From positions 1 to 56,599 of IMG/VR virus record IMGVR_UViG_3300033233_000046: DNA of 56,599 nucleotides; one strand, written 5' to 3'. Below, piece after piece: positions 1 to 56,599 of the stretch. This stretch comes from a virus. Position 1 is the first letter of the stretch. Every line of letters begins with the position of its first letter. A program made the translations under genes and the position numbers. The notes under the pieces were generated by a model. It searched no databases. It was not told the origin of the DNA and saw nothing but the letters and a program-made list of their open reading frames with translations.

Positions 1-197
1 GGCATATAGACGCTGCAGATGTATGCATTGGCCTCCTTCATATCAGTGATGCCAGCGGCGGCAAGTTCCTTGACAAGCCTCTCCTGATGGGTGCGGAAGG
101 CCCGCTCAGAGCGTCCCCTGGCCTCGGTCGGGGGAATAGGCGGGAATCATCTCAATCCCTAACTGTCGCATGGCACACCCGAACTGTGTGAAATTCT
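1..197. repeat. Terminal direct repeat, left copy
   Basis: The first 197 bases recur at 56388-56580 in the same orientation. The copies differ by an extra TCGG (a tandem TCGGTCGG at 124-131 here, a single TCGG in the right copy) and one A/G substitution near base 192. The right copy ends in sequencing adapter, so its differences may be read errors, but the right copy keeps the transposase frame open and this copy does not. The repeat most likely reflects assembly of a circular or circularly permuted molecule of about 56.39 kb. Confidence 0.85.
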
Positions 198-597
198 CTT
201 TGTCCACTTTTCCACCAGCAGCCGGGGTATGCCAGTAGTGACTGCCACGATCCGTATACAAAGAGGCAAACACTCCGTATCCCTCAATGACCTTCCTGAC
301 CCCCTGAAAACTGCTTTGTGTACCTTCTTCCTCGACAAAAAACATCGAGTAGTGTGTGCCCGTGGCATCGTCCATCGTCACGATCAAATCCCATAACTTC
401 CCTATGACCCACTCATGCGGCGCCCGGCGATGCGATATCTGCCCCAACCGTTGATCTACAAGTCCCTCCATCCCCTCTTCCTCATAGCGAGCTAAATAGC
501 GGCGAAATGTTCTGTCACATACCCCAAGAAGCAATGCTGCCTCCTCCTGTGTCATCCGGCCCCGCTTCCACCCACCATATGCTTCCTCAAATCTCAT
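1..597 (-). pseudogene. ISNCY-type transposase, N-terminal and middle part, defective
   Basis: Reading leftwards from the ATG at 597, residues 1-52 form a helix-turn-helix (MTQEEAALLLGV, RTFRRYLARYEEEGMEGL) typical of ISNCY/ISDol1-like transposases. The protein then jumps from SHRRAP directly to HEWVIGKLWDLIVTMDD. In the family about 80 residues, including the first catalytic Asp (HQDGS), normally lie between these blocks, so there is an in-frame internal deletion. YTDRGSHYWHTP, carrying the second Asp, remains. The frame breaks near base 130 at the 4-base duplication. The continuation is read intact at 56309-56554, so the protein would be about 223 residues against roughly 400 in intact members. 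It should be catalytically dead. This is the only clear gene on the - strand. Confidence 0.85.
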
Positions 598-605
598 CTT
601 CCGTA

Positions 606-631
606 CCTCCTGTAGTACCTCCGACAGGAGG
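606..631 (-). promoter_or_regulatory. Hairpin sequestering the transposase ribosome site
   Basis: CCTCCTGT (606-613) and ACAGGAGG (624-631) form a perfect 8-bp stem with a 10-base loop. Read on the - strand, the distal arm contains the AGGAGG Shine-Dalgarno of the transposase, about 10 bases before its ATG at 597. Such hairpins are known in IS elements to stop translation from read-through transcripts. Confidence 0.55.
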
Positions 632-985
632 AGTTGACAAAGATAAAGTAATCTGATAGACTATCCTCAATATGTATCTGCCTGATACCCATACCAGCGT
701 TGCACTACTCTCAAGCAACCTCCTGCAATCGAGGGGTAAACCCTGCGAGAGGATCGTAGTATCTACGGTCAGGGCCGGATCAGGTCAGTATCGCTCAGAG
801 TCCCACGCCTCCCTGGATTAATCGCACATATAAAACATAGAGCGCGGGCGGGTCTTGTTCCCTCAGGCCGACAACTCATCTATAATAGAGTTGCGCCCCG
901 CAACACATACTCGCTCGGTCTCTCGCGGGAACGAATGAAATGAGGTGAGCACGCTCCCCTCCTATACCACATGTGAAAATAACCC
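632..985. other. Gene-free leader region
   Basis: No credible ORF is seen on either strand. Promoter-like patches occur: TTGACA at 634-639 followed 17 bases later by TAGACT (657-662), and a perfect TATAAT at 881-886 without a good -35. The stretch joins the IS remnant to the terminase operon and may hold an untranslated leader, a pac-type site or a small RNA. None of these can be shown from sequence alone. Confidence 0.4.
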
Positions 986-1014
986 TTGACATTCACTCAC
1001 CACTTCTGTATATT
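986..1014 (+). promoter_or_regulatory. sigma70-type promoter for the virion operon
   Basis: TTGACA (986-991), a 17-base spacer and TATATT (1009-1014). The predicted start near 1021 is only about 8 bases before the first ATG (1029), with no Shine-Dalgarno between, so the message would be nearly leaderless. It precedes the terminase and could serve the whole 1029-41035 unit. Confidence 0.75.
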
Positions 1015-1028
1015 TCAATCATAAGCAT

Positions 1029-1601
1029 ATGAAAGAATTAGAGACACTCGAGAAACATACATTACCCAAACATACATTACCCAAAAGAAAACCGGGTAAG
1101 CCATACAAACAAGATATTATCCCCCTTGCCATCCTCATTGATATGCATGTCCGGCAGAAAATGCCCATTATGTTGATAGCCAAAACGCTGAATATATCCC
1201 ATAGCAATGTATGCGATAGGCTGCGTAAGGCTGGTATACAGGCGTTGGAAGCGTTTAGGATGCATAGGGCTGATATATTAGCACTAGAGCAGCAGAGGAT
1301 ACTCTCACATATTACTGACGCGGATATCAAACGGGCAGGGATTAAGGACAAGGCTGTAAGTATCGGTATATTGTATGATAAGGAGAGGTTAGATAGAGGT
1401 CAGAGCACCTCAATCCTGTCCTACGCGGACATCACAAAGGATGAGATCGAGAGTGAGGGCCGCATTAGGGCCATCGAGGATAAGCTGAGGTCCCTGGGCA
1501 TTAGGGAGCATGAGATCGTGGATGGAGAAGAGGTGGAGGAAGAGGTCCAGAGCGCTATAGAACCACTACATATAGATAACGATGGAAAAAACAACAAATA
1601 A
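1029..1601 (+). CDS. Putative terminase small subunit
   Basis: 190 residues. A helix-turn-helix region (about 42-70: IAKTLNISHSNVCDRLRKAG) is followed by the segment ITDADIKRAGIKDKAVSIGI and LYDKERLDRGQSTS (about 105-137), a combination seen in phage small-terminase-like DNA recognition proteins, then an acidic tail. In headful phages the small subunit binds the packaging site and recruits the ATPase subunit, which is encoded 1.3 kb downstream. The N-terminus carries a duplicated HTLPK from a tandem 15-base repeat at about 1052-1081. No ribosome site precedes the ATG, which lies just after the promoter; a later start is possible. The call rests on the HTH, the family-like segment and position. 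Confidence 0.6.
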   Translation: MKELETLEKHTLPKHTLPKRKPGKPYKQDIIPLAILIDMHVRQKMPIMLIAKTLNISHSNVCDRLRKAGIQALEAFRMHRADILALEQQRILSHITDADIKRAGIKDKAVSIGILYDKERLDRGQSTSILSYADITKDEIESEGRIRAIEDKLRSLGIREHEIVDGEEVEEEVQSAIEPLHIDNDGKNNK

Positions 1602-1737
1602 GGCTTTACATAACCCGTTCTCACATCAATACCTCAAGTCGATTTCTTCCTTTAGTATTATAGAGTTAGATACGATTCGCAAATATGAATGTCCGATAAG
1701 CGTGATTATGACTATATCGCAAAGGTGCGAAAAATGA
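1582..1737 (+). CDS. Small ORF of unknown function
   Basis: 51 residues. The ATG lies inside the end of the terminase gene (20-base overlap), and the stop TGA (1735-1737) overlaps an ATG at 1734 in ATGA style, as elsewhere in this operon. No motif is recognised. Coding status is supported only by the overlapping start and stop pattern. Confidence 0.3.
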   Translation: MEKTTNKALHNPFSHQYLKSISSFSIIELDTIRKYECPISVIMTISQRCEK

Positions 1738-1892
1738 GCGTAAATGCCTGCGTTATACTGCGCTCCCCGGTCGTGGAGGCTCATCACGGTCGGTCACGGT
1801 CTGTATCGAAGGAGGGGGAGGGTACGGGGGTAAATCAAAAAGGTTTTGTTTTTTTACTTCCCTCTCTTAGTAGAAAAAATCAAAGGGGGGTT

Positions 1893-2069
1893 ATGGGAAT
1901 GGTGATGAAGTTTCTATTTCTCTTTATTTTTTTGTTTACATTTTCAGGTTGTGGTTCTTATTCTTCAATCGAGGATCAGCCGCAGGTTGAGATAGTAGCT
2001 CCATGTGATTTGGATTGCATAAGACATACGATGTTGTATCAGGAACAAAGTGGGGGTGAGGGGAAATGA
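1893..2069 (+). CDS. Small putative lipoprotein
   Basis: 58 residues from the ATG at 1893, preceded by a GGGGGG-rich ribosome site. A hydrophobic stretch (FLFLFIFLFTFSGC) ends in a lipobox-like FSGC, so the mature protein would be a lipidated peptide of about 40 residues with two further cysteines. The frame is open upstream to an ATG at 1734 that overlaps the previous stop, but that extension looks non-coding and would bury the signal. The role is unknown; a spanin or exclusion function is possible but unsupported. Confidence 0.5.
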   Translation: MGMVMKFLFLFIFLFTFSGCGSYSSIEDQPQVEIVAPCDLDCIRHTMLYQEQSGGEGK

Positions 2070-2170
2070 GGGAATGGATTTTACTCGGTCTGATAATCTT
2101 TTACTTGATGGTGTTAGGGTTTATTTTTTTACCGGAGAAAGGTGATGAGCGTTTTACACACGAAGAATAG
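2066..2170 (+). CDS. Tiny membrane protein
   Basis: 34 residues: a short charged start, one strongly hydrophobic segment (ILLGLIIFYLMVLGFIFL) and a charged tail. The ATG overlaps the preceding TGA (ATGA), and a GGTGAGGGGAA ribosome site precedes it. A single-span membrane peptide of unknown role. Confidence 0.45.
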   Translation: MREWILLGLIIFYLMVLGFIFLPEKGDERFTHEE

Positions 2171-2246
2171 AAGTGACTTTAAGTTAAAAGCGAGATGGTA
2201 TTTTTGGCAATATGGACTATATGGGGGTGCGGAGAACTTAAATTGA
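2145..2246 (+). CDS. Tiny ORF, unknown
   Basis: 33 residues, basic and aromatic-rich (RWYFWQYGLYGG). It starts at an ATG preceded by GGAGAAAGGTG and overlaps the genes on both sides. No motif is seen. Coding status rests on the ribosome site and the overlap chain. Confidence 0.3.
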   Translation: MSVLHTKNRSDFKLKARWYFWQYGLYGGAENLN

Positions 2247-2347
2247 GACGCTGGGACGTTATTGTTGTTTTGATTTCTTTTGGAGTTATGTTTTTGATAA
2301 GTATTTATATGGTAGTGAGTATTGGGATAAAGATGGGGTTGAAATGA
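2243..2347 (+). CDS. Tiny membrane protein (TTG start)
   Basis: 34 residues. The TTG start at 2243 has a GGAGAA ribosome site 7 bases upstream. One hydrophobic span (VIVVLISFGVMFLISIYMVV) is followed by a basic end. It overlaps both neighbours. Function unknown. Confidence 0.4.
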   Translation: MRRWDVIVVLISFGVMFLISIYMVVSIGIKMGLK

Positions 2348-2454
2348 ATCAGAAGAAATGTAAGACCATACGTAAAGAGATGAGAAGGGATGGGGAGACC
2401 AGCCGTAAGATATACCAGCAGATTAAGAACGTAGTCAGAAAAGGAGGGAAATAA
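2344..2454 (+). CDS. Small basic protein
   Basis: 36 residues, highly basic (MNQKKCKTIRKEMRRDGET...VVRKGGK). It starts inside the end of the preceding ORF and its TAA shares a base with the next ATG (TAATG). No motif is recognised; a nucleic-acid-binding role is only suggested by charge. Confidence 0.4.
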   Translation: MNQKKCKTIRKEMRRDGETSRKIYQQIKNVVRKGGK

Positions 2455-2642
2455 TGGTTAAGAAAGCAAAGAAAAAGAAGTTACCTACGGTAGACGCTGC
2501 GATAAGTAAACTGAGGGATGCCCTTAATCAGTCGGTGGGGGATGCAATTACATGTCCTCACTGTGGGCAGGCATTCATACCTGAGGCGAAGTTGACCGGT
2601 GAGGCGTTAGACCTTTACCGGATGTTATGCAAGAACTGGTAA
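2454..2642 (+). CDS. Small protein with one zinc knuckle
   Basis: 62 residues. A lysine-rich start is followed by a helix and one CPHCG knuckle (about 34-38); no second CxxC follows, so metal binding would require a partner or a dimer. GGAGGGAAATA lies directly upstream. It belongs to the small-gene run before the large terminase. The role is unknown. Confidence 0.55.
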   Translation: MVKKAKKKKLPTVDAAISKLRDALNQSVGDAITCPHCGQAFIPEAKLTGEALDLYRMLCKNW

Positions 2643-2730
2643 GAGTAAGGGTTGCTCAAAGACCGTGGATATGGCGAAGAGACATCTAATGGCTCTTTAC
2701 GCTAACGAGCACAAGAAGGGAAAGGCGTAA

Positions 2731-2940
2731 ATGAGCATGGAGGATTTTACGGCAGATAATATGAAAGACTGTCCGATACAGGCTCTGAAAGATTATTATG
2801 TTCAGGCTCAATCTAAAGACGGTCATGCTGCGGGATTTTTTATTTGCGCCGATAGTCTTGAAGATGCGTTCAGAATAGGGAGCAACAAGACAAAGACCGT
2901 TTTTGAAGACTTCATTCTTAATGTTCAAGAGGTACGGTGA
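2731..2940 (+). CDS. Hypothetical protein
   Basis: 69 residues, acidic, predicted mixed alpha/beta. It carries a DYYVQAQSKDGHAAGFFICA segment followed by EDAF, a pattern like small phage proteins with a compact beta-sheet. It ends at 2940, overlapping the GTG start of the large terminase at 2937 (GTGA), which suggests coupled translation. Function not recognised. Confidence 0.55.
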   Translation: MSMEDFTADNMKDCPIQALKDYYVQAQSKDGHAAGFFICADSLEDAFRIGSNKTKTVFEDFILNVQEVR

Positions 2941-4394
2941 ACGAGAAACAAAAACAGAGAACGATACTTAAACTCCAACTTGAACGCGAGAGGGAGATTA
3001 AGCGCAACCTCGCTGCTAAAAGGGCTATCGCTGAATATAAGGACAAACACAAGAGTGAGTTCTTTGTTCCGTTTCCTCATCAACAAAAGGCAATTGATTT
3101 TATAGAGGAAGGAAAAAAAACGGTAGTTCTACAAGGCGCGAATCAGGTTGGAAAAACTGCGACAACCGTTAATCTTATGAACACGTTTATGAATGGGTGC
3201 GTTAGGGCCTGGGGAGAGAAAAAACCGCTATATCCTTCTGAATTTTCAAAGGTCAATGCCGGGAAGAAAATAATAGGGAGGATACTCTGTAACAACTGGG
3301 AAACTGCCGCCAAGGATACCATTGTGCCTAAGCTAAAAGAATTTCTACGGGACGGCACTTATGAGATGAAAAAGAATACAGTGGGGGTCGAGCATGAGTT
3401 TATTTTTCCAAAGACAAGTTCTAAATTTACCATTCTTACTTACAAGGAAGATACTAAGTCTCATGAGGGCTGGACGGGCGATGTGGTAATTTGTGATGAG
3501 CCACCCCCACGCGATAAATATATAGCCAATAGAAGAGGGTTAATAGCCCGTAACGGAGTAATGATTATCGCTATGACCGCCATAAGCGAGGATTGGATTC
3601 TTGATGAGATAGTCCTTAAACCTGACAGATCGGTTGGTGTGGTAGGCGACATCCCCATAGAAGCCAACACTACACTTACACCAGAAGCCATTAGAGTGTT
3701 TGAGCAATCCCTCACTGAAGACGAGAAGGTAGCCAGAATCAAGGGCGGCTGGTTACAACTGACAGGACGGATATGGAAGGTTTTTAGTACTGACACCCAC
3801 GTAGTGAGACCCTTTAAAATCCCTCCTGACTGGCCCTGTTCCTTTCAAATAGACTTTCATTTGGACATTCCCCATGCGATAAGCTTTTGTGCTGTGGACC
3901 CTCTAAATAGATTTTTTATCTTCGATGAGGTATGGCTTAATATCGGCAATAAGGAAATAGCCGATGAGATAGCCCGCAGGAAGATAGGACAGGTGCTCAG
4001 AATGAAGTATGGAGAGATAGATGCGCTATCAAAAGGAGATACCTCTTATACGAGAAACAGGTTTGGTACTACGGAGGCTTCTTTTGAACAGATAGGGAAG
4101 GAACTCAGAAAGTATAGCATTACATTGGGTGTAGGCTCCAAGGCCGAGAAAGATTATATTAAGGCTGTTGAGACAAGGCTGAAGGGGCCTAACGGTATGC
4201 CAACCCTTTTTATTTTTGATACCTGTACTGAGACTATTAAACAGGTTCAAAGATGGAGTTATGATAATAATCACCAGCCTAAAGCAGACGGGCATTTTCC
4301 TGAAGCTATTGGTAGATTTACGCAACAAGGGCTTAAATACACTGCACCGGACTTGCAGACTAAGCAGTTACAATACGCGGAGATGGTGATATGA
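2937..4394 (+). CDS. terL: Terminase large subunit
   Basis: 485 residues, with ATPase and nuclease domains that cut and pump DNA into the prohead through the portal. Walker A is GANQVGKT (67-74) and Walker B is VVICDE (183-188), with the acidic pair DE as in Terminase_6-like proteins. An adenine-motif-like segment (PFPHQQKAIDF) precedes Walker A. The RNase H-like nuclease starts around 300 (FQIDFHLDIPHAISFCAVDP), with candidate metal-binding Asp306 and Asp310 and a later DTC segment near 430. The start is a GTG overlapping the previous stop; no ATG upstream gives a better start. Length and order fit an intact enzyme. Confidence 0.93.
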   Translation: MNEKQKQRTILKLQLEREREIKRNLAAKRAIAEYKDKHKSEFFVPFPHQQKAIDFIEEGKKTVVLQGANQVGKTATTVNLMNTFMNGCVRAWGEKKPLYPSEFSKVNAGKKIIGRILCNNWETAAKDTIVPKLKEFLRDGTYEMKKNTVGVEHEFIFPKTSSKFTILTYKEDTKSHEGWTGDVVICDEPPPRDKYIANRRGLIARNGVMIIAMTAISEDWILDEIVLKPDRSVGVVGDIPIEANTTLTPEAIRVFEQSLTEDEKVARIKGGWLQLTGRIWKVFSTDTHVVRPFKIPPDWPCSFQIDFHLDIPHAISFCAVDPLNRFFIFDEVWLNIGNKEIADEIARRKIGQVLRMKYGEIDALSKGDTSYTRNRFGTTEASFEQIGKELRKYSITLGVGSKAEKDYIKAVETRLKGPNGMPTLFIFDTCTETIKQVQRWSYDNNHQPKADGHFPEAIGRFTQQGLKYTAPDLQTKQLQYAEMVI

Positions 4395-4552
4395 TAACGA
4401 GAGATGAAAAAGCCCCCATAACTCAGAACTTGACAAAAGCTTTAAAACCTGATACGGTTAACGCAATGTGTGTGGAGTGCAAGAAAGAAATAATAGAAGC
4501 ACTAAAGTTAGTATATGCGGGAAAGAGAAAACTAGAACTGCTGATTAAATAA
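4391..4552 (+). CDS. Small hypothetical protein
   Basis: 53 residues. It starts in the last codon of the large terminase gene (ATGATAA overlap). It is lysine-rich and mostly helical, with an isolated CVEC pair. Unknown function; perhaps a small packaging accessory by position. Confidence 0.45.
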   Translation: MITRDEKAPITQNLTKALKPDTVNAMCVECKKEIIEALKLVYAGKRKLELLIK

Positions 4553-4589
4553 AGCTTAAATCTTAGGAAGCATATGAGAACAGAGGCTA

Positions 4590-4619
4590 CGGTCCCTAAC
4601 GGGATTGTGGTCTTTTTTT
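4590..4619 (+). terminator. Putative intrinsic terminator between terL and portal
   Basis: CGGTCCC (4590-4596), loop TAAC and GGGATTG (4601-4607), including two G-T pairs, followed at 4613-4619 by seven T. It is a weak stem, so partial termination that separates packaging-enzyme from structural gene levels is more likely than a full stop. Confidence 0.4.
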
Positions 4620-4635
4620 GTTTTATAAGGAGAGG

Positions 4636-6609
4636 ATGACACAGGAAGAAAGATTAACGTACTGTAAATTGTGGATAACCCGTCTAAATGGTCAGTGGTC
4701 CTCGCTTGATACAGACAGGACAGACGCTCTCCGTTTTTGTAATGGCGATCCCACCATAGTCAAGCTCATTACCGGCAGATCACAGGTAGTTACTCATGAT
4801 ATGCAGGATGCTATTGATTCAGCTAAGCCGGACATCCTTGAGACTCTAGCAGGAACAGACGAACCTTTAAAGCTTGATCCTACTGGAGCAGAGGATGTCG
4901 AACCCGTTAAGAAGCTTCAGATACTCGCCAATATCCAGGTTAAGCGTAAAAACCCATGGTTTAGGCGGTGTGCTGACTTTCTTGATGATTCCATGAAGTT
5001 AAAGTTCGGATGCTTTAAATATCAATGGATAGAGAAGACGAAGGCCATTGAGAAGATATATGAAGATGCTAATGATATTGAGATTAAAGAAAGGGTTATG
5101 TCCGGGGCAACAATTATTAAAGATGAAATGGTAGACGGCAAGAGGCGAACCACGTTGAGCACCGAAACTTACGATGAATATGTAGAGATAACAACCCCTC
5201 CGACCGAGAGAGTTAAATTTCCCATAGATTGCAGGGGTTTTTCAACTGCTCCTTTCGTATGGGAAGAGGTCAGGCTTTATGAGGAAGAGTTCAGGACGCT
5301 TTACGGTAAGGATGTTTTGGATAAGGTCAAGGATATACAGGAGAATCTTTCCAGACCCGAAGTAGATTCCATTCAACAGGAAAGGTTCAAAGACGTAGGT
5401 GGAGTTAAGTTTATCTATGATGGTGATACAGGGAAGTATAAAGCCCATGAATGCTATTTTCATGAACCTGACGAGAATAGGGCATGGCTATTTGTCTTTA
5501 GTGGAGATGAGGTAATTCTGGATGAATACAACAAGTATGACAGACCTCCATATGAAGGAGGCTCACCGTTCCTTGTGGCCCATAGGCTACTGTCTTTAGG
5601 ATATTTCGATTATCTCAAAGAGATTCAGAAAGAGCGGACATTCTTCAAGCGACAGATATTTGACAACGTAACTCAGGCTAATTACCGGCGATACTTCGGC
5701 GATCCTGAGCGGTTGAATATGGATGACTTCTTAAATAACAATGCCACCAATGCTCTAATAAGAGTAGACGGCGATCCATCCAAGGTTGTTATGGCAGAGC
5801 AGAAGGCTCCAATCCCCGCCGAGGTTCTTGACTTTTGGGAACTTATGAATGTCGAAAAGGATTATCACTTGCCTACTCCAAGGTCATTTACCGGAGTAGA
5901 CCCCAAGAAGGCGCAACGGACATGGCGGGGGCAGGCGCAACAGACTAATTTAGCTCAAAAGAAGCTTCTTATGATGATAAGGGGATATATGGAGGATGTG
6001 TTTTCTCCGCTCTTCAATGACGTTATAGACTGTATTCTTAAATTCATGAAGAAGAAAGTCTCAGTCCGGTATCTCAATGAAGACTACAATATCAATCCCG
6101 ATAATATAATCGGTAAATTCGATCTCGTGGTGAATGTTGGACTAGGCTCTCACGATAAAAATGATATGGTAATGAAGCTCCAGCAGCTCATTGGCCTATC
6201 TGCAAAGCTTATGGAAACGGGCGTTGTCACTCCCCAGAACCTTCATTATATGACTCAGGAGCTTGTGAAGGCTATGGGCTTTTTGAATACAACCGACTTT
6301 GTGACAGACCCGAAATTGAAAGAAGCCATTGTCAAATTTATTATGATGGTCAGCCAGATGCTCCATAAGATGAGCATGGTCCCTGAACTTCAGGCAGACG
6401 TAGCCCAGATAGCCCCTCAACTCTATCAGGAGATAAGCGAAATCAGCATGGCACTCGGTATGCCTATGGGAAAGCAGAAAGGGCAGGGAACGCTACCGGG
6501 TGAGAATGTAGCACCACAAGCAGAGGTTCCCGGTCAGGCATTGACCGAAGTAATGGCTATAGATGGAGCCGGTAGGGGTAATGGTGGAGGAATGGGGTTG
6601 CATGTTTAA
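4636..6609 (+). CDS. Portal protein (P22-type)
   Basis: About 657 residues from the ATG at 4636, chosen because AAGGAGAGG precedes it; the frame is open from a TTG at 4618. The dodecameric portal forms the packaging vertex. The N-terminal third (WITRLNGQWSSLDTDRTDALRFCNGD; MKLKFGCFKYQWIEKTK), the central region around residue 330 (YFDYLKEIQKERTFFKRQIF), and the RSFTGVDPKKAQRTWRGQAQQ segment with helices near 440 match the P22/T7-like podovirus portal plan. The Met/Gln-rich C-terminus resembles a barrel/tail region. It sits between the terminase and scaffold genes. The next gene begins inside its last codons. Confidence 0.88.
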   Translation: MTQEERLTYCKLWITRLNGQWSSLDTDRTDALRFCNGDPTIVKLITGRSQVVTHDMQDAIDSAKPDILETLAGTDEPLKLDPTGAEDVEPVKKLQILANIQVKRKNPWFRRCADFLDDSMKLKFGCFKYQWIEKTKAIEKIYEDANDIEIKERVMSGATIIKDEMVDGKRRTTLSTETYDEYVEITTPPTERVKFPIDCRGFSTAPFVWEEVRLYEEEFRTLYGKDVLDKVKDIQENLSRPEVDSIQQERFKDVGGVKFIYDGDTGKYKAHECYFHEPDENRAWLFVFSGDEVILDEYNKYDRPPYEGGSPFLVAHRLLSLGYFDYLKEIQKERTFFKRQIFDNVTQANYRRYFGDPERLNMDDFLNNNATNALIRVDGDPSKVVMAEQKAPIPAEVLDFWELMNVEKDYHLPTPRSFTGVDPKKAQRTWRGQAQQTNLAQKKLLMMIRGYMEDVFSPLFNDVIDCILKFMKKKVSVRYLNEDYNINPDNIIGKFDLVVNVGLGSHDKNDMVMKLQQLIGLSAKLMETGVVTPQNLHYMTQELVKAMGFLNTTDFVTDPKLKEAIVKFIMMVSQMLHKMSMVPELQADVAQIAPQLYQEISEISMALGMPMGKQKGQGTLPGENVAPQAEVPGQALTEVMAIDGAGRGNGGGMGLHV

Positions 6610-6967
6610 TCAAATACTTAAATCGTTTGTTCAGTTATTAACTCGGTTTATTAAGGTTGAATCAAAGCCAGAGACAGATTTTGTAGATTCCGAACAGGAG
6701 CAGAACAAAATTATTCTCGGACATCAGGCGAAGCTATTGCTTGAGAATCCAGTTTTCGCTAATGCCCTGAAGGATATTGAAGATGGATATTACAGGATGT
6801 GGAAAAACTCAAAGCCTATGCAGTCAGACGAAAGGGAAGCGGTATGGGACAGACTTCAGGCTCTTCAGGAAGTACGATTGAAGATAACAGGGTACGTCAA
6901 TACCATGCTGCATGAACAGAAACTAAAAGAAGAGGCAAGCGTAATAGCACCTCAAAAGGAGATTTAA
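6602..6967 (+). CDS. Conserved-looking small structural-module protein
   Basis: 121 residues from the ATG at 6602, with GGAGG about 13 bases before. The frame is open upstream, but that part lies inside the portal gene. It is helical throughout, with IILGHQAKLLLENPVFANALK and a DEREAVWDRLQALQEVRLKI segment. Short helical proteins of this type commonly lie between portal and scaffold in podoviruses, but the role is not known to me. Confidence 0.6.
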   Translation: MFNQILKSFVQLLTRFIKVESKPETDFVDSEQEQNKIILGHQAKLLLENPVFANALKDIEDGYYRMWKNSKPMQSDEREAVWDRLQALQEVRLKITGYVNTMLHEQKLKEEASVIAPQKEI

Positions 6968-6968
6968 C

Positions 6969-7841
6969 ATGGCAGAGCAATTGGTAAAAGAACCCGTTGA
7001 GGGCAATCTGGAGCCAGAGGAAACAGACTTAGAGGAAATTTCTCAGGCCGATAAAACGGTAACTGAAGAAAAAGAAACTGAGTCAGCAGCGGGAACGGGG
7101 AAGGTTCCATATACCCCCGATGAGATGAAAAGCCTCGATTTCGACCAGATTGACACGTCTCGGATACCCGATGAGATGCAACCTTTTTATAAGGCAATGC
7201 AAGCTTCATATGGCAAGAAGACAATGACGCTGGCAGAACAGAGGAAAGAACTTGAAAGAGAACGTGAAGCTCAGACACCGAAGACATACTTTGAAGATCC
7301 AAAGAAGAACGATATCTTTATGGATTACCTGAAAAGCCCCGTTAAGGTGGTCTCCGACATCAATGCCGAGATAGCAAAGCTTGAATCGGACGAGACTATC
7401 TACGATGATGAGGGTAGGGTAGACGTAAAGAAGCAGTCTGCCAACAGACGAGCGATAGCCTATTGGAACGGGATTAAGGATGAATTTTCCCTCAAGAGAC
7501 AGGAAGTTATTGAGCGGAGAAGGAAATCCGAGGTTGACGAGTCTAGGATAGCCTCTGAATTAGGGGAAAATGCCCTGAAGATAGAGGAATATGCCTTGTC
7601 TCTCGGTTTCAGCAGGGAAGACTTTCTAAGTAAACCGAAGGTTAGGGAAGCCGCAAAGAAGGCTTTCAATATCGCTAATGTGCCCATATCTGTGAGAGCG
7701 AAGGAGTTGAAGGAAGCTCCCAAGAAACTCGCTACGCAAGGTGGGTCAACCGTCGCTTCAAAGGAAGATGATCTCGATAAGTTGTCTCCGTCTGAATTCG
7801 CGGCAAGAAGGAACAAGGAGAAATTCAATGCGAGTTTCTAG
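6969..7841 (+). CDS. Putative capsid scaffolding protein
   Basis: 290 residues, rich in Glu/Lys. It has an acidic N-terminus (about 1-45), a middle coiled-coil stretch (MTLAEQRKELERERE) and a basic C-terminal part ending in LSPSEFAARRNKEKFN. That is the usual charge plan of scaffolds, whose basic C-terminal helix touches coat protein. It lies directly before the coat gene with a good ribosome site. No sequence-specific family motif was recognised, so the call is by composition and synteny. Confidence 0.75.
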   Translation: MAEQLVKEPVEGNLEPEETDLEEISQADKTVTEEKETESAAGTGKVPYTPDEMKSLDFDQIDTSRIPDEMQPFYKAMQASYGKKTMTLAEQRKELEREREAQTPKTYFEDPKKNDIFMDYLKSPVKVVSDINAEIAKLESDETIYDDEGRVDVKKQSANRRAIAYWNGIKDEFSLKRQEVIERRRKSEVDESRIASELGENALKIEEYALSLGFSREDFLSKPKVREAAKKAFNIANVPISVRAKELKEAPKKLATQGGSTVASKEDDLDKLSPSEFAARRNKEKFNASF

Positions 7842-7867
7842 TGTTCCTTTTATAAGGAGATTTAGCA

Positions 7868-9097
7868 ATGGCTGGTAACACAATTTTAACCCCGGCTATG
7901 ATCACCAAGGAAGCACTCAGGATATTGCACAACAAGCTTACCTTTATTGGTAGCATAGACCGTCAATATGACAACAGATTCGCCGTCTCAGGAGCTAAAA
8001 TCGGCTCTCAGTTGCAGATTAGGCTCCCTAATCAGTATTCAGTAAGGACCGGTTCGGTCATGCAGGTAAACGATACTACAGAACAGTCCGTCACTCTTTC
8101 CGTGGCTACACAGAAGGGCGTTGACATGAACTTCAGTTCTGCCGAACTTACTCTCTCCCTTGATGATTTTTCAAAGAGAGTTATCGAACCTGCGATGTCC
8201 GTTCTTGCAGCTAACATCGAAAATGATGCCCTGAGCATGACCTTCGATGTCTATAACTGCGTTGGAACACCGGGTTCAGCTACCGTAGTTTTGCTTCCGT
8301 GGCTTCAGGCAAGAGCAAAGCTGAATCAGTTCCTTACTCCAAAGGATTCCAACAGGAACTGCCTTGTAGATTCTAACACCATGGCGCAGATGGTTGAAGG
8401 ATTAAAAACCCTGTTCCATCAGGATAGCGCAATAGCCAAGCAGTACAGGGAGGGCTTTATCTCTTACAATGCCGGCATGAAATGGTGGGAGAATGAGCTT
8501 GTCCAGAGCCTTCTTCACGGAACCGAGACTAACACAACCCCGCTCACCGATGGTGTTACTCCTCAGACAGGTGCTTCTATTCTCATAAACGGCATGTCTG
8601 CTTCGACTGCAACCATCAAGAAAGGTCAGATATTTACCATTGATGGCGTGTATGCCGTGAATCCTGAGACAAAAGCATCCTATAGTTTCCTTCAGCAGTT
8701 TGTCGTTACTGAGGATGTCACTGGCTCAGGTTCCGCTGCTACCATTAAAATCTCTCCGTCTATCATCCCGGCTGGTTCGGGGATACTTCCGAATCCACTC
8801 CAGAATGTATCCAACGGAGCAGCGAACGATAAGGCTCTGACATTTCTGGGAACGGCTTCGACTTCCTATGTCTACGACTTGGTATACCACAAGGATGCGT
8901 TTACCTTTGTAACCGCTGATCTTGAAATGCCAAAGGGTGTAGACTTCGCAGCCAGAGAGATTCTTGACGGTATCTCCATGAGAATCGTCAGAGCGTTTGA
9001 CATCACCAACGACAAGTTCCCTTGCCGTATTGATGTGCTCTACGGTTATAAAACCTTACGTCCGCAAACCGCATGTAGGGTGATAGGTACGAACTAA
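7868..9097 (+). CDS. Major capsid protein (P22 coat type)
   Basis: 409 residues, the size of the P22 gp5 family. The N-terminus (NTILTPAMITKEALRILHNKL, then IDRQYDNRFAVSGAKIGSQLQIRLPNQY) and the VTLSVATQKGVDMNFSSAEL block are characteristic of this HK97-fold coat family. A telokin-like insertion (about 220-310, rich in T/S/V) is present before the C-terminal RIDVLYGYKTLRPQTACRV. AAGGAG precedes the ATG by 9 bases. It is likely the most abundant virion protein. Confidence 0.92.
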   Translation: MAGNTILTPAMITKEALRILHNKLTFIGSIDRQYDNRFAVSGAKIGSQLQIRLPNQYSVRTGSVMQVNDTTEQSVTLSVATQKGVDMNFSSAELTLSLDDFSKRVIEPAMSVLAANIENDALSMTFDVYNCVGTPGSATVVLLPWLQARAKLNQFLTPKDSNRNCLVDSNTMAQMVEGLKTLFHQDSAIAKQYREGFISYNAGMKWWENELVQSLLHGTETNTTPLTDGVTPQTGASILINGMSASTATIKKGQIFTIDGVYAVNPETKASYSFLQQFVVTEDVTGSGSAATIKISPSIIPAGSGILPNPLQNVSNGAANDKALTFLGTASTSYVYDLVYHKDAFTFVTADLEMPKGVDFAAREILDGISMRIVRAFDITNDKFPCRIDVLYGYKTLRPQTACRVIGTN

Positions 9098-9120
9098 CTA
9101 AGAAAGGAAGGTGAATAGAG

Positions 9121-9402
9121 ATGAGTGCATTAAGTAATACGCCAGCAACTCCGATAAATCAGATAACCGGCTCGAATCCTGCTGGAACACTTATGGGTTC
9201 AGCCGCAGCCGACCTCATTGCGTTCTACGGGGGAACTCCCGTAGCGCAGAGAGCAAGCGCGGTGCAGGTAGCAGTAGCGACTACCGTTTCAACAACTAGC
9301 CAGTATGGGTATGCACAGGCTCAGGCCGATGCGATTGTAGCAACCCTCAATGAGGTGGTTGCTACATTGACGGCACTCGGTTTGTGGAAGGGAGGAGCTT
9401 AG
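9121..9402 (+). CDS. Head fibre/decoration-like protein
   Basis: 93 residues. The segment LIAFYGGTPVAQRASAVQVA followed by a helix of AQADAIVATLNEVVATLTALGLWKGGA is a recurrent pattern in small phage head-fibre or decoration proteins encoded right after coat genes. It probably trimerises via the C-terminal helix and coats the capsid or caps fibres. GAAAGGAAGGTG precedes the ATG. The call is from motif resemblance and position. Confidence 0.6.
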   Translation: MSALSNTPATPINQITGSNPAGTLMGSAAADLIAFYGGTPVAQRASAVQVAVATTVSTTSQYGYAQAQADAIVATLNEVVATLTALGLWKGGA

Positions 9403-9415
9403 TAACTAAAGCGTA

Positions 9416-9937
9416 ATGGAGAAAGGTAGACACTCATATGGGACACCGATTATCAAGAGGTGGCATGACAGCGATGGAGATGTTACAATTGGTGCTTTCT
9501 GCTCGATAGGTGAGAACGTCCAGATATTTACAGGCGGCAATCACCGGACGGATTGGGTGTCTACCTTCCCATTTCCTGCTTTTTCTGAGTGGCCGGAAGT
9601 GCAGGGCAGAATTGATTATTGCCCGACAAAGGGAGATGTGGTGATCGGTAATGATGTATGGCTCGGTAACGATTGCCTTATACTCTCAGGGGTAACGATA
9701 GGCGATGGAGCAGTGATAGGCGCAAGGGCGGTAGTGGCGAAGGATGTTTCTCCCTACGGGATAGCCGTGGGGAATCCGGCAACGGTCAAACATTTGAGGT
9801 TTGCTTCTGAGGTGGTTGAGAAGCTGATGCGGATAAAGTGGTGGGAGTGGTCTGACGATAAGATACGGGAATATCTGCCGGACATTTTAAGCAGTGACGT
9901 AAGGGCTTTTATACGAAAGGTTGAGAATGCTTATTAA
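9416..9937 (+). CDS. Left-handed beta-helix acetyltransferase (CatB/Vat-like)
   Basis: 173 residues. Hexapeptide repeats (VTIGAFCSIGENVQI, then VVIGNDVWLGNDCLILSGVTIGDGAVIGARAVV) form a left-handed beta-helix, and the loop with NHRTDWVSTFPF holds the usual active-site His of xenobiotic/O-acetyltransferases of the Vat/CatB group. The C-terminal WWEWSDDKIREYLPDIL helix is also typical. The family uses acetyl-CoA to acetylate hydroxyls of sugars or drugs. It overlaps the glycosyltransferase gene by 11 bases, so a role in modifying the same sugar is likely. The ribosome site is weak (GGAGG lies 20 bases upstream). Confidence 0.8.
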   Translation: MEKGRHSYGTPIIKRWHDSDGDVTIGAFCSIGENVQIFTGGNHRTDWVSTFPFPAFSEWPEVQGRIDYCPTKGDVVIGNDVWLGNDCLILSGVTIGDGAVIGARAVVAKDVSPYGIAVGNPATVKHLRFASEVVEKLMRIKWWEWSDDKIREYLPDILSSDVRAFIRKVENAY

Positions 9938-11339
9938 CGAAAAGAAAGTAATGATAGCGACTCCCGCATATGAGATGAAAATGTTTTCTGCGTATTTGGA
10001 TACTCTCCTTACTTCTTTGAAGCTTCTCGACGGGATAGGGGTAAAGTATGTAACGTATTTCCTTCCTGGAGATTCTTATGTCCATAGGGCAAGGAATACT
10101 ATTGTCTCAGACTTTTACAAAAGTGACTGCACTGATCTTGTATTTATTGATTCAGATTTGACATGGCGGCCCAAAGACCTTGTAATGCTCATTGCCAATG
10201 ACGCTGAGGTCGTTGGCGGGGCTTATCCCTGCAAGAACCAATGGGACGATTGGGGAGTGAGAATATTTACCGACGAGAACGGGATTCCCGATGTAGACCC
10301 TCAAACGGGTCTAATCCGCGCTCAAATGGTTCCTACGGGCTTTATGAAGATAACCAGAAGGGCAATAGACAGAATGATTGAAACATATCCCGACCTCTGG
10401 TATTGGGCGAAGGTAGAAGTCGGAGAGCCTAAAAAACAATTTGCTTTCTTTAACCATCTTCCGGTTGAGGAATCCCATATATTTACCGGAGAGGATGGGA
10501 GTTTTGTTCATAGGTACAATGCAGCAGGAGGCGACTTATGGCTTATGCCCGATGCTACATTTGAGCATTATGGAATTAAAGAATGGAGGGGGAATTACCA
10601 TGAGTACCTTTTAGCTTGTCCGGGAGGTTCAAAAAGTCCTGAATCTGATAACCCGTTAGTCAGTGTAGTGATTGTTAGCTATGGGAATTATGAGTTCATA
10701 GGGGAGTGCATTAAGAGTGTATTGAATCAGACTTACAGAAACATTGAAATTATAGTTATGGACAATAATGAGGATGAAAGAATTCAACAGGCAATAGAGC
10801 ATTTTCCTGTCAGAATAATAAAGACAGCCAATGAGGGTGTTTCGGCAGCGAGGAATAAAGGAATAGCAACGGCAAGTGGGATATGGATATGTTGTCTGGA
10901 CGGTGACGATAAGATACATCCGTCATATATAAAAAGCTGTATTCAGAATAGTAAGGGATTTGATATTGTTAGTTCATGGATGCAACAGTTCGGGGGTGGG
11001 GATAAAGTATTTTCAACCGCAATCAATCCGGAGCATAAGGATTTTCTTACAGCGAATAGAATTCATTGCGCCTCTCTTTTCAAGAAAGAAGTCTGGTCTA
11101 GTATTGGTGGATATGATGAAGGATTGGGGGGAGTCCCATATACGGGATATGAAGACTACGATCTATGGTTAAGGGCTACCGACGATGGTTATAGGGTCAA
11201 TGTAGTGCAACAGGCCCTTTTCTATTGGAGAAAGCATGATGGACAAATAACTTCGATTATGAACCATGAGGAGATGTGCAGAAAGGTTTTGACTAAGAAT
11301 GGAGTGAAACAGGAGACACAATGCGCTTTAGTGAATTAA
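9927..11339 (+). CDS. Tandem glycosyltransferase (two GT-A-like domains)
   Basis: About 470 residues from the ATG at 9927 (a TTG at 9921 is also possible). Domain 1 (about 5-225) starts KVMIATPAYEM and has a DSD metal motif (75-77, VFIDSDLTW), as in GT-A enzymes with an N-terminal nucleotide-sugar site. Domain 2 (about 238-465) is a family-2 glycosyltransferase: PLVSVVIVSYGNYEFIGECI, SVLNQTYRNIEIIVMDNN, the ARNKGIA segment, the DGDD motif, and a late EDYDLWLRA plus ISLxWRxH-like end. Flanked by coat, head-fibre and adaptor genes, it probably glycosylates a virion component, though the host surface is another possible target. The overlap with the acetyltransferase suggests a two-step modification. 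Confidence 0.85.
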   Translation: MLINEKKVMIATPAYEMKMFSAYLDTLLTSLKLLDGIGVKYVTYFLPGDSYVHRARNTIVSDFYKSDCTDLVFIDSDLTWRPKDLVMLIANDAEVVGGAYPCKNQWDDWGVRIFTDENGIPDVDPQTGLIRAQMVPTGFMKITRRAIDRMIETYPDLWYWAKVEVGEPKKQFAFFNHLPVEESHIFTGEDGSFVHRYNAAGGDLWLMPDATFEHYGIKEWRGNYHEYLLACPGGSKSPESDNPLVSVVIVSYGNYEFIGECIKSVLNQTYRNIEIIVMDNNEDERIQQAIEHFPVRIIKTANEGVSAARNKGIATASGIWICCLDGDDKIHPSYIKSCIQNSKGFDIVSSWMQQFGGGDKVFSTAINPEHKDFLTANRIHCASLFKKEVWSSIGGYDEGLGGVPYTGYEDYDLWLRATDDGYRVNVVQQALFYWRKHDGQITSIMNHEEMCRKVLTKNGVKQETQCALVN

Positions 11340-12439
11340 TAAGCAGGCTAGCGAGATTTTTGCATAAAATAAACGACATAGACATTGTTCAGACATGTGG
11401 CCCAGCAAAAGGAACGGGTGCTCATACTCTCAAGACGACAAGGGCTATTGTCTATAATCTTCTTAATCAGCAGTTCACTCTGGCCATTACAGATAATATT
11501 GCCATGACTGTCTGTGCTCTACAGGCATCAAGTACCTTCTGTTATTACCTCGTCTCAGTTGATTCTGCTGGTCTTGTCACTGTTACAAAAGGGACAGACA
11601 ATCAGTATGCACTTCCCGCAACTCCCGATTGGGCCATTCCGATAGGGGCGTTTCTCGTAACGGTAGACGGTTCTCATACCTTTACTTCAGGGACGGATAC
11701 TCCCGGAACTAATAACACCACTGTTTTTTTTGATATTGACACTGGCATAGCGGCCTCTCTTGTAAATGATTGTATGAGGAAATTAGAGCGGGGGATAGTA
11801 GTTCCCCTCAATAATCAGTCAGTGAGGATTTCTAACTTTGACCACATGAGGGCAAGGGTTCAGGTAACACTTAACGCTGGGGATTATTTGATAACCAACC
11901 CATTCCCGACATACAAGGAACTTATCGTTGCTCAGATTATGGATAGCAACGGATTTGTGTGGCCCAGCCTTACAAGAGCAGGATTCGATAACGCAATGAG
12001 TCTGTATCCGAGTTTTACACAAAATAAACAGAGGCCAGTATTAATTTCAAGAGTTCCGGCTATTCAGACTTCTTTGACTCCTGAAACGGTAGATACGGTC
12101 AATTTCGTTCTTAGACCGACAGCGGATACTACATACACGCTTGATATGCAAGCCTATCAATACAGTCCTCCGCTTGATGGAGTTATTTACTCAACAAATT
12201 GGTGGACGGAGAACGCACCTGAGGTCTTACTCTATGGTGCGCTTATGGATGCTGCACCCTATCTGTTGAATGATGAGCGGATCGCCATATGGAAATCCCT
12301 CTATGCCGATGCGGTAGCGGGGCTGGTATCTTCTCAGAGACTTGAGAAGTATGCGGGAAGTAAACTTAATATTGGATTCGATAACCCTCTTAATAGAGGA
12401 TATTACGATATTTACTCAGACACTTATGGAGGTGTTTAA
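11321..12439 (+). CDS. Head-to-tail adaptor protein
   Basis: 372 residues. The C-terminal third (YSPPLDG, NWWTENAPEVLLYGALMDAA, PYLLNDERIAIWKSLYADAV) is the helical signature of gp6-like adaptor proteins that sit under the portal. The N-terminal half (about 1-150) is beta-rich with a VDSAGLVTVTKG motif and resembles a fibre-like or decoration domain fused to the adaptor. It starts within the glycosyltransferase end (19-base overlap) and abuts the next ATG. Confidence 0.75.
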   Translation: MRFSELISRLARFLHKINDIDIVQTCGPAKGTGAHTLKTTRAIVYNLLNQQFTLAITDNIAMTVCALQASSTFCYYLVSVDSAGLVTVTKGTDNQYALPATPDWAIPIGAFLVTVDGSHTFTSGTDTPGTNNTTVFFDIDTGIAASLVNDCMRKLERGIVVPLNNQSVRISNFDHMRARVQVTLNAGDYLITNPFPTYKELIVAQIMDSNGFVWPSLTRAGFDNAMSLYPSFTQNKQRPVLISRVPAIQTSLTPETVDTVNFVLRPTADTTYTLDMQAYQYSPPLDGVIYSTNWWTENAPEVLLYGALMDAAPYLLNDERIAIWKSLYADAVAGLVSSQRLEKYAGSKLNIGFDNPLNRGYYDIYSDTYGGV

Positions 12440-12805
12440 ATGAAAAAGGTATTGGTATTTCTAGTAATGGCACTATTGATAATTCCTTCAATAGTATTTG
12501 CAACTAATTTTGAGACTCTTTCCCCGACAACGAGCACGGCGATACCTTTTACGGCTAATCAAATTACTCCACCGGGAACGGGAATGAATGCCCAAAAGGC
12601 TTTTTGTACGGTTGAGACGTATGCAATCCGCTATACGTCTGATGGCGTAACTACTCCTACATCTACGGTAGGACATTTGGTGGCTACAGGTAATTTCTTT
12701 TGGGTAAGTTATGGGGACGTTCATAATTTTAAAATGATAGGGATAAGTGGCACTGCAAAAGTCTCATGCAGTTATTTCTTTGAACTTCATACGGCAATGG
12801 AGTAA
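12440..12805 (+). CDS. Exported small protein, unknown
   Basis: 121 residues. The N-terminus has a clear Sec signal peptide (KK, 14 hydrophobic residues, then a VFA cleavage site at about residue 21). The mature part is beta-rich with two cysteines (AFCTVE, KVSCSYFF) that could form a disulphide outside the cytoplasm. GGAGGTG lies before the ATG. It is the first of several signal-bearing genes in the tail region. Function unknown; perhaps a chaperone or partner of the exported fibre proteins below. Confidence 0.7.
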   Translation: MKKVLVFLVMALLIIPSIVFATNFETLSPTTSTAIPFTANQITPPGTGMNAQKAFCTVETYAIRYTSDGVTTPTSTVGHLVATGNFFWVSYGDVHNFKMIGISGTAKVSCSYFFELHTAME

Positions 12806-12809
12806 AACA

Positions 12810-13355
12810 ATGAAAAGAATAATCCTTTTAATTTTAGCTATTGTCTCTATACCTGCGTTTGCATTAGCAGGTGGAGGTAACGGAAGTTTTGGTCCAGGCG
12901 ACCCTCCCGGTACTGCTGCCAGTCTAATTTCTGATACCATCTTCGGGGCTGGCTGGAATGGGGTAACGACAATAGCACCCTCTCAAAATGCAGTTTATGA
13001 CCAGATGATTTTGAAAGCTACTATAGATGCACCTACCTTTACGACTTCCGTAACGTCATCTAACGCTATTATTAGTCAAACACAGACGAGCTTACCGACT
13101 TGCGCTTGTAGTGGTGGTGGAGCCTGCGCTCTTGTAACGGGAGATACGGATGAGAGTGGTACAATGACCTGTTCTGCCGGAGGCAGTTCAACTACAGCAA
13201 CCCTTACGTTTAATCTCACTCACGGTAAGGCTCCTGTATGTATGGGACTGTTACATGATGGAGCTATTGCTTATAACTCAACGAGAAGCACAACCGCTCC
13301 AGTATTGACTTTCTCAGCGAAAACAAACCCTACTATTGATTATATTTGCAGATGA
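12810..13355 (+). CDS. Exported fibre-like protein sharing a module with the long fibre gene
   Basis: 181 residues from the ATG at 12810 (an upstream in-frame start overlaps the previous gene). A signal peptide ends at about AFALA (residue 20). Residues about 38-65 (LISDTIFGAGWNGVTTIAPS, NAVYDQM) nearly repeat a segment near residue 470 of the 819-residue fibre at 14276, so the two share a modular block. The C-terminal half is a cysteine-containing beta domain (CACSGGGACALVTGDTDESG). It stops overlapping the next ATG (ATGA). Confidence 0.7.
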   Translation: MKRIILLILAIVSIPAFALAGGGNGSFGPGDPPGTAASLISDTIFGAGWNGVTTIAPSQNAVYDQMILKATIDAPTFTTSVTSSNAIISQTQTSLPTCACSGGGACALVTGDTDESGTMTCSAGGSSTTATLTFNLTHGKAPVCMGLLHDGAIAYNSTRSTTAPVLTFSAKTNPTIDYICR

Positions 13356-13708
13356 TAGACCAGGAACTTAAAGATTACGTTAATCATGAAATAGAGACAG
13401 CGTTTTTAGCTGTACCGGAACTTGTCTCTAAACTTTTTATAGAGAGAATGGCAATGCGAGAATTGGCTAAAAAGTTTTATGATAACAATAAGGAGTTTAA
13501 AAAGCATGGCGATATTGTAGCCTCGGTGCTTGAAGAAATCGAGGGCAAAAATCCCGGCAAGAAGTATGCTGACCTTTTAGTAGAATCGGTTCCGATTATT
13601 CAGAAGCGGATCGCCTTAATAGAAGGGTTAGACACAACTGATGGAGTTACTAAGCCTGAAGATTTACGCATCTATGAATCGGATGTAAGCAATCACGGAA
13701 TCCTATGA
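13352..13708 (+). CDS. Hypothetical helical protein
   Basis: 118 residues from the ATG at 13352 (ATGA overlap). Almost entirely helical and charged; a cytoplasmic or virion-internal protein without signal peptide, unlike its left neighbours. Its stop overlaps the next ATG. No family recognised. Confidence 0.6.
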   Translation: MIDQELKDYVNHEIETAFLAVPELVSKLFIERMAMRELAKKFYDNNKEFKKHGDIVASVLEEIEGKNPGKKYADLLVESVPIIQKRIALIEGLDTTDGVTKPEDLRIYESDVSNHGIL

Positions 13709-14262
13709 AGACATTTGCATATCCTATAACAACGCATCTCGGTAAGGGATTAAGGCAGAGGCAGAATACCCGCAATCAACCTTATCTTGTGGAAGCCATC
13801 GGGTGCTTCCCCTATGAGGGCGTACTAGAGGCTGTAGAGCAGTTTTCGAGGGTAGATACGTCTGCTCTTGCCTGTTCGTTCCCTTATCCTCAGATATTTG
13901 TTCTGAGTAACTGTATCGTGGTATGTACCTTAACTTCATTGTTTGAACTTGTGAACGGTTCTTTAGTTACAAAAGCATCGAATATTCCTCCCGGTCTTAC
14001 ATGGGATGTTGTTGACTTCAAGACATTCCTTTACCTAACAAATGGGCAAGTAGCCATTACAAAGAACTATCAGACAGGAGCTTATGCGCAGGATTCTTCA
14101 CTCCCATTCGGAACTTGTCTATGTAATTTTAACGGACAGGTGTTTATAGGAAGCCCGAACATTAAAGCTAGTTTTACTTCAGCGGGTGAGGTTTTACAGA
14201 CAGAAGCAGGAATAGATATAACAACAGAAGGCGGGGAACCGATTATCGCCTTTCCTACTTAA
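13705..14262 (+). CDS. Tail beta-propeller protein, N-terminal half
   Basis: 185 residues. The segments PYPQIFVLSNCIVVCTLTSLFEL, PGLTWDVVDFKTFLYLTNGQVAI and PFGTCLCNFNGQVFIGSPNIKASF are successive blades of the beta-propeller-like head-tail or tail-hub protein found downstream of adaptors in podoviruses. The rest of that fold (blades with VYGQNGVGTLSP, IDSNGIMWKMSG) is encoded at 21452, 7.2 kb away. The ORF ends just after a GEV/EAGIDITTEGGEP segment. It may be a stand-alone protein that assembles with its partner, or the broken front half. The homology is from memory of related proteins. Confidence 0.6.
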   Translation: MKTFAYPITTHLGKGLRQRQNTRNQPYLVEAIGCFPYEGVLEAVEQFSRVDTSALACSFPYPQIFVLSNCIVVCTLTSLFELVNGSLVTKASNIPPGLTWDVVDFKTFLYLTNGQVAITKNYQTGAYAQDSSLPFGTCLCNFNGQVFIGSPNIKASFTSAGEVLQTEAGIDITTEGGEPIIAFPT

Positions 14263-14275
14263 TAAGGAGAACTGA

Positions 14276-16735
14276 ATGAAAAGAATACTACCATTAATTA
14301 TCGCCCTTTTAATGACTGCAAATGTGGCTTATGGAGTTACGATATGCGAGCTCCCTACAGATAGTTCCCTGACTCTTTTTGATTGGCTCCCCATATCGAG
14401 GGCTGCATGTGGCCCTACTGACAGCATGAAGATAAACATAGGGCAAATATGTACTGTTTGCGGTGTAACGCTTACTCCCGTAACGAGCGTATATGGTAGA
14501 ACAGGGACAGTTACCGCTCAAGCAGGCGATTATACTTTTGCTCAATTAGGTAGTAAGCCGACCACTATTGCAGGATTTGGTTTGACCGATGCCGCTCCAA
14601 AGGCATCTAAATATATAGTACAGGGGACAAGTGATAGCGAACTGACTGGTGCTCAGTTTCTAGGTGCTCTTGCAAGCGGGATACTCAAGAATACGACTTC
14701 AACGGGAGTTTTGGCGAGGGCTATCCCCGGAACCGATTATGCTGTTTCAACAAGTGGCTCTTCAATATTGAAAGGAGATGGGATGGGAGGCTTTAGCAGC
14801 ACGACAGCCGAAACGGATTATTCTAATCCTCTTACCTTCAATTCCCCGCTTTCCAGAACTACAAATGCGATTTCTCTTACGACAGTGGGAGTAGCACTCG
14901 GTGGAACGGGGATAACCTCTGCGGCTGCTGATGCTGCGATAATGGGTGGTGGAGGGACTTCGGTATTTGTGGTCAAGGCTATGCCGACAGGTGGTACAAA
15001 CGGATGTTCAGGAACACTAGACAAGCTACTCTATAACACGACTACTCATGCTTTTTCTTGTGGGGCAGACCAAACGGCTGCCGGTGGGTCAGGTATAACA
15101 ACTCTGAATACCCTTACTGATAGCACTCAGACTTTTGCAGTAGGGACAACAGGAACGGATTTTACAATTTCATCGGCTACAGCGACTCACACCTTTAACA
15201 TCCCGACTGCTTCAGCATCGAATAGAGGACTGCTTTCTACCTCCGACTGGACAAAATTCAATGGGAGCATATCAGCTTATCCGGGAGCAGGGATAGGAGT
15301 TTCTACAGGTTCAGCATGGGGGACTTCAAAAGCTACGCCATCGGGTGTTATCGTAGGCACAACCGATACGCAAACGCTTACAGCTAAGAAGATAACACAT
15401 GCCGCAGGATCGAATGGAGCGGGGCTTGCTCCTCTATATTTGACTTCAGGCCCAGTTCTTGATACCCCTGAAGCGGGAGCGGTTGAGTTTCTAACCGATA
15501 CCCTTTCTTTTACCATCACCACAGGCCCCACCAGAAAGACGGTTGCCTTTACCGATAGTAACATAACTGGAACTGCCTCGAATGTGTCTGGCACTCCGGC
15601 CTTGCCTAATGGTACGACTGCTACAACGCAATCGGCAGGAGATAATAGCACTAAGATAGCCACTACATCCTTTGCGGATGCCCTTATAAGCGATACGGTT
15701 TTTGGTTCAGGCTGGAATGGGGTAACAGGGATAGGCCCTTCCAAGAATGCAGTTTATGACCAAATGGTATTATTGGCTCCTTTAGCGGGGCCGACATTCA
15801 CCGGAACGGTCACGGTTCCTACGCCTTTTACTATCGGGGCTGTCTCTATGACAGCGACGGGAACGCAGCTAAATTATTTAAATGCAGCCACAGGAACGAC
15901 AGGGACGGCAAGCACTAATCTTGTTTTTTCTGCATCACCGACATTCACCACGCAGATAATCTCTCCCTTAGTAATTGGAGCCACAGGAAGCGCGGGTACT
16001 TTAACTCTTGAATCCACTTCTCATGCAACTAAAGGCAAAATTCTCTTCGGAACTTCAGGATACGATGAAGTTAACAATAGATTAGGCATCGGACAGACAA
16101 CCCCCACCGCAGCCCTTCATTTAAAGGCTGGAACTACCACAGCCAGTACCGCACCCCTGAAGTTCACCTCCGGTTCTCTTCTGACTACCGCAGAGGCAGG
16201 AGCAGTAGAATTTCTTACTGATGCCTTTTACGGGACAATCACCACAGGAGCGGCAAGGAAGACATTTGCATTCCTTGATAGTAACATTACAGGTACAGCA
16301 GCTAATGTATCTGGAACGCCTGCGTTACCAAACGGAACAACAGGCACTACTCAGGCTGCTAGTGACAATTCAACAAAACTGGCAACTACAGCATATGTTG
16401 ACATCAATGCTCCTGTAGTGGACTCTGCAAACGGTGGAACTATCACAGCCCGTAATGGATACCATATCACCACAGGCGCAACGACATGGACGCTTCCTGC
16501 CACGACACCGGGGTATCAGCATTGTTTTAGACAGGCCGATGCGGCTACGAATGCGATTTCAATAACGCCTCCGACCTCCTCTTATGTCGAGGCCGCTAAC
16601 GGAAGCGCATATTGCACCGTAGGCCATGCGATAAAATCAGGTGGGGCAAATGGCGATTCTATCTGCTATGTGGCAATAGATACTACTCATTGGATGGTGT
16701 TCGGAGGGGCGAATGGTTCATGGACTTGTCAATAG
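14276..16735 (+). CDS. Long tail-fibre-like protein with Sec signal
   Basis: 819 residues. The N-terminus is a signal peptide (KRILPLIIALLMTANVAYG) followed by a domain with CELP, RAACGPTDSMKINIGQICTVC and the tail-fibre hinge VTSVYGRTGTVTAQAGDYTF. The rest is Gly/Thr/Ser-rich, low-complexity beta (fibre-like), with an internal duplication: AEAGAVEFLTD..ITTG..RKT..DSNITGTA.NVSGTPALPNGTT occurs near 395 and again near 640. The C-terminal about 100 residues (ITARNGYHITTGATTWTL) form a compact beta domain ending in a cysteine, probably the receptor tip. A secreted fibre is odd for a virion protein. Confidence 0.8.
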   Translation: MKRILPLIIALLMTANVAYGVTICELPTDSSLTLFDWLPISRAACGPTDSMKINIGQICTVCGVTLTPVTSVYGRTGTVTAQAGDYTFAQLGSKPTTIAGFGLTDAAPKASKYIVQGTSDSELTGAQFLGALASGILKNTTSTGVLARAIPGTDYAVSTSGSSILKGDGMGGFSSTTAETDYSNPLTFNSPLSRTTNAISLTTVGVALGGTGITSAAADAAIMGGGGTSVFVVKAMPTGGTNGCSGTLDKLLYNTTTHAFSCGADQTAAGGSGITTLNTLTDSTQTFAVGTTGTDFTISSATATHTFNIPTASASNRGLLSTSDWTKFNGSISAYPGAGIGVSTGSAWGTSKATPSGVIVGTTDTQTLTAKKITHAAGSNGAGLAPLYLTSGPVLDTPEAGAVEFLTDTLSFTITTGPTRKTVAFTDSNITGTASNVSGTPALPNGTTATTQSAGDNSTKIATTSFADALISDTVFGSGWNGVTGIGPSKNAVYDQMVLLAPLAGPTFTGTVTVPTPFTIGAVSMTATGTQLNYLNAATGTTGTASTNLVFSASPTFTTQIISPLVIGATGSAGTLTLESTSHATKGKILFGTSGYDEVNNRLGIGQTTPTAALHLKAGTTTASTAPLKFTSGSLLTTAEAGAVEFLTDAFYGTITTGAARKTFAFLDSNITGTAANVSGTPALPNGTTGTTQAASDNSTKLATTAYVDINAPVVDSANGGTITARNGYHITTGATTWTLPATTPGYQHCFRQADAATNAISITPPTSSYVEAANGSAYCTVGHAIKSGGANGDSICYVAIDTTHWMVFGGANGSWTCQ

Positions 16736-16742
16736 TGCATAT

Positions 16743-17345
16743 ATGAGAAGAATATTACTTAGTATAATAGCCGTTCTTTTATTGTCTTGTCCTGCCTCTA
16801 CCATGATGCTTGAAGGAATAGTTGGCGGAGGTGGGAGCTATGGCGTATTTTCACAAACTCTTAATATTGATAACGTTGGTTGGATAGGATACTCAGTAAG
16901 AACTAAAATCCCCTCCTCGGCTCTTTCTGCAAGCGCGTCTAAGGTATCTATAAGACTGGAAGCGGCTTCTACCGAAGGCATGAAAATCGTACAGTGTTAT
17001 ATTGGTCATGCTGCTGCGTCTGGTAATGCATGGAATTTTGACGGAGGACAGGTAAAAGTAACATTTGGTGGAGCAGATAATGGCACAATTACGGCCGGTT
17101 CTACATTAGAATCAGACACCGTAAGTTTTAATCTAGATAAAACTAAGGATCTAATCATAGCCTTCGATATTACCAATACGGACACAGCGAATGACTCTGC
17201 TAAAACAGCAGAGGGGGTATCGGGTCATTTTAAATATTCCAACCTCACAAGTGGAACTCTGCAAGCTCAGCTTACAGCACCGACAGGTTATGCAACAAAC
17301 ATCGGAGACGTGTACCTTGTTAATCGGATAACGGCACATAGGTAA
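16743..17345 (+). CDS. Exported protein, possible lipoprotein, beta-rich
   Basis: 200 residues from the ATG at 16743. The frame is open from 16713, but the signal peptide (RRILLSIIAVLLLSCPAST) fixes this start. LLSC could be a lipobox. The mature part has a jelly-roll-like pattern (LNIDNVGWIGYSVRTKI.., VKVTFGGADNGTITAGSTL, SDTVSFNLDKTKDLIIAFDI), resembling carbohydrate-binding or fibre-tip domains. It lies between the long fibre and the tailspike, which suggests an accessory fibre or tip. Confidence 0.65.
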   Translation: MRRILLSIIAVLLLSCPASTMMLEGIVGGGGSYGVFSQTLNIDNVGWIGYSVRTKIPSSALSASASKVSIRLEAASTEGMKIVQCYIGHAAASGNAWNFDGGQVKVTFGGADNGTITAGSTLESDTVSFNLDKTKDLIIAFDITNTDTANDSAKTAEGVSGHFKYSNLTSGTLQAQLTAPTGYATNIGDVYLVNRITAHR

Positions 17346-17355
17346 GGGTGAAATA

Positions 17356-20322
17356 ATGGGATTTACTTATACTCCGAACTTCAATCTTGCTAAACCGGAC
17401 TTTGGTGAACCGGGCACTAACTGGTGGACAAAGGTTAACGCTAATTTTGACGCTATAGACCTTGCTCTTATTTCAATCGGCGGTAGTGGTGCTATAACAT
17501 CGGTCTTTGGAAGAACAGGAGTTATAACTGCTCAGACAGGGGATTATACCGCTACTCAGGTGGGGGCGATACCTGTTGTCGGAGGAGCGGTTGCAGGGCA
17601 TATCCCTATCTTCTCAGGATCGGGTGTTCTAAGCGATTCAGGAGTGGTCTTTAGCAGGGCCGCAGGTTCAATTTATATAAATGATGTTACAGTTCAAGTT
17701 ACTCCAGTTCTTCCGTCAAATTCCGCTGCCACTAATACAGCGAATATTGCCTCTATAATAGCTGCGGCTGCTGATGGTACTACATTGTTTTTCCCTGAAG
17801 GAACATATGCTTTTGCGAAAAACGGAGGGAATGATTATGCCATACTAATTAATAAAAGAGTTAATATGCTTGGTGAAGGTTGGATGGGTACTAAACTTAC
17901 AATAAATACAAATGATTGTCATTTTATTAAAGTTGAGAATCCCAGGAGGGTAGGTGCTAATCAGATAGGTGGAGTAGATGAAACAATCTCTGATTGGGGG
18001 CCTAGGGTTGCGATAAAAATTTGCGAATTACAACTTGTAAGAACGGCACTTGAAGCTTACCAACCTAATAATACAATGAATAATTATTATTCCGGGTTAT
18101 ATCTTCATGGCTGTGCGTGGAGTACATTTGAGCGACTTGAATTTAGGAATTGTGGAATAGCTATACATGTTTATAACGGGACGGGAGATTTAGCAAATGG
18201 ATATTTTAATGTAGCCAATGATTACAGGCTTATTTTTGGTCATTTTTGTAGAGTGGGAGTGAAATATACTAATGGTGATACACACCAGACTGATAATAGG
18301 TGGAGTGACATTCTCATAATAGGTGACGCTACATACACCACAGATGGGACCGGGTATAATGCTGGTTTTTGGATAGAAGACGCTTGGGCCGGAGATGTAA
18401 TGATAAGAGATAGTATTTTTTTAAGATATGAAGAGGGTGTTCATATCGTTGCTACGGCCCCGAACTACTCTGCTAATGTTTGGCTTCATGATGTTTGGAT
18501 AGACGTTTTTAAAAATTACGGATTTAATATAGCTAACATGAATCTTATAAGCCTTAGTAAGTGTAATCCTGCTGCTCCTCTTGGAACAAATTCGGTAGGA
18601 ATATATTTGGCAAACTGTCATGGGGGCGATATAACAAAATGCTATATTCCAATAACGGCAAGTGGACATATGGGAATTCATGTAGTAGCTAGTTTAACGG
18701 GAGGACAGTCTTCATATAATCTTGCTTTTTCTCAGAATACTATTTCGGGAAGCACAGTAGTTGCTAATCAGGGCATTGGTTTTTTATCTAGGGGAATGTC
18801 AGTATCAAGTATTATTGGGAACAATATTTTGGGATGTTCAACCGGGATAAAGCTTGCCAGTGATAGCAACTCTATCCCTTCAGTACAAAACACCATTAAG
18901 GGCAATACCATTCATAATCAAATAAGTGGAAGTAATGCAATAGGTATTAGGTTTGATGATATAAATCAAAGCAATAATATATATCAGGGGAATATAGCTT
19001 ATTTAAAGGTTGGTGGAACACCAATACAAAATTATGGAACTAACAACATCATTAAAGACAACCAGCCGTATTCTGGAAGCGCAAGCGGGACGTTAAGATC
19101 AGCGACAAAAATAATAGCGGCCCATAACTCCATTGATACGACCTCTGCCGATTATATGTGTGATGGGACGAATGACGAAGTTCAGGTAGCTCAGGCCGTA
19201 GCAGATTTAGGAACCGTAGGCGGGGAAATTCTATTTCTAGAAGGTAATTACTACTATTCTGCTTCTGTAACCGTTAAGTCCAGCATAACATTCAAGGGTG
19301 TTGGTTCAGGATATGGCTGGTCCCCCGGTTCCGTCAACTTTTATCTCATGGCGAATGTTCCTATGTTTTATGGAGACGCTGATCTCGCTCCTTTTATAAT
19401 GAATGTGAACTTTGTTGATATTAACTTTGCCGCAAATGTGCAGACCGCTTCAGAAAAACCACCGACAGGAACAACCGCAAGGGATGTCTATCTTTTCCAA
19501 TTCATTAATAGGTGCAAAGAGTTCAGCTTTACAAGATGCACCTTTAAGTATGCAGGAGCGATTTATATTGACACCTGCTGGGATTTTACTTTTATGAATT
19601 GTACATGGCACTCTTACGGTAGTACATCTTATCCTGCAATCTGGCTCTATAATAATTACAGGGTTGGATTGCAAAATGATGCTATCTCGAATATGCACTT
19701 CATTGGCTGTCGATGGGAAACTGGAAATAATATAGCCATTTTACAGACCTCTCATGCAAGCAACCCCACGCAAAACGCAGTCGGGGTTGATCTGGTAGAT
19801 TGTAAGGTTGATAGCAGTAATTATGCGGTAATGTACGGCGGTTTTTATGGTGCAAGAATTACATCCAGTTCATTCTATAATACAACAAGTGGTCGAAGTA
19901 TGTTTGTTTTTCTTAGTGCTGGCACTAAGAATACTATCACGGGGAACATCTTTGAAGCCAATGCTGGCGCAGCTATCTATTTTAATTGTTGGGCAGTCAC
20001 AATAACAGGCAATGTATTTTCTGGAGCACAGACCGGACTTTATATTGATACCGGTACAGGTGCTGCCAATTCAGTAATAAGCAATAATGTTTTTCTTACT
20101 GCTCAACAAGGTTCTATAAATATAAAAGGTGGCTATATTCAAATTATGGGAAATGTCTTCAACGGAAGTGTTGCGACTAACGACATAAGACTGGAATCTA
20201 CTTCGAGTTATAATTTCCTTATCGGCAATAACGGGTATAGTTCAACAGGTGGTTGGTCTATTTATTCAGATGCTGGTTCAAATAATAAGAAGCATTTCAA
20301 CACTGGAGATGGAGACCTGTAA
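17356..20322 (+). CDS. Tailspike with two pectate-lyase-like beta-helix regions
   Basis: 988 residues, no signal peptide. Residues 1-60 resemble a virion-anchoring head (NLAKPDFGEPGTNWWTKVNANFDAI), followed by the same hinge as the long fibre (ITSVFGRTGVITAQTGDYTATQVG). Two parallel beta-helix regions follow, about 125-560 and about 590-985, each opening with the pectate-lyase-3-like pattern of a repeated index region (NTANIASIIAAAADGTTLFFPEGTY; DEVQVAQAVADLGTVGGEIL) and a run of GNxxxxxN rungs. Such spikes bind and often cleave capsular or O-polysaccharides. Catalytic acids cannot be assigned by eye. Confidence 0.85.
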   Translation: MGFTYTPNFNLAKPDFGEPGTNWWTKVNANFDAIDLALISIGGSGAITSVFGRTGVITAQTGDYTATQVGAIPVVGGAVAGHIPIFSGSGVLSDSGVVFSRAAGSIYINDVTVQVTPVLPSNSAATNTANIASIIAAAADGTTLFFPEGTYAFAKNGGNDYAILINKRVNMLGEGWMGTKLTINTNDCHFIKVENPRRVGANQIGGVDETISDWGPRVAIKICELQLVRTALEAYQPNNTMNNYYSGLYLHGCAWSTFERLEFRNCGIAIHVYNGTGDLANGYFNVANDYRLIFGHFCRVGVKYTNGDTHQTDNRWSDILIIGDATYTTDGTGYNAGFWIEDAWAGDVMIRDSIFLRYEEGVHIVATAPNYSANVWLHDVWIDVFKNYGFNIANMNLISLSKCNPAAPLGTNSVGIYLANCHGGDITKCYIPITASGHMGIHVVASLTGGQSSYNLAFSQNTISGSTVVANQGIGFLSRGMSVSSIIGNNILGCSTGIKLASDSNSIPSVQNTIKGNTIHNQISGSNAIGIRFDDINQSNNIYQGNIAYLKVGGTPIQNYGTNNIIKDNQPYSGSASGTLRSATKIIAAHNSIDTTSADYMCDGTNDEVQVAQAVADLGTVGGEILFLEGNYYYSASVTVKSSITFKGVGSGYGWSPGSVNFYLMANVPMFYGDADLAPFIMNVNFVDINFAANVQTASEKPPTGTTARDVYLFQFINRCKEFSFTRCTFKYAGAIYIDTCWDFTFMNCTWHSYGSTSYPAIWLYNNYRVGLQNDAISNMHFIGCRWETGNNIAILQTSHASNPTQNAVGVDLVDCKVDSSNYAVMYGGFYGARITSSSFYNTTSGRSMFVFLSAGTKNTITGNIFEANAGAAIYFNCWAVTITGNVFSGAQTGLYIDTGTGAANSVISNNVFLTAQQGSINIKGGYIQIMGNVFNGSVATNDIRLESTSSYNFLIGNNGYSSTGGWSIYSDAGSNNKKHFNTGDGDL

Positions 20323-20358
20323 AATGAACAAAATCAAACAGGGATATAGGAGGGAAGC

Positions 20359-20739
20359 ATGAAGTTAGGAGTACATGAGAGAATAGGGCTTTTACAGTTA
20401 ATACCGAAAGAAGGGAAGTATTTGTATCTGGTTCAAGTAAAAAAGGCAGTGGAGGTGTTGAACTTTAACGAGGAAGAGAGACAGTTGCTCCATTTTAGGA
20501 CAGAAGGCGTAGGCGATAAGACAAAGACGATGTGGGAAGATAATCAGGTTGACGAAAAGGAAATTGAGATTCCCGAAGAGGTTGAGGATACTGTTAGAAA
20601 AATTCTTATTAATAATGATAGACAGAAAAAGCTTACATTTGAGCTTTTCACTCTTTATGAAAAATTCTGTTTAACTGCTTCTAGTCTCACAGAAGATCAG
20701 AACAAACATCTTGCAGCCAATGATGAGGTAATAACCTGA
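20359..20739 (+). CDS. Hypothetical phage protein
   Basis: 126 residues, acidic and helical, with GGAGG before the ATG. The middle (NEEERQLLHFRTEGVGDKTK, EIPEEVEDTVRKIL) resembles small phage proteins found near tail genes whose function is unknown. It shares a base with the next ATG. Confidence 0.55.
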   Translation: MKLGVHERIGLLQLIPKEGKYLYLVQVKKAVEVLNFNEEERQLLHFRTEGVGDKTKTMWEDNQVDEKEIEIPEEVEDTVRKILINNDRQKKLTFELFTLYEKFCLTASSLTEDQNKHLAANDEVIT

Positions 20740-21032
20740 TGGGATGGGGTCAGTGGGCATATGGAACGGTTGCATGGGGAGAACCTACTGTTTCAATTCC
20801 GGTTAGTGCTCCAGAAGATAGGTGGTGGACTGACGGAAGAGCACAATTCCCGCAATGGCCTTTTGTAGAGGAGGATATGGTGCTCGGATATATTAACAAC
20901 CCGAATCAGACATATGAGAAAACAATTACCCATACTCCATGTGGACATTGGCATAAAAAGACATGGCCTTATCCAGATTTACCATTGTGGAGAACAGGGC
21001 CAGCACCTAAAACAATAATCAGGCATATTTAA
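20739..21032 (+). CDS. Hypothetical Trp/Pro-rich protein
   Basis: 97 residues, with nine tryptophans (WGQWAYGTVAWGEP, WPYPDLPLWRTG) and a CGHWHK segment. No hydrophobic span. Its short, aromatic, beta-hairpin-like composition suits a structural tail component or adaptor between fibre and hub. TAATG-type overlap with the upstream gene. Confidence 0.5.
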   Translation: MGWGQWAYGTVAWGEPTVSIPVSAPEDRWWTDGRAQFPQWPFVEEDMVLGYINNPNQTYEKTITHTPCGHWHKKTWPYPDLPLWRTGPAPKTIIRHI

Positions 21033-21043
21033 GGAGGTCTAAA

Positions 21044-21451
21044 ATGGCATCACAAGTAGCGAACTTCTGGAAGTATTACAAGCTGAATCTTTTGGTAGGT
21101 AAGACGTTTAAAATTTACCTTATGGCTCCGGGTTTTCTCTTTAACCGGGCAACCCATAAGCATTATACCGACATCTCAGCAAGTGAACTCACTACGGCTA
21201 ACGGGTATACCTCTGGTGGTCAATCGCTTGCAGGAATAAGCGTCTCGCAGGACGATACGAACAACCGTGGGATAATCACATGGAGCAATGCTCAATGGAC
21301 AGCATCAAGTAATGGAATTGCAGCTTCAGGAGCTATTGTCCATGATTCTACGGACGATGTTATTGCAGGATTCATAGATTTTGGGGGAACACAGACGGCT
21401 TTGGCGGGTGCTCCGTTCATAGTAGCGAATATCAGCGTGGAAGAGGATTAA
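21044..21451 (+). CDS. Small structural tail protein
   Basis: 135 residues. The pattern FKIYLMAPGFLFNRATHKHYTDISASELTTANGYT then SVSQDDTNNRGIITWSNAQWTAS recalls a common family of small beta-rich phage structural proteins near tail genes. AAGGAGG lies 8 bases before the ATG. Its stop abuts the TTG start of the propeller C-terminal half, so the two may be translationally coupled. Confidence 0.6.
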   Translation: MASQVANFWKYYKLNLLVGKTFKIYLMAPGFLFNRATHKHYTDISASELTTANGYTSGGQSLAGISVSQDDTNNRGIITWSNAQWTASSNGIAASGAIVHDSTDDVIAGFIDFGGTQTALAGAPFIVANISVEED

Positions 21452-22537
21452 TTGCAGACTTACCCGGCAGGAACGTTTCTTTTTAATTGTGCCTTACTCT
21501 CACAAGGGAAACTGAAAGGCATCGGAATTATCAAGGGTGTTCCTTCTACCTATACTGCCCATAAACAGTCAAGTACCTTTACTCAGGGCTATACCCCACT
21601 TGCCGGTATAGGAGTTATTAGGGGTAATGTTCTTGAAGCTACTGTTGCTCATTCCCTGGCTGCTCTTGTCGGAAATGGGAAGATAAGTGGTTATCCGTGG
21701 GTACTACATTCAGGATATGAATGGGTATGGAACTCAAAGATAGGAGTTTTAGACTTTACCATAGACAAAAGCAATCAGGCAGGACAGAGACCGATGGAGT
21801 TTGGAGGTTTCATATATGCCATTAAGAAACTCGGCAATGAGGTAATAGTCTATGGTCAGAATGGAGTAGGGACGCTTTCTCCTGCTGGTGTCCATTTTGG
21901 ACGGAAGACGATATACAATGTGGGTCTGATAGCCAAAAATGCTGTATGCGGAACTGAGCAAGTTCATTACTTTATAGACTCAAACGGAATAATGTGGAAG
22001 ATGTCGGGGCAGGGCCTTGAGATGATTGATTACTCAAATTGGTTCTCTGCCCTTAATAATAGAACAGTTATGACCTATAACGAAAAGAAGAAGACGGTAC
22101 ATATCTGTGATGGCGTGAGGGGGTTTGTCTATAGTGAATCTGGACTAGGCAAGGGTCCGATAAATATAACAGGCATGGGATTACAGTCGGGGATATTCTA
22201 CGTCTCCGCTCCCGTAGCTATTGTAACAGACCCGCTTCAGGTTGCAACCGACATTATTGATTTTGGTTCAAGGGACACGAAATATATAGATCATCTTGAT
22301 GTCGGGATGGACGTGGTTCAAGACCTTTATATGGCAGTAGAGTACCGCTTAAATAAGGGGCAGACATTCTTTATGACTCCATGGATTAAGGCTGATTATA
22401 CTGGGACTGTCCATCTGATTGTATCCGGTATAGAGTTTAGGTTCTGGTTGAAAGTGCTGAATTGGGAGCAAATAAGAATTGATTATATAAATGTATCTGG
22501 TAAACAGGTGGGTGCAGTGCAACAGGTAGCGGCATGA
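21452..22537 (+). CDS. Tail beta-propeller protein, C-terminal half
   Basis: 361 residues from a TTG. The first ~90 residues are a repetitive beta region (LKGIGIIKG, LAGIGVIRGNV, LAALVGNGKISG) that replaces the expected front of the fold. From about 105 on, blades follow: SNQAGQRPMEFGGFIYAIKKL, NEVIVYGQNGVGTLSPAG, VHYFIDSNGIMWKMSGQGL, KTVHICDGVRGFVYSESGLG, and a VATDIIDFGSRDTK end. This is the back of the propeller whose front lies at 13705. Structure prediction would show whether the two parts form one fold. TTG with no strong ribosome site implies re-initiation. Confidence 0.6.
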   Translation: MQTYPAGTFLFNCALLSQGKLKGIGIIKGVPSTYTAHKQSSTFTQGYTPLAGIGVIRGNVLEATVAHSLAALVGNGKISGYPWVLHSGYEWVWNSKIGVLDFTIDKSNQAGQRPMEFGGFIYAIKKLGNEVIVYGQNGVGTLSPAGVHFGRKTIYNVGLIAKNAVCGTEQVHYFIDSNGIMWKMSGQGLEMIDYSNWFSALNNRTVMTYNEKKKTVHICDGVRGFVYSESGLGKGPINITGMGLQSGIFYVSAPVAIVTDPLQVATDIIDFGSRDTKYIDHLDVGMDVVQDLYMAVEYRLNKGQTFFMTPWIKADYTGTVHLIVSGIEFRFWLKVLNWEQIRIDYINVSGKQVGAVQQVAA

Positions 22538-22971
22538 TATACAAGCTCGATGCAGGAGGAATAGCTCAAAATTGGGGTATTATCAAGTACGCTGCCGTTA
22601 CAGTTAAGAATATTGTTCCGAAAGAGAATATCTCTCGGTATTGCAGAAATTTGTTGAAGAACCTTTTAACAAGTAAGTATCAATGCTGGTTCATTCTTTC
22701 AGAAAAAAAAGAGGTTAAGACTGTATTGATAACTAAGATATACAACGACATCGGAGACGAGATGCACTTAATGATGGATGTGGCCTATGGCTTTACTCCA
22801 ATGACTGACAGCGACAGGGAAGAGATAAGGAATGCTATACTGCAATTTAGCCGGTCAGTGGGGTGTAATACGATTCTTGCTTATGTAGATAATCAAATGG
22901 CTGGTAATGCGTTGGCGAAGGGCGGTATGACCGAGACATTCAGAGTATATTCTATGCAGGTAGGAGGATAA
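22534..22971 (+). CDS. GNAT-like virion-associated protein
   Basis: 145 residues, overlapping the previous gene by 4 bases (ATGA). The order of a mixed beta sheet (CWFILSEKKEVKTVLITKIY, MHLMMDVAYGF) followed by a helix REEIRNAILQFSRSVGC and TILAYVDNQMAGNALAKGGM fits a GNAT fold, although the acetyl-CoA loop (Q/R-x-x-G-x-G/A) is not evident. Similar proteins of unknown role follow tail-hub genes in podoviruses. Possibly structural rather than enzymatic. Confidence 0.45.
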   Translation: MIYKLDAGGIAQNWGIIKYAAVTVKNIVPKENISRYCRNLLKNLLTSKYQCWFILSEKKEVKTVLITKIYNDIGDEMHLMMDVAYGFTPMTDSDREEIRNAILQFSRSVGCNTILAYVDNQMAGNALAKGGMTETFRVYSMQVGG

Positions 22972-22972
22972 A

Positions 22973-23821
22973 ATGGGAAGCAGTAGTTCACCTGATGGGA
23001 CAATACATTTCGCTCCCTATATAGAAGATTACCATGAAAGAATGATGTCTAATATGGACAAGGTTCTTGTGGGGAATGAAGGAGAGGGAGCCATTTGGTT
23101 CTTTAAGGATGCTCAATATTACCCTCTCGGAAAAGTTTTCTCCTCCCCCTATGCTGCATATACCGTTACTCTTCCCGATGATGCTTATCTGGGGTTTGGG
23201 TATACCGTGACCAGCTTCCCCTCGGTCTATGATATGTTTGGGAAGTTTACGGCAGGCCTTGATATTGAAATTCTTCATGGTCAAATACTCCGAGATGATA
23301 TTTATGATGGCCCCATAAATGACTTTGTAGATGCTGCGGCTACCTATCTTAATGATGAGATAGATAATGTATCTCTTCCGAGAATGGTAGCAGGCATGAG
23401 AGACATAAACGCAGTTATGTCTACGGGCTTTCTGGTAGAAAAAACTCTTATAGAAGACAGCAGGTTAAAAGCTCTTGCCAAAACTCGTTCTGAATTGCAG
23501 ATAAAAGCTATGGAGTTAGGACATCAGAGATGGATAAAGCATCTCGACTGGAATATGAATACCGTGAAGCTTTTTACGGACATTACCGATAAAATGCTTT
23601 CGTCTGAGCAAAACTATTTAAAGGTGAAAGAAGCCATTGACGTAGGGAATAAGCTATGGAGCTTTACAGTTCTTGATAAATGGGGTGGGATGCTCGGATT
23701 GTTAAATAACGCCTATGCCTCCTCGCAGCACAAAACGGGCGGTTTAATGGAAACGATAGGAAATGTTGCAGGTGGTGTCTCTGCCTTAGCGAAAATAGCC
23801 CCATTGATTGCGATGATATAG
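22973..23821 (+). CDS. Putative ejection/internal virion protein 1
   Basis: 282 residues. It begins with a short polar stretch (GSSSSPDGTIHFAPYIEDYHERMM), has a long helical core, and ends in a Gly/Ala-rich amphipathic segment (METIGNVAGGVSALAKIAPLIAMI) typical of small ejection proteins such as T7 gp14 or P22 gp7/gp20 that insert in membranes at infection. With the next two genes it forms a tail-adjacent trio. Confidence 0.6.
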   Translation: MGSSSSPDGTIHFAPYIEDYHERMMSNMDKVLVGNEGEGAIWFFKDAQYYPLGKVFSSPYAAYTVTLPDDAYLGFGYTVTSFPSVYDMFGKFTAGLDIEILHGQILRDDIYDGPINDFVDAAATYLNDEIDNVSLPRMVAGMRDINAVMSTGFLVEKTLIEDSRLKALAKTRSELQIKAMELGHQRWIKHLDWNMNTVKLFTDITDKMLSSEQNYLKVKEAIDVGNKLWSFTVLDKWGGMLGLLNNAYASSQHKTGGLMETIGNVAGGVSALAKIAPLIAMI

Positions 23822-23829
23822 GAGGATAT

Positions 23830-24996
23830 ATGCCGATACCCGATATGCTTGATTCGATTCAGAGTTCATGGGGTGATATATTCAAGAATATTCAGCCTCC
23901 CAAAGCTACCGGTGCGTCTGGCGGGATCGGCAATATACAGGCGAATGTTGATATGCCTGGAGGATTTAGACCACCATCCGGTTCATTTGACAGGGCCGCT
24001 AACGTAGATTTCCCTGAAATGAAAGCTCCTTCTTATAGGGGGATAGAAGGCAATTCTTCTGTAGCGGGTATAAAACCTATGCAAAATCCTCAGTACCATG
24101 GGTTAAATGCTTATCCTACATTTGGAATAAAAGGAGCACCACCTACAGGAGCATTTGTAAAGACATTGGGTGGTATAGCCCATGCCTTAGCACCGAAGTC
24201 ATGGGGAGGAAGGCTCGGAAAGGAAATGGCAGGGCAGGTAGCAGAAGAGGAAGCTATGGCAACAAGCAGGGAGGATAAGAGGTTAGCCGAACTGTTTAGG
24301 CAGGATCGGTTAAGAGAAACACAAAAAAGGGATGAAGACACAGCGAGGCATCGGAGGGTGCTTGAAGGACAGGGCGATTTCAGATTAGGAGCAATGGTAG
24401 ACGCAAAACAAGCAGAAGCAGACAGGAAGGCTAGAGAAGAGGAGGCTAAACGTGTAGGCGGGGTATCCCTTGAAACGCTCAGGACTGTTCCTTCTGAATC
24501 ATTAGAGTTACCCACAGAGGGAGGGAGTACGATAAGGAAAGAGCTTGAAGGACAGGTAATGGAATCGGCAGCCTCAAGTCCCGGACTTCAGCATATGTTT
24601 AAGGCATATGAAGACAGGCAGTATCCCATAGTCAAAGAAAAGACCCCTCAGCGGATTACAGAGACAGACTGGATTGCTAAGGCAGCGCAAGGTGATCCTG
24701 AAGCGAAAAAGGTTGTCGGTGCGATTGAAGCACACAAAAGGGCCACCAAAGACCCTCGTAGGGATAGGTTTGTTACCGCTAGGAACAAAGACGGTGATTT
24801 AGTGCTTGTAGACATAGATAACCCCGGTGCGAATCCAAAGGTTATTGAAGGTGTTAAGAAGGATGCTCCCAAGAAAGGCAAGGAAGAGGGGGGATGGAGA
24901 AAGAAAAAAGACTTTAGTAAAAAATGGGGAGAGGAAGATAAAAAGATGATACAACAGGAAGATGATGATATTAGAAAAGCGTTAGGACTCAAATAA
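23830..24996 (+). CDS. Putative ejection/internal virion protein 2
   Basis: 388 residues. The N-terminal third is Gly/Pro-rich and extended; the middle (about 135-220) is a charged coiled coil (REDKRLAELFRQDRLRETQKRDEDTARH, then RKAREEEAKRVGG). The end is highly basic (KKGKEEGGWRKKKDFSKKWGEEDKK). Length and charge fit the second of three podovirus ejection proteins; no enzyme motif is seen. It stops one base into the next ATG. Confidence 0.55.
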   Translation: MPIPDMLDSIQSSWGDIFKNIQPPKATGASGGIGNIQANVDMPGGFRPPSGSFDRAANVDFPEMKAPSYRGIEGNSSVAGIKPMQNPQYHGLNAYPTFGIKGAPPTGAFVKTLGGIAHALAPKSWGGRLGKEMAGQVAEEEAMATSREDKRLAELFRQDRLRETQKRDEDTARHRRVLEGQGDFRLGAMVDAKQAEADRKAREEEAKRVGGVSLETLRTVPSESLELPTEGGSTIRKELEGQVMESAASSPGLQHMFKAYEDRQYPIVKEKTPQRITETDWIAKAAQGDPEAKKVVGAIEAHKRATKDPRRDRFVTARNKDGDLVLVDIDNPGANPKVIEGVKKDAPKKGKEEGGWRKKKDFSKKWGEEDKKMIQQEDDDIRKALGLK

Positions 24997-27900
24997 TGCC
25001 TAAAGCGTGGAAAGATATAGTTAATTCTCAAGATTATAAGGCGTGGAATCCTGAGAAAAGGGCTAGAGCACAGAATATCTACTTCGATGAGGTAGTGTCT
25101 GAGGGATTGTCCGATGAAGACAAGGCACAGGCGAAAGCTCAGTTCTTTAAGGCATATCCACCGCCTAAGCCTCCGGGCATTGTGGATAAGGCTATTGATG
25201 TTGTGAAAGATGTTCCTCGTTCTGTCAAAGCCTATGGTTCTCAGACCGTTGCATCTTTAATGGAAGGTGCAGCCGGATTTGGAGAGAAACTTTCGGGAGC
25301 ATCCGATTATATAGCCGACAGAACAGGGTTATATGATTTAGGTGAGAAAATCGGCATCCCAAGAACAAGCGGATTAACAAAAGAGATGGTAGAGGGCTCG
25401 AAGGGTCTGGCAACATCAACAAGAAAAATGGCTGAATCTATTCCCTCAACTCCCATAGAACGTTTCGTTGGTGGTGCTGCCGGAGGTGCTTTGCCGGGGA
25501 TTACCGAGTTTGTAACCGAGAAGGGCATGCCTCCTCTTGCTTATGTCATGGGTGCGTCAGAAGCAAAGAAAAAGGGCGAATCGGAAGTCCTGGGAGGATT
25601 AGGAGAGGCAGGACGCATCGGTTTACTTAGTAAAGCCTTTGGTGCTACTGCTCCACTAAAAAGAGGACTTAGAATGCTAGCACAGGGAGTAGTAATGGCT
25701 ACCGGATCGCCAGAAGGACCGACACCTGAAGCCTTTGGTACAGGTATGCTCTATGGGATGTTTGGGGGGAAGGGGGAGATAGGGTTAAGGGGTATGGCTA
25801 AAAAGCCTTCAGTTCCGTGGGAAGAGTTTGGGGATATACCGAAGGACCCGACTAAACCTTTCAGCAAGGAAGAAATTAAGTCTATCAATGCCATTAAGCC
25901 GACAGAAGGCGAAGGGATAGCGTCTAAAATACCACCTGAACAGCCCCCAATTAAGCCTGAGGGGGTAATAGAAGCATTAAAACCACAAACAGAGGGTGTT
26001 GACCGCAGGGCTGCTATGCGTCCCTATCTGCCGGACTTCACTGTTGAGCAACTTCAGGAAATGAAGCGGACGAATGAGGAAGGGTGGGCCGACAAACCGA
26101 CTACCGACCCATACGAAATACGCAAGAGAGACAGGCAGAGGGATGAACTCGATAAGATAATCGTTAAAGCTGGTGGCAGGGCCGAGAAAGAGATCGAAGA
26201 GCCGCCGATGCCTGAATTTAAAAAGAAATATCAGAAAAAGGAGGGAGTAACAATTGAGCAAGATAAGAGTGCAACCGAAGCCGAAGCCACAACCGGAGGA
26301 CGAGGGGCAGGTACAGAGGTTCGGGGAGAAGTAATACAGGTTGATAAAGTGATGTCACCAGAAGAGGGAAAAGCTTTACTTACATCTGAGACAGCTAAAG
26401 AACCCGTGAAGAAGGCAACACAAAAGGACATGTTCGGGGCTACACAGGGGGGGTTAGAGGGCAAGATACCCTCAACTGAGACCCCTGAGACACCCCTTGA
26501 GGCCGCACAGAGGGAAGCACAGGCCCGTAAGGTACAGGCAGAGGAAGCGAAGGCGCAACAGGCACTACCGACAGAACCATTAACCCCAAAAGCTAAGGCT
26601 ACCATTCAGGATTCGTTCGACAATGGCCTCACTGTCAGCCTGAAAAACCTGCGGGAATCGGATAAGCGAACAATCACAAAGGGAGAGATACGACAAATAT
26701 ATGAGGTAAAGTCCAGACAAACTACCGCTCCTGAGATGATAGAGAAGCTGAAGGGGGAAGGGTTTAAGATAGGGAAGAGTGTTGAGCTTTATTCTGGTAT
26801 TCCGGTAGATGAGATAGTGAGGTCTGTCAAGGCATTTAAAGAGAGCATTTTTGACCCCGTTAAGGCTTTTTGGTCAAGACCGCCCAAGGCAAGCGAAGGT
26901 AAAAATATCATTGGTAAATATTTGGGAGATGCGCAGCAATATCAGTGGCGATTAAGCAGGTTTGCTAATGCAATACAGAAGGAAATACCAAAGCTCGACC
27001 AACAGGCTATGAAGCGTTGGATGCAGGCGGGGGGAGATGAAGCTACCCTCAGACAATGGGCTACTCAAATGAAAGACCCTGAGCTGAAGAAGATTTACGA
27101 GAGAGCTTTGAATCTACCCGAACAAGCCAAAGAAATCGCGCGTCAGTTAGAAGTAGGATACGCTGAGGGTGCAGAGGAAATGATTAAGTCTGGTATTCTG
27201 GAAGATACTGTTGAGTTCTATGTTAATAAGAATTGGGATAGACCGAACAAGGCTAGTCAGAAACTTCAAGCGTGGGCTAATGCTACGAGTACTGGCAAAT
27301 TCAGACCAGACCCTAAAGAAGCCAAACACAGGATATGGAAGTCTAATTTCGAGGGAGAACAATTAGGGTATAAAGAGAAGAACGATTCTATAGGGTTTGC
27401 TTATGTTAAGTGGATGTCTTCAATGGCAGATGCTAAATCTACCAGAGAAGCCCTTAAATCAATGATGTCAGCTAAAATGCCAGATGGAAGACCAATGGTA
27501 TATGTAGGCGGTGGGGGAAGTTACGTACCGAAGGAACTGCAAGCCGAAAGAGAAGCTTATTTCATAAAGCCCAATGCAAAACCTGAAGCAGCGTATGATT
27601 ATAAATCCTTTGATCACCCAGCCTTTAGAAAATGGAAATGGGTGGATAGCGATCCCGAAGGCAAGCCGATTATGGTACAGGGGAATATGCTCATACACCC
27701 TGAAGCCTACAAGCAGATTAACGCCATGATCGGGAAGTCAAAGATTAGAACATATACCATTCCTGAAGATGTTCCCATTGTCGGCGGTAAGCAACCTGGA
27801 CGGATGTTATTAGATGCGGGGGCTTTTGTAAAGGGAACTATTCTTGTCGGTCCCTTCCATCAGGTTCATGTAGGGGAACACGCCTTATTTCATAAGGTCA

Positions 27901-29459
27901 ATGCGTTTAATCCCCCACAGTTAGATTTAAACAAGCCCCTTACTAAAGAGCTTTTGGATCATGGTCTCATGCTGTATAATCATAATGCTCTGATAGATTT
28001 CGGGGAAGGTGTAGCAAGCGGAGGGTTACTTGAGAAGATACCCGTTCTAGGCGATGGATTAACGAGGTACAAAGAATATCTTTTTCTGAATTATATTTCA
28101 CGGTTGAAGTCTGCAATGGCTGAGGAGGCGGTTTCAAGGGCGGAGGGTTATTATAAAAAAGATTTGACAAGTGGTAAGTTAACAAGAGATCAAATGCTTG
28201 AGAATGTTGCAAAACAGGCCAATGCCGCCTTCGGAGAACAGAACTATAAATATATGGGACGTAACCCAACATTGCAAGATGCTTTAAGGGTTATTCTTTT
28301 AGCTCCTGATTTTCTAGAGGCCAGATTAAGATTTGCAGGGCAGGCACTGAGACCTTACGGAAGAGAGCAACAGATGGCCCTATTAAGGGGAGCTATCGGT
28401 ATGGCGGTGGGAGCACAGGTGATTAATTATATGTTCGGGGACGATCACAAGTTTAACTGGAAAGAACCGTTTACAATACTTATAGGCGGGGTAAGTTATA
28501 CTCCCCGGTCAGTTATGGGGGATGTAGCGCATCTATTTCAAGACCCTCGCAGCTTTGCTCTTCACCGTCTTAATCCGCTCACTACCAGAACGATGTATGA
28601 AATAGGACTCGGTAGAGATATAAACGGGAGAAAAGTTAATACAGAGGAAGCACTGAAGGACATAGGCAAGTCATGGTTTCCTATCCCAGCACAGGGATTA
28701 TTCAGAAAGAATTTAGCAGACAGCAAAACGCAATCATTCATAACGGGAGTATTAAATTCAATCGGTATCGGCAGCTATAAGCATAAAACTGAAGCGGAAA
28801 GAAAAATTTTCGAGTTCCTTCCTAAAATAGATATGACCGCTGAGCAAAAACTTAAACATACTTCATTGGAGACTGTTCGTGATTCTTACCGGGGAGGAGA
28901 TGAAGATAAAATAAGTGAAACACTACAGAACGCAGTAGAGGCGAAAACAATCACGGAGAAAGAAGCAGACAGACTATGGAATGAGAGGGGAGCATCACGG
29001 CTTTCATTAAGTTTTGACCATATCAATATTCAACAAGCCGTAGAGATATGGAAGCTGGCTACCCCAAAAGAGAAGGAAGCATTATATGAGAAGCTAATCA
29101 AGAAGGTTGACAACGCCCATAAGAACAAGTCCGAGAAGCTGACAGATGAATTACTTGATGAGATCAATACGCTTTTAGATAAGTACGAGGAGCCGGGACA
29201 GACATCGGAGATTACAATACCGAGTAGGTCAGGTGGGAATGTTATTAGTGAAGATTATCCACCAATAGAGGAGGATAATTCGAGGGCTGAATTAGATATC
29301 GATTCTATTCCAGAAAATGCTAAGGTAACTGTAACGGAGCTAACGAGAAAGGGAAATGAATTGAAAGTTACACGTAATGCGAGAGAGGCTTTAGCAGAGA
29401 AAAAAGCGGACATTAAGACTTTTCAATCTATGTTAGAATATCTCAAGGCAGGTGTTTAA
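24996..29459 (+). CDS. Giant internal virion protein (ejectosome-type)
   Basis: 1487 residues. Residues about 1-70 form a charged domain like those in phage large internal proteins (WKDIVNSQDYKAWNPEKR, SDEDKAQAKAQFFKAYPPP). Residues about 85-260 are Ala/Gly-rich with weakly hydrophobic segments (SLMEGAAGFGEKLSG, GAAGGALPGITEFV, GRIGLLSKAFGATAPL), then a long charged region, a mixed domain with W-rich segments (about 620-990), and a helical C-terminal part with further hydrophobic patches (about 1120-1160, AIGMAVGAQVINYMFGD). No transglycosylase signature is visible. Size and position match T7 gp16-like DNA-ejection proteins. Confidence 0.6.
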   Translation: MPKAWKDIVNSQDYKAWNPEKRARAQNIYFDEVVSEGLSDEDKAQAKAQFFKAYPPPKPPGIVDKAIDVVKDVPRSVKAYGSQTVASLMEGAAGFGEKLSGASDYIADRTGLYDLGEKIGIPRTSGLTKEMVEGSKGLATSTRKMAESIPSTPIERFVGGAAGGALPGITEFVTEKGMPPLAYVMGASEAKKKGESEVLGGLGEAGRIGLLSKAFGATAPLKRGLRMLAQGVVMATGSPEGPTPEAFGTGMLYGMFGGKGEIGLRGMAKKPSVPWEEFGDIPKDPTKPFSKEEIKSINAIKPTEGEGIASKIPPEQPPIKPEGVIEALKPQTEGVDRRAAMRPYLPDFTVEQLQEMKRTNEEGWADKPTTDPYEIRKRDRQRDELDKIIVKAGGRAEKEIEEPPMPEFKKKYQKKEGVTIEQDKSATEAEATTGGRGAGTEVRGEVIQVDKVMSPEEGKALLTSETAKEPVKKATQKDMFGATQGGLEGKIPSTETPETPLEAAQREAQARKVQAEEAKAQQALPTEPLTPKAKATIQDSFDNGLTVSLKNLRESDKRTITKGEIRQIYEVKSRQTTAPEMIEKLKGEGFKIGKSVELYSGIPVDEIVRSVKAFKESIFDPVKAFWSRPPKASEGKNIIGKYLGDAQQYQWRLSRFANAIQKEIPKLDQQAMKRWMQAGGDEATLRQWATQMKDPELKKIYERALNLPEQAKEIARQLEVGYAEGAEEMIKSGILEDTVEFYVNKNWDRPNKASQKLQAWANATSTGKFRPDPKEAKHRIWKSNFEGEQLGYKEKNDSIGFAYVKWMSSMADAKSTREALKSMMSAKMPDGRPMVYVGGGGSYVPKELQAEREAYFIKPNAKPEAAYDYKSFDHPAFRKWKWVDSDPEGKPIMVQGNMLIHPEAYKQINAMIGKSKIRTYTIPEDVPIVGGKQPGRMLLDAGAFVKGTILVGPFHQVHVGEHALFHKVNAFNPPQLDLNKPLTKELLDHGLMLYNHNALIDFGEGVASGGLLEKIPVLGDGLTRYKEYLFLNYISRLKSAMAEEAVSRAEGYYKKDLTSGKLTRDQMLENVAKQANAAFGEQNYKYMGRNPTLQDALRVILLAPDFLEARLRFAGQALRPYGREQQMALLRGAIGMAVGAQVINYMFGDDHKFNWKEPFTILIGGVSYTPRSVMGDVAHLFQDPRSFALHRLNPLTTRTMYEIGLGRDINGRKVNTEEALKDIGKSWFPIPAQGLFRKNLADSKTQSFITGVLNSIGIGSYKHKTEAERKIFEFLPKIDMTAEQKLKHTSLETVRDSYRGGDEDKISETLQNAVEAKTITEKEADRLWNERGASRLSLSFDHINIQQAVEIWKLATPKEKEALYEKLIKKVDNAHKNKSEKLTDELLDEINTLLDKYEEPGQTSEITIPSRSGGNVISEDYPPIEEDNSRAELDIDSIPENAKVTVTELTRKGNELKVTRNAREALAEKKADIKTFQSMLEYLKAGV

Positions 29460-29848
29460 TGAAGGTTCTTACTGAAAAAGAATTAAAGACAATGCTTAAA
29501 AACAAAGAGATTACATATGCCCAGTTTATTGAAGAAATGAAGCCTGAAGCTCAAGAACCGCCTGATTCTGAACACAAACATTTAGATGCTCTTAGGGCCA
29601 TTAAGGAAGTGCTCATTCGGACAGAAGGAAATAGAGAGAAAAGAGATACCCATTTGCTCGTTATACTTAATAATTACCGTGATGATATTCTGCATGTGTT
29701 GAAGATGATAGTTGATAGGCTCGAAAAAGAAATACCAATAAAACTAGAGCTACCACAAAAGGAGTTAGAACCCCTGAAAAAATGGCGGTTTACACCGTCC
29801 AGGGACGATAATGGGAGAATCGAACACATAGATGCTGAAGAAATTTAA
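29459..29848 (+). CDS. Hypothetical helical protein
   Basis: 129 residues, start overlapping the giant gene's stop by one base. A long helical middle (about 40-90) ends in a short conserved-looking tail, KWRFTPSRDDNGRIEHIDAEE. I have seen this ending in unnamed phage proteins. Function unknown. Confidence 0.5.
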   Translation: MKVLTEKELKTMLKNKEITYAQFIEEMKPEAQEPPDSEHKHLDALRAIKEVLIRTEGNREKRDTHLLVILNNYRDDILHVLKMIVDRLEKEIPIKLELPQKELEPLKKWRFTPSRDDNGRIEHIDAEEI

Positions 29849-29866
29849 AATGGAGGTATATACCCG

Positions 29867-30010
29867 GTGAGACTTTTTCTTATCATTATAACTATGGTCG
29901 CTATCTTCTACGCGTCTCAATTTGCCATATCACTTTACTGTGACCTCTCAGGCATTGACCTGAAGACGGCCTTGTGGGTGGGGGAAGGAAATGAAAGGAG
30001 AAGCATATGA
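29867..30010 (+). CDS. Tiny membrane protein (GTG start)
   Basis: 47 residues from a GTG with GGAGG 11 bases upstream. One hydrophobic segment (RLFLIIITMVAIFYAS) is followed by a CDLSGIDLKTALWVG stretch. The TGA overlaps the next ATG in ATGA style. Function unknown. Confidence 0.45.
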   Translation: MRLFLIIITMVAIFYASQFAISLYCDLSGIDLKTALWVGEGNERRSI

Positions 30011-30285
30011 AATACGAAATCGAAGTTTACGACAATCTTAATCAGACGCTTTTGGATGTTTCCACAGAGGCGGGGGTAACACCGGAACAGTATATAGCCG
30101 ACGTGATGAATCCTCAGTTGAAGGCGATCTGTCTTAATAGGACAATCAGCAAACTCTTGTCATTCGATGTTGTTGACATGAAGCCCATTGTTGACGCTGT
30201 AGACACGGCTCACCTTGCGATAGAGGCTGGGAAACTCGCAATGCTGCCTCCAGTTGAACCTCCGATAAGTAAGGGAATATTGTAA
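30007..30285 (+). CDS. Hypothetical protein
   Basis: 92 residues, acidic, predicted helix-rich with one strand (KYEIEVYDNLNQTLLDV). TPEQYIADVMNPQLKAICLNRTISK resembles small phage tail-associated proteins. It ends on the first base of the next ATG (TAATG). Function unknown. Confidence 0.5.
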   Translation: MKYEIEVYDNLNQTLLDVSTEAGVTPEQYIADVMNPQLKAICLNRTISKLLSFDVVDMKPIVDAVDTAHLAIEAGKLAMLPPVEPPISKGIL

Positions 30286-31301
30286 TGGTATTTGATCTTC
30301 AATGGTTCGATAGACATCAGAGGAAACTCCTCTGGTTGTGCAATGCCTCTGTTATCAAGCATTGGTTTAGGTGGGTGCTGAGGATTCATAACGATGTTAA
30401 ATCGTGGGAGCGCATATGTCAGATACAGCCGAACAACCATAAAGTTTTCAGAGGTATCATCGGTGATAGGGCATATCTAAAAGCCGATTTCAGAACACAC
30501 GATAAATTTTCCAAACGTCTTTATTATACTTTTAGGCCCATGTGGTGGGTAATGCACTATTGGGATTTATTTATAGCAGATAGGTGGCAACCTAAGTGGA
30601 GTTTTGGATTTACGACTCTAACGACTTATCCTGATGCTGATCCGGAAACAACAACGTGTGATGGTTATGTACAGGGAGGGAATAGCGGATGGGATAATAC
30701 TTGGGCATCTTTGCACGATGCGTCAAGTGGCTCAACAGCGGTTACCACAGCCTCATATATGCAGTCCCGAATTGAATCCGGACCTTCTACATCTAAATGG
30801 GCTGACTTATGGAGAATATTTCTTCTGTTTAACACGGCTTCAATTGACGATACTGCGACAATAAGTGCTGCAACGTGTAGCCTATATGGAAATGATAAAA
30901 ATGACCAGTTAGCAGCAACTCCAGCCATTGCTCTTGTATCTTCTGCCCCTGCATCAAATACAAACCTTGTTATTGGTGATTATAACAAATTAGGTGCATC
31001 TGATTATGCAACAAGGATAACTTATGCAAACTGGAGTGATGGTGGGTATAATGGTCTTGTAATGAATGCTGCTGGCCTTGCCGCTATATCACTAACAGGA
31101 ATTACTAAATTAGGAGCACGTTTATCATATGATATCGACAATATAGCACCTACTTGGTCAGCGAATAAGGTCAGTAATTTAGTAATGTATGGAGCCGAGA
31201 GAACCGGCACAACTCAAGACCCCAAATTGGTGGTGACGTATACGATTTCATCAGGAATTGTAGCAGCGGCAATGCACCATCTTAAAATGATGAGAGAATA
31301 A
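30285..31301 (+). CDS. Tail appendage protein with lectin-like C-terminal domain
   Basis: 338 residues. The first ~105 residues are rich in Trp/Arg/His (FDLQWFDRHQRKLLW, KHWFRWVLRIHNDVK, FRPMWWVMHYWDLFIADRW), a conserved-looking attachment domain. Residues about 110-325 are a beta-sandwich of the DNRLRE/CBM type (YVQGGNSGWDNTWASLHDASSG, LWRIFLLFNTASIDDTATISAATCSLYG, KVSNLVMYGAERTGTTQDPKLVVTY), likely binding a surface polysaccharide. It starts directly after the previous stop and lies before a larger fibre gene. Confidence 0.7.
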   Translation: MVFDLQWFDRHQRKLLWLCNASVIKHWFRWVLRIHNDVKSWERICQIQPNNHKVFRGIIGDRAYLKADFRTHDKFSKRLYYTFRPMWWVMHYWDLFIADRWQPKWSFGFTTLTTYPDADPETTTCDGYVQGGNSGWDNTWASLHDASSGSTAVTTASYMQSRIESGPSTSKWADLWRIFLLFNTASIDDTATISAATCSLYGNDKNDQLAATPAIALVSSAPASNTNLVIGDYNKLGASDYATRITYANWSDGGYNGLVMNAAGLAAISLTGITKLGARLSYDIDNIAPTWSANKVSNLVMYGAERTGTTQDPKLVVTYTISSGIVAAAMHHLKMMRE

Positions 31302-31304
31302 GAA

Positions 31305-32939
31305 ATGGCACAAGACCTAAGACAGAGTACAGCAGGCCAGACGGTCATGTTTGGTCCGTTTGTGGATAAAACTGACGGCGTAACTTTAAAGACCGATGCG
31401 ACAACGATAACAGATATAGACCACGCGACAACTGGAATATTTCTAAGTAAGAATGGGGCTGCGTCTGCTATAAGACATCAGAGCGTTACAGCAAGCGTGG
31501 CTGATTCCTATGGTCAAATGCAGGTTACACTAGATGCAACCGATACAGGGACAGCAGGAAGGCTGGATATGATATTTGCAAAAGCTGCAACTTATCTGCC
31601 TGTTCAAAAGACCTTCAATGTTCTTCCACAGGCTGAGTATGACATCAAGTATGCCGCAGGGGTTAGGCCAGTAAATCTTACTCAAATACTCGGAGCAGCA
31701 ATCACCGGAACGGCGGCTAATATAGTAGCTGCATTCACAAAGTTCTTTGATAAGACTTCACCCACAGGGACAATCAATAGTTTGCCTGATGCGGTTGCAG
31801 GTCAAGCGAATGGTATAGCTATCGTTGGCTCTGTCATGGGGAAAAGCCCCGCCACTCTTGCGGCTGCCGATGTATCAGGAAATCTGCCGGCACAGGTTAA
31901 GGCACAAGACAACATTGACTTTGGGGTATTGCAGAAGTTAAGCCTTAATGCTGCCACTCCTGCGAGCATTCAATCTTATGGAACGCTCGTTGCTGACATA
32001 GTTGCTGCGGTATGGGGTGCTCTGACTTCTGGAATGATTACGTTGAATTCTATCGGGAAGAAGTTGGCAGATTGGGTTGTCGGTACGCTGACCAGCGACT
32101 ATGACGCGGCAAAGAATGCAGCTTCCCAGACCTCGGTGAACGCCATAACCACGAACACGGCGAGAGGGCGTTCCTCTGTCCCTGACCAGATATTCAGAGA
32201 AGCAGCGGGAACACAGTCCTATGAGTTTGATTTGCTTATATACTCTCTAAAGGGGGTATTGGAAGCTCCTGACGCAGCGCCCACGATCCACGCAAGGAAT
32301 GGTGCTGGCAGCAGTCTTGATGCAATGCTGTCTTCCACGACCATGACGCTGATCTCGACCGGGAAGTATAAGGTGACGTTCAACGTGGCTCCTACAGATA
32401 TATTGCAAGAAGTTCTTCTTGACTTCTCATGGGCTGTTGGCGGCGAGGCATTTGCGGTTACGGACTATGTGTATGTGGTTGACCTGTATGCTGTTGACTT
32501 TACGTCTGATGATAGAACGAAGCTCACCGACATACACGACAAGCTTCCGTCCGGGACAATAGCGAAGCCTGGAGATTCAATGGTCGCCTCGAATATGCGA
32601 GGAACTGATGACGCAGCATTGGCAAGCGTCTGCACTGAGACAAGACTAGCCGAACTCGATGCGGCAAACTTGCCAACGGATATTGCAGCGATACCGACAA
32701 CCAAAACCGAATATTCACTTTCCACGGCTGGCATAACAGCGATATGGGCTAGTGTAATTGAGGGAACAGTTACAGTTAACAAGGCGCTTAAATATATACT
32801 TGCAGTGCTTGTAGGGAAAGCTTCGGGTGGAGGTACAACTACTATTACCTTTAAAGATACCACGGATACAACAAGTAGGGTGGTGGCTACAGTTGACCCA
32901 GACGGGAATAGAACAAACGTGACATTGGATGGAAGCTAG
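31305..32939 (+). CDS. Tail-fibre/baseplate-type structural protein
   Basis: 544 residues. The N-terminus (RQSTAGQTVMFGPFVDKTDG, TLKTDATTITDIDHATTGIFLSKNG) is a well-known fibre/BppU-like beta domain, and a later segment (SSVPDQIFREAAGTQSYEFDLLIYSLKG) forms a second beta domain. Long Ala/Thr-rich, coiled-coil-like regions lie between, and the C-terminus ends in a short conserved tip (FKDTTDTTSRVVATVDPDGNRT). Function: virion appendage, probably receptor binding. Confidence 0.7.
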   Translation: MAQDLRQSTAGQTVMFGPFVDKTDGVTLKTDATTITDIDHATTGIFLSKNGAASAIRHQSVTASVADSYGQMQVTLDATDTGTAGRLDMIFAKAATYLPVQKTFNVLPQAEYDIKYAAGVRPVNLTQILGAAITGTAANIVAAFTKFFDKTSPTGTINSLPDAVAGQANGIAIVGSVMGKSPATLAAADVSGNLPAQVKAQDNIDFGVLQKLSLNAATPASIQSYGTLVADIVAAVWGALTSGMITLNSIGKKLADWVVGTLTSDYDAAKNAASQTSVNAITTNTARGRSSVPDQIFREAAGTQSYEFDLLIYSLKGVLEAPDAAPTIHARNGAGSSLDAMLSSTTMTLISTGKYKVTFNVAPTDILQEVLLDFSWAVGGEAFAVTDYVYVVDLYAVDFTSDDRTKLTDIHDKLPSGTIAKPGDSMVASNMRGTDDAALASVCTETRLAELDAANLPTDIAAIPTTKTEYSLSTAGITAIWASVIEGTVTVNKALKYILAVLVGKASGGGTTTITFKDTTDTTSRVVATVDPDGNRTNVTLDGS

Positions 32940-32941
32940 AA

Positions 32942-33148
32942 ATGTCATATGTAGGGTTGCCCTATTCTCCGAAGAACTATTATCCGGAGAGATACTTCCC
33001 AATGGGGGGGATTATAGTTTTACCTTCTTCTATACGTCCGAGCGGTGGATGGAAAAGGAAAAGGCAGGAAGAAATAATTAGAAGAGAGGACGATGAGGTT
33101 ATGGAATTAATAATGAGAGTATTTACAGGTGGGTCATGGCTACATTAG
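32942..33148 (+). CDS. Small hypothetical protein
   Basis: 68 residues: Tyr/Pro-rich start (VGLPYSPKNYYPERYFPMGG), then a basic helix (GWKRKRQEEIIRRED). It overlaps the next gene by 13 bases. Short proteins like this often follow fibre genes, sometimes as tip or assembly factors. Unconfirmed. Confidence 0.45.
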   Translation: MSYVGLPYSPKNYYPERYFPMGGIIVLPSSIRPSGGWKRKRQEEIIRREDDEVMELIMRVFTGGSWLH

Positions 33149-33420
33149 CAGATTGTTTTAAATTACATGGCATTGAAGAAAAAAGTCCTGAAGCTGGGTT
33201 TATCAGGAAAGAAGTGGCACGATACAAAAAAGATGGATTTTCTACTCAAGAAGCTTATGTCGGAGTATTGACAGACCTGTTAAATCGTGCAGAAACTGAA
33301 CATGGCAATATATTAAAACAACTAGGAGGGGATACCAATACCTTAACTGAACTTAAATCTCCAAAGTTATCCCGAAAGGAAAAGCGTAAACAGTTAATGG
33401 AGAAATCGGATGAAAGTTGA
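33136..33420 (+). CDS. Hypothetical helical protein
   Basis: 94 residues, helical and strongly charged at the C-terminus (SPKLSRKEKRKQLMEKSD). No known motif. It overlaps the preceding gene and its end overlaps the TTG at 33417. Confidence 0.5.
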   Translation: MATLADCFKLHGIEEKSPEAGFIRKEVARYKKDGFSTQEAYVGVLTDLLNRAETEHGNILKQLGGDTNTLTELKSPKLSRKEKRKQLMEKSDES

Positions 33421-33428
33421 GGAAAACT

Positions 33429-33815
33429 ATGCTCCTTTATAGAATATGGGATGTAGAAGGCAAAACAAGGAATGATGGCCTCGGCGACTATCGAGAACAT
33501 TTTGACGGAGTATGGGATATTTGCGCCACAAGATTATCGAACCCTCGATTTACTGATCTTATCCTCATTCATGAGTTTATAGAGACTATTTTGATAAGGG
33601 CTGCCGGCATACCTGAACCAGACATAGACGCCTTTGATGCTCAATTCGAGGAATTAAGGGGGCAGGGCTTTATTGATAACGATGCAGAACCAGGGGACGA
33701 TCAGAATGCTCCGTATTATCAGGCTCATCAAATAGCAACAAGGATAGAAAAAATAGCGTGTGAAGCTTTGGGATTATCATGGACGGATTACGAGAAGGAG
33801 TGTGAGAATGTTTGA
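33429..33815 (+). CDS. Phage protein with HEFIE motif, possible metal site
   Basis: 128 residues from the ATG at 33429 (a TTG at 33417 gives four more). Motifs in order: VWDICATRLSNPRFTDLILIHEFIETILIRAAGIPEPDIDAFD, then PGDDQNAPYYQAHQIA. HEFIE with later Asp and His residues is shared by a widespread unnamed phage family and could hold a metal, but it is not a canonical HExxH protease. It overlaps the ATP-grasp gene by 8 bases. Confidence 0.55.
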   Translation: MLLYRIWDVEGKTRNDGLGDYREHFDGVWDICATRLSNPRFTDLILIHEFIETILIRAAGIPEPDIDAFDAQFEELRGQGFIDNDAEPGDDQNAPYYQAHQIATRIEKIACEALGLSWTDYEKECENV

Positions 33816-35070
33816 TTTAAACAAGCGTAAGGTTCTGATATATGACTACGGGACCTTTACTTTTCTGGCTGAAAGATTAGCAGAGGACTTTGGAGAAGTG
33901 ATTTACTTCACTCCATGGAAATCCGCACTACCCCGTGCTGAGAAGGCAGTTATAGGAGAAGGGCTGGAAGGAATCACTAACTGCCGTGAGTTCTATGAAG
34001 CATTAAAAGAACTTGACCCCAAAAGAGATATAGTGGCTTTCTTTCACGTTGGAGAGGGAGATTTACAGGAGAATCTTAGAAAGCAGGGATATACGGTGTT
34101 CGGCATGGGAGGGGCAGAAGTGCTAGAAATGAACCGCTATCAATTTAAGCAGGAACTTAAAAAAATGGGGCTGCCGATTATTCCCTATGAGCACATTAAA
34201 GGAATAGACGATCTTGATGAATATCTTAGGGGTGTAGAGAACAAGCACGTTAAAATAAGCTCGTTCCGCTGGCTTACTGAGACGTGGAAGCATATTAATT
34301 ATGCACATTCAAAGGCTCGATTAAGAAAACTAGCCTATAACGCCGGAGCCTTCCAGTCAAAAATAGAGTTTGTGGTGGAAGATCATATCGAAGGAGAAGA
34401 AGGCGGGACTGATAACTTCATATCGGATGGTGAATACTTTGATAAATGTCTGTTTGGGTTTGAGTTAAAGGATGCCGGATATGTATGCAAGGTATCGGAA
34501 CTAAGCGATGTCCCTAAGCCATTTCTGGATGTTCTCTTAAAAGCGCAGCCTTTCTTTAAAGAAAAGAAATCCAGGGGTATGTTCTCAACCGAAGTCAGAA
34601 TTACTAAGGATATGACCCCCTACTGGAATGATGCCACAATCAGGGGCGGCTTGCCTCCGAGTGAAATAATCTGCGAGCAATGGAAGAACTTCAGTGAAGC
34701 GGTATGGGCTACTGCAAATGGAGAAACCATTAAGCTAGAGCCTGTAGCTAAGTATGCCGCACAAGTGATTTTATGTTCCTCATGGGCTAAAACAGAGGCA
34801 ACGGTTATTGAGTTTCCAAAGAAAATAGCAAAATCCATTAAATTATATAATGCCTGCAAGATGGACGGATATTTTAAATATATTCCACAAGATAACTCTG
34901 ACGTAATAGCTTCTGCTATCGGACTATCAGATGATCTTGAAGAAGCAGAAGTTATTGCTCTGAAGGCAGCAGGGCAGGTTAAAGCCGATTCCCTGGATTA
35001 TGATGGTGACTGTTTTGATATGCTGGATGAAAAGTTGGAAAAAGCTAAGAAGTTAGGGATTAAATTCTAA
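33808..35070 (+). CDS. ATP-grasp-like ligase
   Basis: 420 residues from the ATG at 33808. The N-terminus (KVLIYDYGTFTFLAERLAEDFGEVIYFTPW) is a preATP-grasp-like Rossmann half. Next comes YTVFGMGGAEVLEMNRYQFKQELKKMGLPI, a segment resembling the entry of the GARS/PurD ATP-grasp domain, then the VKISSFRW strand and a VVEDHIEGEEGGTDNFISDG segment like the PurD grasp core. The C-terminus (about 300-420) carries GLPPSEIICEQW and IEFPKKIAKSIKLYNA. Such enzymes join an amine to a carboxylate via an acyl-phosphate. The substrate is unknown; the SpeD-like neighbour suggests a polyamine-linked reaction. Confidence 0.65.
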   Translation: MFDLNKRKVLIYDYGTFTFLAERLAEDFGEVIYFTPWKSALPRAEKAVIGEGLEGITNCREFYEALKELDPKRDIVAFFHVGEGDLQENLRKQGYTVFGMGGAEVLEMNRYQFKQELKKMGLPIIPYEHIKGIDDLDEYLRGVENKHVKISSFRWLTETWKHINYAHSKARLRKLAYNAGAFQSKIEFVVEDHIEGEEGGTDNFISDGEYFDKCLFGFELKDAGYVCKVSELSDVPKPFLDVLLKAQPFFKEKKSRGMFSTEVRITKDMTPYWNDATIRGGLPPSEIICEQWKNFSEAVWATANGETIKLEPVAKYAAQVILCSSWAKTEATVIEFPKKIAKSIKLYNACKMDGYFKYIPQDNSDVIASAIGLSDDLEEAEVIALKAAGQVKADSLDYDGDCFDMLDEKLEKAKKLGIKF

Positions 35071-35093
35071 CAATAAAAAGGAGGGCTTATGAA

Positions 35094-35453
35094 TTGTTCA
35101 AGCCAAGGGGAGTCACAATATTAATCAATATGAACGGGTTGACTTTATCTCAATTAACAGATGTCGTCTTTTGGAAAGACGTGATAATGAGCCTTACGCG
35201 GTTCGCAGGTCTTACCCCGCATACTGAAACCTTTGTCTTTAAGAGATTTAAGGACGCTGCTAATGAGGTATGCGGGATTACCTTCTCTACCATTCTATCA
35301 GAAAGCCACATCCAGGGACATACATGGGGGGAAAGTAATTATCTGCGACTCGAACTGTCTTCATGTAAATATGTCAGTCCCGATTCCATAAGGGAATGGC
35401 TTGAGAGTAAATTCCCCGATACTTACGTGGACTGTATGGCGGTAGCATGGTAA
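35094..35453 (+). CDS. SpeD-like pyruvoyl-dependent decarboxylase
   Basis: 119 residues from a TTG, with GGAGGG 9 bases before; an internal ATG at 35124 is the other option. The sequence ESHIQGHTW (70-78) matches the self-cleavage and active-site loop of S-adenosylmethionine decarboxylases: Ser71 would become the pyruvoyl group, with His76 as proton donor and Cys91 (LSSC). The spacings Ser+5=His and Ser+20=Cys are the same as in the Thermotoga-type enzyme (Ser63, His68, Cys83). The N-terminal strand-helix and the end (PDSIREWLESKFPDTYVDCMAV) fit the small SpeD fold. The substrate may be AdoMet, arginine or ornithine, as SpeD homologs vary. Confidence 0.72.
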   Translation: MFKPRGVTILINMNGLTLSQLTDVVFWKDVIMSLTRFAGLTPHTETFVFKRFKDAANEVCGITFSTILSESHIQGHTWGESNYLRLELSSCKYVSPDSIREWLESKFPDTYVDCMAVAW

Positions 35454-35629
35454 AAGATACCTGTGAGAACTGCACGAAGATGAAAAGAATGGGGATTATT
35501 TTTATCTGCATGGAGAAATCAAAGCCTGAACATCATATCTATGAGGAAGTTAAGCCAGAGTATAAATGCTGTAAGAGTATTGAATTTAAACATAGCGGTA
35601 CGTTTTTTAAAAGCGAGAGGTTGTATTAA
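35447..35629 (+). CDS. Small Cys-rich protein, likely zinc-binding
   Basis: 60 residues with CENC and CC pairs (CENCTKMKRMG.., YKCCKSIEF) and a further Cys, enough for one zinc site. Similar small Cys-rich proteins occur at 40844 and 48446. It overlaps both neighbours. Function unknown. Confidence 0.5.
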   Translation: MVKDTCENCTKMKRMGIIFICMEKSKPEHHIYEEVKPEYKCCKSIEFKHSGTFFKSERLY

Positions 35630-35754
35630 TGAAAGTAATAATAATTTCGATAGCCCTCATCTTTGCTCTTTATGCATTTCTATGGGTGTTCTCTTGTGCG
35701 GATAGTAAGTATTTTGGCTGGACTAAAACGTATCATACAAAATCTAACGAATGA
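35629..35754 (+). CDS. Small membrane or lipoprotein candidate
   Basis: 41 residues. A hydrophobic start (KVIIISIALIFALYAFLWVF) is followed by SCADSKYFGW, with a poor lipobox (VFSC). The start overlaps the previous stop by one base (TAATG). It begins the run of lysis-associated genes. Confidence 0.45.
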   Translation: MKVIIISIALIFALYAFLWVFSCADSKYFGWTKTYHTKSNE

Positions 35755-35772
35755 AAAGGACGGTAACATGAA

Positions 35773-36006
35773 ATGATTGAGAACGCAGGGTATGGGGCAG
35801 GAGGTGGTATAGTAGGAGCTATAGCAATGTGGCTGGGTTTTAAGCAGAGATTAGATAGGGTTGACAAAGACATCCAATTTATTAGAGAGGGAGTTGTTTG
35901 GAAAGATACGTGTGATGCTCTCCATGAGGCTACGTTACAACGGTTAGATTCTATTGATAAAAACCTTAGAACTCTTCTAGAAAGAAGGATTGAACCCCGG
36001 CAATGA
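35773..36006 (+). CDS. Membrane-anchored coiled-coil protein, lysis-region
   Basis: 77 residues: a Gly/Ala-rich hydrophobic segment (GAGGGIVGAIAMWLGF) then a long amphipathic helix (DRVDKDIQFIREGVVWKD..LQRLDSIDKNLRTLLERR). This plan is like XhlA-type haemolysin or holin-associated proteins. It precedes the muramidase gene by two genes. Call by architecture only. Confidence 0.5.
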   Translation: MIENAGYGAGGGIVGAIAMWLGFKQRLDRVDKDIQFIREGVVWKDTCDALHEATLQRLDSIDKNLRTLLERRIEPRQ

Positions 36007-36167
36007 AATCCTTCGGCTGTTTTCAGGCTCAGATGATGGTTAGCGGTAAGAGGTGTATCTTCAATAAAGCCCAACATTGTTATCCGGTATCTACAGACGA
36101 AAAATGCATCCAATGCCAAAAAGAATGGGAAGCCAATAAAAAGGCTTGCCAAAACCTTACTATTTAG
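36003..36167 (+). CDS. Small Cys-rich protein
   Basis: 54 residues, ATGA overlap with the previous gene. Six cysteines (SFGCFQ, KRCIF, QHCYP, EKCIQC, KACQ) suggest a zinc-binding module. Function unknown. Confidence 0.45.
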   Translation: MKSFGCFQAQMMVSGKRCIFNKAQHCYPVSTDEKCIQCQKEWEANKKACQNLTI

Positions 36168-36193
36168 GTATAACTATCTAAGGGAAGGGGAGA

Positions 36194-36610
36194 ATGAAAG
36201 AAAATTTCGATAAATGCCTCGCCTTTGTTCTGGAACGAGAGGGCAATTATTCCTTCGATAAGTCCGATCCTGGCGGTGAAACTCATTTCGGCATTAGCAA
36301 AAAGTCGTTTCCACAATTAGATATTAAAAATCTCACTCTTCAACAAGCCTCTGACATTTACAAAATAAGCTATTGGGACGCTATTCATTGTGACGATCTG
36401 AAATGGCCTCTTGATGCCTGTGCGTTTGACTGTTGTGTTAATCAAGGCTGGGGAGTGGCAAGCTCATTCCTAAGCGAGACGGACGATTGGCAGGAGTTTC
36501 TATTTCTCAGGATAAAGCGGTATGTGGAATTAGGCCGTAAATATCCTCAGTTTCTAAGGGGATGGCTAATGAGGGTAGTTAAACTGTATGAGTTTGTAAG
36601 ACTCACATGA
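36194..36610 (+). CDS. Endolysin, GH108 N-acetylmuramidase
   Basis: 138 residues. VLEREGNYSFDKSDPGGETHFGI (13-34) is the GH108 signature, with Glu16 as probable catalytic acid; YKISYWDAIHCDDLKWPLDACAFDCCVNQG follows, as in the family. It cuts peptidoglycan glycan strands. It is shorter than the usual 170-190 residues because the C-terminal peptidoglycan-binding part is trimmed to a short end (YPQFLRGWLMRVVKLYEF). There is no signal peptide, so it needs the holin encoded next (4-base overlap). Confidence 0.88.
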   Translation: MKENFDKCLAFVLEREGNYSFDKSDPGGETHFGISKKSFPQLDIKNLTLQQASDIYKISYWDAIHCDDLKWPLDACAFDCCVNQGWGVASSFLSETDDWQEFLFLRIKRYVELGRKYPQFLRGWLMRVVKLYEFVRLT

Positions 36611-37086
36611 ACCTATCTCTTATCTTTAAAATCATAAAGCAACTCACCACAAAGGATGCTCCTGAAGACAGTAAGCGTCCATGGGTGTTCCGGCGCAGGT
36701 TTATCGGGGCGGCAGTCCTTGTCGGAACAGGCTTCCTCGGTGCTCATTACGGAATAATCCTTGACGGTAGTGCCACAGACATCATAACCAATAACTTGCA
36801 GGTCATTATTGCCACAGTGAGTGCCTTTTTAACGACTCCATGGGACCTTAGCCATATAGGAGATAAGCTTTCCAACCTTGAAGCCCTCCTGACGGCTCTC
36901 GGCTTGATTTTAGGGGCATTTAAGCAAGCCCAGGGGTGGGTAGACAGACAAAAGACTATTCCCGTAACAGTTTCTCCTCCGGGGCAGGTTGTTTCCCCCT
37001 CAGTTGTGCAGCCTGCCCCCTTCCCCGATAAGGTTGAAGACTCAGGGAAGATTGAGGATACAAAATTGAGTGATAGCAGAGGGTAG
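36607..37086 (+). CDS. Putative holin
   Basis: 159 residues. A basic N-terminus is followed by two or three hydrophobic helices (FIGAAVLVGTGFLGAHYGIIL; LQVIIATVSAFLTTPW; ALLTALGLILGAFKQAQGW) and a long Pro-rich hydrophilic tail. Start overlaps the endolysin stop (ATGA). Fits a class I/II-like holin that opens the inner membrane; the tail is longer than usual. Confidence 0.65.
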   Translation: MNLSLIFKIIKQLTTKDAPEDSKRPWVFRRRFIGAAVLVGTGFLGAHYGIILDGSATDIITNNLQVIIATVSAFLTTPWDLSHIGDKLSNLEALLTALGLILGAFKQAQGWVDRQKTIPVTVSPPGQVVSPSVVQPAPFPDKVEDSGKIEDTKLSDSRG

Positions 37087-37090
37087 CAAA

Positions 37091-37876
37091 GTGAAAAAGA
37101 CCCTGATCTTATTATTCATAGCCCCCTGTCTCTTGGCAATGTTTGGCTGCGGAGAGGTGCGTGAGAAAATTCCCATCTCTCCACCCGACAGTTTGCCAAC
37201 AGGATACGAGAAATGGTCTGTGTTCTATGCGAATGATTGGGCAAAGTATCAGATTACAATGGAGCAGAAACTTGACCCTGACTTCTGGAAACAGAACATC
37301 GAGGAGTACGTTCCGCCTGTCTGGTTCGTGAATGAGACATTGGGAATAACCATTCTTGATTCATCCCCATATGACCTAGACATAATCTATGCGTTACAGG
37401 CTGGAGACTTTGCACTGGCAAATAAGTTCCGTAAGCAATATCTCCTAGAGTCGGGGCTGACAGAGGAGCAGTTTCAGGAGGTCTCTGACAAATGGCTGAA
37501 GCGGAATAATTTCCATAATCTCAGCTATTTCTGTCTTGGTGTAGCCGACAAGAATACCCGCACTTTCATGTCGAATCCGAATCCGGCTGACCCGACTTCG
37601 CCATTCTCCGCAGAGGGAGATAATCTTATCGTTGTGGAGGTACTTGAGGACGGCGTAGAGGGTATTATGGAACTGAGCGACATTGACATTGCCCGGATAG
37701 GACTTTACCAGAAGGGTTTAGGCAGTGAAAAGTTTGTTCGCGGCATCGTGGAAAGAGCACAGAAGGCGAAATTCTTCCTCGGTGCAACACGGAGAGAGGA
37801 AGATTGGGAGTCCTACAGCGGCTATAAGCCTAATGGCATATTTGGCATAGCATCAAGGAGCAGACAACCATTATGA
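37091..37876 (+). CDS. Putative lipoprotein, unknown
   Basis: 261 residues from a GTG at 37091 (GAGGG 8 bases before); the frame also opens at a GTG 21 bases upstream, inside the holin gene. The lipoprotein signal is KKTLILLFIAPCLLAMFGC. The mature part is a soluble domain with no motif I recognise (EKWSVFYANDWAKYQ; VPPVWFVNETLGITILD). It has a C-terminal basic patch (FGIASRSRQ). A periplasmic role during lysis or exclusion is possible. Confidence 0.55.
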   Translation: MKKTLILLFIAPCLLAMFGCGEVREKIPISPPDSLPTGYEKWSVFYANDWAKYQITMEQKLDPDFWKQNIEEYVPPVWFVNETLGITILDSSPYDLDIIYALQAGDFALANKFRKQYLLESGLTEEQFQEVSDKWLKRNNFHNLSYFCLGVADKNTRTFMSNPNPADPTSPFSAEGDNLIVVEVLEDGVEGIMELSDIDIARIGLYQKGLGSEKFVRGIVERAQKAKFFLGATRREEDWESYSGYKPNGIFGIASRSRQPL

Positions 37877-38151
37877 GCGCACAAGTTCAAATAGTTAAAT
37901 TTTTAGAGTACATGAAAATTCCTATAGCGGGGCATGTCCACGAGGGCTGTAACTTAGGGAATTGTGCTTATCTGCAAATAGACTTTAGTACCCCCGAAGG
38001 TCTAAATGCATTGGGCAACGCCCTTGAAATGTTTATACGCTCTCAAAAGGAGGAAGGGAAACGATTGGCTGAAGAATCCAAGTTCTTCGCAAGACGGTTG
38101 TTTGAAGTAGTAGAGGAAAAGGAGGTGACAAATGACAGCTTCTCAGATTAA
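37873..38151 (+). CDS. Hypothetical protein
   Basis: 92 residues, overlapping the previous stop. A beta-strand region with C/H residues (AGHVHEGCNLGNCAYLQIDF) is followed by a helical tail. The HxxxCxxxxC arrangement could bind metal. Unknown function. Confidence 0.5.
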   Translation: MSAQVQIVKFLEYMKIPIAGHVHEGCNLGNCAYLQIDFSTPEGLNALGNALEMFIRSQKEEGKRLAEESKFFARRLFEVVEEKEVTNDSFSD

Positions 38152-38311
38152 TGTCGTAACAAACGTTATCGCTGGACTTATGGCGATTCTCGAACCCGTG
38201 AGAGTGTATCTCACAAGTCAGCCGTTTAACTGGACAACCTTTGGCATATGCTTAGGTGGCGCAGTTATTGGATGGTTTACAGGCAAGAGTACACTGGCGG
38301 CAGTAAAATAA
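38132..38311 (+). CDS. Small holin-like membrane protein
   Basis: 59 residues with a hydrophobic N-terminal helix (INVVTNVIAGLMAILEPV) and a second span (FGICLGGAVIGWFT). GGAGG precedes the ATG by 6 bases. Two spans of this size suggest a second holin or antiholin. Call by topology. Confidence 0.5.
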   Translation: MTASQINVVTNVIAGLMAILEPVRVYLTSQPFNWTTFGICLGGAVIGWFTGKSTLAAVK

Positions 38312-38508
38312 TGAGTGACCGCCCCCCAGATCACATGGATGAAAGGCTTGAGAACTTAGGCAAGCAGGAGAAGAGACTTTTCATATCAATACCCATCACT
38401 AAGATATATTTGTGGTGGAAAAAGAGAAAGGAGAAAAAATATGAGAATGACGTTGGGGAAAATAGTGAAGACCCTCGCATTAAGCGTTTTCATTATAAGT
38501 CTAAGTAG
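38311..38508 (+). CDS. Small charged protein
   Basis: 65 residues from the ATG at 38311, which shares a base with the previous stop; the frame is open upstream but inside the holin-like gene. Charged helix (DERLENLGKQEKRLF), a short hydrophobic region (SIPITKIYLWW), then a Lys/Glu-rich tail. It overlaps the next lipoprotein gene by 68 bases, as spanin pairs do, but it lacks a proper signal-anchor. Confidence 0.4.
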   Translation: MSDRPPDHMDERLENLGKQEKRLFISIPITKIYLWWKKRKEKKYENDVGENSEDPRIKRFHYKSK

Positions 38509-38836
38509 TTGCGCCACATGGAAGGGAAACGCTACGACAGCCTATCAGGGAATAGGTCTAAGTGGTGCAGAGATATGCAGTCAGGCTAAGGGGTTATGTG
38601 AGAATAACACCTTAAAGGAAACTGACTGTATCAAGATTAAGATTCTCTGTAACAAAGCAAGGGAATCTTATATTGTAGCTGGCAACGCTCTTTCGGCTGC
38701 AATCGAAACGGACAGCGCAATCACCAAAAACCAGAATATGACTGCTTACACGGCTGCGCTTAATGAACTGACGGCCTTAATCCCTGAGATAGTAAAGCTT
38801 GCGGCCAGTCTCGGTATAACAGGAGGTGTAAAATGA
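38441..38836 (+). CDS. Putative lipoprotein (spanin-like position)
   Basis: 131 residues. Signal MRMTLGKIVKTLALSVFIIS ending in lipobox LSSC; mature part is helical with conserved-looking cysteines (AEICSQAKGLCEN, DCIKIKILC). Location after endolysin and holins and overlap with the preceding ORF suggests an outer-membrane spanin component. It is larger than typical Rz1. The stop overlaps the next ATG. Confidence 0.5.
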   Translation: MRMTLGKIVKTLALSVFIISLSSCATWKGNATTAYQGIGLSGAEICSQAKGLCENNTLKETDCIKIKILCNKARESYIVAGNALSAAIETDSAITKNQNMTAYTAALNELTALIPEIVKLAASLGITGGVK

Positions 38837-39078
38837 AGATAAGCGAAGTAAGCGTAGACGATATAGCAAAACTTTCAGGCATAGCAATAGGGCTTTTTAC
38901 GCTTGGCACCAAGCTGGTTGCTCTCATTAATGAAAGCCAGTCTATTAATCAGGAAGACAAAGATGCACTCAAAGCTTCCATTAAAAATGCACAGGCTCAA
39001 TGGCCTGAATGGGAATCAGGAGGCGAACAAAGCGGATGCCCTATTTCCTTACCCGCCGTACTCTATCCCCCAATTTAA
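38833..39078 (+). CDS. Hypothetical protein
   Basis: 81 residues. It has a helix (SVDDIAKLSGIAIGLFTLGTKLVALI) with a weakly hydrophobic middle, then a charged helix (QEDKDALKASIKNAQ) and a Pro-rich end. The last third overlaps the phosphoesterase gene in another frame. Function unknown. Confidence 0.5.
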   Translation: MKISEVSVDDIAKLSGIAIGLFTLGTKLVALINESQSINQEDKDALKASIKNAQAQWPEWESGGEQSGCPISLPAVLYPPI

Positions 39079-39937
39079 AGGTGTCATCATCCGAAACGCG
39101 ATAGTCATATCAGACATTCATGCTGGCTGCAAATTAGGCTTGTGTCCTCCGAGTGTCAAGCTTGATGAGGCAGGTTCATATACACACTCCCCTCTTCAGG
39201 CTAAGGTATGGGAGATGTGGCTGGAGTTTTGGGATGAATGGGTCCCCATGGTGACAAGGGGAGAAGACTACGCTGTTATCCTTAATGGAGATGCCATTGA
39301 GGGGGCACACCATAACGCAAGTACGCCGATAACCAATAATCTCAAAGACCAGAGAGCCATAGCCTTTGAAATCCTTTCTCCGATAGTAAATAACCCTCGA
39401 TGTAGGGAATATTATCATATCCGTGGCACGGAAACGCATGTCGGCATCTCAGGAGAGCATGAAGAAGCACTTGCGGAACAACTCAGAGCGATACCGAACG
39501 AGTTTGGGAATCATGCACGTTGGGAAATGTGGTACAGATTACATGGGTGTCTCATACATTTTACTCATCATGTAGGCTCTACATCTTCCGCTGCTTACGA
39601 GAGCACCGCTGTCTTTAAGGAATTAGTTGAAGCATACAACGAATCTGGCAGGTGGAACAACGAACCTCCGGTAGCAGTGGTGAGATCGCATAGACATAGG
39701 GGTATGCACATCGTTATTCCCACGGATTCTGGTTATGGGATGAGCATTGTTACCCCAGGATGGCAATTGAAAACTCCTCATGTTTATAGGATGGGCTTAG
39801 GCAGAAGCTCTACCCCTCAAATCGGCGGTTATCTGTTACGGCATGGGGACGAAGATCACTTATATCCAAGGTTTAGAATCTGGAAGATTCAAAGACCTGC
39901 GGAGGTTGGAAATGGGCGAGACGAAGATAACGTTTGA
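38987..39937 (+). CDS. Calcineurin-like metallophosphoesterase
   Basis: About 316 residues from the ATG at 38987; the frame opens at 38903, and the true start is uncertain because it lies within the previous gene. Motifs in order: VISDIHAG (D43, H45), LNGDAIEG, RGTETH (in place of the usual GNHE/D), HFTHHVG and SHRHRG. These form the usual two-metal centre, but the classic Asn is replaced by Thr, which could alter activity. Substrates of the family are phosphomono- or diesters, including nucleotides and DNA. The location in a phage accessory block suggests nucleotide turnover or counter-defence; unproven. Confidence 0.75.
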   Translation: MHRLNGLNGNQEANKADALFPYPPYSIPQFKGVIIRNAIVISDIHAGCKLGLCPPSVKLDEAGSYTHSPLQAKVWEMWLEFWDEWVPMVTRGEDYAVILNGDAIEGAHHNASTPITNNLKDQRAIAFEILSPIVNNPRCREYYHIRGTETHVGISGEHEEALAEQLRAIPNEFGNHARWEMWYRLHGCLIHFTHHVGSTSSAAYESTAVFKELVEAYNESGRWNNEPPVAVVRSHRHRGMHIVIPTDSGYGMSIVTPGWQLKTPHVYRMGLGRSSTPQIGGYLLRHGDEDHLYPRFRIWKIQRPAEVGNGRDEDNV

Positions 39938-40175
39938 AGAGGTAATGTCCGAACTGGACAAGTACCGTGGCTCGCAGCAGATGAAGAACCACTTTACGGA
40001 TGAGCAAATAGCTTTTATCCGTAAATGCAGAGATCATGCCGTTCCTGTAGCTTATAGTAAAATGTGCGAATTATGGGAAAAACTCGGATGGGGACCGATA
40101 ACAAGGGCAACCATGATTTACCGATGCGGAACTATCATAAAACATGGTGACACTACCATAAAGGATGGTAAGTGA
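39912..40175 (+). CDS. Small HTH-like protein
   Basis: 87 residues from the ATG at 39912 with GGAGG 6 bases before. A C-terminal helix-turn-helix-like segment (FTDEQIAFIRKCRDHAVPVAYSKMCELWEKLGW) looks like a DNA-binding domain resembling those in phage Cro-like or HNH-associated proteins. Overlaps the phosphoesterase stop by 26 bases. Role unknown. Confidence 0.5.
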   Translation: MGETKITFEEVMSELDKYRGSQQMKNHFTDEQIAFIRKCRDHAVPVAYSKMCELWEKLGWGPITRATMIYRCGTIIKHGDTTIKDGK

Positions 40176-40507
40176 AGCCCCCTATCTATCTCGCCTGTCC
40201 GTACTCTCATCCTGATAAGGAAGTGAGAGAGCAGAGATTTAGAGCGGCGAACAGAGCAGCAGGCAATCTCATGCAGGAAGGTCTTCACGTTTATTCCCCA
40301 ATTTCTCATACGCACCCAATAGCCGTAGAATGCGAACTTCCGAAGGGATGGGATTATTGGGAAGCATTTGACCGGATATATATTTCTTTTTGCTATAAGA
40401 TAGTTGTCTTAAAAATTGAAGGATGGGAACAGAGCAAAGGAGTAAGGGCTGAAATGGCGATAGCCAAAGAGATGAACATCCCGATTGAGTTTATGGAGGA
40501 AGTATGA
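40172..40507 (+). CDS. DUF1937-type nucleoside deoxyribosyltransferase-like protein
   Basis: 111 residues from a GTG overlapping the previous stop. IYLACPYSHPDKEVREQRFRAAN at the start, VYSPISHTHPIA in the middle and LKIEGWEQSKGVRAEMAIAKEMN near the end match DUF1937 proteins, which have the nucleoside 2-deoxyribosyltransferase-like fold. Probably acts on nucleosides or nucleotide-like signals; the precise substrate is unknown. Confidence 0.75.
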   Translation: MKPPIYLACPYSHPDKEVREQRFRAANRAAGNLMQEGLHVYSPISHTHPIAVECELPKGWDYWEAFDRIYISFCYKIVVLKIEGWEQSKGVRAEMAIAKEMNIPIEFMEEV

Positions 40508-40614
40508 AGGAGGCATGGAGAAAGTTTAAATGTTTCCTATTTCATCCTGAGTGGTGGCAACGTCACGGAAGCGAAAAGATATATTGCTTTAGATGTGGGC
40601 GGTGGCTTGTATGA
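40504..40614 (+). CDS. Tiny Cys-knuckle protein
   Basis: 36 residues (ATGA overlap). CFLFHPEWWQRHG then YCFRCGRWL gives one zinc-knuckle-like CxxC and a further Cys and His residues. A tiny zinc-binding protein commonly seen in phage accessory regions; function unknown. Confidence 0.4.
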   Translation: MKEAWRKFKCFLFHPEWWQRHGSEKIYCFRCGRWLV

Positions 40615-40811
40615 AACCCACTCCATCAGATGTCGAGGGCGTGATACGGGAGTGCTATGAGAAGTTCATAGACGGGGAACGGGAACATGGTACGCTCGAC
40701 CTGGACGCTGATAGGAGGAACTGGATTGACGAGACCATTGAGGAGCTTGAGGACTCGGTTAATTATCTTGTCTTCCAGATATTAAAGCTGAAGAGGCTAC
40801 GGGATGTCTAA
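40611..40811 (+). CDS. MazG-like small helical protein
   Basis: 66 residues from the ATG at 40611. REHGTLDLDADRRNWIDETIEELEDSVNYLVFQILKLK has the ExxE(L)xD pattern of MazG/all-alpha NTP pyrophosphohydrolases, but is shorter than active enzymes. A truncated or regulatory variant is likely. Confidence 0.5.
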   Translation: MKPTPSDVEGVIRECYEKFIDGEREHGTLDLDADRRNWIDETIEELEDSVNYLVFQILKLKRLRDV

Positions 40812-40843
40812 TACATTTCATGCGCCGAAAGTAGGCTAAAGAG

Positions 40844-41035
40844 ATGACAAACGGCACTCGAAATATAGCGGATAAACATACCTGCGGCAACTGTGGACGG
40901 ACACGTATTATGTCCGGTATTATTAAATGCCGTTTAAAAAGCAGAAAGATTGATCCTGATACTTATGCTCCCATTTTTAGGGATGCTCCGGCGTGCAGAC
41001 AGTGGCGAAGGCAAGAAGCTTGTATTCAGGATTGA
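40844..41035 (+). CDS. Small zinc-binding protein
   Basis: 63 residues. TCGNCGRTRIM, KCRLKS and ACRQWR provide Cys residues for one zinc site. Last gene of the first transcription unit, 50 bases before the terminator. Function unknown. Confidence 0.5.
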   Translation: MTNGTRNIADKHTCGNCGRTRIMSGIIKCRLKSRKIDPDTYAPIFRDAPACRQWRRQEACIQD

Positions 41036-41087
41036 GTACGATTGTATTTAAATGTAGACGACCTCACCGCCTCAACCTCCCCACTAG

Positions 41088-41120
41088 GGGCTAAGTTCTC
41101 CATGCTTAGCCCTGCTTTTT
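41088..41120 (+). terminator. Strong intrinsic terminator
   Basis: GGGCTAAG (41088-41095), loop of 9, CTTAGCCC (41105-41112), then TGC and five T (41116-41120). A perfect 8-bp stem. It closes the virion/lysis unit and lies 40 bases before the next promoter. Confidence 0.88.
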
Positions 41121-41159
41121 AATGCTACAAAAATGTAGTAGTTGCGACAAAATGAGTGC

Positions 41160-41188
41160 TTGACATCCTTTCTTATTTCCTGTAATTT
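41160..41188 (+). promoter_or_regulatory. sigma70-type promoter for the DNA-metabolism unit
   Basis: TTGACA (41160-41165), 17-base spacer, TAATTT (41183-41188). The likely start near 41195 is just 4 bases before an ATG with GGTGAG, so the leader is very short, as at the terminase promoter. Confidence 0.75.
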
Positions 41189-41198
41189 AATAGGTGAG

Positions 41199-41486
41199 AT
41201 GCTAGGAAAAAAGATAAACCCGTTAAAACCTCCAATGAACTCCCCTCTGGGTGCGCCTTCTGTGGTCAGTGAGTCAACATCTGATTCTTGGCATCTCAAC
41301 GCAGATGTGCGCACCCTCTCACCGATAAATATGGCGCTGAAATACATCATCATCATCCGACGTGAGTTCCGGGACTACTCGGCTTATTTTCATACGCTGC
41401 CCGTGAGCGCACAGGATGCCATTGGTATTCTGGCAACAAGAGGGAAGAAAGAACAACTCATATCAGTTTTAATAACCCAAAACTAA
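41199..41486 (+). CDS. Hypothetical first protein of the early unit
   Basis: 95 residues from the ATG at 41199; upstream frame is inside the promoter, so 41142 cannot be the start. Positively charged N-terminus, a central beta region (NADVRTLSPINMALKYIIIIRRE) and a helical end. No motif. Its position directly after an early-type promoter is typical of host-takeover or anti-defence proteins. Confidence 0.55.
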   Translation: MLGKKINPLKPPMNSPLGAPSVVSESTSDSWHLNADVRTLSPINMALKYIIIIRREFRDYSAYFHTLPVSAQDAIGILATRGKKEQLISVLITQN

Positions 41487-41496
41487 GGGAGGGAGT

Positions 41497-42012
41497 ATGT
41501 ATGAACTTGTTTCATGGATTGAGTATATGGACAATATCTTGTTTCTAACGAGCAAGGAACTTACGACAAAGGAGGGCCGGGAACTGAAAAAATATCTCGG
41601 TGAGCAGTTCGAGAACGACATCAAGGGGCATGGGGCCATTAGAAAATACTACGGCCTTAAAAGCAATAAAGGAAACGATAGGGAATGCAACGATTTCTCT
41701 TCGACAAAAAAATTCCCGCCCGAAATTGTGAAGGCTATCAAGGAGGGATTATTCGAGGGCATTGGCATTGCTGTAAACATTCTTACCCCTAAAGCGTTAG
41801 CTGAGTACAAGAAGGTGGAAGGGCAGGCGTTAGCCGAGTACAAGAAGGTGCGAGGGCAGGCGTGGACTGAGTACAAAAAAGTGGAAGGGCAGACGTTAGC
41901 TGACTACAAGAAGGTGCAAGGGCAGGCGTTAGCTGAGTACGAGAAGGTGCAAGGGCAGGCGTTTTGGAGCCTCGTGAAAATAGCAGGGAATAGAAGAGAA
42001 GAATGGAAGTAA
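41497..42012 (+). CDS. Repeat protein with ALAEYKKVxGQ units
   Basis: 171 residues. An N-terminal helical domain (about 1-95) is followed by five 11-residue repeats (ALAEYKKVEGQ, variants with W/T/D/Q) at residues 100-154 and a final degenerate unit (WSLVKIAGNRREEWK). The repeats predict a long amphipathic helix or coiled coil. Such AEY-KV repeats occur in other phage proteins of unknown role. GGAGG precedes the ATG. Confidence 0.6.
   Translation: MYELVSWIEYMDNILFLTSKELTTKEGRELKKYLGEQFENDIKGHGAIRKYYGLKSNKGNDRECNDFSSTKKFPPEIVKAIKEGLFEGIGIAVNILTPKALAEYKKVEGQALAEYKKVRGQAWTEYKKVEGQTLADYKKVQGQALAEYEKVQGQAFWSLVKIAGNRREEWK
41794..41958 (+). repeat. 33-bp tandem repeat, 5 copies
   Basis: Five 33-base units beginning GCGTTAGCTGAGTACAAGAA, in frame with the coding sequence. 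Units are similar but not identical, so they are older than the 63-bp array at 46509. Confidence 0.85.
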
Positions 42013-42106
42013 CTCATATCTCCTCAGTTCCGTTTCACACGGGTCGGAACAACCTTCCTGTTGGCAATCTCACCCGTAAAAAAGAATCTTGCAAGGGTAG
42101 GGCAAC

Positions 42107-42268
42107 ATGATTGATAAGATCCCGCTCCCCATGTCCGTCATTCAGGCCGAGGGCCAGGAGGAATCAATCGCATTATCAAATGTGCTATTTGAACGAAAAC
42201 GACAGGACGAAAAGTGGGGAGAGCAGAATCATCATCCGTATGTCTGGCTTGCCATTTTAAGCGCATGA
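42107..42268 (+). CDS. Truncated phage MazG-like/KWGxQ protein
   Basis: 53 residues. The block ERKRQDEKWGEQNHHPYVWLAIL followed immediately by a stop is the start of a common phage protein that normally continues EEVGE... (a MazG-like helical domain). Here it ends at LSA, and the next ORF starts in ATGA overlap. Likely the remnant of a deletion, or a genuinely shortened form. Confidence 0.5.
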   Translation: MIDKIPLPMSVIQAEGQEESIALSNVLFERKRQDEKWGEQNHHPYVWLAILSA

Positions 42269-42414
42269 ATCGTAAACCTGAATGGGCAAAAGAATTCAAT
42301 ATGACATATAAATGCCTAGCAACAAGGATAGAGAGAGGATGGTCAATTGAACGGGCATTAACACGATCGGTTCAGCAGAAAGGAAAACGCAGTGGGACAG
42401 TTATTTCCACTTGA
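42265..42414 (+). CDS. Small HTH protein resembling a homing-nuclease DNA-binding domain
   Basis: 49 residues from the ATG at 42265. EFNMTYKCLATRIERGWSIERAL resembles the NUMOD-like HTH found at ends of HNH homing endonucleases. No nuclease domain is attached. Maybe a remnant of a homing gene that disturbed the preceding ORF. Confidence 0.45.
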   Translation: MNRKPEWAKEFNMTYKCLATRIERGWSIERALTRSVQQKGKRSGTVIST

Positions 42415-42550
42415 TAGGTCCGAGGATGCCGCTTGGGGCAAAGCGGAGGAATATAGTTGTGATTTATGCTCGTGCATTATGGGAGCCTGGGAGTATTTCA
42501 CAGGCAATGGAACCTGTGTGATATGTCGGAGGGAGGATTATGAAACATAA
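42392..42550 (+). CDS. Small zinc-finger protein (GTG start)
   Basis: 52 residues from a GTG with AAGGAAAA before it. CDLCSC and CVICRRED form a two-CxxC zinc site. Overlaps both neighbours in different frames. Function unknown. Confidence 0.45.
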   Translation: MGQLFPLDRSEDAAWGKAEEYSCDLCSCIMGAWEYFTGNGTCVICRREDYET

Positions 42551-42644
42551 AAGAATCAAAACAAGGATTGCATGGCCTGCTAATACTCATATTGATCTCG
42601 GAGGATGGCTCGCAAAAAGGAGGCGTGATGAAGACAACCTTTAA
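42540..42644 (+). CDS. Tiny basic ORF
   Basis: 34 residues, basic (KHKRIKTRIAWP, AKRRRDED), preceded by GGAGGATT. It overlaps the next membrane-protein gene. Low confidence that it is translated. Confidence 0.25.
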   Translation: MKHKRIKTRIAWPANTHIDLGGWLAKRRRDEDNL

Positions 42645-42828
42645 AATGATTCTCATCCTCATCTTACTTACCGCCCTTTATGGCTGGTGGGTAGAGTTGA
42701 ACAGGCCGGAACATATCGTAACCGAGGACGCAGAGCATATCATCATTAGACATCAACCTCATTACTCCTATGCGCCCGTTGTGGTGGCAGGGGCAGGGGA
42801 TCAGGGCATGAGGAAGGTGGGGGAGTGA
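42628..42828 (+). CDS. Small membrane protein
   Basis: 66 residues from the ATG at 42628, AAAGGAGG 5 bases before. N-terminal span (MILILILLTALYGWWVEL) then a soluble His-rich tail (IIIRHQPHYSYAP). Type II topology with tail outside. Unknown role; upstream frame is not needed. Confidence 0.5.
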   Translation: MKTTFKMILILILLTALYGWWVELNRPEHIVTEDAEHIIIRHQPHYSYAPVVVAGAGDQGMRKVGE

Positions 42829-42893
42829 CGCTGGAACTTTTCGCTGCGATAATCCTTGCGGTTCTTATCGCCCTATGCAGCAGGGGGCTCTAG
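42825..42893 (+). CDS. Tiny membrane peptide
   Basis: 22 residues from a GTG overlapping the previous TGA: MTLELFAAIILAVLIALCSRGL, one hydrophobic span. Only the overlap and hydrophobicity support it. Confidence 0.2.
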   Translation: MTLELFAAIILAVLIALCSRGL

Positions 42894-42965
42894 TGGAGAA
42901 GTGTACTCTTATAGTCCCGTCCAACGCATGGGGTTCAAGAACTGTGAAGGGTGTGAGGGAAAGAA

Positions 42966-43340
42966 ATGAAATATAGGGACTTTATACAGTCAAAACAGAT
43001 TGTTGATAACCCCTGCGGTATATCTGTGAATGGTGATCTTAACCCGATGCTCTTTGGATTCCAGCACGATATTGTCAGGTGGGCGGTTAAGCGTGGACGC
43101 GCTGCAATATGGGCGGATTGTGGCCTAGGCAAAACTCCAATGCAGTTAGAGTGGGCGCGTCATATCCCCGGTGATGTCCTTATCCTTGCCCCCCTTGCGG
43201 TATCTCAACAAACAATCAGAGAGGGGGACAAATTCGGTATTGAGGTAAATTACTCTCGCCATCAGGAACAAGTGCAGTCCGGCATAACTATCACCAATTA
43301 TGAAATGCTCCACAACTTTGATGCACAAGCAACTCTGTAA
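42966..43340 (+). pseudogene. SNF2-type helicase, N-terminal piece
   Basis: 124 residues. MKYRDFIQSKQIVDNPCG..LNPMLFGFQHDIVRWAVKRGRAAIWADCGLGKTPMQLEWA carries a Q-like motif and Walker A (GLGKT), followed by VLILAPLAVSQQTIREG and ITITNYEMLHNFD. In related phages this starts a helicase fused to a DNA methyltransferase. Here the frame stops right after motif Ia/II-type NYEMLHNFD, and the helicase core (DEAD/H box, motifs III-VI) is missing. The following ORF carries the far end of the same fusion. Confidence 0.75.
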
Positions 43341-43800
43341 AGATTCTGCTATCTGCCGTTCTGGATTGCCTGATTATCTTATCACTATGAGAAAGCCAGG
43401 GGAGAACATGGAACCTATATCTCACCCCAATGGTCTTGAGGAGTTTCATGGAGACAACTCACCCACTAAAGGAGTGCTCTCACACGAACGGTGGAGGCGG
43501 TATGCCTCACCCGTATGGATGGATATTAATCAGACTGACACACTCCAATATTCATCGGCAAGAGAAGAAAAGGACGAAAGGCACATATGTCCGTTGCAAC
43601 TCGATACCATCCGGCGTGGGTTGCACCTTTGGACAAATCCCGGCGATCTTGTCCTCTCACCTTTCGCAGGTATCGGATCAGAAGGCTATGTTGCCTTAGA
43701 AATGGGGAGGCAATTCATCGGTATGGAGTTGAAGGAATCCTACTTCAAGCAGGCCGTAAACAATCTGAGGAACATTAAGAAACAGGGAATACTCATATGA
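43300..43800 (+). pseudogene. DNA methyltransferase, C-terminal piece
   Basis: 166 residues as an ORF. From about residue 20, the sequence matches the end of the helicase-methyltransferase fusion: GLPDYLITMRKPGEN, RWRRYASPVWMDINQT, HICPLQLDTIRRGLHLWTNPGDLVLSPFAGIGSEGYVALEMGRQFIGMELKESYF. FAGIG is the AdoMet-binding motif I. The catalytic DPPY-type motif that precedes it in the beta class is absent, so it should be inactive. The join with the helicase piece is out of frame near 43330-43350 and removes roughly 1.3-1.7 kb by comparison with my memory of relatives. Confidence 0.75.
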
Positions 43801-43898
43801 CGCACGGCGACATCACAGCCTTGTATGAAATCAAGAGGGTAATCCGTCTGACGGTAACACGGCCTTTGAGCCTGTTATTCTTACCAACGAGGAGATAA
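43797..43898 (+). CDS. Tiny ORF, uncertain
   Basis: 33 residues (ATGA overlap with the methyltransferase stop). Basic C-terminus. No motif; only the overlap supports it. Confidence 0.2.
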   Translation: MTHGDITALYEIKRVIRLTVTRPLSLLFLPTRR

Positions 43899-43902
43899 CA
43901 CT

Positions 43903-44100
43903 TTGATTTTTAAGGCATTACAGAAAGCTCCAGAGTCTGCCGTCCTGCCATTGGACGACTCCCCAAAATTCAATGATTTTCGCTGCTTGAAGCAGTTCCC
44001 ATTATACCCCAAACTCTCAAAAACTGTCAAAATTCACCAAAAACCTTACCAAAAACCTTACCAAATTTTCGTGGGTGGTGATGACGGGGTCGGGTCGTAA
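43903..44100 (+). CDS. Hypothetical protein (TTG start)
   Basis: 65 residues from a TTG with GGAG 9 bases before. Pro/Lys-rich, ending in a duplicated KPYQKPYQ encoded by tandem CAAAAACCTTAC. Not recognised; may be short or only partly coding. Confidence 0.35.
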   Translation: MIFKALQKAPESAVLPLDDSPKFNDFRCLKQFPLYPKLSKTVKIHQKPYQKPYQIFVGGDDGVGS

Positions 44101-44257
44101 CGGACAGCCGAGGATCAGGGACGAGGTGATGAAGATAAGGGAGTTGTGGCGTCGGCACGAGGGCGGAGAGATCAGCAGAGAGGAAATGGAGGAGGAACTG
44201 AGGAAGCTGAGACGTCCGCCGTTGTTTTCTAAATTTGAAGACGAGGAAAGGAGGTGA
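44081..44257 (+). CDS. Small charged helical protein
   Basis: 58 residues from the ATG at 44081. GRNGQPRIRDEVMKIRELWRRH, EGGEISREEMEEELRKL. Strong amphipathic helix, G+C-rich codons. Start of a visibly G+C-richer island (about 44080-44880). Function unknown. Confidence 0.5.
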   Translation: MTGSGRNGQPRIRDEVMKIRELWRRHEGGEISREEMEEELRKLRRPPLFSKFEDEERR

Positions 44258-44262
44258 TGAGA

Positions 44263-44535
44263 ATGCATTACAAGGACGGGACCGTAGCGCAGATCGGTGA
44301 TTTAGCGAAGGGCACAACTTACAATCGCCAGGGCGAACGTGTTGGCACTATCGTCTCGATAACGCCGGGGTCAGATTTGTGCAATTGCAAGCTGGCGAAC
44401 ATTATCGAGGTTAAGCCCGAAGAGGCTTGTGAGCACGAACACTTATTTATGATTGTTCAACCCGATGGGAGCCGACGACTCTTCAAGGTGGACGTCGATT
44501 ACACGGAAGTGAAGGCGCTGGAAAAGGTCGCCTGA
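44263..44535 (+). CDS. Phage-type hypothetical protein (MHYKDGT family)
   Basis: 90 residues from the ATG at 44263, chosen for AGGAGG 8 bases before; starts at 44254 and 44257 are possible. MHYKDGTVAQIGDLAKGTTYNRQGERVGTIVSI is a pattern I have seen in unnamed phage proteins with a small beta-barrel, followed by CNCKLAN and a VDVDYTEVKALEKV end. Directly upstream of the ubiquitin-like gene, so possibly co-expressed. Confidence 0.55.
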   Translation: MHYKDGTVAQIGDLAKGTTYNRQGERVGTIVSITPGSDLCNCKLANIIEVKPEEACEHEHLFMIVQPDGSRRLFKVDVDYTEVKALEKVA

Positions 44536-44544
44536 GGAGGAAGA

Positions 44545-44793
44545 ATGCCGTTAACGATTTTGATAAACAATATGCCTTACGAGGTCCCGAAGCCCGCGAT
44601 GACCGGCGAGGAGATCAAAGAGCTTGCCGGTGGGCCGATGGATTACTGGCTGGTGCTTAGGAAAGGTTCCCCTGATCCCGTAGCCGGCGAAGATAATGTA
44701 CGCATTGAGGATGAAGAAGCCGTGGACATGCAGTCCGGAATGCAGTTCAGGATTATTAATGCCGCGACTTTCGGGGCATTGCAGGCAGCCTGA
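44545..44793 (+). CDS. Ubiquitin-like (multiubiquitin-family) protein
   Basis: 82 residues, one beta-grasp domain. LTILINNMPYEVPKPAMTGEEIKELAG is the strand-strand-helix start (with the TG-E-I/L-LA motif of bacterial multiubiquitin-family proteins), DYWLVLRKGSPDPV and EAVDMQSGMQFRII give the later strands. The end is ATFG followed by ALQAA, so a Gly sits just before a 5-residue tail that a JAB-type peptidase could remove. No E1, E2 or JAB gene is found in the window. GAGGAGG precedes the ATG. Function as a conjugated tag, or as a decoy for a host ubiquitin-like defence system, is inference. Confidence 0.72.
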   Translation: MPLTILINNMPYEVPKPAMTGEEIKELAGGPMDYWLVLRKGSPDPVAGEDNVRIEDEEAVDMQSGMQFRIINAATFGALQAA

Positions 44794-44798
44794 AGGCT

Positions 44799-44879
44799 GG
44801 GCCGGGGATGGCACGGGAGGATGGACAGGGAGAAAACTTCTCCCGGCGTAATAAGGTCCTTGTCTAACCCGGCCCTTTT
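44799..44879 (+). terminator. Nested hairpin and T tract after the Ubl gene
   Basis: GGGCCGGG (44799-44806) pairs with CCCGGCCC (44868-44875), followed by TTTT. The enclosed region has a second perfect hairpin, GGGAGAA (44828-44834)/TTCTCCC (44838-44844). Could be a terminator or a structured RNA. Confidence 0.5.
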
Positions 44880-44938
44880 CAAAAGGAGGGGCAGTGAAGG
44901 AGGTTCTGGAACTTGAACCATTTTAGGAGGAATAAATC

Positions 44939-45391
44939 ATGAAATCCTATAACTTCATCATCCTGGGCAATCCTCTTGCACAGGGGCGCCCTCGGTTCTT
45001 TGTCCGTCAGGGAAAGAGCGGTGGTAAGTTTGTCGGTGCCTACGATCCGGCGACATCGAAGAGTTGGAAGGAAACAATCAAGTGGCAGGTAATAGAACAG
45101 AAACCGGAAATAATCAGCGGTCCTGTCGCCATGACTCTCCATTTCATGCTTCCGAGACCGAAAGGGCATTTTAGAACAGGAAAAAACGATAAGGTATTGA
45201 AACCCTCAGCACCGAAATATCACATCGTTAAGCCCGATATTGATAATCTCGAAAAAGCCGTGAAAGATGCACTAAGGAGCATTTGTTATAGAGATGACTG
45301 TCAGATAATTTCTACAACCGTCACGAAAGAATACGGCAATCACACAACGGGCGTGAACATCGAACTCACGGAGGTTATTAGTGGCACTTAA
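44939..45391 (+). CDS. rusA: RusA-like Holliday junction resolvase
   Basis: 150 residues. NFIILGNPLAQGRPRFFVR and LHFMLPRPKGHF then KPDIDNLEKAVKDALRSICYRDDCQI are the RusA motifs, including the catalytic Asp cluster (KPDIDNL, RDDCQI). It dimerises and cuts four-way junctions, probably resolving recombination intermediates before packaging. GGAGGAATAAATC precedes the ATG. Length matches the family; a second, broken copy lies at 53883. Confidence 0.9.
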   Translation: MKSYNFIILGNPLAQGRPRFFVRQGKSGGKFVGAYDPATSKSWKETIKWQVIEQKPEIISGPVAMTLHFMLPRPKGHFRTGKNDKVLKPSAPKYHIVKPDIDNLEKAVKDALRSICYRDDCQIISTTVTKEYGNHTTGVNIELTEVISGT

Positions 45392-46064
45392 TCTTCAGTC
45401 CGGCAATATGTACGATTTCATCACGCACACATGGAATCCCATTAAGGGGAAATGCTCACATACCTGTTCTTATTGCTACATGCACCAAGAGAGATTGAAA
45501 GCACTCCGCCTTGACGAGAAGGACTTACAGACCGATCTCGGAGAAAGCAATGTTATTTTCGTCGGCTCCTCGACGGATATGTGGGCGAAAGATGTACCGG
45601 AGGAGTGGATTCGGGCGGTCATCGAGAGATGTGACCCCGCCGATAATAGATTTCTTTTTCAGTCTAAGAATCCCCGGCGGTTACTTTCTATGCCGAACAA
45701 TGCCAATTTTATCTTCGGCACAACGATCGAGACGAATAGAGATTATAAAATTTCTCAGGCTCCGATAGCATTGCTTAGGGCTGGAACAATGAAAGCCCTG
45801 CGGGAAAGCGGTTCAGAAGTCATGGTCACTATCGAACCCATCATGGACTTTGACCTCGTTGCATTTTCAATGCTTATAGAGGACATTAGACCCTCATGGG
45901 TGAACATCGGGGCCGATAGTAAGGGTCACAAGCTCCCTGAACCCTCATGGGAGAAAGTGCAGAATTTGATAAAGATTTTGAAGACGTTCACGGGAGTAAG
46001 AGAGAAGAAGAACATCGGAAGGCTGAAGCGGGGAGTTATTAACCATCAAACGGAGGGAGTATGA
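45381..46064 (+). CDS. Radical SAM protein, DUF5131 (phage Gp37/Gp68)
   Basis: 227 residues from a GTG within the RusA end. CSHTCSYCYM (25-34) gives the CxxxCxxC iron-sulphur site. VIFVGSSTDMWAKDVPEEWI, FLFQSKNPRRLL, FIFGTTIETNRDY and VMVTIEPIMDFDL are typical of the DUF5131 group found in phages and next to DNA-modifying genes. The reaction is not known to me; substrates may be nucleic acids. The overlap with rusA indicates coupled expression. Confidence 0.85.
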   Translation: MALNLQSGNMYDFITHTWNPIKGKCSHTCSYCYMHQERLKALRLDEKDLQTDLGESNVIFVGSSTDMWAKDVPEEWIRAVIERCDPADNRFLFQSKNPRRLLSMPNNANFIFGTTIETNRDYKISQAPIALLRAGTMKALRESGSEVMVTIEPIMDFDLVAFSMLIEDIRPSWVNIGADSKGHKLPEPSWEKVQNLIKILKTFTGVREKKNIGRLKRGVINHQTEGV

Positions 46065-46387
46065 ATATTAGGCATGGAGATTTAGTACTTATCGGAATTG
46101 AGAAATTGCCAGAAGGACTCACGGCTACGGAAGCAACGGTAATTATGAAGGGTAGCGGAGGGAATGACCACACAGTTGTGAAGGGTGTGATCTATCCGAA
46201 TGCTGATAGGCAATTTATTGTCGGCTATTTGGAAGCGAAAAGAGGTTGCAGACTTCTTCATCCCGAACATGGGAAAAACAGAAAGATAAGTGGCGATTTG
46301 CGCATAGTTCGCATCCCCCAAGGATTCTATGAGTTGCGCAGGCAGTCAGAAGATACCCACAATGGCATGGTGAAGGTGGTGGACTGA
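46061..46387 (+). CDS. Phage HGD-family small protein
   Basis: 108 residues. RHGDLVLIGIEKLP at the start, VIMKGSGGNDHTVVKGV and YELRRQSEDTHNGMVKVVD at the end match a small phage beta-barrel protein I have seen with this layout, often paired with a DUF6745-like repeat protein as here. Function unknown; ATGA overlap with the gene before. Confidence 0.6.
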   Translation: MNIRHGDLVLIGIEKLPEGLTATEATVIMKGSGGNDHTVVKGVIYPNADRQFIVGYLEAKRGCRLLHPEHGKNRKISGDLRIVRIPQGFYELRRQSEDTHNGMVKVVD

Positions 46388-46388
46388 G

Positions 46389-47882
46389 ATGAACAAGATT
46401 GAAAAGAAAGACACCAACAGGATTTATCAGGGCAATATCACTATCAGGAATGCCGAGGTGTGGCATGCGTTTATAAAAAAATACGATGCAATTACGGGCT
46501 ACATCGACATGCGGGGCTGCACAGGACTCACCTCTATCACATTCCCAGATAAGGTGATGGGCTCCATCGACATGCAGGGCTGCACAGGACTCACCTCTGT
46601 CACATTCCCGGATAAGGTGATGGGCTCCATCGACATGCAGGGCTGCACAGGACTCACCTCTATCACATTCCCAGATAAGGTGACGGGCTCCATCTACATG
46701 CATGGCTGCACAGGACTCACCTCTATCACATTCCCGGATAAGGTGATGGGCTCCATCGACATGCAGGGCTGCACAGGACTCACCTCTGTCACATTCCCAG
46801 ATAAGGTGACGGGCTCCATCGACATGCAGGGCTGCACAGGACTCACCTCTATCACATTCCCAGATAAGGTGACGGGCTCCATCTACATGCAGGGCTGCAC
46901 AGGACTCACCTCTATCACATTCCCGGATAAGGTGACGGACTACATCGAGATGCAGGGCTGCACAGGACTCACCTCTATCACATTCCCAGATAAGGTGACG
47001 GGCTCCATCTACATGCATGGCTGCACAGGACTCACCTCTATCACATTCCCAGATAAGGTGATGAGCTACATCGAGATGCAGGGCTGCACAGGACTCACCT
47101 CTGTCACATTCCCAGATAAGGTGATGGGCTACATCTACATGCAGGGCTGCACAGGACTCACCTCTATCACATTCCCAGATAAGGTGACGGGCTACATCGA
47201 GATGCAGGGCTGCACAGGACTCACCTCTGTCACATTCCCAGATAAGGTGATGGGCTACATCGACATGCGGGGCTGCACAGGACTCACCTCTATCACATTC
47301 CCGGATAAGGTGATGGGCTCCATCTACATGCAGGGCTGCACAGGACTCACCTCTATCACATTCCCAGATAAGGTGATGAGCTACATCTACATGCAGGGCT
47401 GCACAGGACTCACCTCTGTCACATTCCCAGATAAGGTGACGGGCTACATCTACATGGACGACCGGTGCTCAGAAGCTTTACTCTCCATGCAACACAAAAG
47501 GATCATATACCGCATTAGCGCAGTGCAGTTCAACAGGGATCTCTTCGATAAAGTACGTCACGATGACCTCTCTGCCCAGGAAGTCTTCTCGATCACCAAT
47601 ATGGAACAGCGCCGAATCGCCTATGAGCGCATGGACAAGATCAAGATGAAAGACATGCCTGGCTTTAAGACGCTCCACGAGGTTGCCGATGATGGGCGCG
47701 GTTATCCAATGAAGGTTGTGAGCTTCACAGTGGAGGGCTACAACGAACCATTCAAGTTCCTGAACTGTTTTTGTCCGTCAACGGGGAGGGAATACTTTTT
47801 GGAGACAAAACAGGATACGTGTGAGGTTGCGAAGGCGAAGAGTTTTGGTTTCGACAGACTGACGTTCGATGAGGAGTATTAA
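46389..47882 (+). CDS. 15-repeat solenoid protein with DUF6745-like end
   Basis: 497 residues. After a 40-residue start (NRIYQGNITIRNAEVWHAFIKKYDA), 15 repeats of 21 residues (GCTGLTS-[IV]-TFPDKV-[MT]-[GSD]-[SY]-I-[DYE]-M-[QHR]) run from about 41 to 355. Only a handful of positions vary. The period fits a beta-solenoid or leucine-rich-like coil. The C-terminal ~140 residues (FKTLHEVADDGRGYPMKVVSF, FKFLNCFCPSTGREYFLETKQDTCEVAKAKSFGF) are a domain that occurs at the end of DUF6745-like proteins. Role: unknown, maybe a binding scaffold. Repeat number may vary among isolates. Confidence 0.75.
   Translation: MNKIEKKDTNRIYQGNITIRNAEVWHAFIKKYDAITGYIDMRGCTGLTSITFPDKVMGSIDMQGCTGLTSVTFPDKVMGSIDMQGCTGLTSITFPDKVTGSIYMHGCTGLTSITFPDKVMGSIDMQGCTGLTSVTFPDKVTGSIDMQGCTGLTSITFPDKVTGSIYMQGCTGLTSITFPDKVTDYIEMQGCTGLTSITFPDKVTGSIYMHGCTGLTSITFPDKVMSYIEMQGCTGLTSVTFPDKVMGYIYMQGCTGLTSITFPDKVTGYIEMQGCTGLTSVTFPDKVMGYIDMRGCTGLTSITFPDKVMGSIYMQGCTGLTSITFPDKVMSYIYMQGCTGLTSVTFPDKVTGYIYMDDRCSEALLSMQHKRIIYRISAVQFNRDLFDKVRHDDLSAQEVFSITNMEQRRIAYERMDKIKMKDMPGFKTLHEVADDGRGYPMKVVSFTVEGYNEPFKFLNCFCPSTGREYFLETKQDTCEVAKAKSFGFDRLTFDEEY
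46509..47453 (+). repeat. 63-bp tandem repeat array, 15 copies
   Basis: Exactly 15 x 63 = 945 bases, from the ATG codon at 46509 to the base before the ATG at 47454. Units are nearly identical, with variation at a few codons, so the array has expanded recently or is kept uniform by recombination. The open antisense frames across it are by-products of the 3-multiple period. Confidence 0.95.
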
Positions 47883-47884
47883 CC

Positions 47885-48148
47885 ATGACAAAGAAAGAAT
47901 TGGCAAGAGCAGCGGCAATGATAGCCGGCGTGACCCAGGCGAAGGCAGAAGAGATCGAAGAGGCAATCTTCGATGGCATAACAGACTCTCTCAGGCGCGG
48001 TGAGAAGGTCGAGATCAGAGGCTTCGGGACCTTCAAAGTGAAGAACAGTCCCGCCAGGATGGGCAGGAACCCGAAGACGGGGGCAGAGGTACAGATCCCG
48101 GCGCGGAAGAAAGTCGTCTTTAAGGCGTCGAAAGAGATGGGGGTATAG
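47885..48148 (+). CDS. HU/IHF-family DNA-binding protein
   Basis: 87 residues. TKKELARAAAMIAGVTQAKAEEI, VEIRGFGTFKVKNSPARMGRNPKTG and IPARKKVVFKA are the HU fold, including GFGTF and the RNPKTG arm with the Pro-containing loop. It would bend or coat DNA for replication, transcription or packaging. It is only 2 bases after the repeat gene. G+C-richer than neighbours, so maybe of bacterial origin. Confidence 0.92.
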   Translation: MTKKELARAAAMIAGVTQAKAEEIEEAIFDGITDSLRRGEKVEIRGFGTFKVKNSPARMGRNPKTGAEVQIPARKKVVFKASKEMGV

Positions 48149-48150
48149 GG

Positions 48151-48270
48151 ATGGAAAATGGAGAAGTAATAACAATCAAAGGCTCTGGTGAACTTCAGCC
48201 TAGCGGTGCGGCGGCTGACGACCAAATCGAAATGATTGCGGCGAAGGTGGAGATGTGGAAAGGAGAGTGA
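48151..48270 (+). CDS. Tiny acidic protein
   Basis: 39 residues: MENGEVITIKGSGELQPSG.., then an acidic helix. ATAGGG precedes the ATG weakly. Unknown function. Confidence 0.35.
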   Translation: MENGEVITIKGSGELQPSGAAADDQIEMIAAKVEMWKGE

Positions 48271-48271
48271 A

Positions 48272-48412
48272 ATGATTTATCAAGACAAACTAAATAAGGC
48301 GTTGAAGTTGAGGGAAATCCTCTTGACCGAGGATACACGTATTTTATTAATAATCGTAGCGGTAGTTATGGCCTTCACATGCGGGCTACTTGTTGGAATT
48401 GCCGGACGATAG
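48272..48412 (+). CDS. Small membrane protein
   Basis: 46 residues: charged helix (DKLNKALKLREILLTED) then a membrane span (ILLIIVAVVMAFTCGLLVGIAG). AGGAG lies 6 bases before the ATG. Single-span protein, role unknown. Confidence 0.45.
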   Translation: MIYQDKLNKALKLREILLTEDTRILLIIVAVVMAFTCGLLVGIAGR

Positions 48413-48445
48413 AACAATGCCCGAAGGGGCACAGGGAGAGATCAG

Positions 48446-48808
48446 GTGACACCTAAAAAAGCAATCCATAACGAATGTTGTTGGTGCATGAATACACAAA
48501 GGTTTAATGGATGTAGCAGCGATGTTTGTAAATTGAACTATATTTCAATGACTTACGTTCAAAGGATTAAGGCTAATTGTCTCACTTGCTGCCCTGAACA
48601 GTCCATATTCGGGGTGCAAGGTTGTGACGGAAAAATAAGCAACTTCAATCAAGGACGTATTTGTCCCCTTCATCCCTTCCGGTTGGGCAAGAATCCTTCA
48701 AGAGTCGCAGCGGGTAAGATGGCTTTAACTGATAAATTAGCCTCTTTCCAGTTCAAGAAGGGGGACAGTAAGGGTCAAGGCAAAATAGAGGTCAAAAAGG
48801 GGGTCTAA
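48446..48808 (+). CDS. Cys-rich zinc-binding protein
   Basis: 120 residues from a GTG. Many cysteines (ECCWCMNTQ, NGCSSDVCKL, CLTCCPEQ, GCDGK, CPLHPF) suggest two or three zinc sites, then a basic helical end (KKGDSKGQGKIEVKKG). DNA- or RNA-binding is plausible; function unknown. Confidence 0.55.
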   Translation: MTPKKAIHNECCWCMNTQRFNGCSSDVCKLNYISMTYVQRIKANCLTCCPEQSIFGVQGCDGKISNFNQGRICPLHPFRLGKNPSRVAAGKMALTDKLASFQFKKGDSKGQGKIEVKKGV

Positions 48809-48835
48809 GGCCGAAAGCCTGAAAGGAGGGAAAGC

Positions 48836-49024
48836 ATGAAGATAGGGAAATTGGGCAGACGTTATTTATACGTTATCTGGAGCGATAGGGAACTCGATGC
48901 TGAGAAGCTCAAGGGCTTATCATCGGGGGAGGTTCATTTAAGGAAGAGACCAATGAGACATGGGAAGAAGATTCCAGAAGCTTTGGGACTTCCACGTTAC
49001 ACAACAAACGATCCGAGAGATTGA
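48836..49024 (+). CDS. Small basic protein
   Basis: 62 residues with GGAGG 8 bases before the ATG. Lys/Arg-rich (GKLGRRYLYVIWS, HLRKRPMRHGKK). No motif; co-located with recombination genes. Confidence 0.45.
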   Translation: MKIGKLGRRYLYVIWSDRELDAEKLKGLSSGEVHLRKRPMRHGKKIPEALGLPRYTTNDPRD

Positions 49025-49040
49025 GGGAGGAAAGGGAAAA

Positions 49041-49958
49041 ATGAGTAATGGAGAGATGGTAGTCAGAGGGGAAGATGTCCCTGCGATAGCAGACGATTTT
49101 CTTATTCAGGTAGCAGATCAGGCTGAGAAGAGAATTGATGCGGTTATCAAGATCAAACGGGTTGCCCTGAAGGTGACGAATGCGCGGGACTGGACAGATC
49201 AGAACGGGAATCCTTATTTACAAGTTTCCGGGAGTGAGAAGATAGCGAATCTGTTCAACATCTCATGGCGCATAGAAGAACCGCGTTATGAGGAAGAACC
49301 AGATGGACACTTTACGTACTCGTTCAAGGGTGAATTTAGTCTCGGAGGCCGCAGGATTGAATGTGAAGGAACACGGTCAAGCAAGGACACCTTCTTCAAT
49401 AAGTATGAATGGAAAGGGGACGAAGGTAAAAAAGTGAAGGTTACCTTGCCGCCCTCTGCCATTGACAAGGGGGACGTGAAGAAGGCTGCACTAACAAACC
49501 TCTTTGGGAATGGTATTACCCGTATCCTCGGTATCCGCAATCTCACATGGGAAGACATCAAGGAATTCGCGGGGATTACGAAGGATCAGGTTGTATCAGT
49601 TAAATATAAAAAGGATGGGGAGAAGCCTCCTATTACTACCCCCCAGGCAAAGAGCGCACCAGCGATCAATGACCTTGGCGATCCCGCGCCCGATGCAGAC
49701 GGTAATTTCTCTGTAGATTCCGTTGTCCATAGCGTAGAGCAGAAGAAAGGGGAAAAGGATAATAAACCGTGGACAAAATACTTCGTCAGCGCAGGCGGTG
49801 AGAAGTTCAGCACCTTCGATAAAAAAATAGCGGAGGTGGCAAAAGCATCCAGTGACATGAGCATTGTTGCCACTATCATATACAAAAAAACTCAATACGG
49901 CAACGAGATTGTGTCGCTCACAGTACCGGAAGAGCGGTTGCCGGGAGTAGATGGGTAA
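49041..49958 (+). CDS. Putative recombination/ssDNA-binding protein with OB-like end
   Basis: 305 residues from the ATG at 49041 (AGGGAAAA before; the frame is open upstream from 48960). The N-terminal domain (about 20-190) has ALKVTNARDWTDQNGNPYLQVSGSEKIANLF and KAALTNLFGNGITRILGIRNLTWEDI, a pattern common in phage recombination modules near PD-(D/E)XK nucleases. The C-terminal ~85 residues (VHSVEQKKGEKDNKPWTKYFVSAGGEKFSTFDKK.., IVATIIYKKTQYGNEIVSLT) look like an OB fold. Likely binds single-stranded DNA. Exact family not determined by eye. Confidence 0.6.
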   Translation: MSNGEMVVRGEDVPAIADDFLIQVADQAEKRIDAVIKIKRVALKVTNARDWTDQNGNPYLQVSGSEKIANLFNISWRIEEPRYEEEPDGHFTYSFKGEFSLGGRRIECEGTRSSKDTFFNKYEWKGDEGKKVKVTLPPSAIDKGDVKKAALTNLFGNGITRILGIRNLTWEDIKEFAGITKDQVVSVKYKKDGEKPPITTPQAKSAPAINDLGDPAPDADGNFSVDSVVHSVEQKKGEKDNKPWTKYFVSAGGEKFSTFDKKIAEVAKASSDMSIVATIIYKKTQYGNEIVSLTVPEERLPGVDG

Positions 49959-49998
49959 TATGGACGTAATAACCGTCGTCATGCGGAGATGAAACAGA

Positions 49999-50610
49999 AT
50001 GGATAGCCTAGTATTTGAAGCTAAAACACATATTTATACTCTTCAGCCTTCCGGGCAAGTGATACCGAGTGTCACGCAAATTATCGAGGCACGATACTTT
50101 TGTGATCCATGGTATGCAGAAAAAGGTAAGGCGATTCACCGAATGGTAGAGCTATACCTGAACGATGACCTTCTCGAAGACTCTATCAGCCCTCAAGAAG
50201 GCGGTTTTGACCTGAGGCCGTACCTTGAGGCATTCAAGCTGTTTCAGGCAGAGGCTCCGCATGTGCGAGGGGTCATAGATGTGAAATCGGGGCAGATGGA
50301 GAAATGGCATTTTTTGCAAGTTTGCGCTTACCGGGAACTATGGCTTAACGGCGTCGATGAGCATGGGAAGCCACTGAGGGAAACGAGAAAGGGGACAGAG
50401 GTAAGGGGCTATTCCCCATTATGGCGGTATAGCGGAACGGTTGATATTATTGACATCCCTGAGAGGGAGGACTATCCAGAAGCTCACGTCCTTTATCTCA
50501 AAGACAACGGCAAATATAAAATCGAACCTGTCCGGGATGTGAGGATTCATACGCAAAAGTTCCTCACGCTTGTCTCGGCAGCGGTTATACGGTTGGATTA
50601 TGGAATCTGA
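49999..50610 (+). CDS. PD-(D/E)XK nuclease-like protein with unusual motif order
   Basis: 203 residues. PSVTQIIE and KGKAIHRMVELYL match the front of RecB/Cas4-like phage exonucleases. VIDVKSGQMEKWHFLQVCAY (D-x-K plus Q-x-x-x-Y) is the catalytic core, but the strand with the first Asp (WRYSGTVDII), which normally comes before it, lies about 45 residues after. The two segments each begin with a VRG. The order is thus swapped, by genuine permutation, tandem duplication-deletion or assembly. Function, if active, is processing DNA ends with the OB protein before it. Confidence 0.6.
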   Translation: MDSLVFEAKTHIYTLQPSGQVIPSVTQIIEARYFCDPWYAEKGKAIHRMVELYLNDDLLEDSISPQEGGFDLRPYLEAFKLFQAEAPHVRGVIDVKSGQMEKWHFLQVCAYRELWLNGVDEHGKPLRETRKGTEVRGYSPLWRYSGTVDIIDIPEREDYPEAHVLYLKDNGKYKIEPVRDVRIHTQKFLTLVSAAVIRLDYGI

Positions 50611-50654
50611 AGAAAGATTGAGAAGGAAAACCATTATTTCCAAAGGAGGCATAA

Positions 50655-51338
50655 ATGGAATCTGAAGTCATTGAATCACCCGAACTAGAACGGGCGATAG
50701 TCACAACGAACATAGATGCTCTAGCCATCAAGGTTACTGACCCAGTGAGTTATGAACAAGCGGCTATGGTATGGCGGGGGTTCAAGGACCTTGAGAAACA
50801 GATAAGAGAGAAGTTCGCAGGGCCTAAGAAAAAAGCTTTTGATGCCCATAAAGCACTAACAAAATGGGAAGCGGAAGAATTATCAAAACTGAATCCTGGC
50901 CTTGAATGGCTGAACCGGGGAATGACGGCATGGCGCAAGGTTGAGGAAGAGAAGCGGAGAGAAGAGGAAGCCCGGTTGAGGGCAGAAGCTATGAAGCGTG
51001 AGGAAGAGGAACGTTTACAGGCAGCGATTGAAGCAGAGGCCGCAGGAGAGAAGGAAGAGGCGGCAGCGATCCTTGAGACGCCCGTTTTCGTGCCTTCTCC
51101 GGTTGTCCCCTCGTCAGCCCCCAAAGTTGCAGGGGTAGCTATGGCGGTTACGTGGAAATGCCGCGTAATTGACTTTATGACGCTCGTTAAGGCGGTTGCA
51201 GCTGGTCAAGCACCCCAGATGTGTCTTATGCCCGATCAGCAGTTCCTAGACCATCAGGCGAGGGCAGGAAAGGGCACTATCACCTATCCCGGCGTGGAGA
51301 TTATCAAAGAGGAGGGAATGCGGGGGGTGAGGAAATAA
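50655..51338 (+). CDS. Coiled-coil recombination-module protein
   Basis: 227 residues: N-terminal helical region with a conserved-looking AKKAFDAHKALTKW-type segment, a long charged coiled coil (about 95-135, KVEEEKRREEEARLRAEAMKREEEERL), a Pro-rich linker and a C-terminal beta/helix domain (WKCRVIDFMTLVKAVAAGQAP..LDHQARAGKGTITYPGVEI). This layout resembles phage DUF1351-like proteins next to exonuclease genes. AAAGGAGG precedes the ATG. Not confirmed by motif. Confidence 0.6.
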   Translation: MESEVIESPELERAIVTTNIDALAIKVTDPVSYEQAAMVWRGFKDLEKQIREKFAGPKKKAFDAHKALTKWEAEELSKLNPGLEWLNRGMTAWRKVEEEKRREEEARLRAEAMKREEEERLQAAIEAEAAGEKEEAAAILETPVFVPSPVVPSSAPKVAGVAMAVTWKCRVIDFMTLVKAVAAGQAPQMCLMPDQQFLDHQARAGKGTITYPGVEIIKEEGMRGVRK

Positions 51339-51511
51339 TGGAAATCAGATGTTTAAAATGCGGATGGGAAGGAGATAGCAGAGAACTTATATGTAACAGG
51401 GAGGACAGTAAAAGTAATAAGCCGACAAATGAAATTAAGTTCAATATTTGTCCTCAATGCGACACGGTTGATAATTTTGAGGATGCAGATTATGAAGAGG
51501 AGGAAGAATGA
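51338..51511 (+). CDS. Small zinc-ribbon protein
   Basis: 57 residues from the ATG at 51338 (TAATG overlap). CLKCGW and CPQCD form a two-knuckle ribbon, then a strongly acidic end. Likely a nucleic-acid- or protein-binding zinc ribbon. Confidence 0.6.
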   Translation: MEIRCLKCGWEGDSRELICNREDSKSNKPTNEIKFNICPQCDTVDNFEDADYEEEEE

Positions 51512-51699
51512 CATGCACTCTCATCATACCGGATAAGCCCCTTAATCCTTCCAGTGCGGGGACTGAGGATAAGGAAATACCGGCAGAGGTAAAGAGAATC
51601 GCAGTTCATAGGAATTTCGCTAATTGCAGGGGGTGTGAACATAATGAGGGGTGCAGTGGCCGCTCTGAGAAACCCATTGACATCCCCGGAGAAGTCTGA
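51508..51699 (+). CDS. Small Cys-containing protein
   Basis: 63 residues (ATGA overlap). NCRGCEHNEGC near the end may bind zinc. Function unknown. Confidence 0.45.
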   Translation: MTCTLIIPDKPLNPSSAGTEDKEIPAEVKRIAVHRNFANCRGCEHNEGCSGRSEKPIDIPGEV

Positions 51700-51750
51700 A
51701 ATACTATGAGCGTGAGCGTTAGAATGAGTGATATAATCCTCTTAACCAAT

Positions 51751-51817
51751 GACCGGATAACTGCGTCTGTAGGGGGGTGTCACTCCCCCGCTCACAACTA
51801 TGGGCCGTTGTCCGGTC
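51751..51817 (+). promoter_or_regulatory. Structured intergenic element
   Basis: GACCGGATAAC (51751-51761) pairs with GTTGTCCGGTC (51807-51817), 11 bp with one G-T pair. Inside, GGGGGG (51772-51777) and TCCCCC (51784-51789) form a second hairpin. T-rich sequence follows. It lies 20 bases before the next TTG start, so it may be a terminator/attenuator or a translational control element. Confidence 0.5.
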
Positions 51818-51838
51818 TTTCGTTTCTAGGAGAATCAT

Positions 51839-52168
51839 TTGCTTATCTGTCCGAAGTGCTTTAAAAAACAGTCTGAGACAGAAGCATTAGTGAACAAGAA
51901 CCCGCTTCCGAGTGGTGGTTATCATCTTATTGCGCGATGTTGCCAATGCAATGCCTTTTTAAAAAACCTACCCCACTCAGAAGGATCAAATAAACTCTAT
52001 TTTGGTAAACACAAGGGAAAATTCATTTCAGAAGTAGCCAAAACGGATTATGGCTATTTAGAATGGCTATTATCTCAAGACATCAAAGAATCATTAAAAC
52101 AAAAAATACATGAGGGGTTAAAAAAAGAAAATGCCAGACTTCTTGAAGTCGGCCTTGATATATCTTAA
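51839..52168 (+). CDS. Zinc-finger plus DUF3820-like protein
   Basis: 109 residues from a TTG with AGGAG 8 bases before. CPKCF and CCQC form a zinc site (about 4-39), then LYFGKHKGKFISEVAKTDYGYLEWLLSQD is the DUF3820-like module that also occurs at the end of exonuclease X-like proteins. Probably DNA-binding, in replication/recombination. Overlaps the primase gene by 38 bases. Confidence 0.7.
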   Translation: MLICPKCFKKQSETEALVNKNPLPSGGYHLIARCCQCNAFLKNLPHSEGSNKLYFGKHKGKFISEVAKTDYGYLEWLLSQDIKESLKQKIHEGLKKENARLLEVGLDIS

Positions 52169-53747
52169 CCAGCTACATTATTCCGTGTTCCCTGTCGGAC
52201 TGGATAAAAAAGCGCTTATTAAATGGGAACCATATCAAAAAAAACTTCCCACTGAAGCTGAAGTCCGAGAATGGTGGTCAAAATGGCCTACTGCCAATAT
52301 TGCAATTGCTACTGGATTAATTTCTAATGTCTGCGTAATAGACCTTGATGAAGTTGAACTGGCAAAAGAAGCACTCGGAACACTCATCCCCGATAGTATC
52401 ATATTCCCAATAGCTAAAACACCCTCCGGCGGAGAGCATTGGTACTTCGCCTGTACTGATGGGAATTTAAGAAACAATGCACGGATAGTTCCAGGTGCTG
52501 ACCTCCGGGCAAATGGCGGTTATGTGGTAGCTCCTCCGAGTGTTAATGGCAACGGCAATGCTTGGAAATGGCATGGTGATCTGAAACCAACAAAAGTTGT
52601 ATTGCCTTTTTTACCTATTGCATATAAAGAGTATTTAAGTATTAATGCATTATATAAGGGGGGTGTAGACAAACCAGTGTCTACAACTGTCTACAGTATG
52701 TTTCAAAAGGGTAGACGGGATGAGGACCTTTTCCACGTGGCTAATTGTTTGGTCAAAGGTAAGATGCCAAAGGTAGAGATTACTCAAGTGCTTGAAAAAA
52801 TAGCATTATCATGTAACCCACCTTTTGATTTGAAAGACATTCCGGTAAAAATTGAGAGTGCTTTAAAACGTTCTCATGCCCGAACTTCTAATCTTTCGGA
52901 CGAGGTCGAGGCGTGGATTTTGTCTACAACTGGCAACTTTTTGTCTACAGAAGTCTACAAGGTTCTACAACTGTCTACAAGAGATGAGCACAAGAATGTG
53001 TCAATAATACTGAAAAGGCTTATGGATAAGGGAGTTATCGAAAAATGGGGGGATAAGAACGGGTCATGGCGGGTTATTGATAACGAGGCTCAGACAATTG
53101 ATTGGTATAATTCACAGGTAAAGGCTTTTGACATCAAATGGCCTATGGGTATTGAGGATTTTGTTTTGACAATGCCTAAGAATATTATTGTTGTAGCTGG
53201 CAGTCCGAATGCCGGGAAAACAGCTTTCCTGCTTAATGTGATTGCAATGAACATGGGTGGTAAACTACCTATTCATTACTTTTCCTCTGAGATGGGATCT
53301 ATGGAACTTAAAGGTCGCTTGCAAAAATTCGACTTGCCACTAGAAAAATGGCGTTTTACCGCAAAGGAACGATCATCTAACTTTGATGATGTAATTCAAC
53401 CCGACGATATAAATATCATTGATTTTTTAGAATTATCTGATAAGTTCTACATTGTAGGCGGTATTTTAAAATCCATATTCGATAAACTCAGGAACGGGAT
53501 AGCTATCATTGCGTTGCAGAAAAACCCAGGGGCTAGTATGGCGAGGGGGGGAGTGGGGACCTTAGAAAAACCACGGCTTTATATCACAATAGATTCAGGA
53601 CTGCTCAAAATCGAAAAAGGCAAGAACTGGAAAAATCCTGAAAGAAATCCTAATGGTTTACAGATCAGATTTAAGCTTGTCCAGGGGGCTAAGTTTATGC
53701 CACAAGATGACTGGCAATATGATCCGAAAAAGGAGGTATTGCGATGA
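52131..53747 (+). CDS. Bifunctional primase-polymerase with RecA-like ATPase domain
   Basis: 538 residues. The N-terminal prim-pol domain (about 1-165) has VCVIDLDE (DLD 71-73), GGEHWYF (100-106) and GADLRANGGYVVAPPS (122-137), the catalytic motifs of archaeo-eukaryotic primase-like phage enzymes. A winged-helix-like linker (about 250-320) precedes a RecA-like domain with Walker A GSPNAGKT (357-364) and INIIDFLE for Walker B. It is the main replication enzyme of the phage, laying primers and perhaps unwinding DNA. No family-A/B DNA polymerase gene is present, so host polymerase is presumably used. Confidence 0.88.
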   Translation: MPDFLKSALIYLNQLHYSVFPVGLDKKALIKWEPYQKKLPTEAEVREWWSKWPTANIAIATGLISNVCVIDLDEVELAKEALGTLIPDSIIFPIAKTPSGGEHWYFACTDGNLRNNARIVPGADLRANGGYVVAPPSVNGNGNAWKWHGDLKPTKVVLPFLPIAYKEYLSINALYKGGVDKPVSTTVYSMFQKGRRDEDLFHVANCLVKGKMPKVEITQVLEKIALSCNPPFDLKDIPVKIESALKRSHARTSNLSDEVEAWILSTTGNFLSTEVYKVLQLSTRDEHKNVSIILKRLMDKGVIEKWGDKNGSWRVIDNEAQTIDWYNSQVKAFDIKWPMGIEDFVLTMPKNIIVVAGSPNAGKTAFLLNVIAMNMGGKLPIHYFSSEMGSMELKGRLQKFDLPLEKWRFTAKERSSNFDDVIQPDDINIIDFLELSDKFYIVGGILKSIFDKLRNGIAIIALQKNPGASMARGGVGTLEKPRLYITIDSGLLKIEKGKNWKNPERNPNGLQIRFKLVQGAKFMPQDDWQYDPKKEVLR

Positions 53748-53878
53748 GCACATTCAAACGGATTTGGATTGAGTACGAGGACGAGAAGGGAGATATTTAT
53801 CTGGTTCCGGCATCGAATGAAGAAGTAAAAACAATTCTTTATGAACTTACTGATATTCTGTCATTGCAAAAAAGGTAG
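53744..53878 (+). CDS. Small hypothetical protein
   Basis: 44 residues (ATGA overlap). Acidic alpha/beta peptide (FKRIWIEYEDEKGDIYLVPAS). AGGAGG precedes the ATG. Unknown. Confidence 0.45.
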   Translation: MSTFKRIWIEYEDEKGDIYLVPASNEEVKTILYELTDILSLQKR

Positions 53879-53882
53879 GGGC

Positions 53883-54113
53883 ATGAGCAAATATACTTTC
53901 TTGATTTTAGGTGATCCCATAGCACAGGGCAGACCTCGTTTTACACGGTCTGGACATACGTATAATCCTAAGCGGTCTAAGGACTGGAAGAACGAGATTA
54001 AACGCCAGATGTTAAGGAAAAAGCCAAAAGTGCTTTTAGGCTCCCTATTTATGGTGCTTCAATTCGCGCTGAGAAGGCCTAAGAGCGTTGGTAGGCAACG
54101 ACAACTGTGTTAG
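53883..54113 (+). pseudogene. Second RusA-like gene, truncated
   Basis: 76 residues from the ATG at 53883. YTFLILGDPIAQGRPRFTRSGHTYNPKRSKDWKNEIKRQM is the RusA start, closely related to the copy at 44939. After LRRPKS the sequence turns into foreign DNA (about 54085) that is the 3' end of an ISNCY-type transposase gene, so the catalytic DxxDN part is lost. The break may be a transposon-linked deletion or an assembly join. Confidence 0.85.
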
Positions 54114-54294
54114 GTTTGATGGCCTAATCCTTCAAATCCCCCCCGATCGGTATCGATATCACTACGTCAGGGTAAAGGTCCGGGTCCATCGGTATCCTGA
54201 TGGTCGTCTCTCGCTGTTTCATGGCCCCCGAAAACTGGCAACTTACGATACCAAAGAGAAGGAGATTTTGGCTCGTGCACAGATTGCCGCGTAA
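54088..54294 (+). pseudogene. ISNCY-type transposase, C-terminal fragment
   Basis: About 68 residues, read in a frame different from the RusA remnant. VGNDNCVRFDGLILQIPPDRYRYHYVRVKVRVHRYPDGRLSLFHG is the DNA-binding C-terminal end of the same transposase family whose N-terminal and middle part occupies 597-1/56580-56309. Here it is on the + strand, opposite to the other piece. About 15-20 residues between the two pieces are missing. The M at the beginning is incidental. Confidence 0.82.
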
Positions 54295-54302
54295 CGTTAA
54301 CA

Positions 54303-54330
54303 GGGGGAGCCTTGTTTCATGCGCTCCCCC
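54303..54330 (+). terminator. Hairpin after the transposase fragment
   Basis: GGGGGAGC (54303-54310) and GCTCCCCC (54323-54330) form a perfect 8-bp stem with a 12-base loop, 9 bases after the transposase stop. No T tract follows. It probably belongs to the IS end. Confidence 0.5.
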
Positions 54331-54545
54331 ACTACAGACCGGACAATTAATTTGCGCATTGCAATCTGCAAAATGACCACTGCAAAATAACATGATGTAA
54401 GTCAGTGAATTTATTTATAGTTTTTAATGTGGGGCATTCTGCCTTAGCAAAATCCAAATGTTTAGTAACGATATTTATAAATCGAGGTTTTGGAGGAATC
54501 GTTTAAAATCGAGGTGATAATATTTATTTTGGGGAACTGGCATAA
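54331..54545. other. Gene-free AT-rich stretch
   Basis: No ORF of note. It begins with the likely IS right end (ACCGGACAATTAATTTGCG, TGCAAAATGACCACTGCAAA) and becomes A/T-rich upstream of the sigma54 promoter. It could include activator sites (GAGGTTTTGGAGG and AAAATCGAGGTG resemble imperfect direct repeats), but none is recognised. Confidence 0.4.
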
Positions 54546-54562
54546 CTGGCACGGGGCTTGCT
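54546..54562 (+). promoter_or_regulatory. sigma54 (RpoN) promoter
   Basis: CTGGCACGGGGCTTGCT matches the -24/-12 consensus YTGGCACG-R-NNN-TTGC-W exactly. The expected start is around 54574. The first gene begins at 54627 behind AAGGAGG. It would require RpoN and an enhancer-binding activator from the host. Confidence 0.85.
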
Positions 54563-54626
54563 CTTATAGGGGTAGATCAAAAGAGCCTGCGGGTGCCTGT
54601 GAGAGGCCGGGGCAAGGAGGAGTAAA

Positions 54627-54884
54627 ATGAGAGACATCAGGATCAACAATTACGGTATGAGACTTACAACAGATCACCCCGCATCGTCGTACGGTATCCC
54701 TGTATTAGTGGATGAGCAGGGGCAGGCATACGGTCCCGCCGACAATATCTTAGGCGATATTGTTACCACCATATTTGGCCCCACAACAGGAGCCGACATT
54801 GTGACGGGAGCAATGCCAACCAGCAAGACGGAGGCCAACAGAGACATATGGGAGCCGATGGAGAGATACCTAGCAAGAGAGTAA
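54627..54884 (+). CDS. Hypothetical protein of the RpoN cassette
   Basis: 85 residues with AAGGAGG 9 bases before the ATG. MRLTTDHPASSYGIPVLVDEQGQAYGPADNILG, then an amphipathic helix. Resembles small unnamed phage/plasmid proteins. The stop is one base from the next ATG. G+C-richer codon use than the phage backbone. Confidence 0.6.
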   Translation: MRDIRINNYGMRLTTDHPASSYGIPVLVDEQGQAYGPADNILGDIVTTIFGPTTGADIVTGAMPTSKTEANRDIWEPMERYLARE

Positions 54885-54885
54885 G

Positions 54886-56061
54886 ATGAAATACGCAGGT
54901 AAAACAATCGTAGGACTCGCGCACATGAGGGGCGCGAACGGAAACATCAAGAAACAATCTACCGCATGGCAGTACCTCCTCGGCACAATCCTCCAGGACA
55001 AAAAACCACTTGAGCAGCGCGGCACCCGCATCCATCTCGAGTATGAGATGCGTTATCCGGATCGCTCCCGCTCTTATGCACACACCCAGCGCCAGCATAC
55101 AGCCCTTGCCAAGGCAAAATATATCCGTGAGCAGTGGCTTGAGCGCATCGAGCGTAATGGCGATGCCCTCTGCCACGCTCAGGGATACAAGCTCCGCACA
55201 GAGGTCCCAGGAGAACTCCTGCCCGGACACATTAAGTATCGCAATGAGATGATCGCCAGGATCGATAAATCCTTACGGCATACCTATTCTTTATCCACGA
55301 TCCCGCGCGAGCCGCAGGATTGGAACGACCCCAACTATTACCTCTGCATAGCAGGCCGCACGATCATCCTACACCGCTCCGATAGCGCCTCATGGGATAA
55401 TCCCAAGTCCAAATGGCCGTCGAGCACCTCAGTAACCCGCACGGCATATCTTATGCGCGAGGGATGGGACGACCTCAGCAAGCCAGGATTACTCCGCAAC
55501 GCCCGATACAGCGATAGCCTCCTTGGTATGTGGAATAACGGCGAGGGGCTCCCTGAGCGTAGGATCAATTATGAGGCACGGGGTAACTGGTTGCCTAAAG
55601 TTGTTATCGCTCTCCTACAGATCGCTCCCGAGCGGCATCGGGGCCTCTCCCACATCCAGCTTGATCCTCATTATCGGATATCCCTCTCCCGCAAAATCGC
55701 AGGAATAGAAATCTGGAGGCGCACACTTGCAGGTGAGACAATAGATTACTGTGCTGTAAGAGGCAAAGACACATATCACGCCTCCACCCCACGCGCAGCG
55801 GTGCATGGCTTATCTGCTAAACTTGCAACCCCCGGCAGCCGTCGGGAGATATTGGACATGGATTATACACTCTCACTCGGCTTTTGCCGCACGGGGGTTG
55901 AACAATTTTGTGAGGACTACAATCTCGATAGCACAGCCTCTTACACCCGAGCGGAGATACAGGCGATAGTAGCACGAGGCAACGGTAAGGCCGAAAAGTA
56001 TGAGCGGGAACTGGCAAAGGCAGGTATCACAATATACAACAGAAGGGAGGGCACAACATGA
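54886..56061 (+). CDS. Unknown 391-residue protein of the RpoN cassette
   Basis: 391 residues, no signal peptide or membrane span. N-terminal helical region (GNIKKQSTAWQYLLGTILQDKK; QHTALAKAKYIREQWLERI), a middle with YYLCIAGRTIILHRSDSASW and YLMREGWDDLSKPGLLRNARY, and a C-terminal segment LSLGFCRTGVEQFCEDYNLDSTASYTRAEI, a pattern of the LGxCxxGxxxFxxxxxLD...YT..E(I/L) type that I associate with phage proteins of unknown role. Codons favour C/G at third positions (CGC, CTC, ATC), unlike neighbours, so recent transfer is likely. No enzyme motif identified. Confidence 0.6.
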   Translation: MKYAGKTIVGLAHMRGANGNIKKQSTAWQYLLGTILQDKKPLEQRGTRIHLEYEMRYPDRSRSYAHTQRQHTALAKAKYIREQWLERIERNGDALCHAQGYKLRTEVPGELLPGHIKYRNEMIARIDKSLRHTYSLSTIPREPQDWNDPNYYLCIAGRTIILHRSDSASWDNPKSKWPSSTSVTRTAYLMREGWDDLSKPGLLRNARYSDSLLGMWNNGEGLPERRINYEARGNWLPKVVIALLQIAPERHRGLSHIQLDPHYRISLSRKIAGIEIWRRTLAGETIDYCAVRGKDTYHASTPRAAVHGLSAKLATPGSRREILDMDYTLSLGFCRTGVEQFCEDYNLDSTASYTRAEIQAIVARGNGKAEKYERELAKAGITIYNRREGTT

Positions 56062-56210
56062 AACTATCTCTTAAGAAAACCGAGGTCGTCATCCTGCGTG
56101 ATGGGACGATCCATGGAGTCGCCAGGGATGAGGACGCAGCCAATAAACTCATAGCCGTGCTCCGGGAGCTTTATCCTGAGAGCACGTGGGAGAAGGGAGA
56201 AGGGGAATGA
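56058..56210 (+). CDS. Small hypothetical protein of the cassette
   Basis: 50 residues (ATGA overlap, GGAGGG 8 bases before). LSLKKTEVVILRDGTIHGVARDEDAANKLIAVLRELYPE: strand-strand-helix. Unknown. Confidence 0.5.
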   Translation: MKLSLKKTEVVILRDGTIHGVARDEDAANKLIAVLRELYPESTWEKGEGE

Positions 56211-56350
56211 AAAGCATTGCTCTTACACAACTATTTGAGGACGGCATTACACAGGACATCGGACAAGTTACCGAGGGAGATAGAAAAGCTCTTAAAGAAC
56301 TAAAGAGATTAGGGGGGTGTACCCGCCCACGGCACAAACATGGTGGCTGA
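56207..56350 (+). CDS. Small ORF running into the IS remnant
   Basis: 47 residues (ATGA overlap). The first ~35 residues look native (MKSIALTQLFEDGITQDIG, KALKELKRLGG); the last part is read through the antisense of the transposase end (from about 56309), so the true C-terminus was probably lost. Confidence 0.45.
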   Translation: MKSIALTQLFEDGITQDIGQVTEGDRKALKELKRLGGCTRPRHKHGG

Positions 56351-56580
56351 CTCCTCTGGGGATATCTCAAACTCATCATTGTGGGCCGGCATATAGACGC
56401 TGCAGATGTATGCATTGGCCTCCTTCATATCAGTGATGCCAGCGGCGGCAAGTTCCTTGACAAGCCTCTCCTGATGGGTGCGGAAGGCCCGCTCAGAGCG
56501 TCCCCTGGCCTCGGGGGAATAGGCGGGAATCATCTCAATCCCTAACTGTCGCATGGCACACCCGAACTGTGTGAGATTCT
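56309..56580 (-). pseudogene. ISNCY-type transposase, later part (continues at the left end)
   Basis: In-frame continuation of the remnant at 1-597: IPAYSPEARGRSERAFRTHQERLVKELAAAG, ITDMKEANAYICSVYMPAHNDEFEISPEE, FVPWAGT. The Glu of SPEARGRSER is the third catalytic residue. It stops at TAA (56309-56311) soon after AGT, where the family would continue to the DNA-binding end now found at 54088. This copy lacks the extra TCGG that breaks the frame on the left. Confidence 0.85.
56388..56580. repeat. Terminal direct repeat, right copy
   Basis: 193 bases repeating 1-197 apart from the 4-base TCGG difference and one substitution. Marks the overlap used to close the molecule. Confidence 0.85.
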
Positions 56581-56599
56581 AATGATACGGCGACCACCG
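56581..56599. other. Illumina P5 adapter remnant
   Basis: The last 19 bases, AATGATACGGCGACCACCG, are the first 19 of the Illumina P5 adapter. They are not biological and should be trimmed. Confidence 0.97.

Follow-up and report, generated by a model that had tools for sequence, protein, structure and literature searches.

A lone Multi_ubiq-family ubiquitin-like protein in a tailed phage and a second phage copy beside an E2 remnant

The Ubl gene and its neighbourhood

The window, by which we mean the whole 56,599-nucleotide stretch analysed, is a linear virus contig of 56.6 kb that may be a fragment, and it derives from a tailed phage whose portal is of the SU10 type and whose coat is of the P22 type. 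An ORF that starts with ATG (44545-44793, +) encodes an 82-residue ubiquitin-like (Ubl) protein, identified by its reading frame, Pfam match and predicted fold as a single-domain member of Multi_ubiq (PF14452). A direct reading of the sequence places a Shine-Dalgarno AGGAGG (44535..44540, +) four bases 5′ of the ATG. The stop of a 93-residue ORF (44254..44535, +), to which no family is assigned and for which no homologue is found among 50,697 phage records, is spaced 10 bp from the Ubl start, and the two genes are probably carried on one transcript. A candidate 60-residue ORF (44075..44257, +) overlaps the start of the 93-residue ORF and has a high GC3 like that of the Ubl gene. The G+C content of the Ubl gene is 0.534, where genes average 0.457 (sd 0.036), and its GC3 is 0.63, where they average 0.46 (sd 0.09). 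The G+C-richer island described in the initial annotation is thus borne out as an enrichment common to the Ubl gene and the two upstream ORFs (44075-44257 and 44254-44535), although the ORFs at 46389 and 47885 have a GC3 as high. Downstream, the nested hairpin that had been seen after the gene is real (44800..44874, +; z of −2.4 for a fold of 106 nt) and has UUUUC on its 3′ side; it is a possible weak terminator, and a simple terminator pattern scan did not call it. A reading of the same hairpin as a member of an RNA family was rejected, as it matches no Rfam family.

By Pfam, the neighbours of the Ubl gene belong to DNA metabolism: an N6/N4 methylase piece, RusA and a radical-SAM-like DUF5131 gene. 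An N-terminal helicase-like ORF (42966-43340, +) continues, with a change of frame, into the C-terminus of a DNA methylase (43300-43800, +), and because the end of PHROG 16, a long helicase family, matches the latter ORF, the pair looks from its sequence like an internally deleted helicase-methylase gene. The window phage has two RusA-like resolvase genes (53841-54113 and 44939-45391, +), the second one being short. Farther from the locus, a transposase-like helix-turn-helix ORF (106-597, −) lies at the far left contig end, and a 497-residue BspA-type LRR_5 protein (46389-47882, +) is built of a 63-bp tandem array (46496-47456; 15.3 copies, 93% match), across part of which a 267-residue antisense frame (46215-47018) is open. 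A 171-residue ORF with 33-bp (11-residue) repeats (41497..42012, +) has a VSWI(E/D) homologue in the second phage described below, with 47% identity over 36 residues (E 1.3e-5); its link to the Ubl is uncertain. A protein beginning M(Y/C)E(L/F)VSWI(E/D) occurs near the Ubl in both phages, the copy of the second phage (L149 12898-13002, +) being cut at the contig end. The portal protein of the window phage finds matches of 24-28% identity in three of the 297 genomes of the phylum to which a Desulfacinum MAG belongs, which gives no host call.

Family, fold and C-terminus of the window Ubl

The window Ubl matches only Multi_ubiq (PF14452) in a Pfam hmmscan, as one domain with E=1.7e-8 and 35 bits, a score well clear of chance given the curated cut-off of 24.5 bits. 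A profile search within its own genome gives 33.9 bits; PHROGs, NCBIfam and PADLOC return no match. The AlphaFold2 model (pLDDT 80, pTM 0.69), for which the input alignment consisted of the window Ubl and one other row, the Ubl of the second phage, exhibits the order β-β-helix-β-β-β, with strands at residues 3-7, 10-14, 35-39, 51-54, 59-61 and 67-71 and a helix at 21-28, whereas the helix modelled at 73-81 comprises the last nine of its residues at low-to-middling confidence. The best nine Foldseek matches in the PDB are all bacterial multi-ubiquitin chains. In VIA-align, the bacterial multi-ubiquitin (BilA/BubA) structures reach Z 8-11.1, the closest being at Z 10-11, whereas FERM domains, ISG15 and ubiquitins remain at Z ≤7.5 (ordinary ubiquitins ∼7), and the model is that of a ubiquitin-like β-grasp fold. 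Nothing better than E 0.05 is retrieved from the BFVD viral structure library, which thus offers no close viral counterpart. The structure prediction and profile search that the initial annotation had proposed therefore both agree with its assignment of the product to the multiubiquitin family with a β-grasp fold. The closest solved folds, those of the Ubls BubA and BilA from the Bub (bacterial ubiquitination-like) and Bil (bacterial ISG15-like) systems (PDB 9d59, 9d5b, 8u38, 9cd2 and 9ea8; Z 8-11), differ from the window Ubl in having more than one Ubl domain, in sharing 12-27% identity with it and in belonging to operons with E1, E2 and peptidase.

The protein ends in a conserved ATFG (residues 74-77; codons at 44764..44775, +), the last residue of which is the putative reactive Gly77, followed by an ALQAA tail (codons at 44776..44790, +) that, judging by the tails of relatives, may be removed by a peptidase. 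A74, T75, F76 and G77 are invariant among the Ubls of the window, the second phage, a Desulfobacterota-sample operon and a Deinococcus plasmid operon. The tails after Gly in cellular relatives are 1-7 residues long (L, NQ, AR, GGV and SPPDEHA), with ends that read PPATFG-NQ, PPATFG-GGV, PPATFG-L, PPTAFG-SPPDEHA and KPPTNFG-AR. The ATFG plus five-residue tail singled out at first reading hence has comparable ends in relatives from E1/E2 operons, and ATFG followed by a short tail is, as judged from these alignments, a genuine mark of the subfamily, with the tail itself variable. In a conjugable Ubl the C-terminal Gly would be free or exposed by a peptidase; here Gly77 bears a five-residue tail like those of relatives, and this tail is modelled as partly helical. 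The window Ubl reads NAATFG where relatives read PPATFG, such that the PP is lost, and it carries a five-residue loop insertion.

Lambdoid phages use a Ubl, TAPI, encoded in the tail cluster, in tail assembly (PMC1779556). TAPI and the window Ubl are alike in being β-grasp Ubls of tailed phages with a conserved Gly, whereas TAPI is ThiS/MoaD-related, has a second domain and lies beside TAPK (JAB+NlpC), and the window Ubl matches Multi_ubiq only. An identity with TAPI (lambda tail I) was rejected on the grounds that no TAPI match is found in Pfam or PHROGs and that the neighbour is RusA, not tail genes.

Cellular operons, absent partners and a second phage

Ubl genes of this subfamily normally stand first in Ubl-E2-E1 (sometimes JAB-E1) operons. 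The locus nearest in style, L083, encodes an 82-residue Ubl ending in PPATFGNQ, a Prok-E2_E protein and a Prok-JAB fused to ThiF; with L013, L300, L301 and L303 it makes up the relatives with the same type of tail that lie beside E2 and E1, in a partner survey that leaves out the Planctomycete loci L084-L095 and takes L011 and L012 without a Pfam check for E1. Operon type 6e of Iyer et al. (2006) already includes one solo Ub-like domain, Amac (PMC1779556). Like the type-6e operon Ubls of L083 and the Deinococcus plasmid L013, with which it shares 33-35% identity over the protein, the window Ubl is a single PF14452 domain with an ATFG end and a short tail, but those Ubls precede E2 and E1, whereas the window Ubl is alone, without PP before ATFG and with the loop insertion. 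In the annotated records examined, plasmid Multi_ubiq proteins adjoin E2 and/or ThiF-type E1 genes and are often preceded by an HTH and ImmA/IrrE pair, an arrangement similar to that in which CapH+CapP (helix-turn-helix + peptidase) control Bub operons (PMC13373217). In the L006 operon an IS element breaks the gene order downstream of E2 and JAB, and in L300 two different Ubl genes (3175-3762 and 5987-6250, +), both with an FG-tail, flank one E2 and E1. Multi_ubiq is found in 2/297 genomes of the phylum of the Desulfacinum MAG and 12/246 of that of a Planctomycetia MAG, and a four-row subfamily profile in 3/398 and 4/296 genomes of two further phyla, low counts that mark the family as rare in whole-genome samples.

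As stated in the initial annotation, no E1, E2 or JAB is found in the 56.6-kb window by Pfam scans of its ORFs, and E1/E2 profiles built from operon proteins have no match in either the window or the second phage, whereas the same local profiles find E1 at 8/8 and E2 at 5/8 cellular Ubl regions. The adjacent E1, E2 and peptidase genes of a Bil, Bub or type-6e system are not found in the 56.6-kb record, and the enzymes are likely absent from the virus itself, although the record may be incomplete. No relative of the window Ubl is present among the 50,697 phage records, and tblastn in phages gives nothing at E 0.01 and, below threshold, only stretches of Lactobacillus phages (E 3-8). In IMG/VR, scans with motifs or back-translated sequence yield no relative except through two motif patterns that meet in one contig, L149, and such pattern scans overlook divergent genes, the IMG/VR yield being no estimate of prevalence in viruses; both scans of genome contigs yield no relative. 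L149 is the sole Multi_ubiq case among the ∼150 IMG/VR contigs checked by profile. The search for the same lone gene in phages, proposed at the outset, thus turned up one further case, and a phage-encoded Multi_ubiq protein is described in none of the phage records, viral families and open papers searched and may exist elsewhere; from these searches, the phage cases known would be two only.

The second phage (IMGVR_UViG_3300018005_000022; L149/G549) is a 44.7-kb IMG/VR contig of a tailed phage, the Ubl of which is confirmed as Multi_ubiq by profile and lies 350 bp from the right end of the contig, with partners absent. It resembles the window phage in its lone Multi_ubiq Ubl, its related TerS and TerL (TerL 31%, TerS-like protein 34% and one further protein 29% identity) and its VSWI(E/D) neighbour gene, and differs in that its Ubl has an N-terminal coiled-coil-like extension and an intact PPATFG and is followed by a remnant of E2. 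The two phage Ubls share 37% identity, and the window Ubl is 32-37% identical to its relatives overall. The terminase large subunit of the second phage (L149 4456-7044, −) gives an intein-splicing match below the threshold, and antisense within the same stretch lies an ORF for an HNH endonuclease (5952-6605, +).

The DNA match between L149 and L083 begins ∼30 bp ahead of the Ubl, covers the gene (78% of nucleotides shared) and ends ∼35 bp into E2. The E2 remnant would encode MTPIELQLQVLQMIK and then a stop, and its ∼35-bp match does not arise by chance, as it is equalled by 0/2000 shuffles and by 0/10,846 other 42-mers of the second phage, whereas the next 300 bp of L149 score like shuffled sequence against L083. 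Beyond the remnant, the VSWI gene, a homologue of that in the window phage, starts 240 bp after the Ubl; that this gene is common to both phages speaks for phage DNA rather than host flank. Thus, at least the lone Ubl of the second phage was excised from a conjugation operon of a host, and since remnant and gene show about the same similarity, its capture probably postdates the divergence from the lineage of L083. Over 75 codons, the L149 and L083 Ubls differ with a pS of 0.77 (saturated) and a pN of 0.058, pairwise values that mix cellular and phage history, such that the constraint is not assignable to phage life; with the 18 residues that lead up to Gly identical as well, they indicate that the Ubl protein, including its enzyme-facing end, is strongly constrained. 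On the 3′ side of the window Ubl no donor-operon remnant is recognised by eye, and an operon origin is suggested by its family membership and the absence of partners. A tree of 20 rows places the window Ubl among the FG-tail rows (95/88), apart from the L149 Ubl, on a long branch and with rough support, which hints at separate acquisitions in the two phages.

Possible roles of a lone modifier

Some operons of this type had been said at first reading to act in antiphage defence, a role that is less firm than was assumed there. Bil attaches Ubls to phage tail fibres (PMC12948488), whereas for Bub operons an antiphage effect is not shown (PMC13373217). With its reactive end conserved but no partners, the Ubl would be useful mainly in an enzyme-bearing host, which argues for action in trans. 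We tentatively favour, at a little under an even chance, that the window Ubl is a lone modifier of the Multi_ubiq subfamily acting in trans on host Ubl enzymes, most likely as a competitor or decoy. Phages would take up the Ubl alone from a Ubl-E2-E1 operon and the extra Ubl would be made early in infection; host JAB, E1 and E2 could accept it because its fold and C-terminal TFG are kept, and by competing for these enzymes or tying them up it may prevent the host Ubl from being attached to its targets. The change of PP to NA, the loop insertion and the helix-prone tail of the model point weakly to a pseudo-substrate. The same features also weigh against this reading, since for conjugation the tail of a Ubl must be free and extended, and the lack of a host call leaves no particular Ubl system to point to. 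The window Ubl has no known close relative, and selection on the gene itself is not measurable. Somewhat less probable again is the broader proposition that phages repeatedly capture the Ubl modifier alone as a weapon in trans, a ubiquitin mimic that would be either a jamming decoy or a phage-serving tag.

Action in trans as a competitor or decoy has to be weighed against four other explanations. The Ubl may be accidental cargo, a recently acquired host gene without benefit, as might be read from the G+C-richer Ubl gene with its short run of adjoining ORFs and from the imprecise capture that the E2 remnant of the second phage represents; however, both of two distantly related phages (TerL 31%) keep the gene in intact frame, the window Ubl retains fold, frame, core residues and TFG despite its 32-37% identity to relatives, and a good ribosome site precedes it, and we regard cargo as unlikely. 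Exploitation, in which host E1 and E2 would conjugate the phage Ubl to phage or host proteins to the benefit of the phage, is consistent with an A-T-F-G end conserved in both phages and, in the second phage, the same as the cellular one up to Gly, yet evidence for a target is absent and the PP-to-NA change and helix-prone tail of the window Ubl fit poor conjugation at least equally; its probability seems low.

A β-grasp protein re-used inside the phage, for instance as an adaptor in DNA metabolism or assembly that takes no part in conjugation, would accord with a gene placed between methylase, RusA and radical-SAM-like genes, with the precedent of TAPI, from another Ubl family, in lambdoid tail assembly (PMC1779556), and with the long tree branch and lost PP motif, but an adaptor would not need the Gly and removable-looking tail that are kept, and the gene of the second phage is in a different context; we consider this as improbable as exploitation. 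That the phage encodes a complete Ubl system, the remainder of which is missing from a linear and perhaps fragmentary contig, is highly improbable, as cellular partners follow the Ubl directly, whereas the window Ubl is followed by the hairpin and RusA and that of the second phage only by a broken E2 start. Taken together, exploitation, cargo and a re-used adaptor all rank below action in trans as a competitor or decoy.

A known Ubl family is here found alone on phages. Ubl conjugation in bacteria was discovered recently, and for several operon types, Bub included, the role is unproven. The gene of the second phage with its scrap of E2 suggests that viruses acquire Ubl genes from host systems, which they might then block or turn to their own use. 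If this is true, a phage that carries the modifier only, and a second with the scar of the theft, would provide an independent line of evidence from nature for the importance of these systems in infection, and the two phage Ubls offer ready test proteins for whether phages block or exploit Ubl systems.
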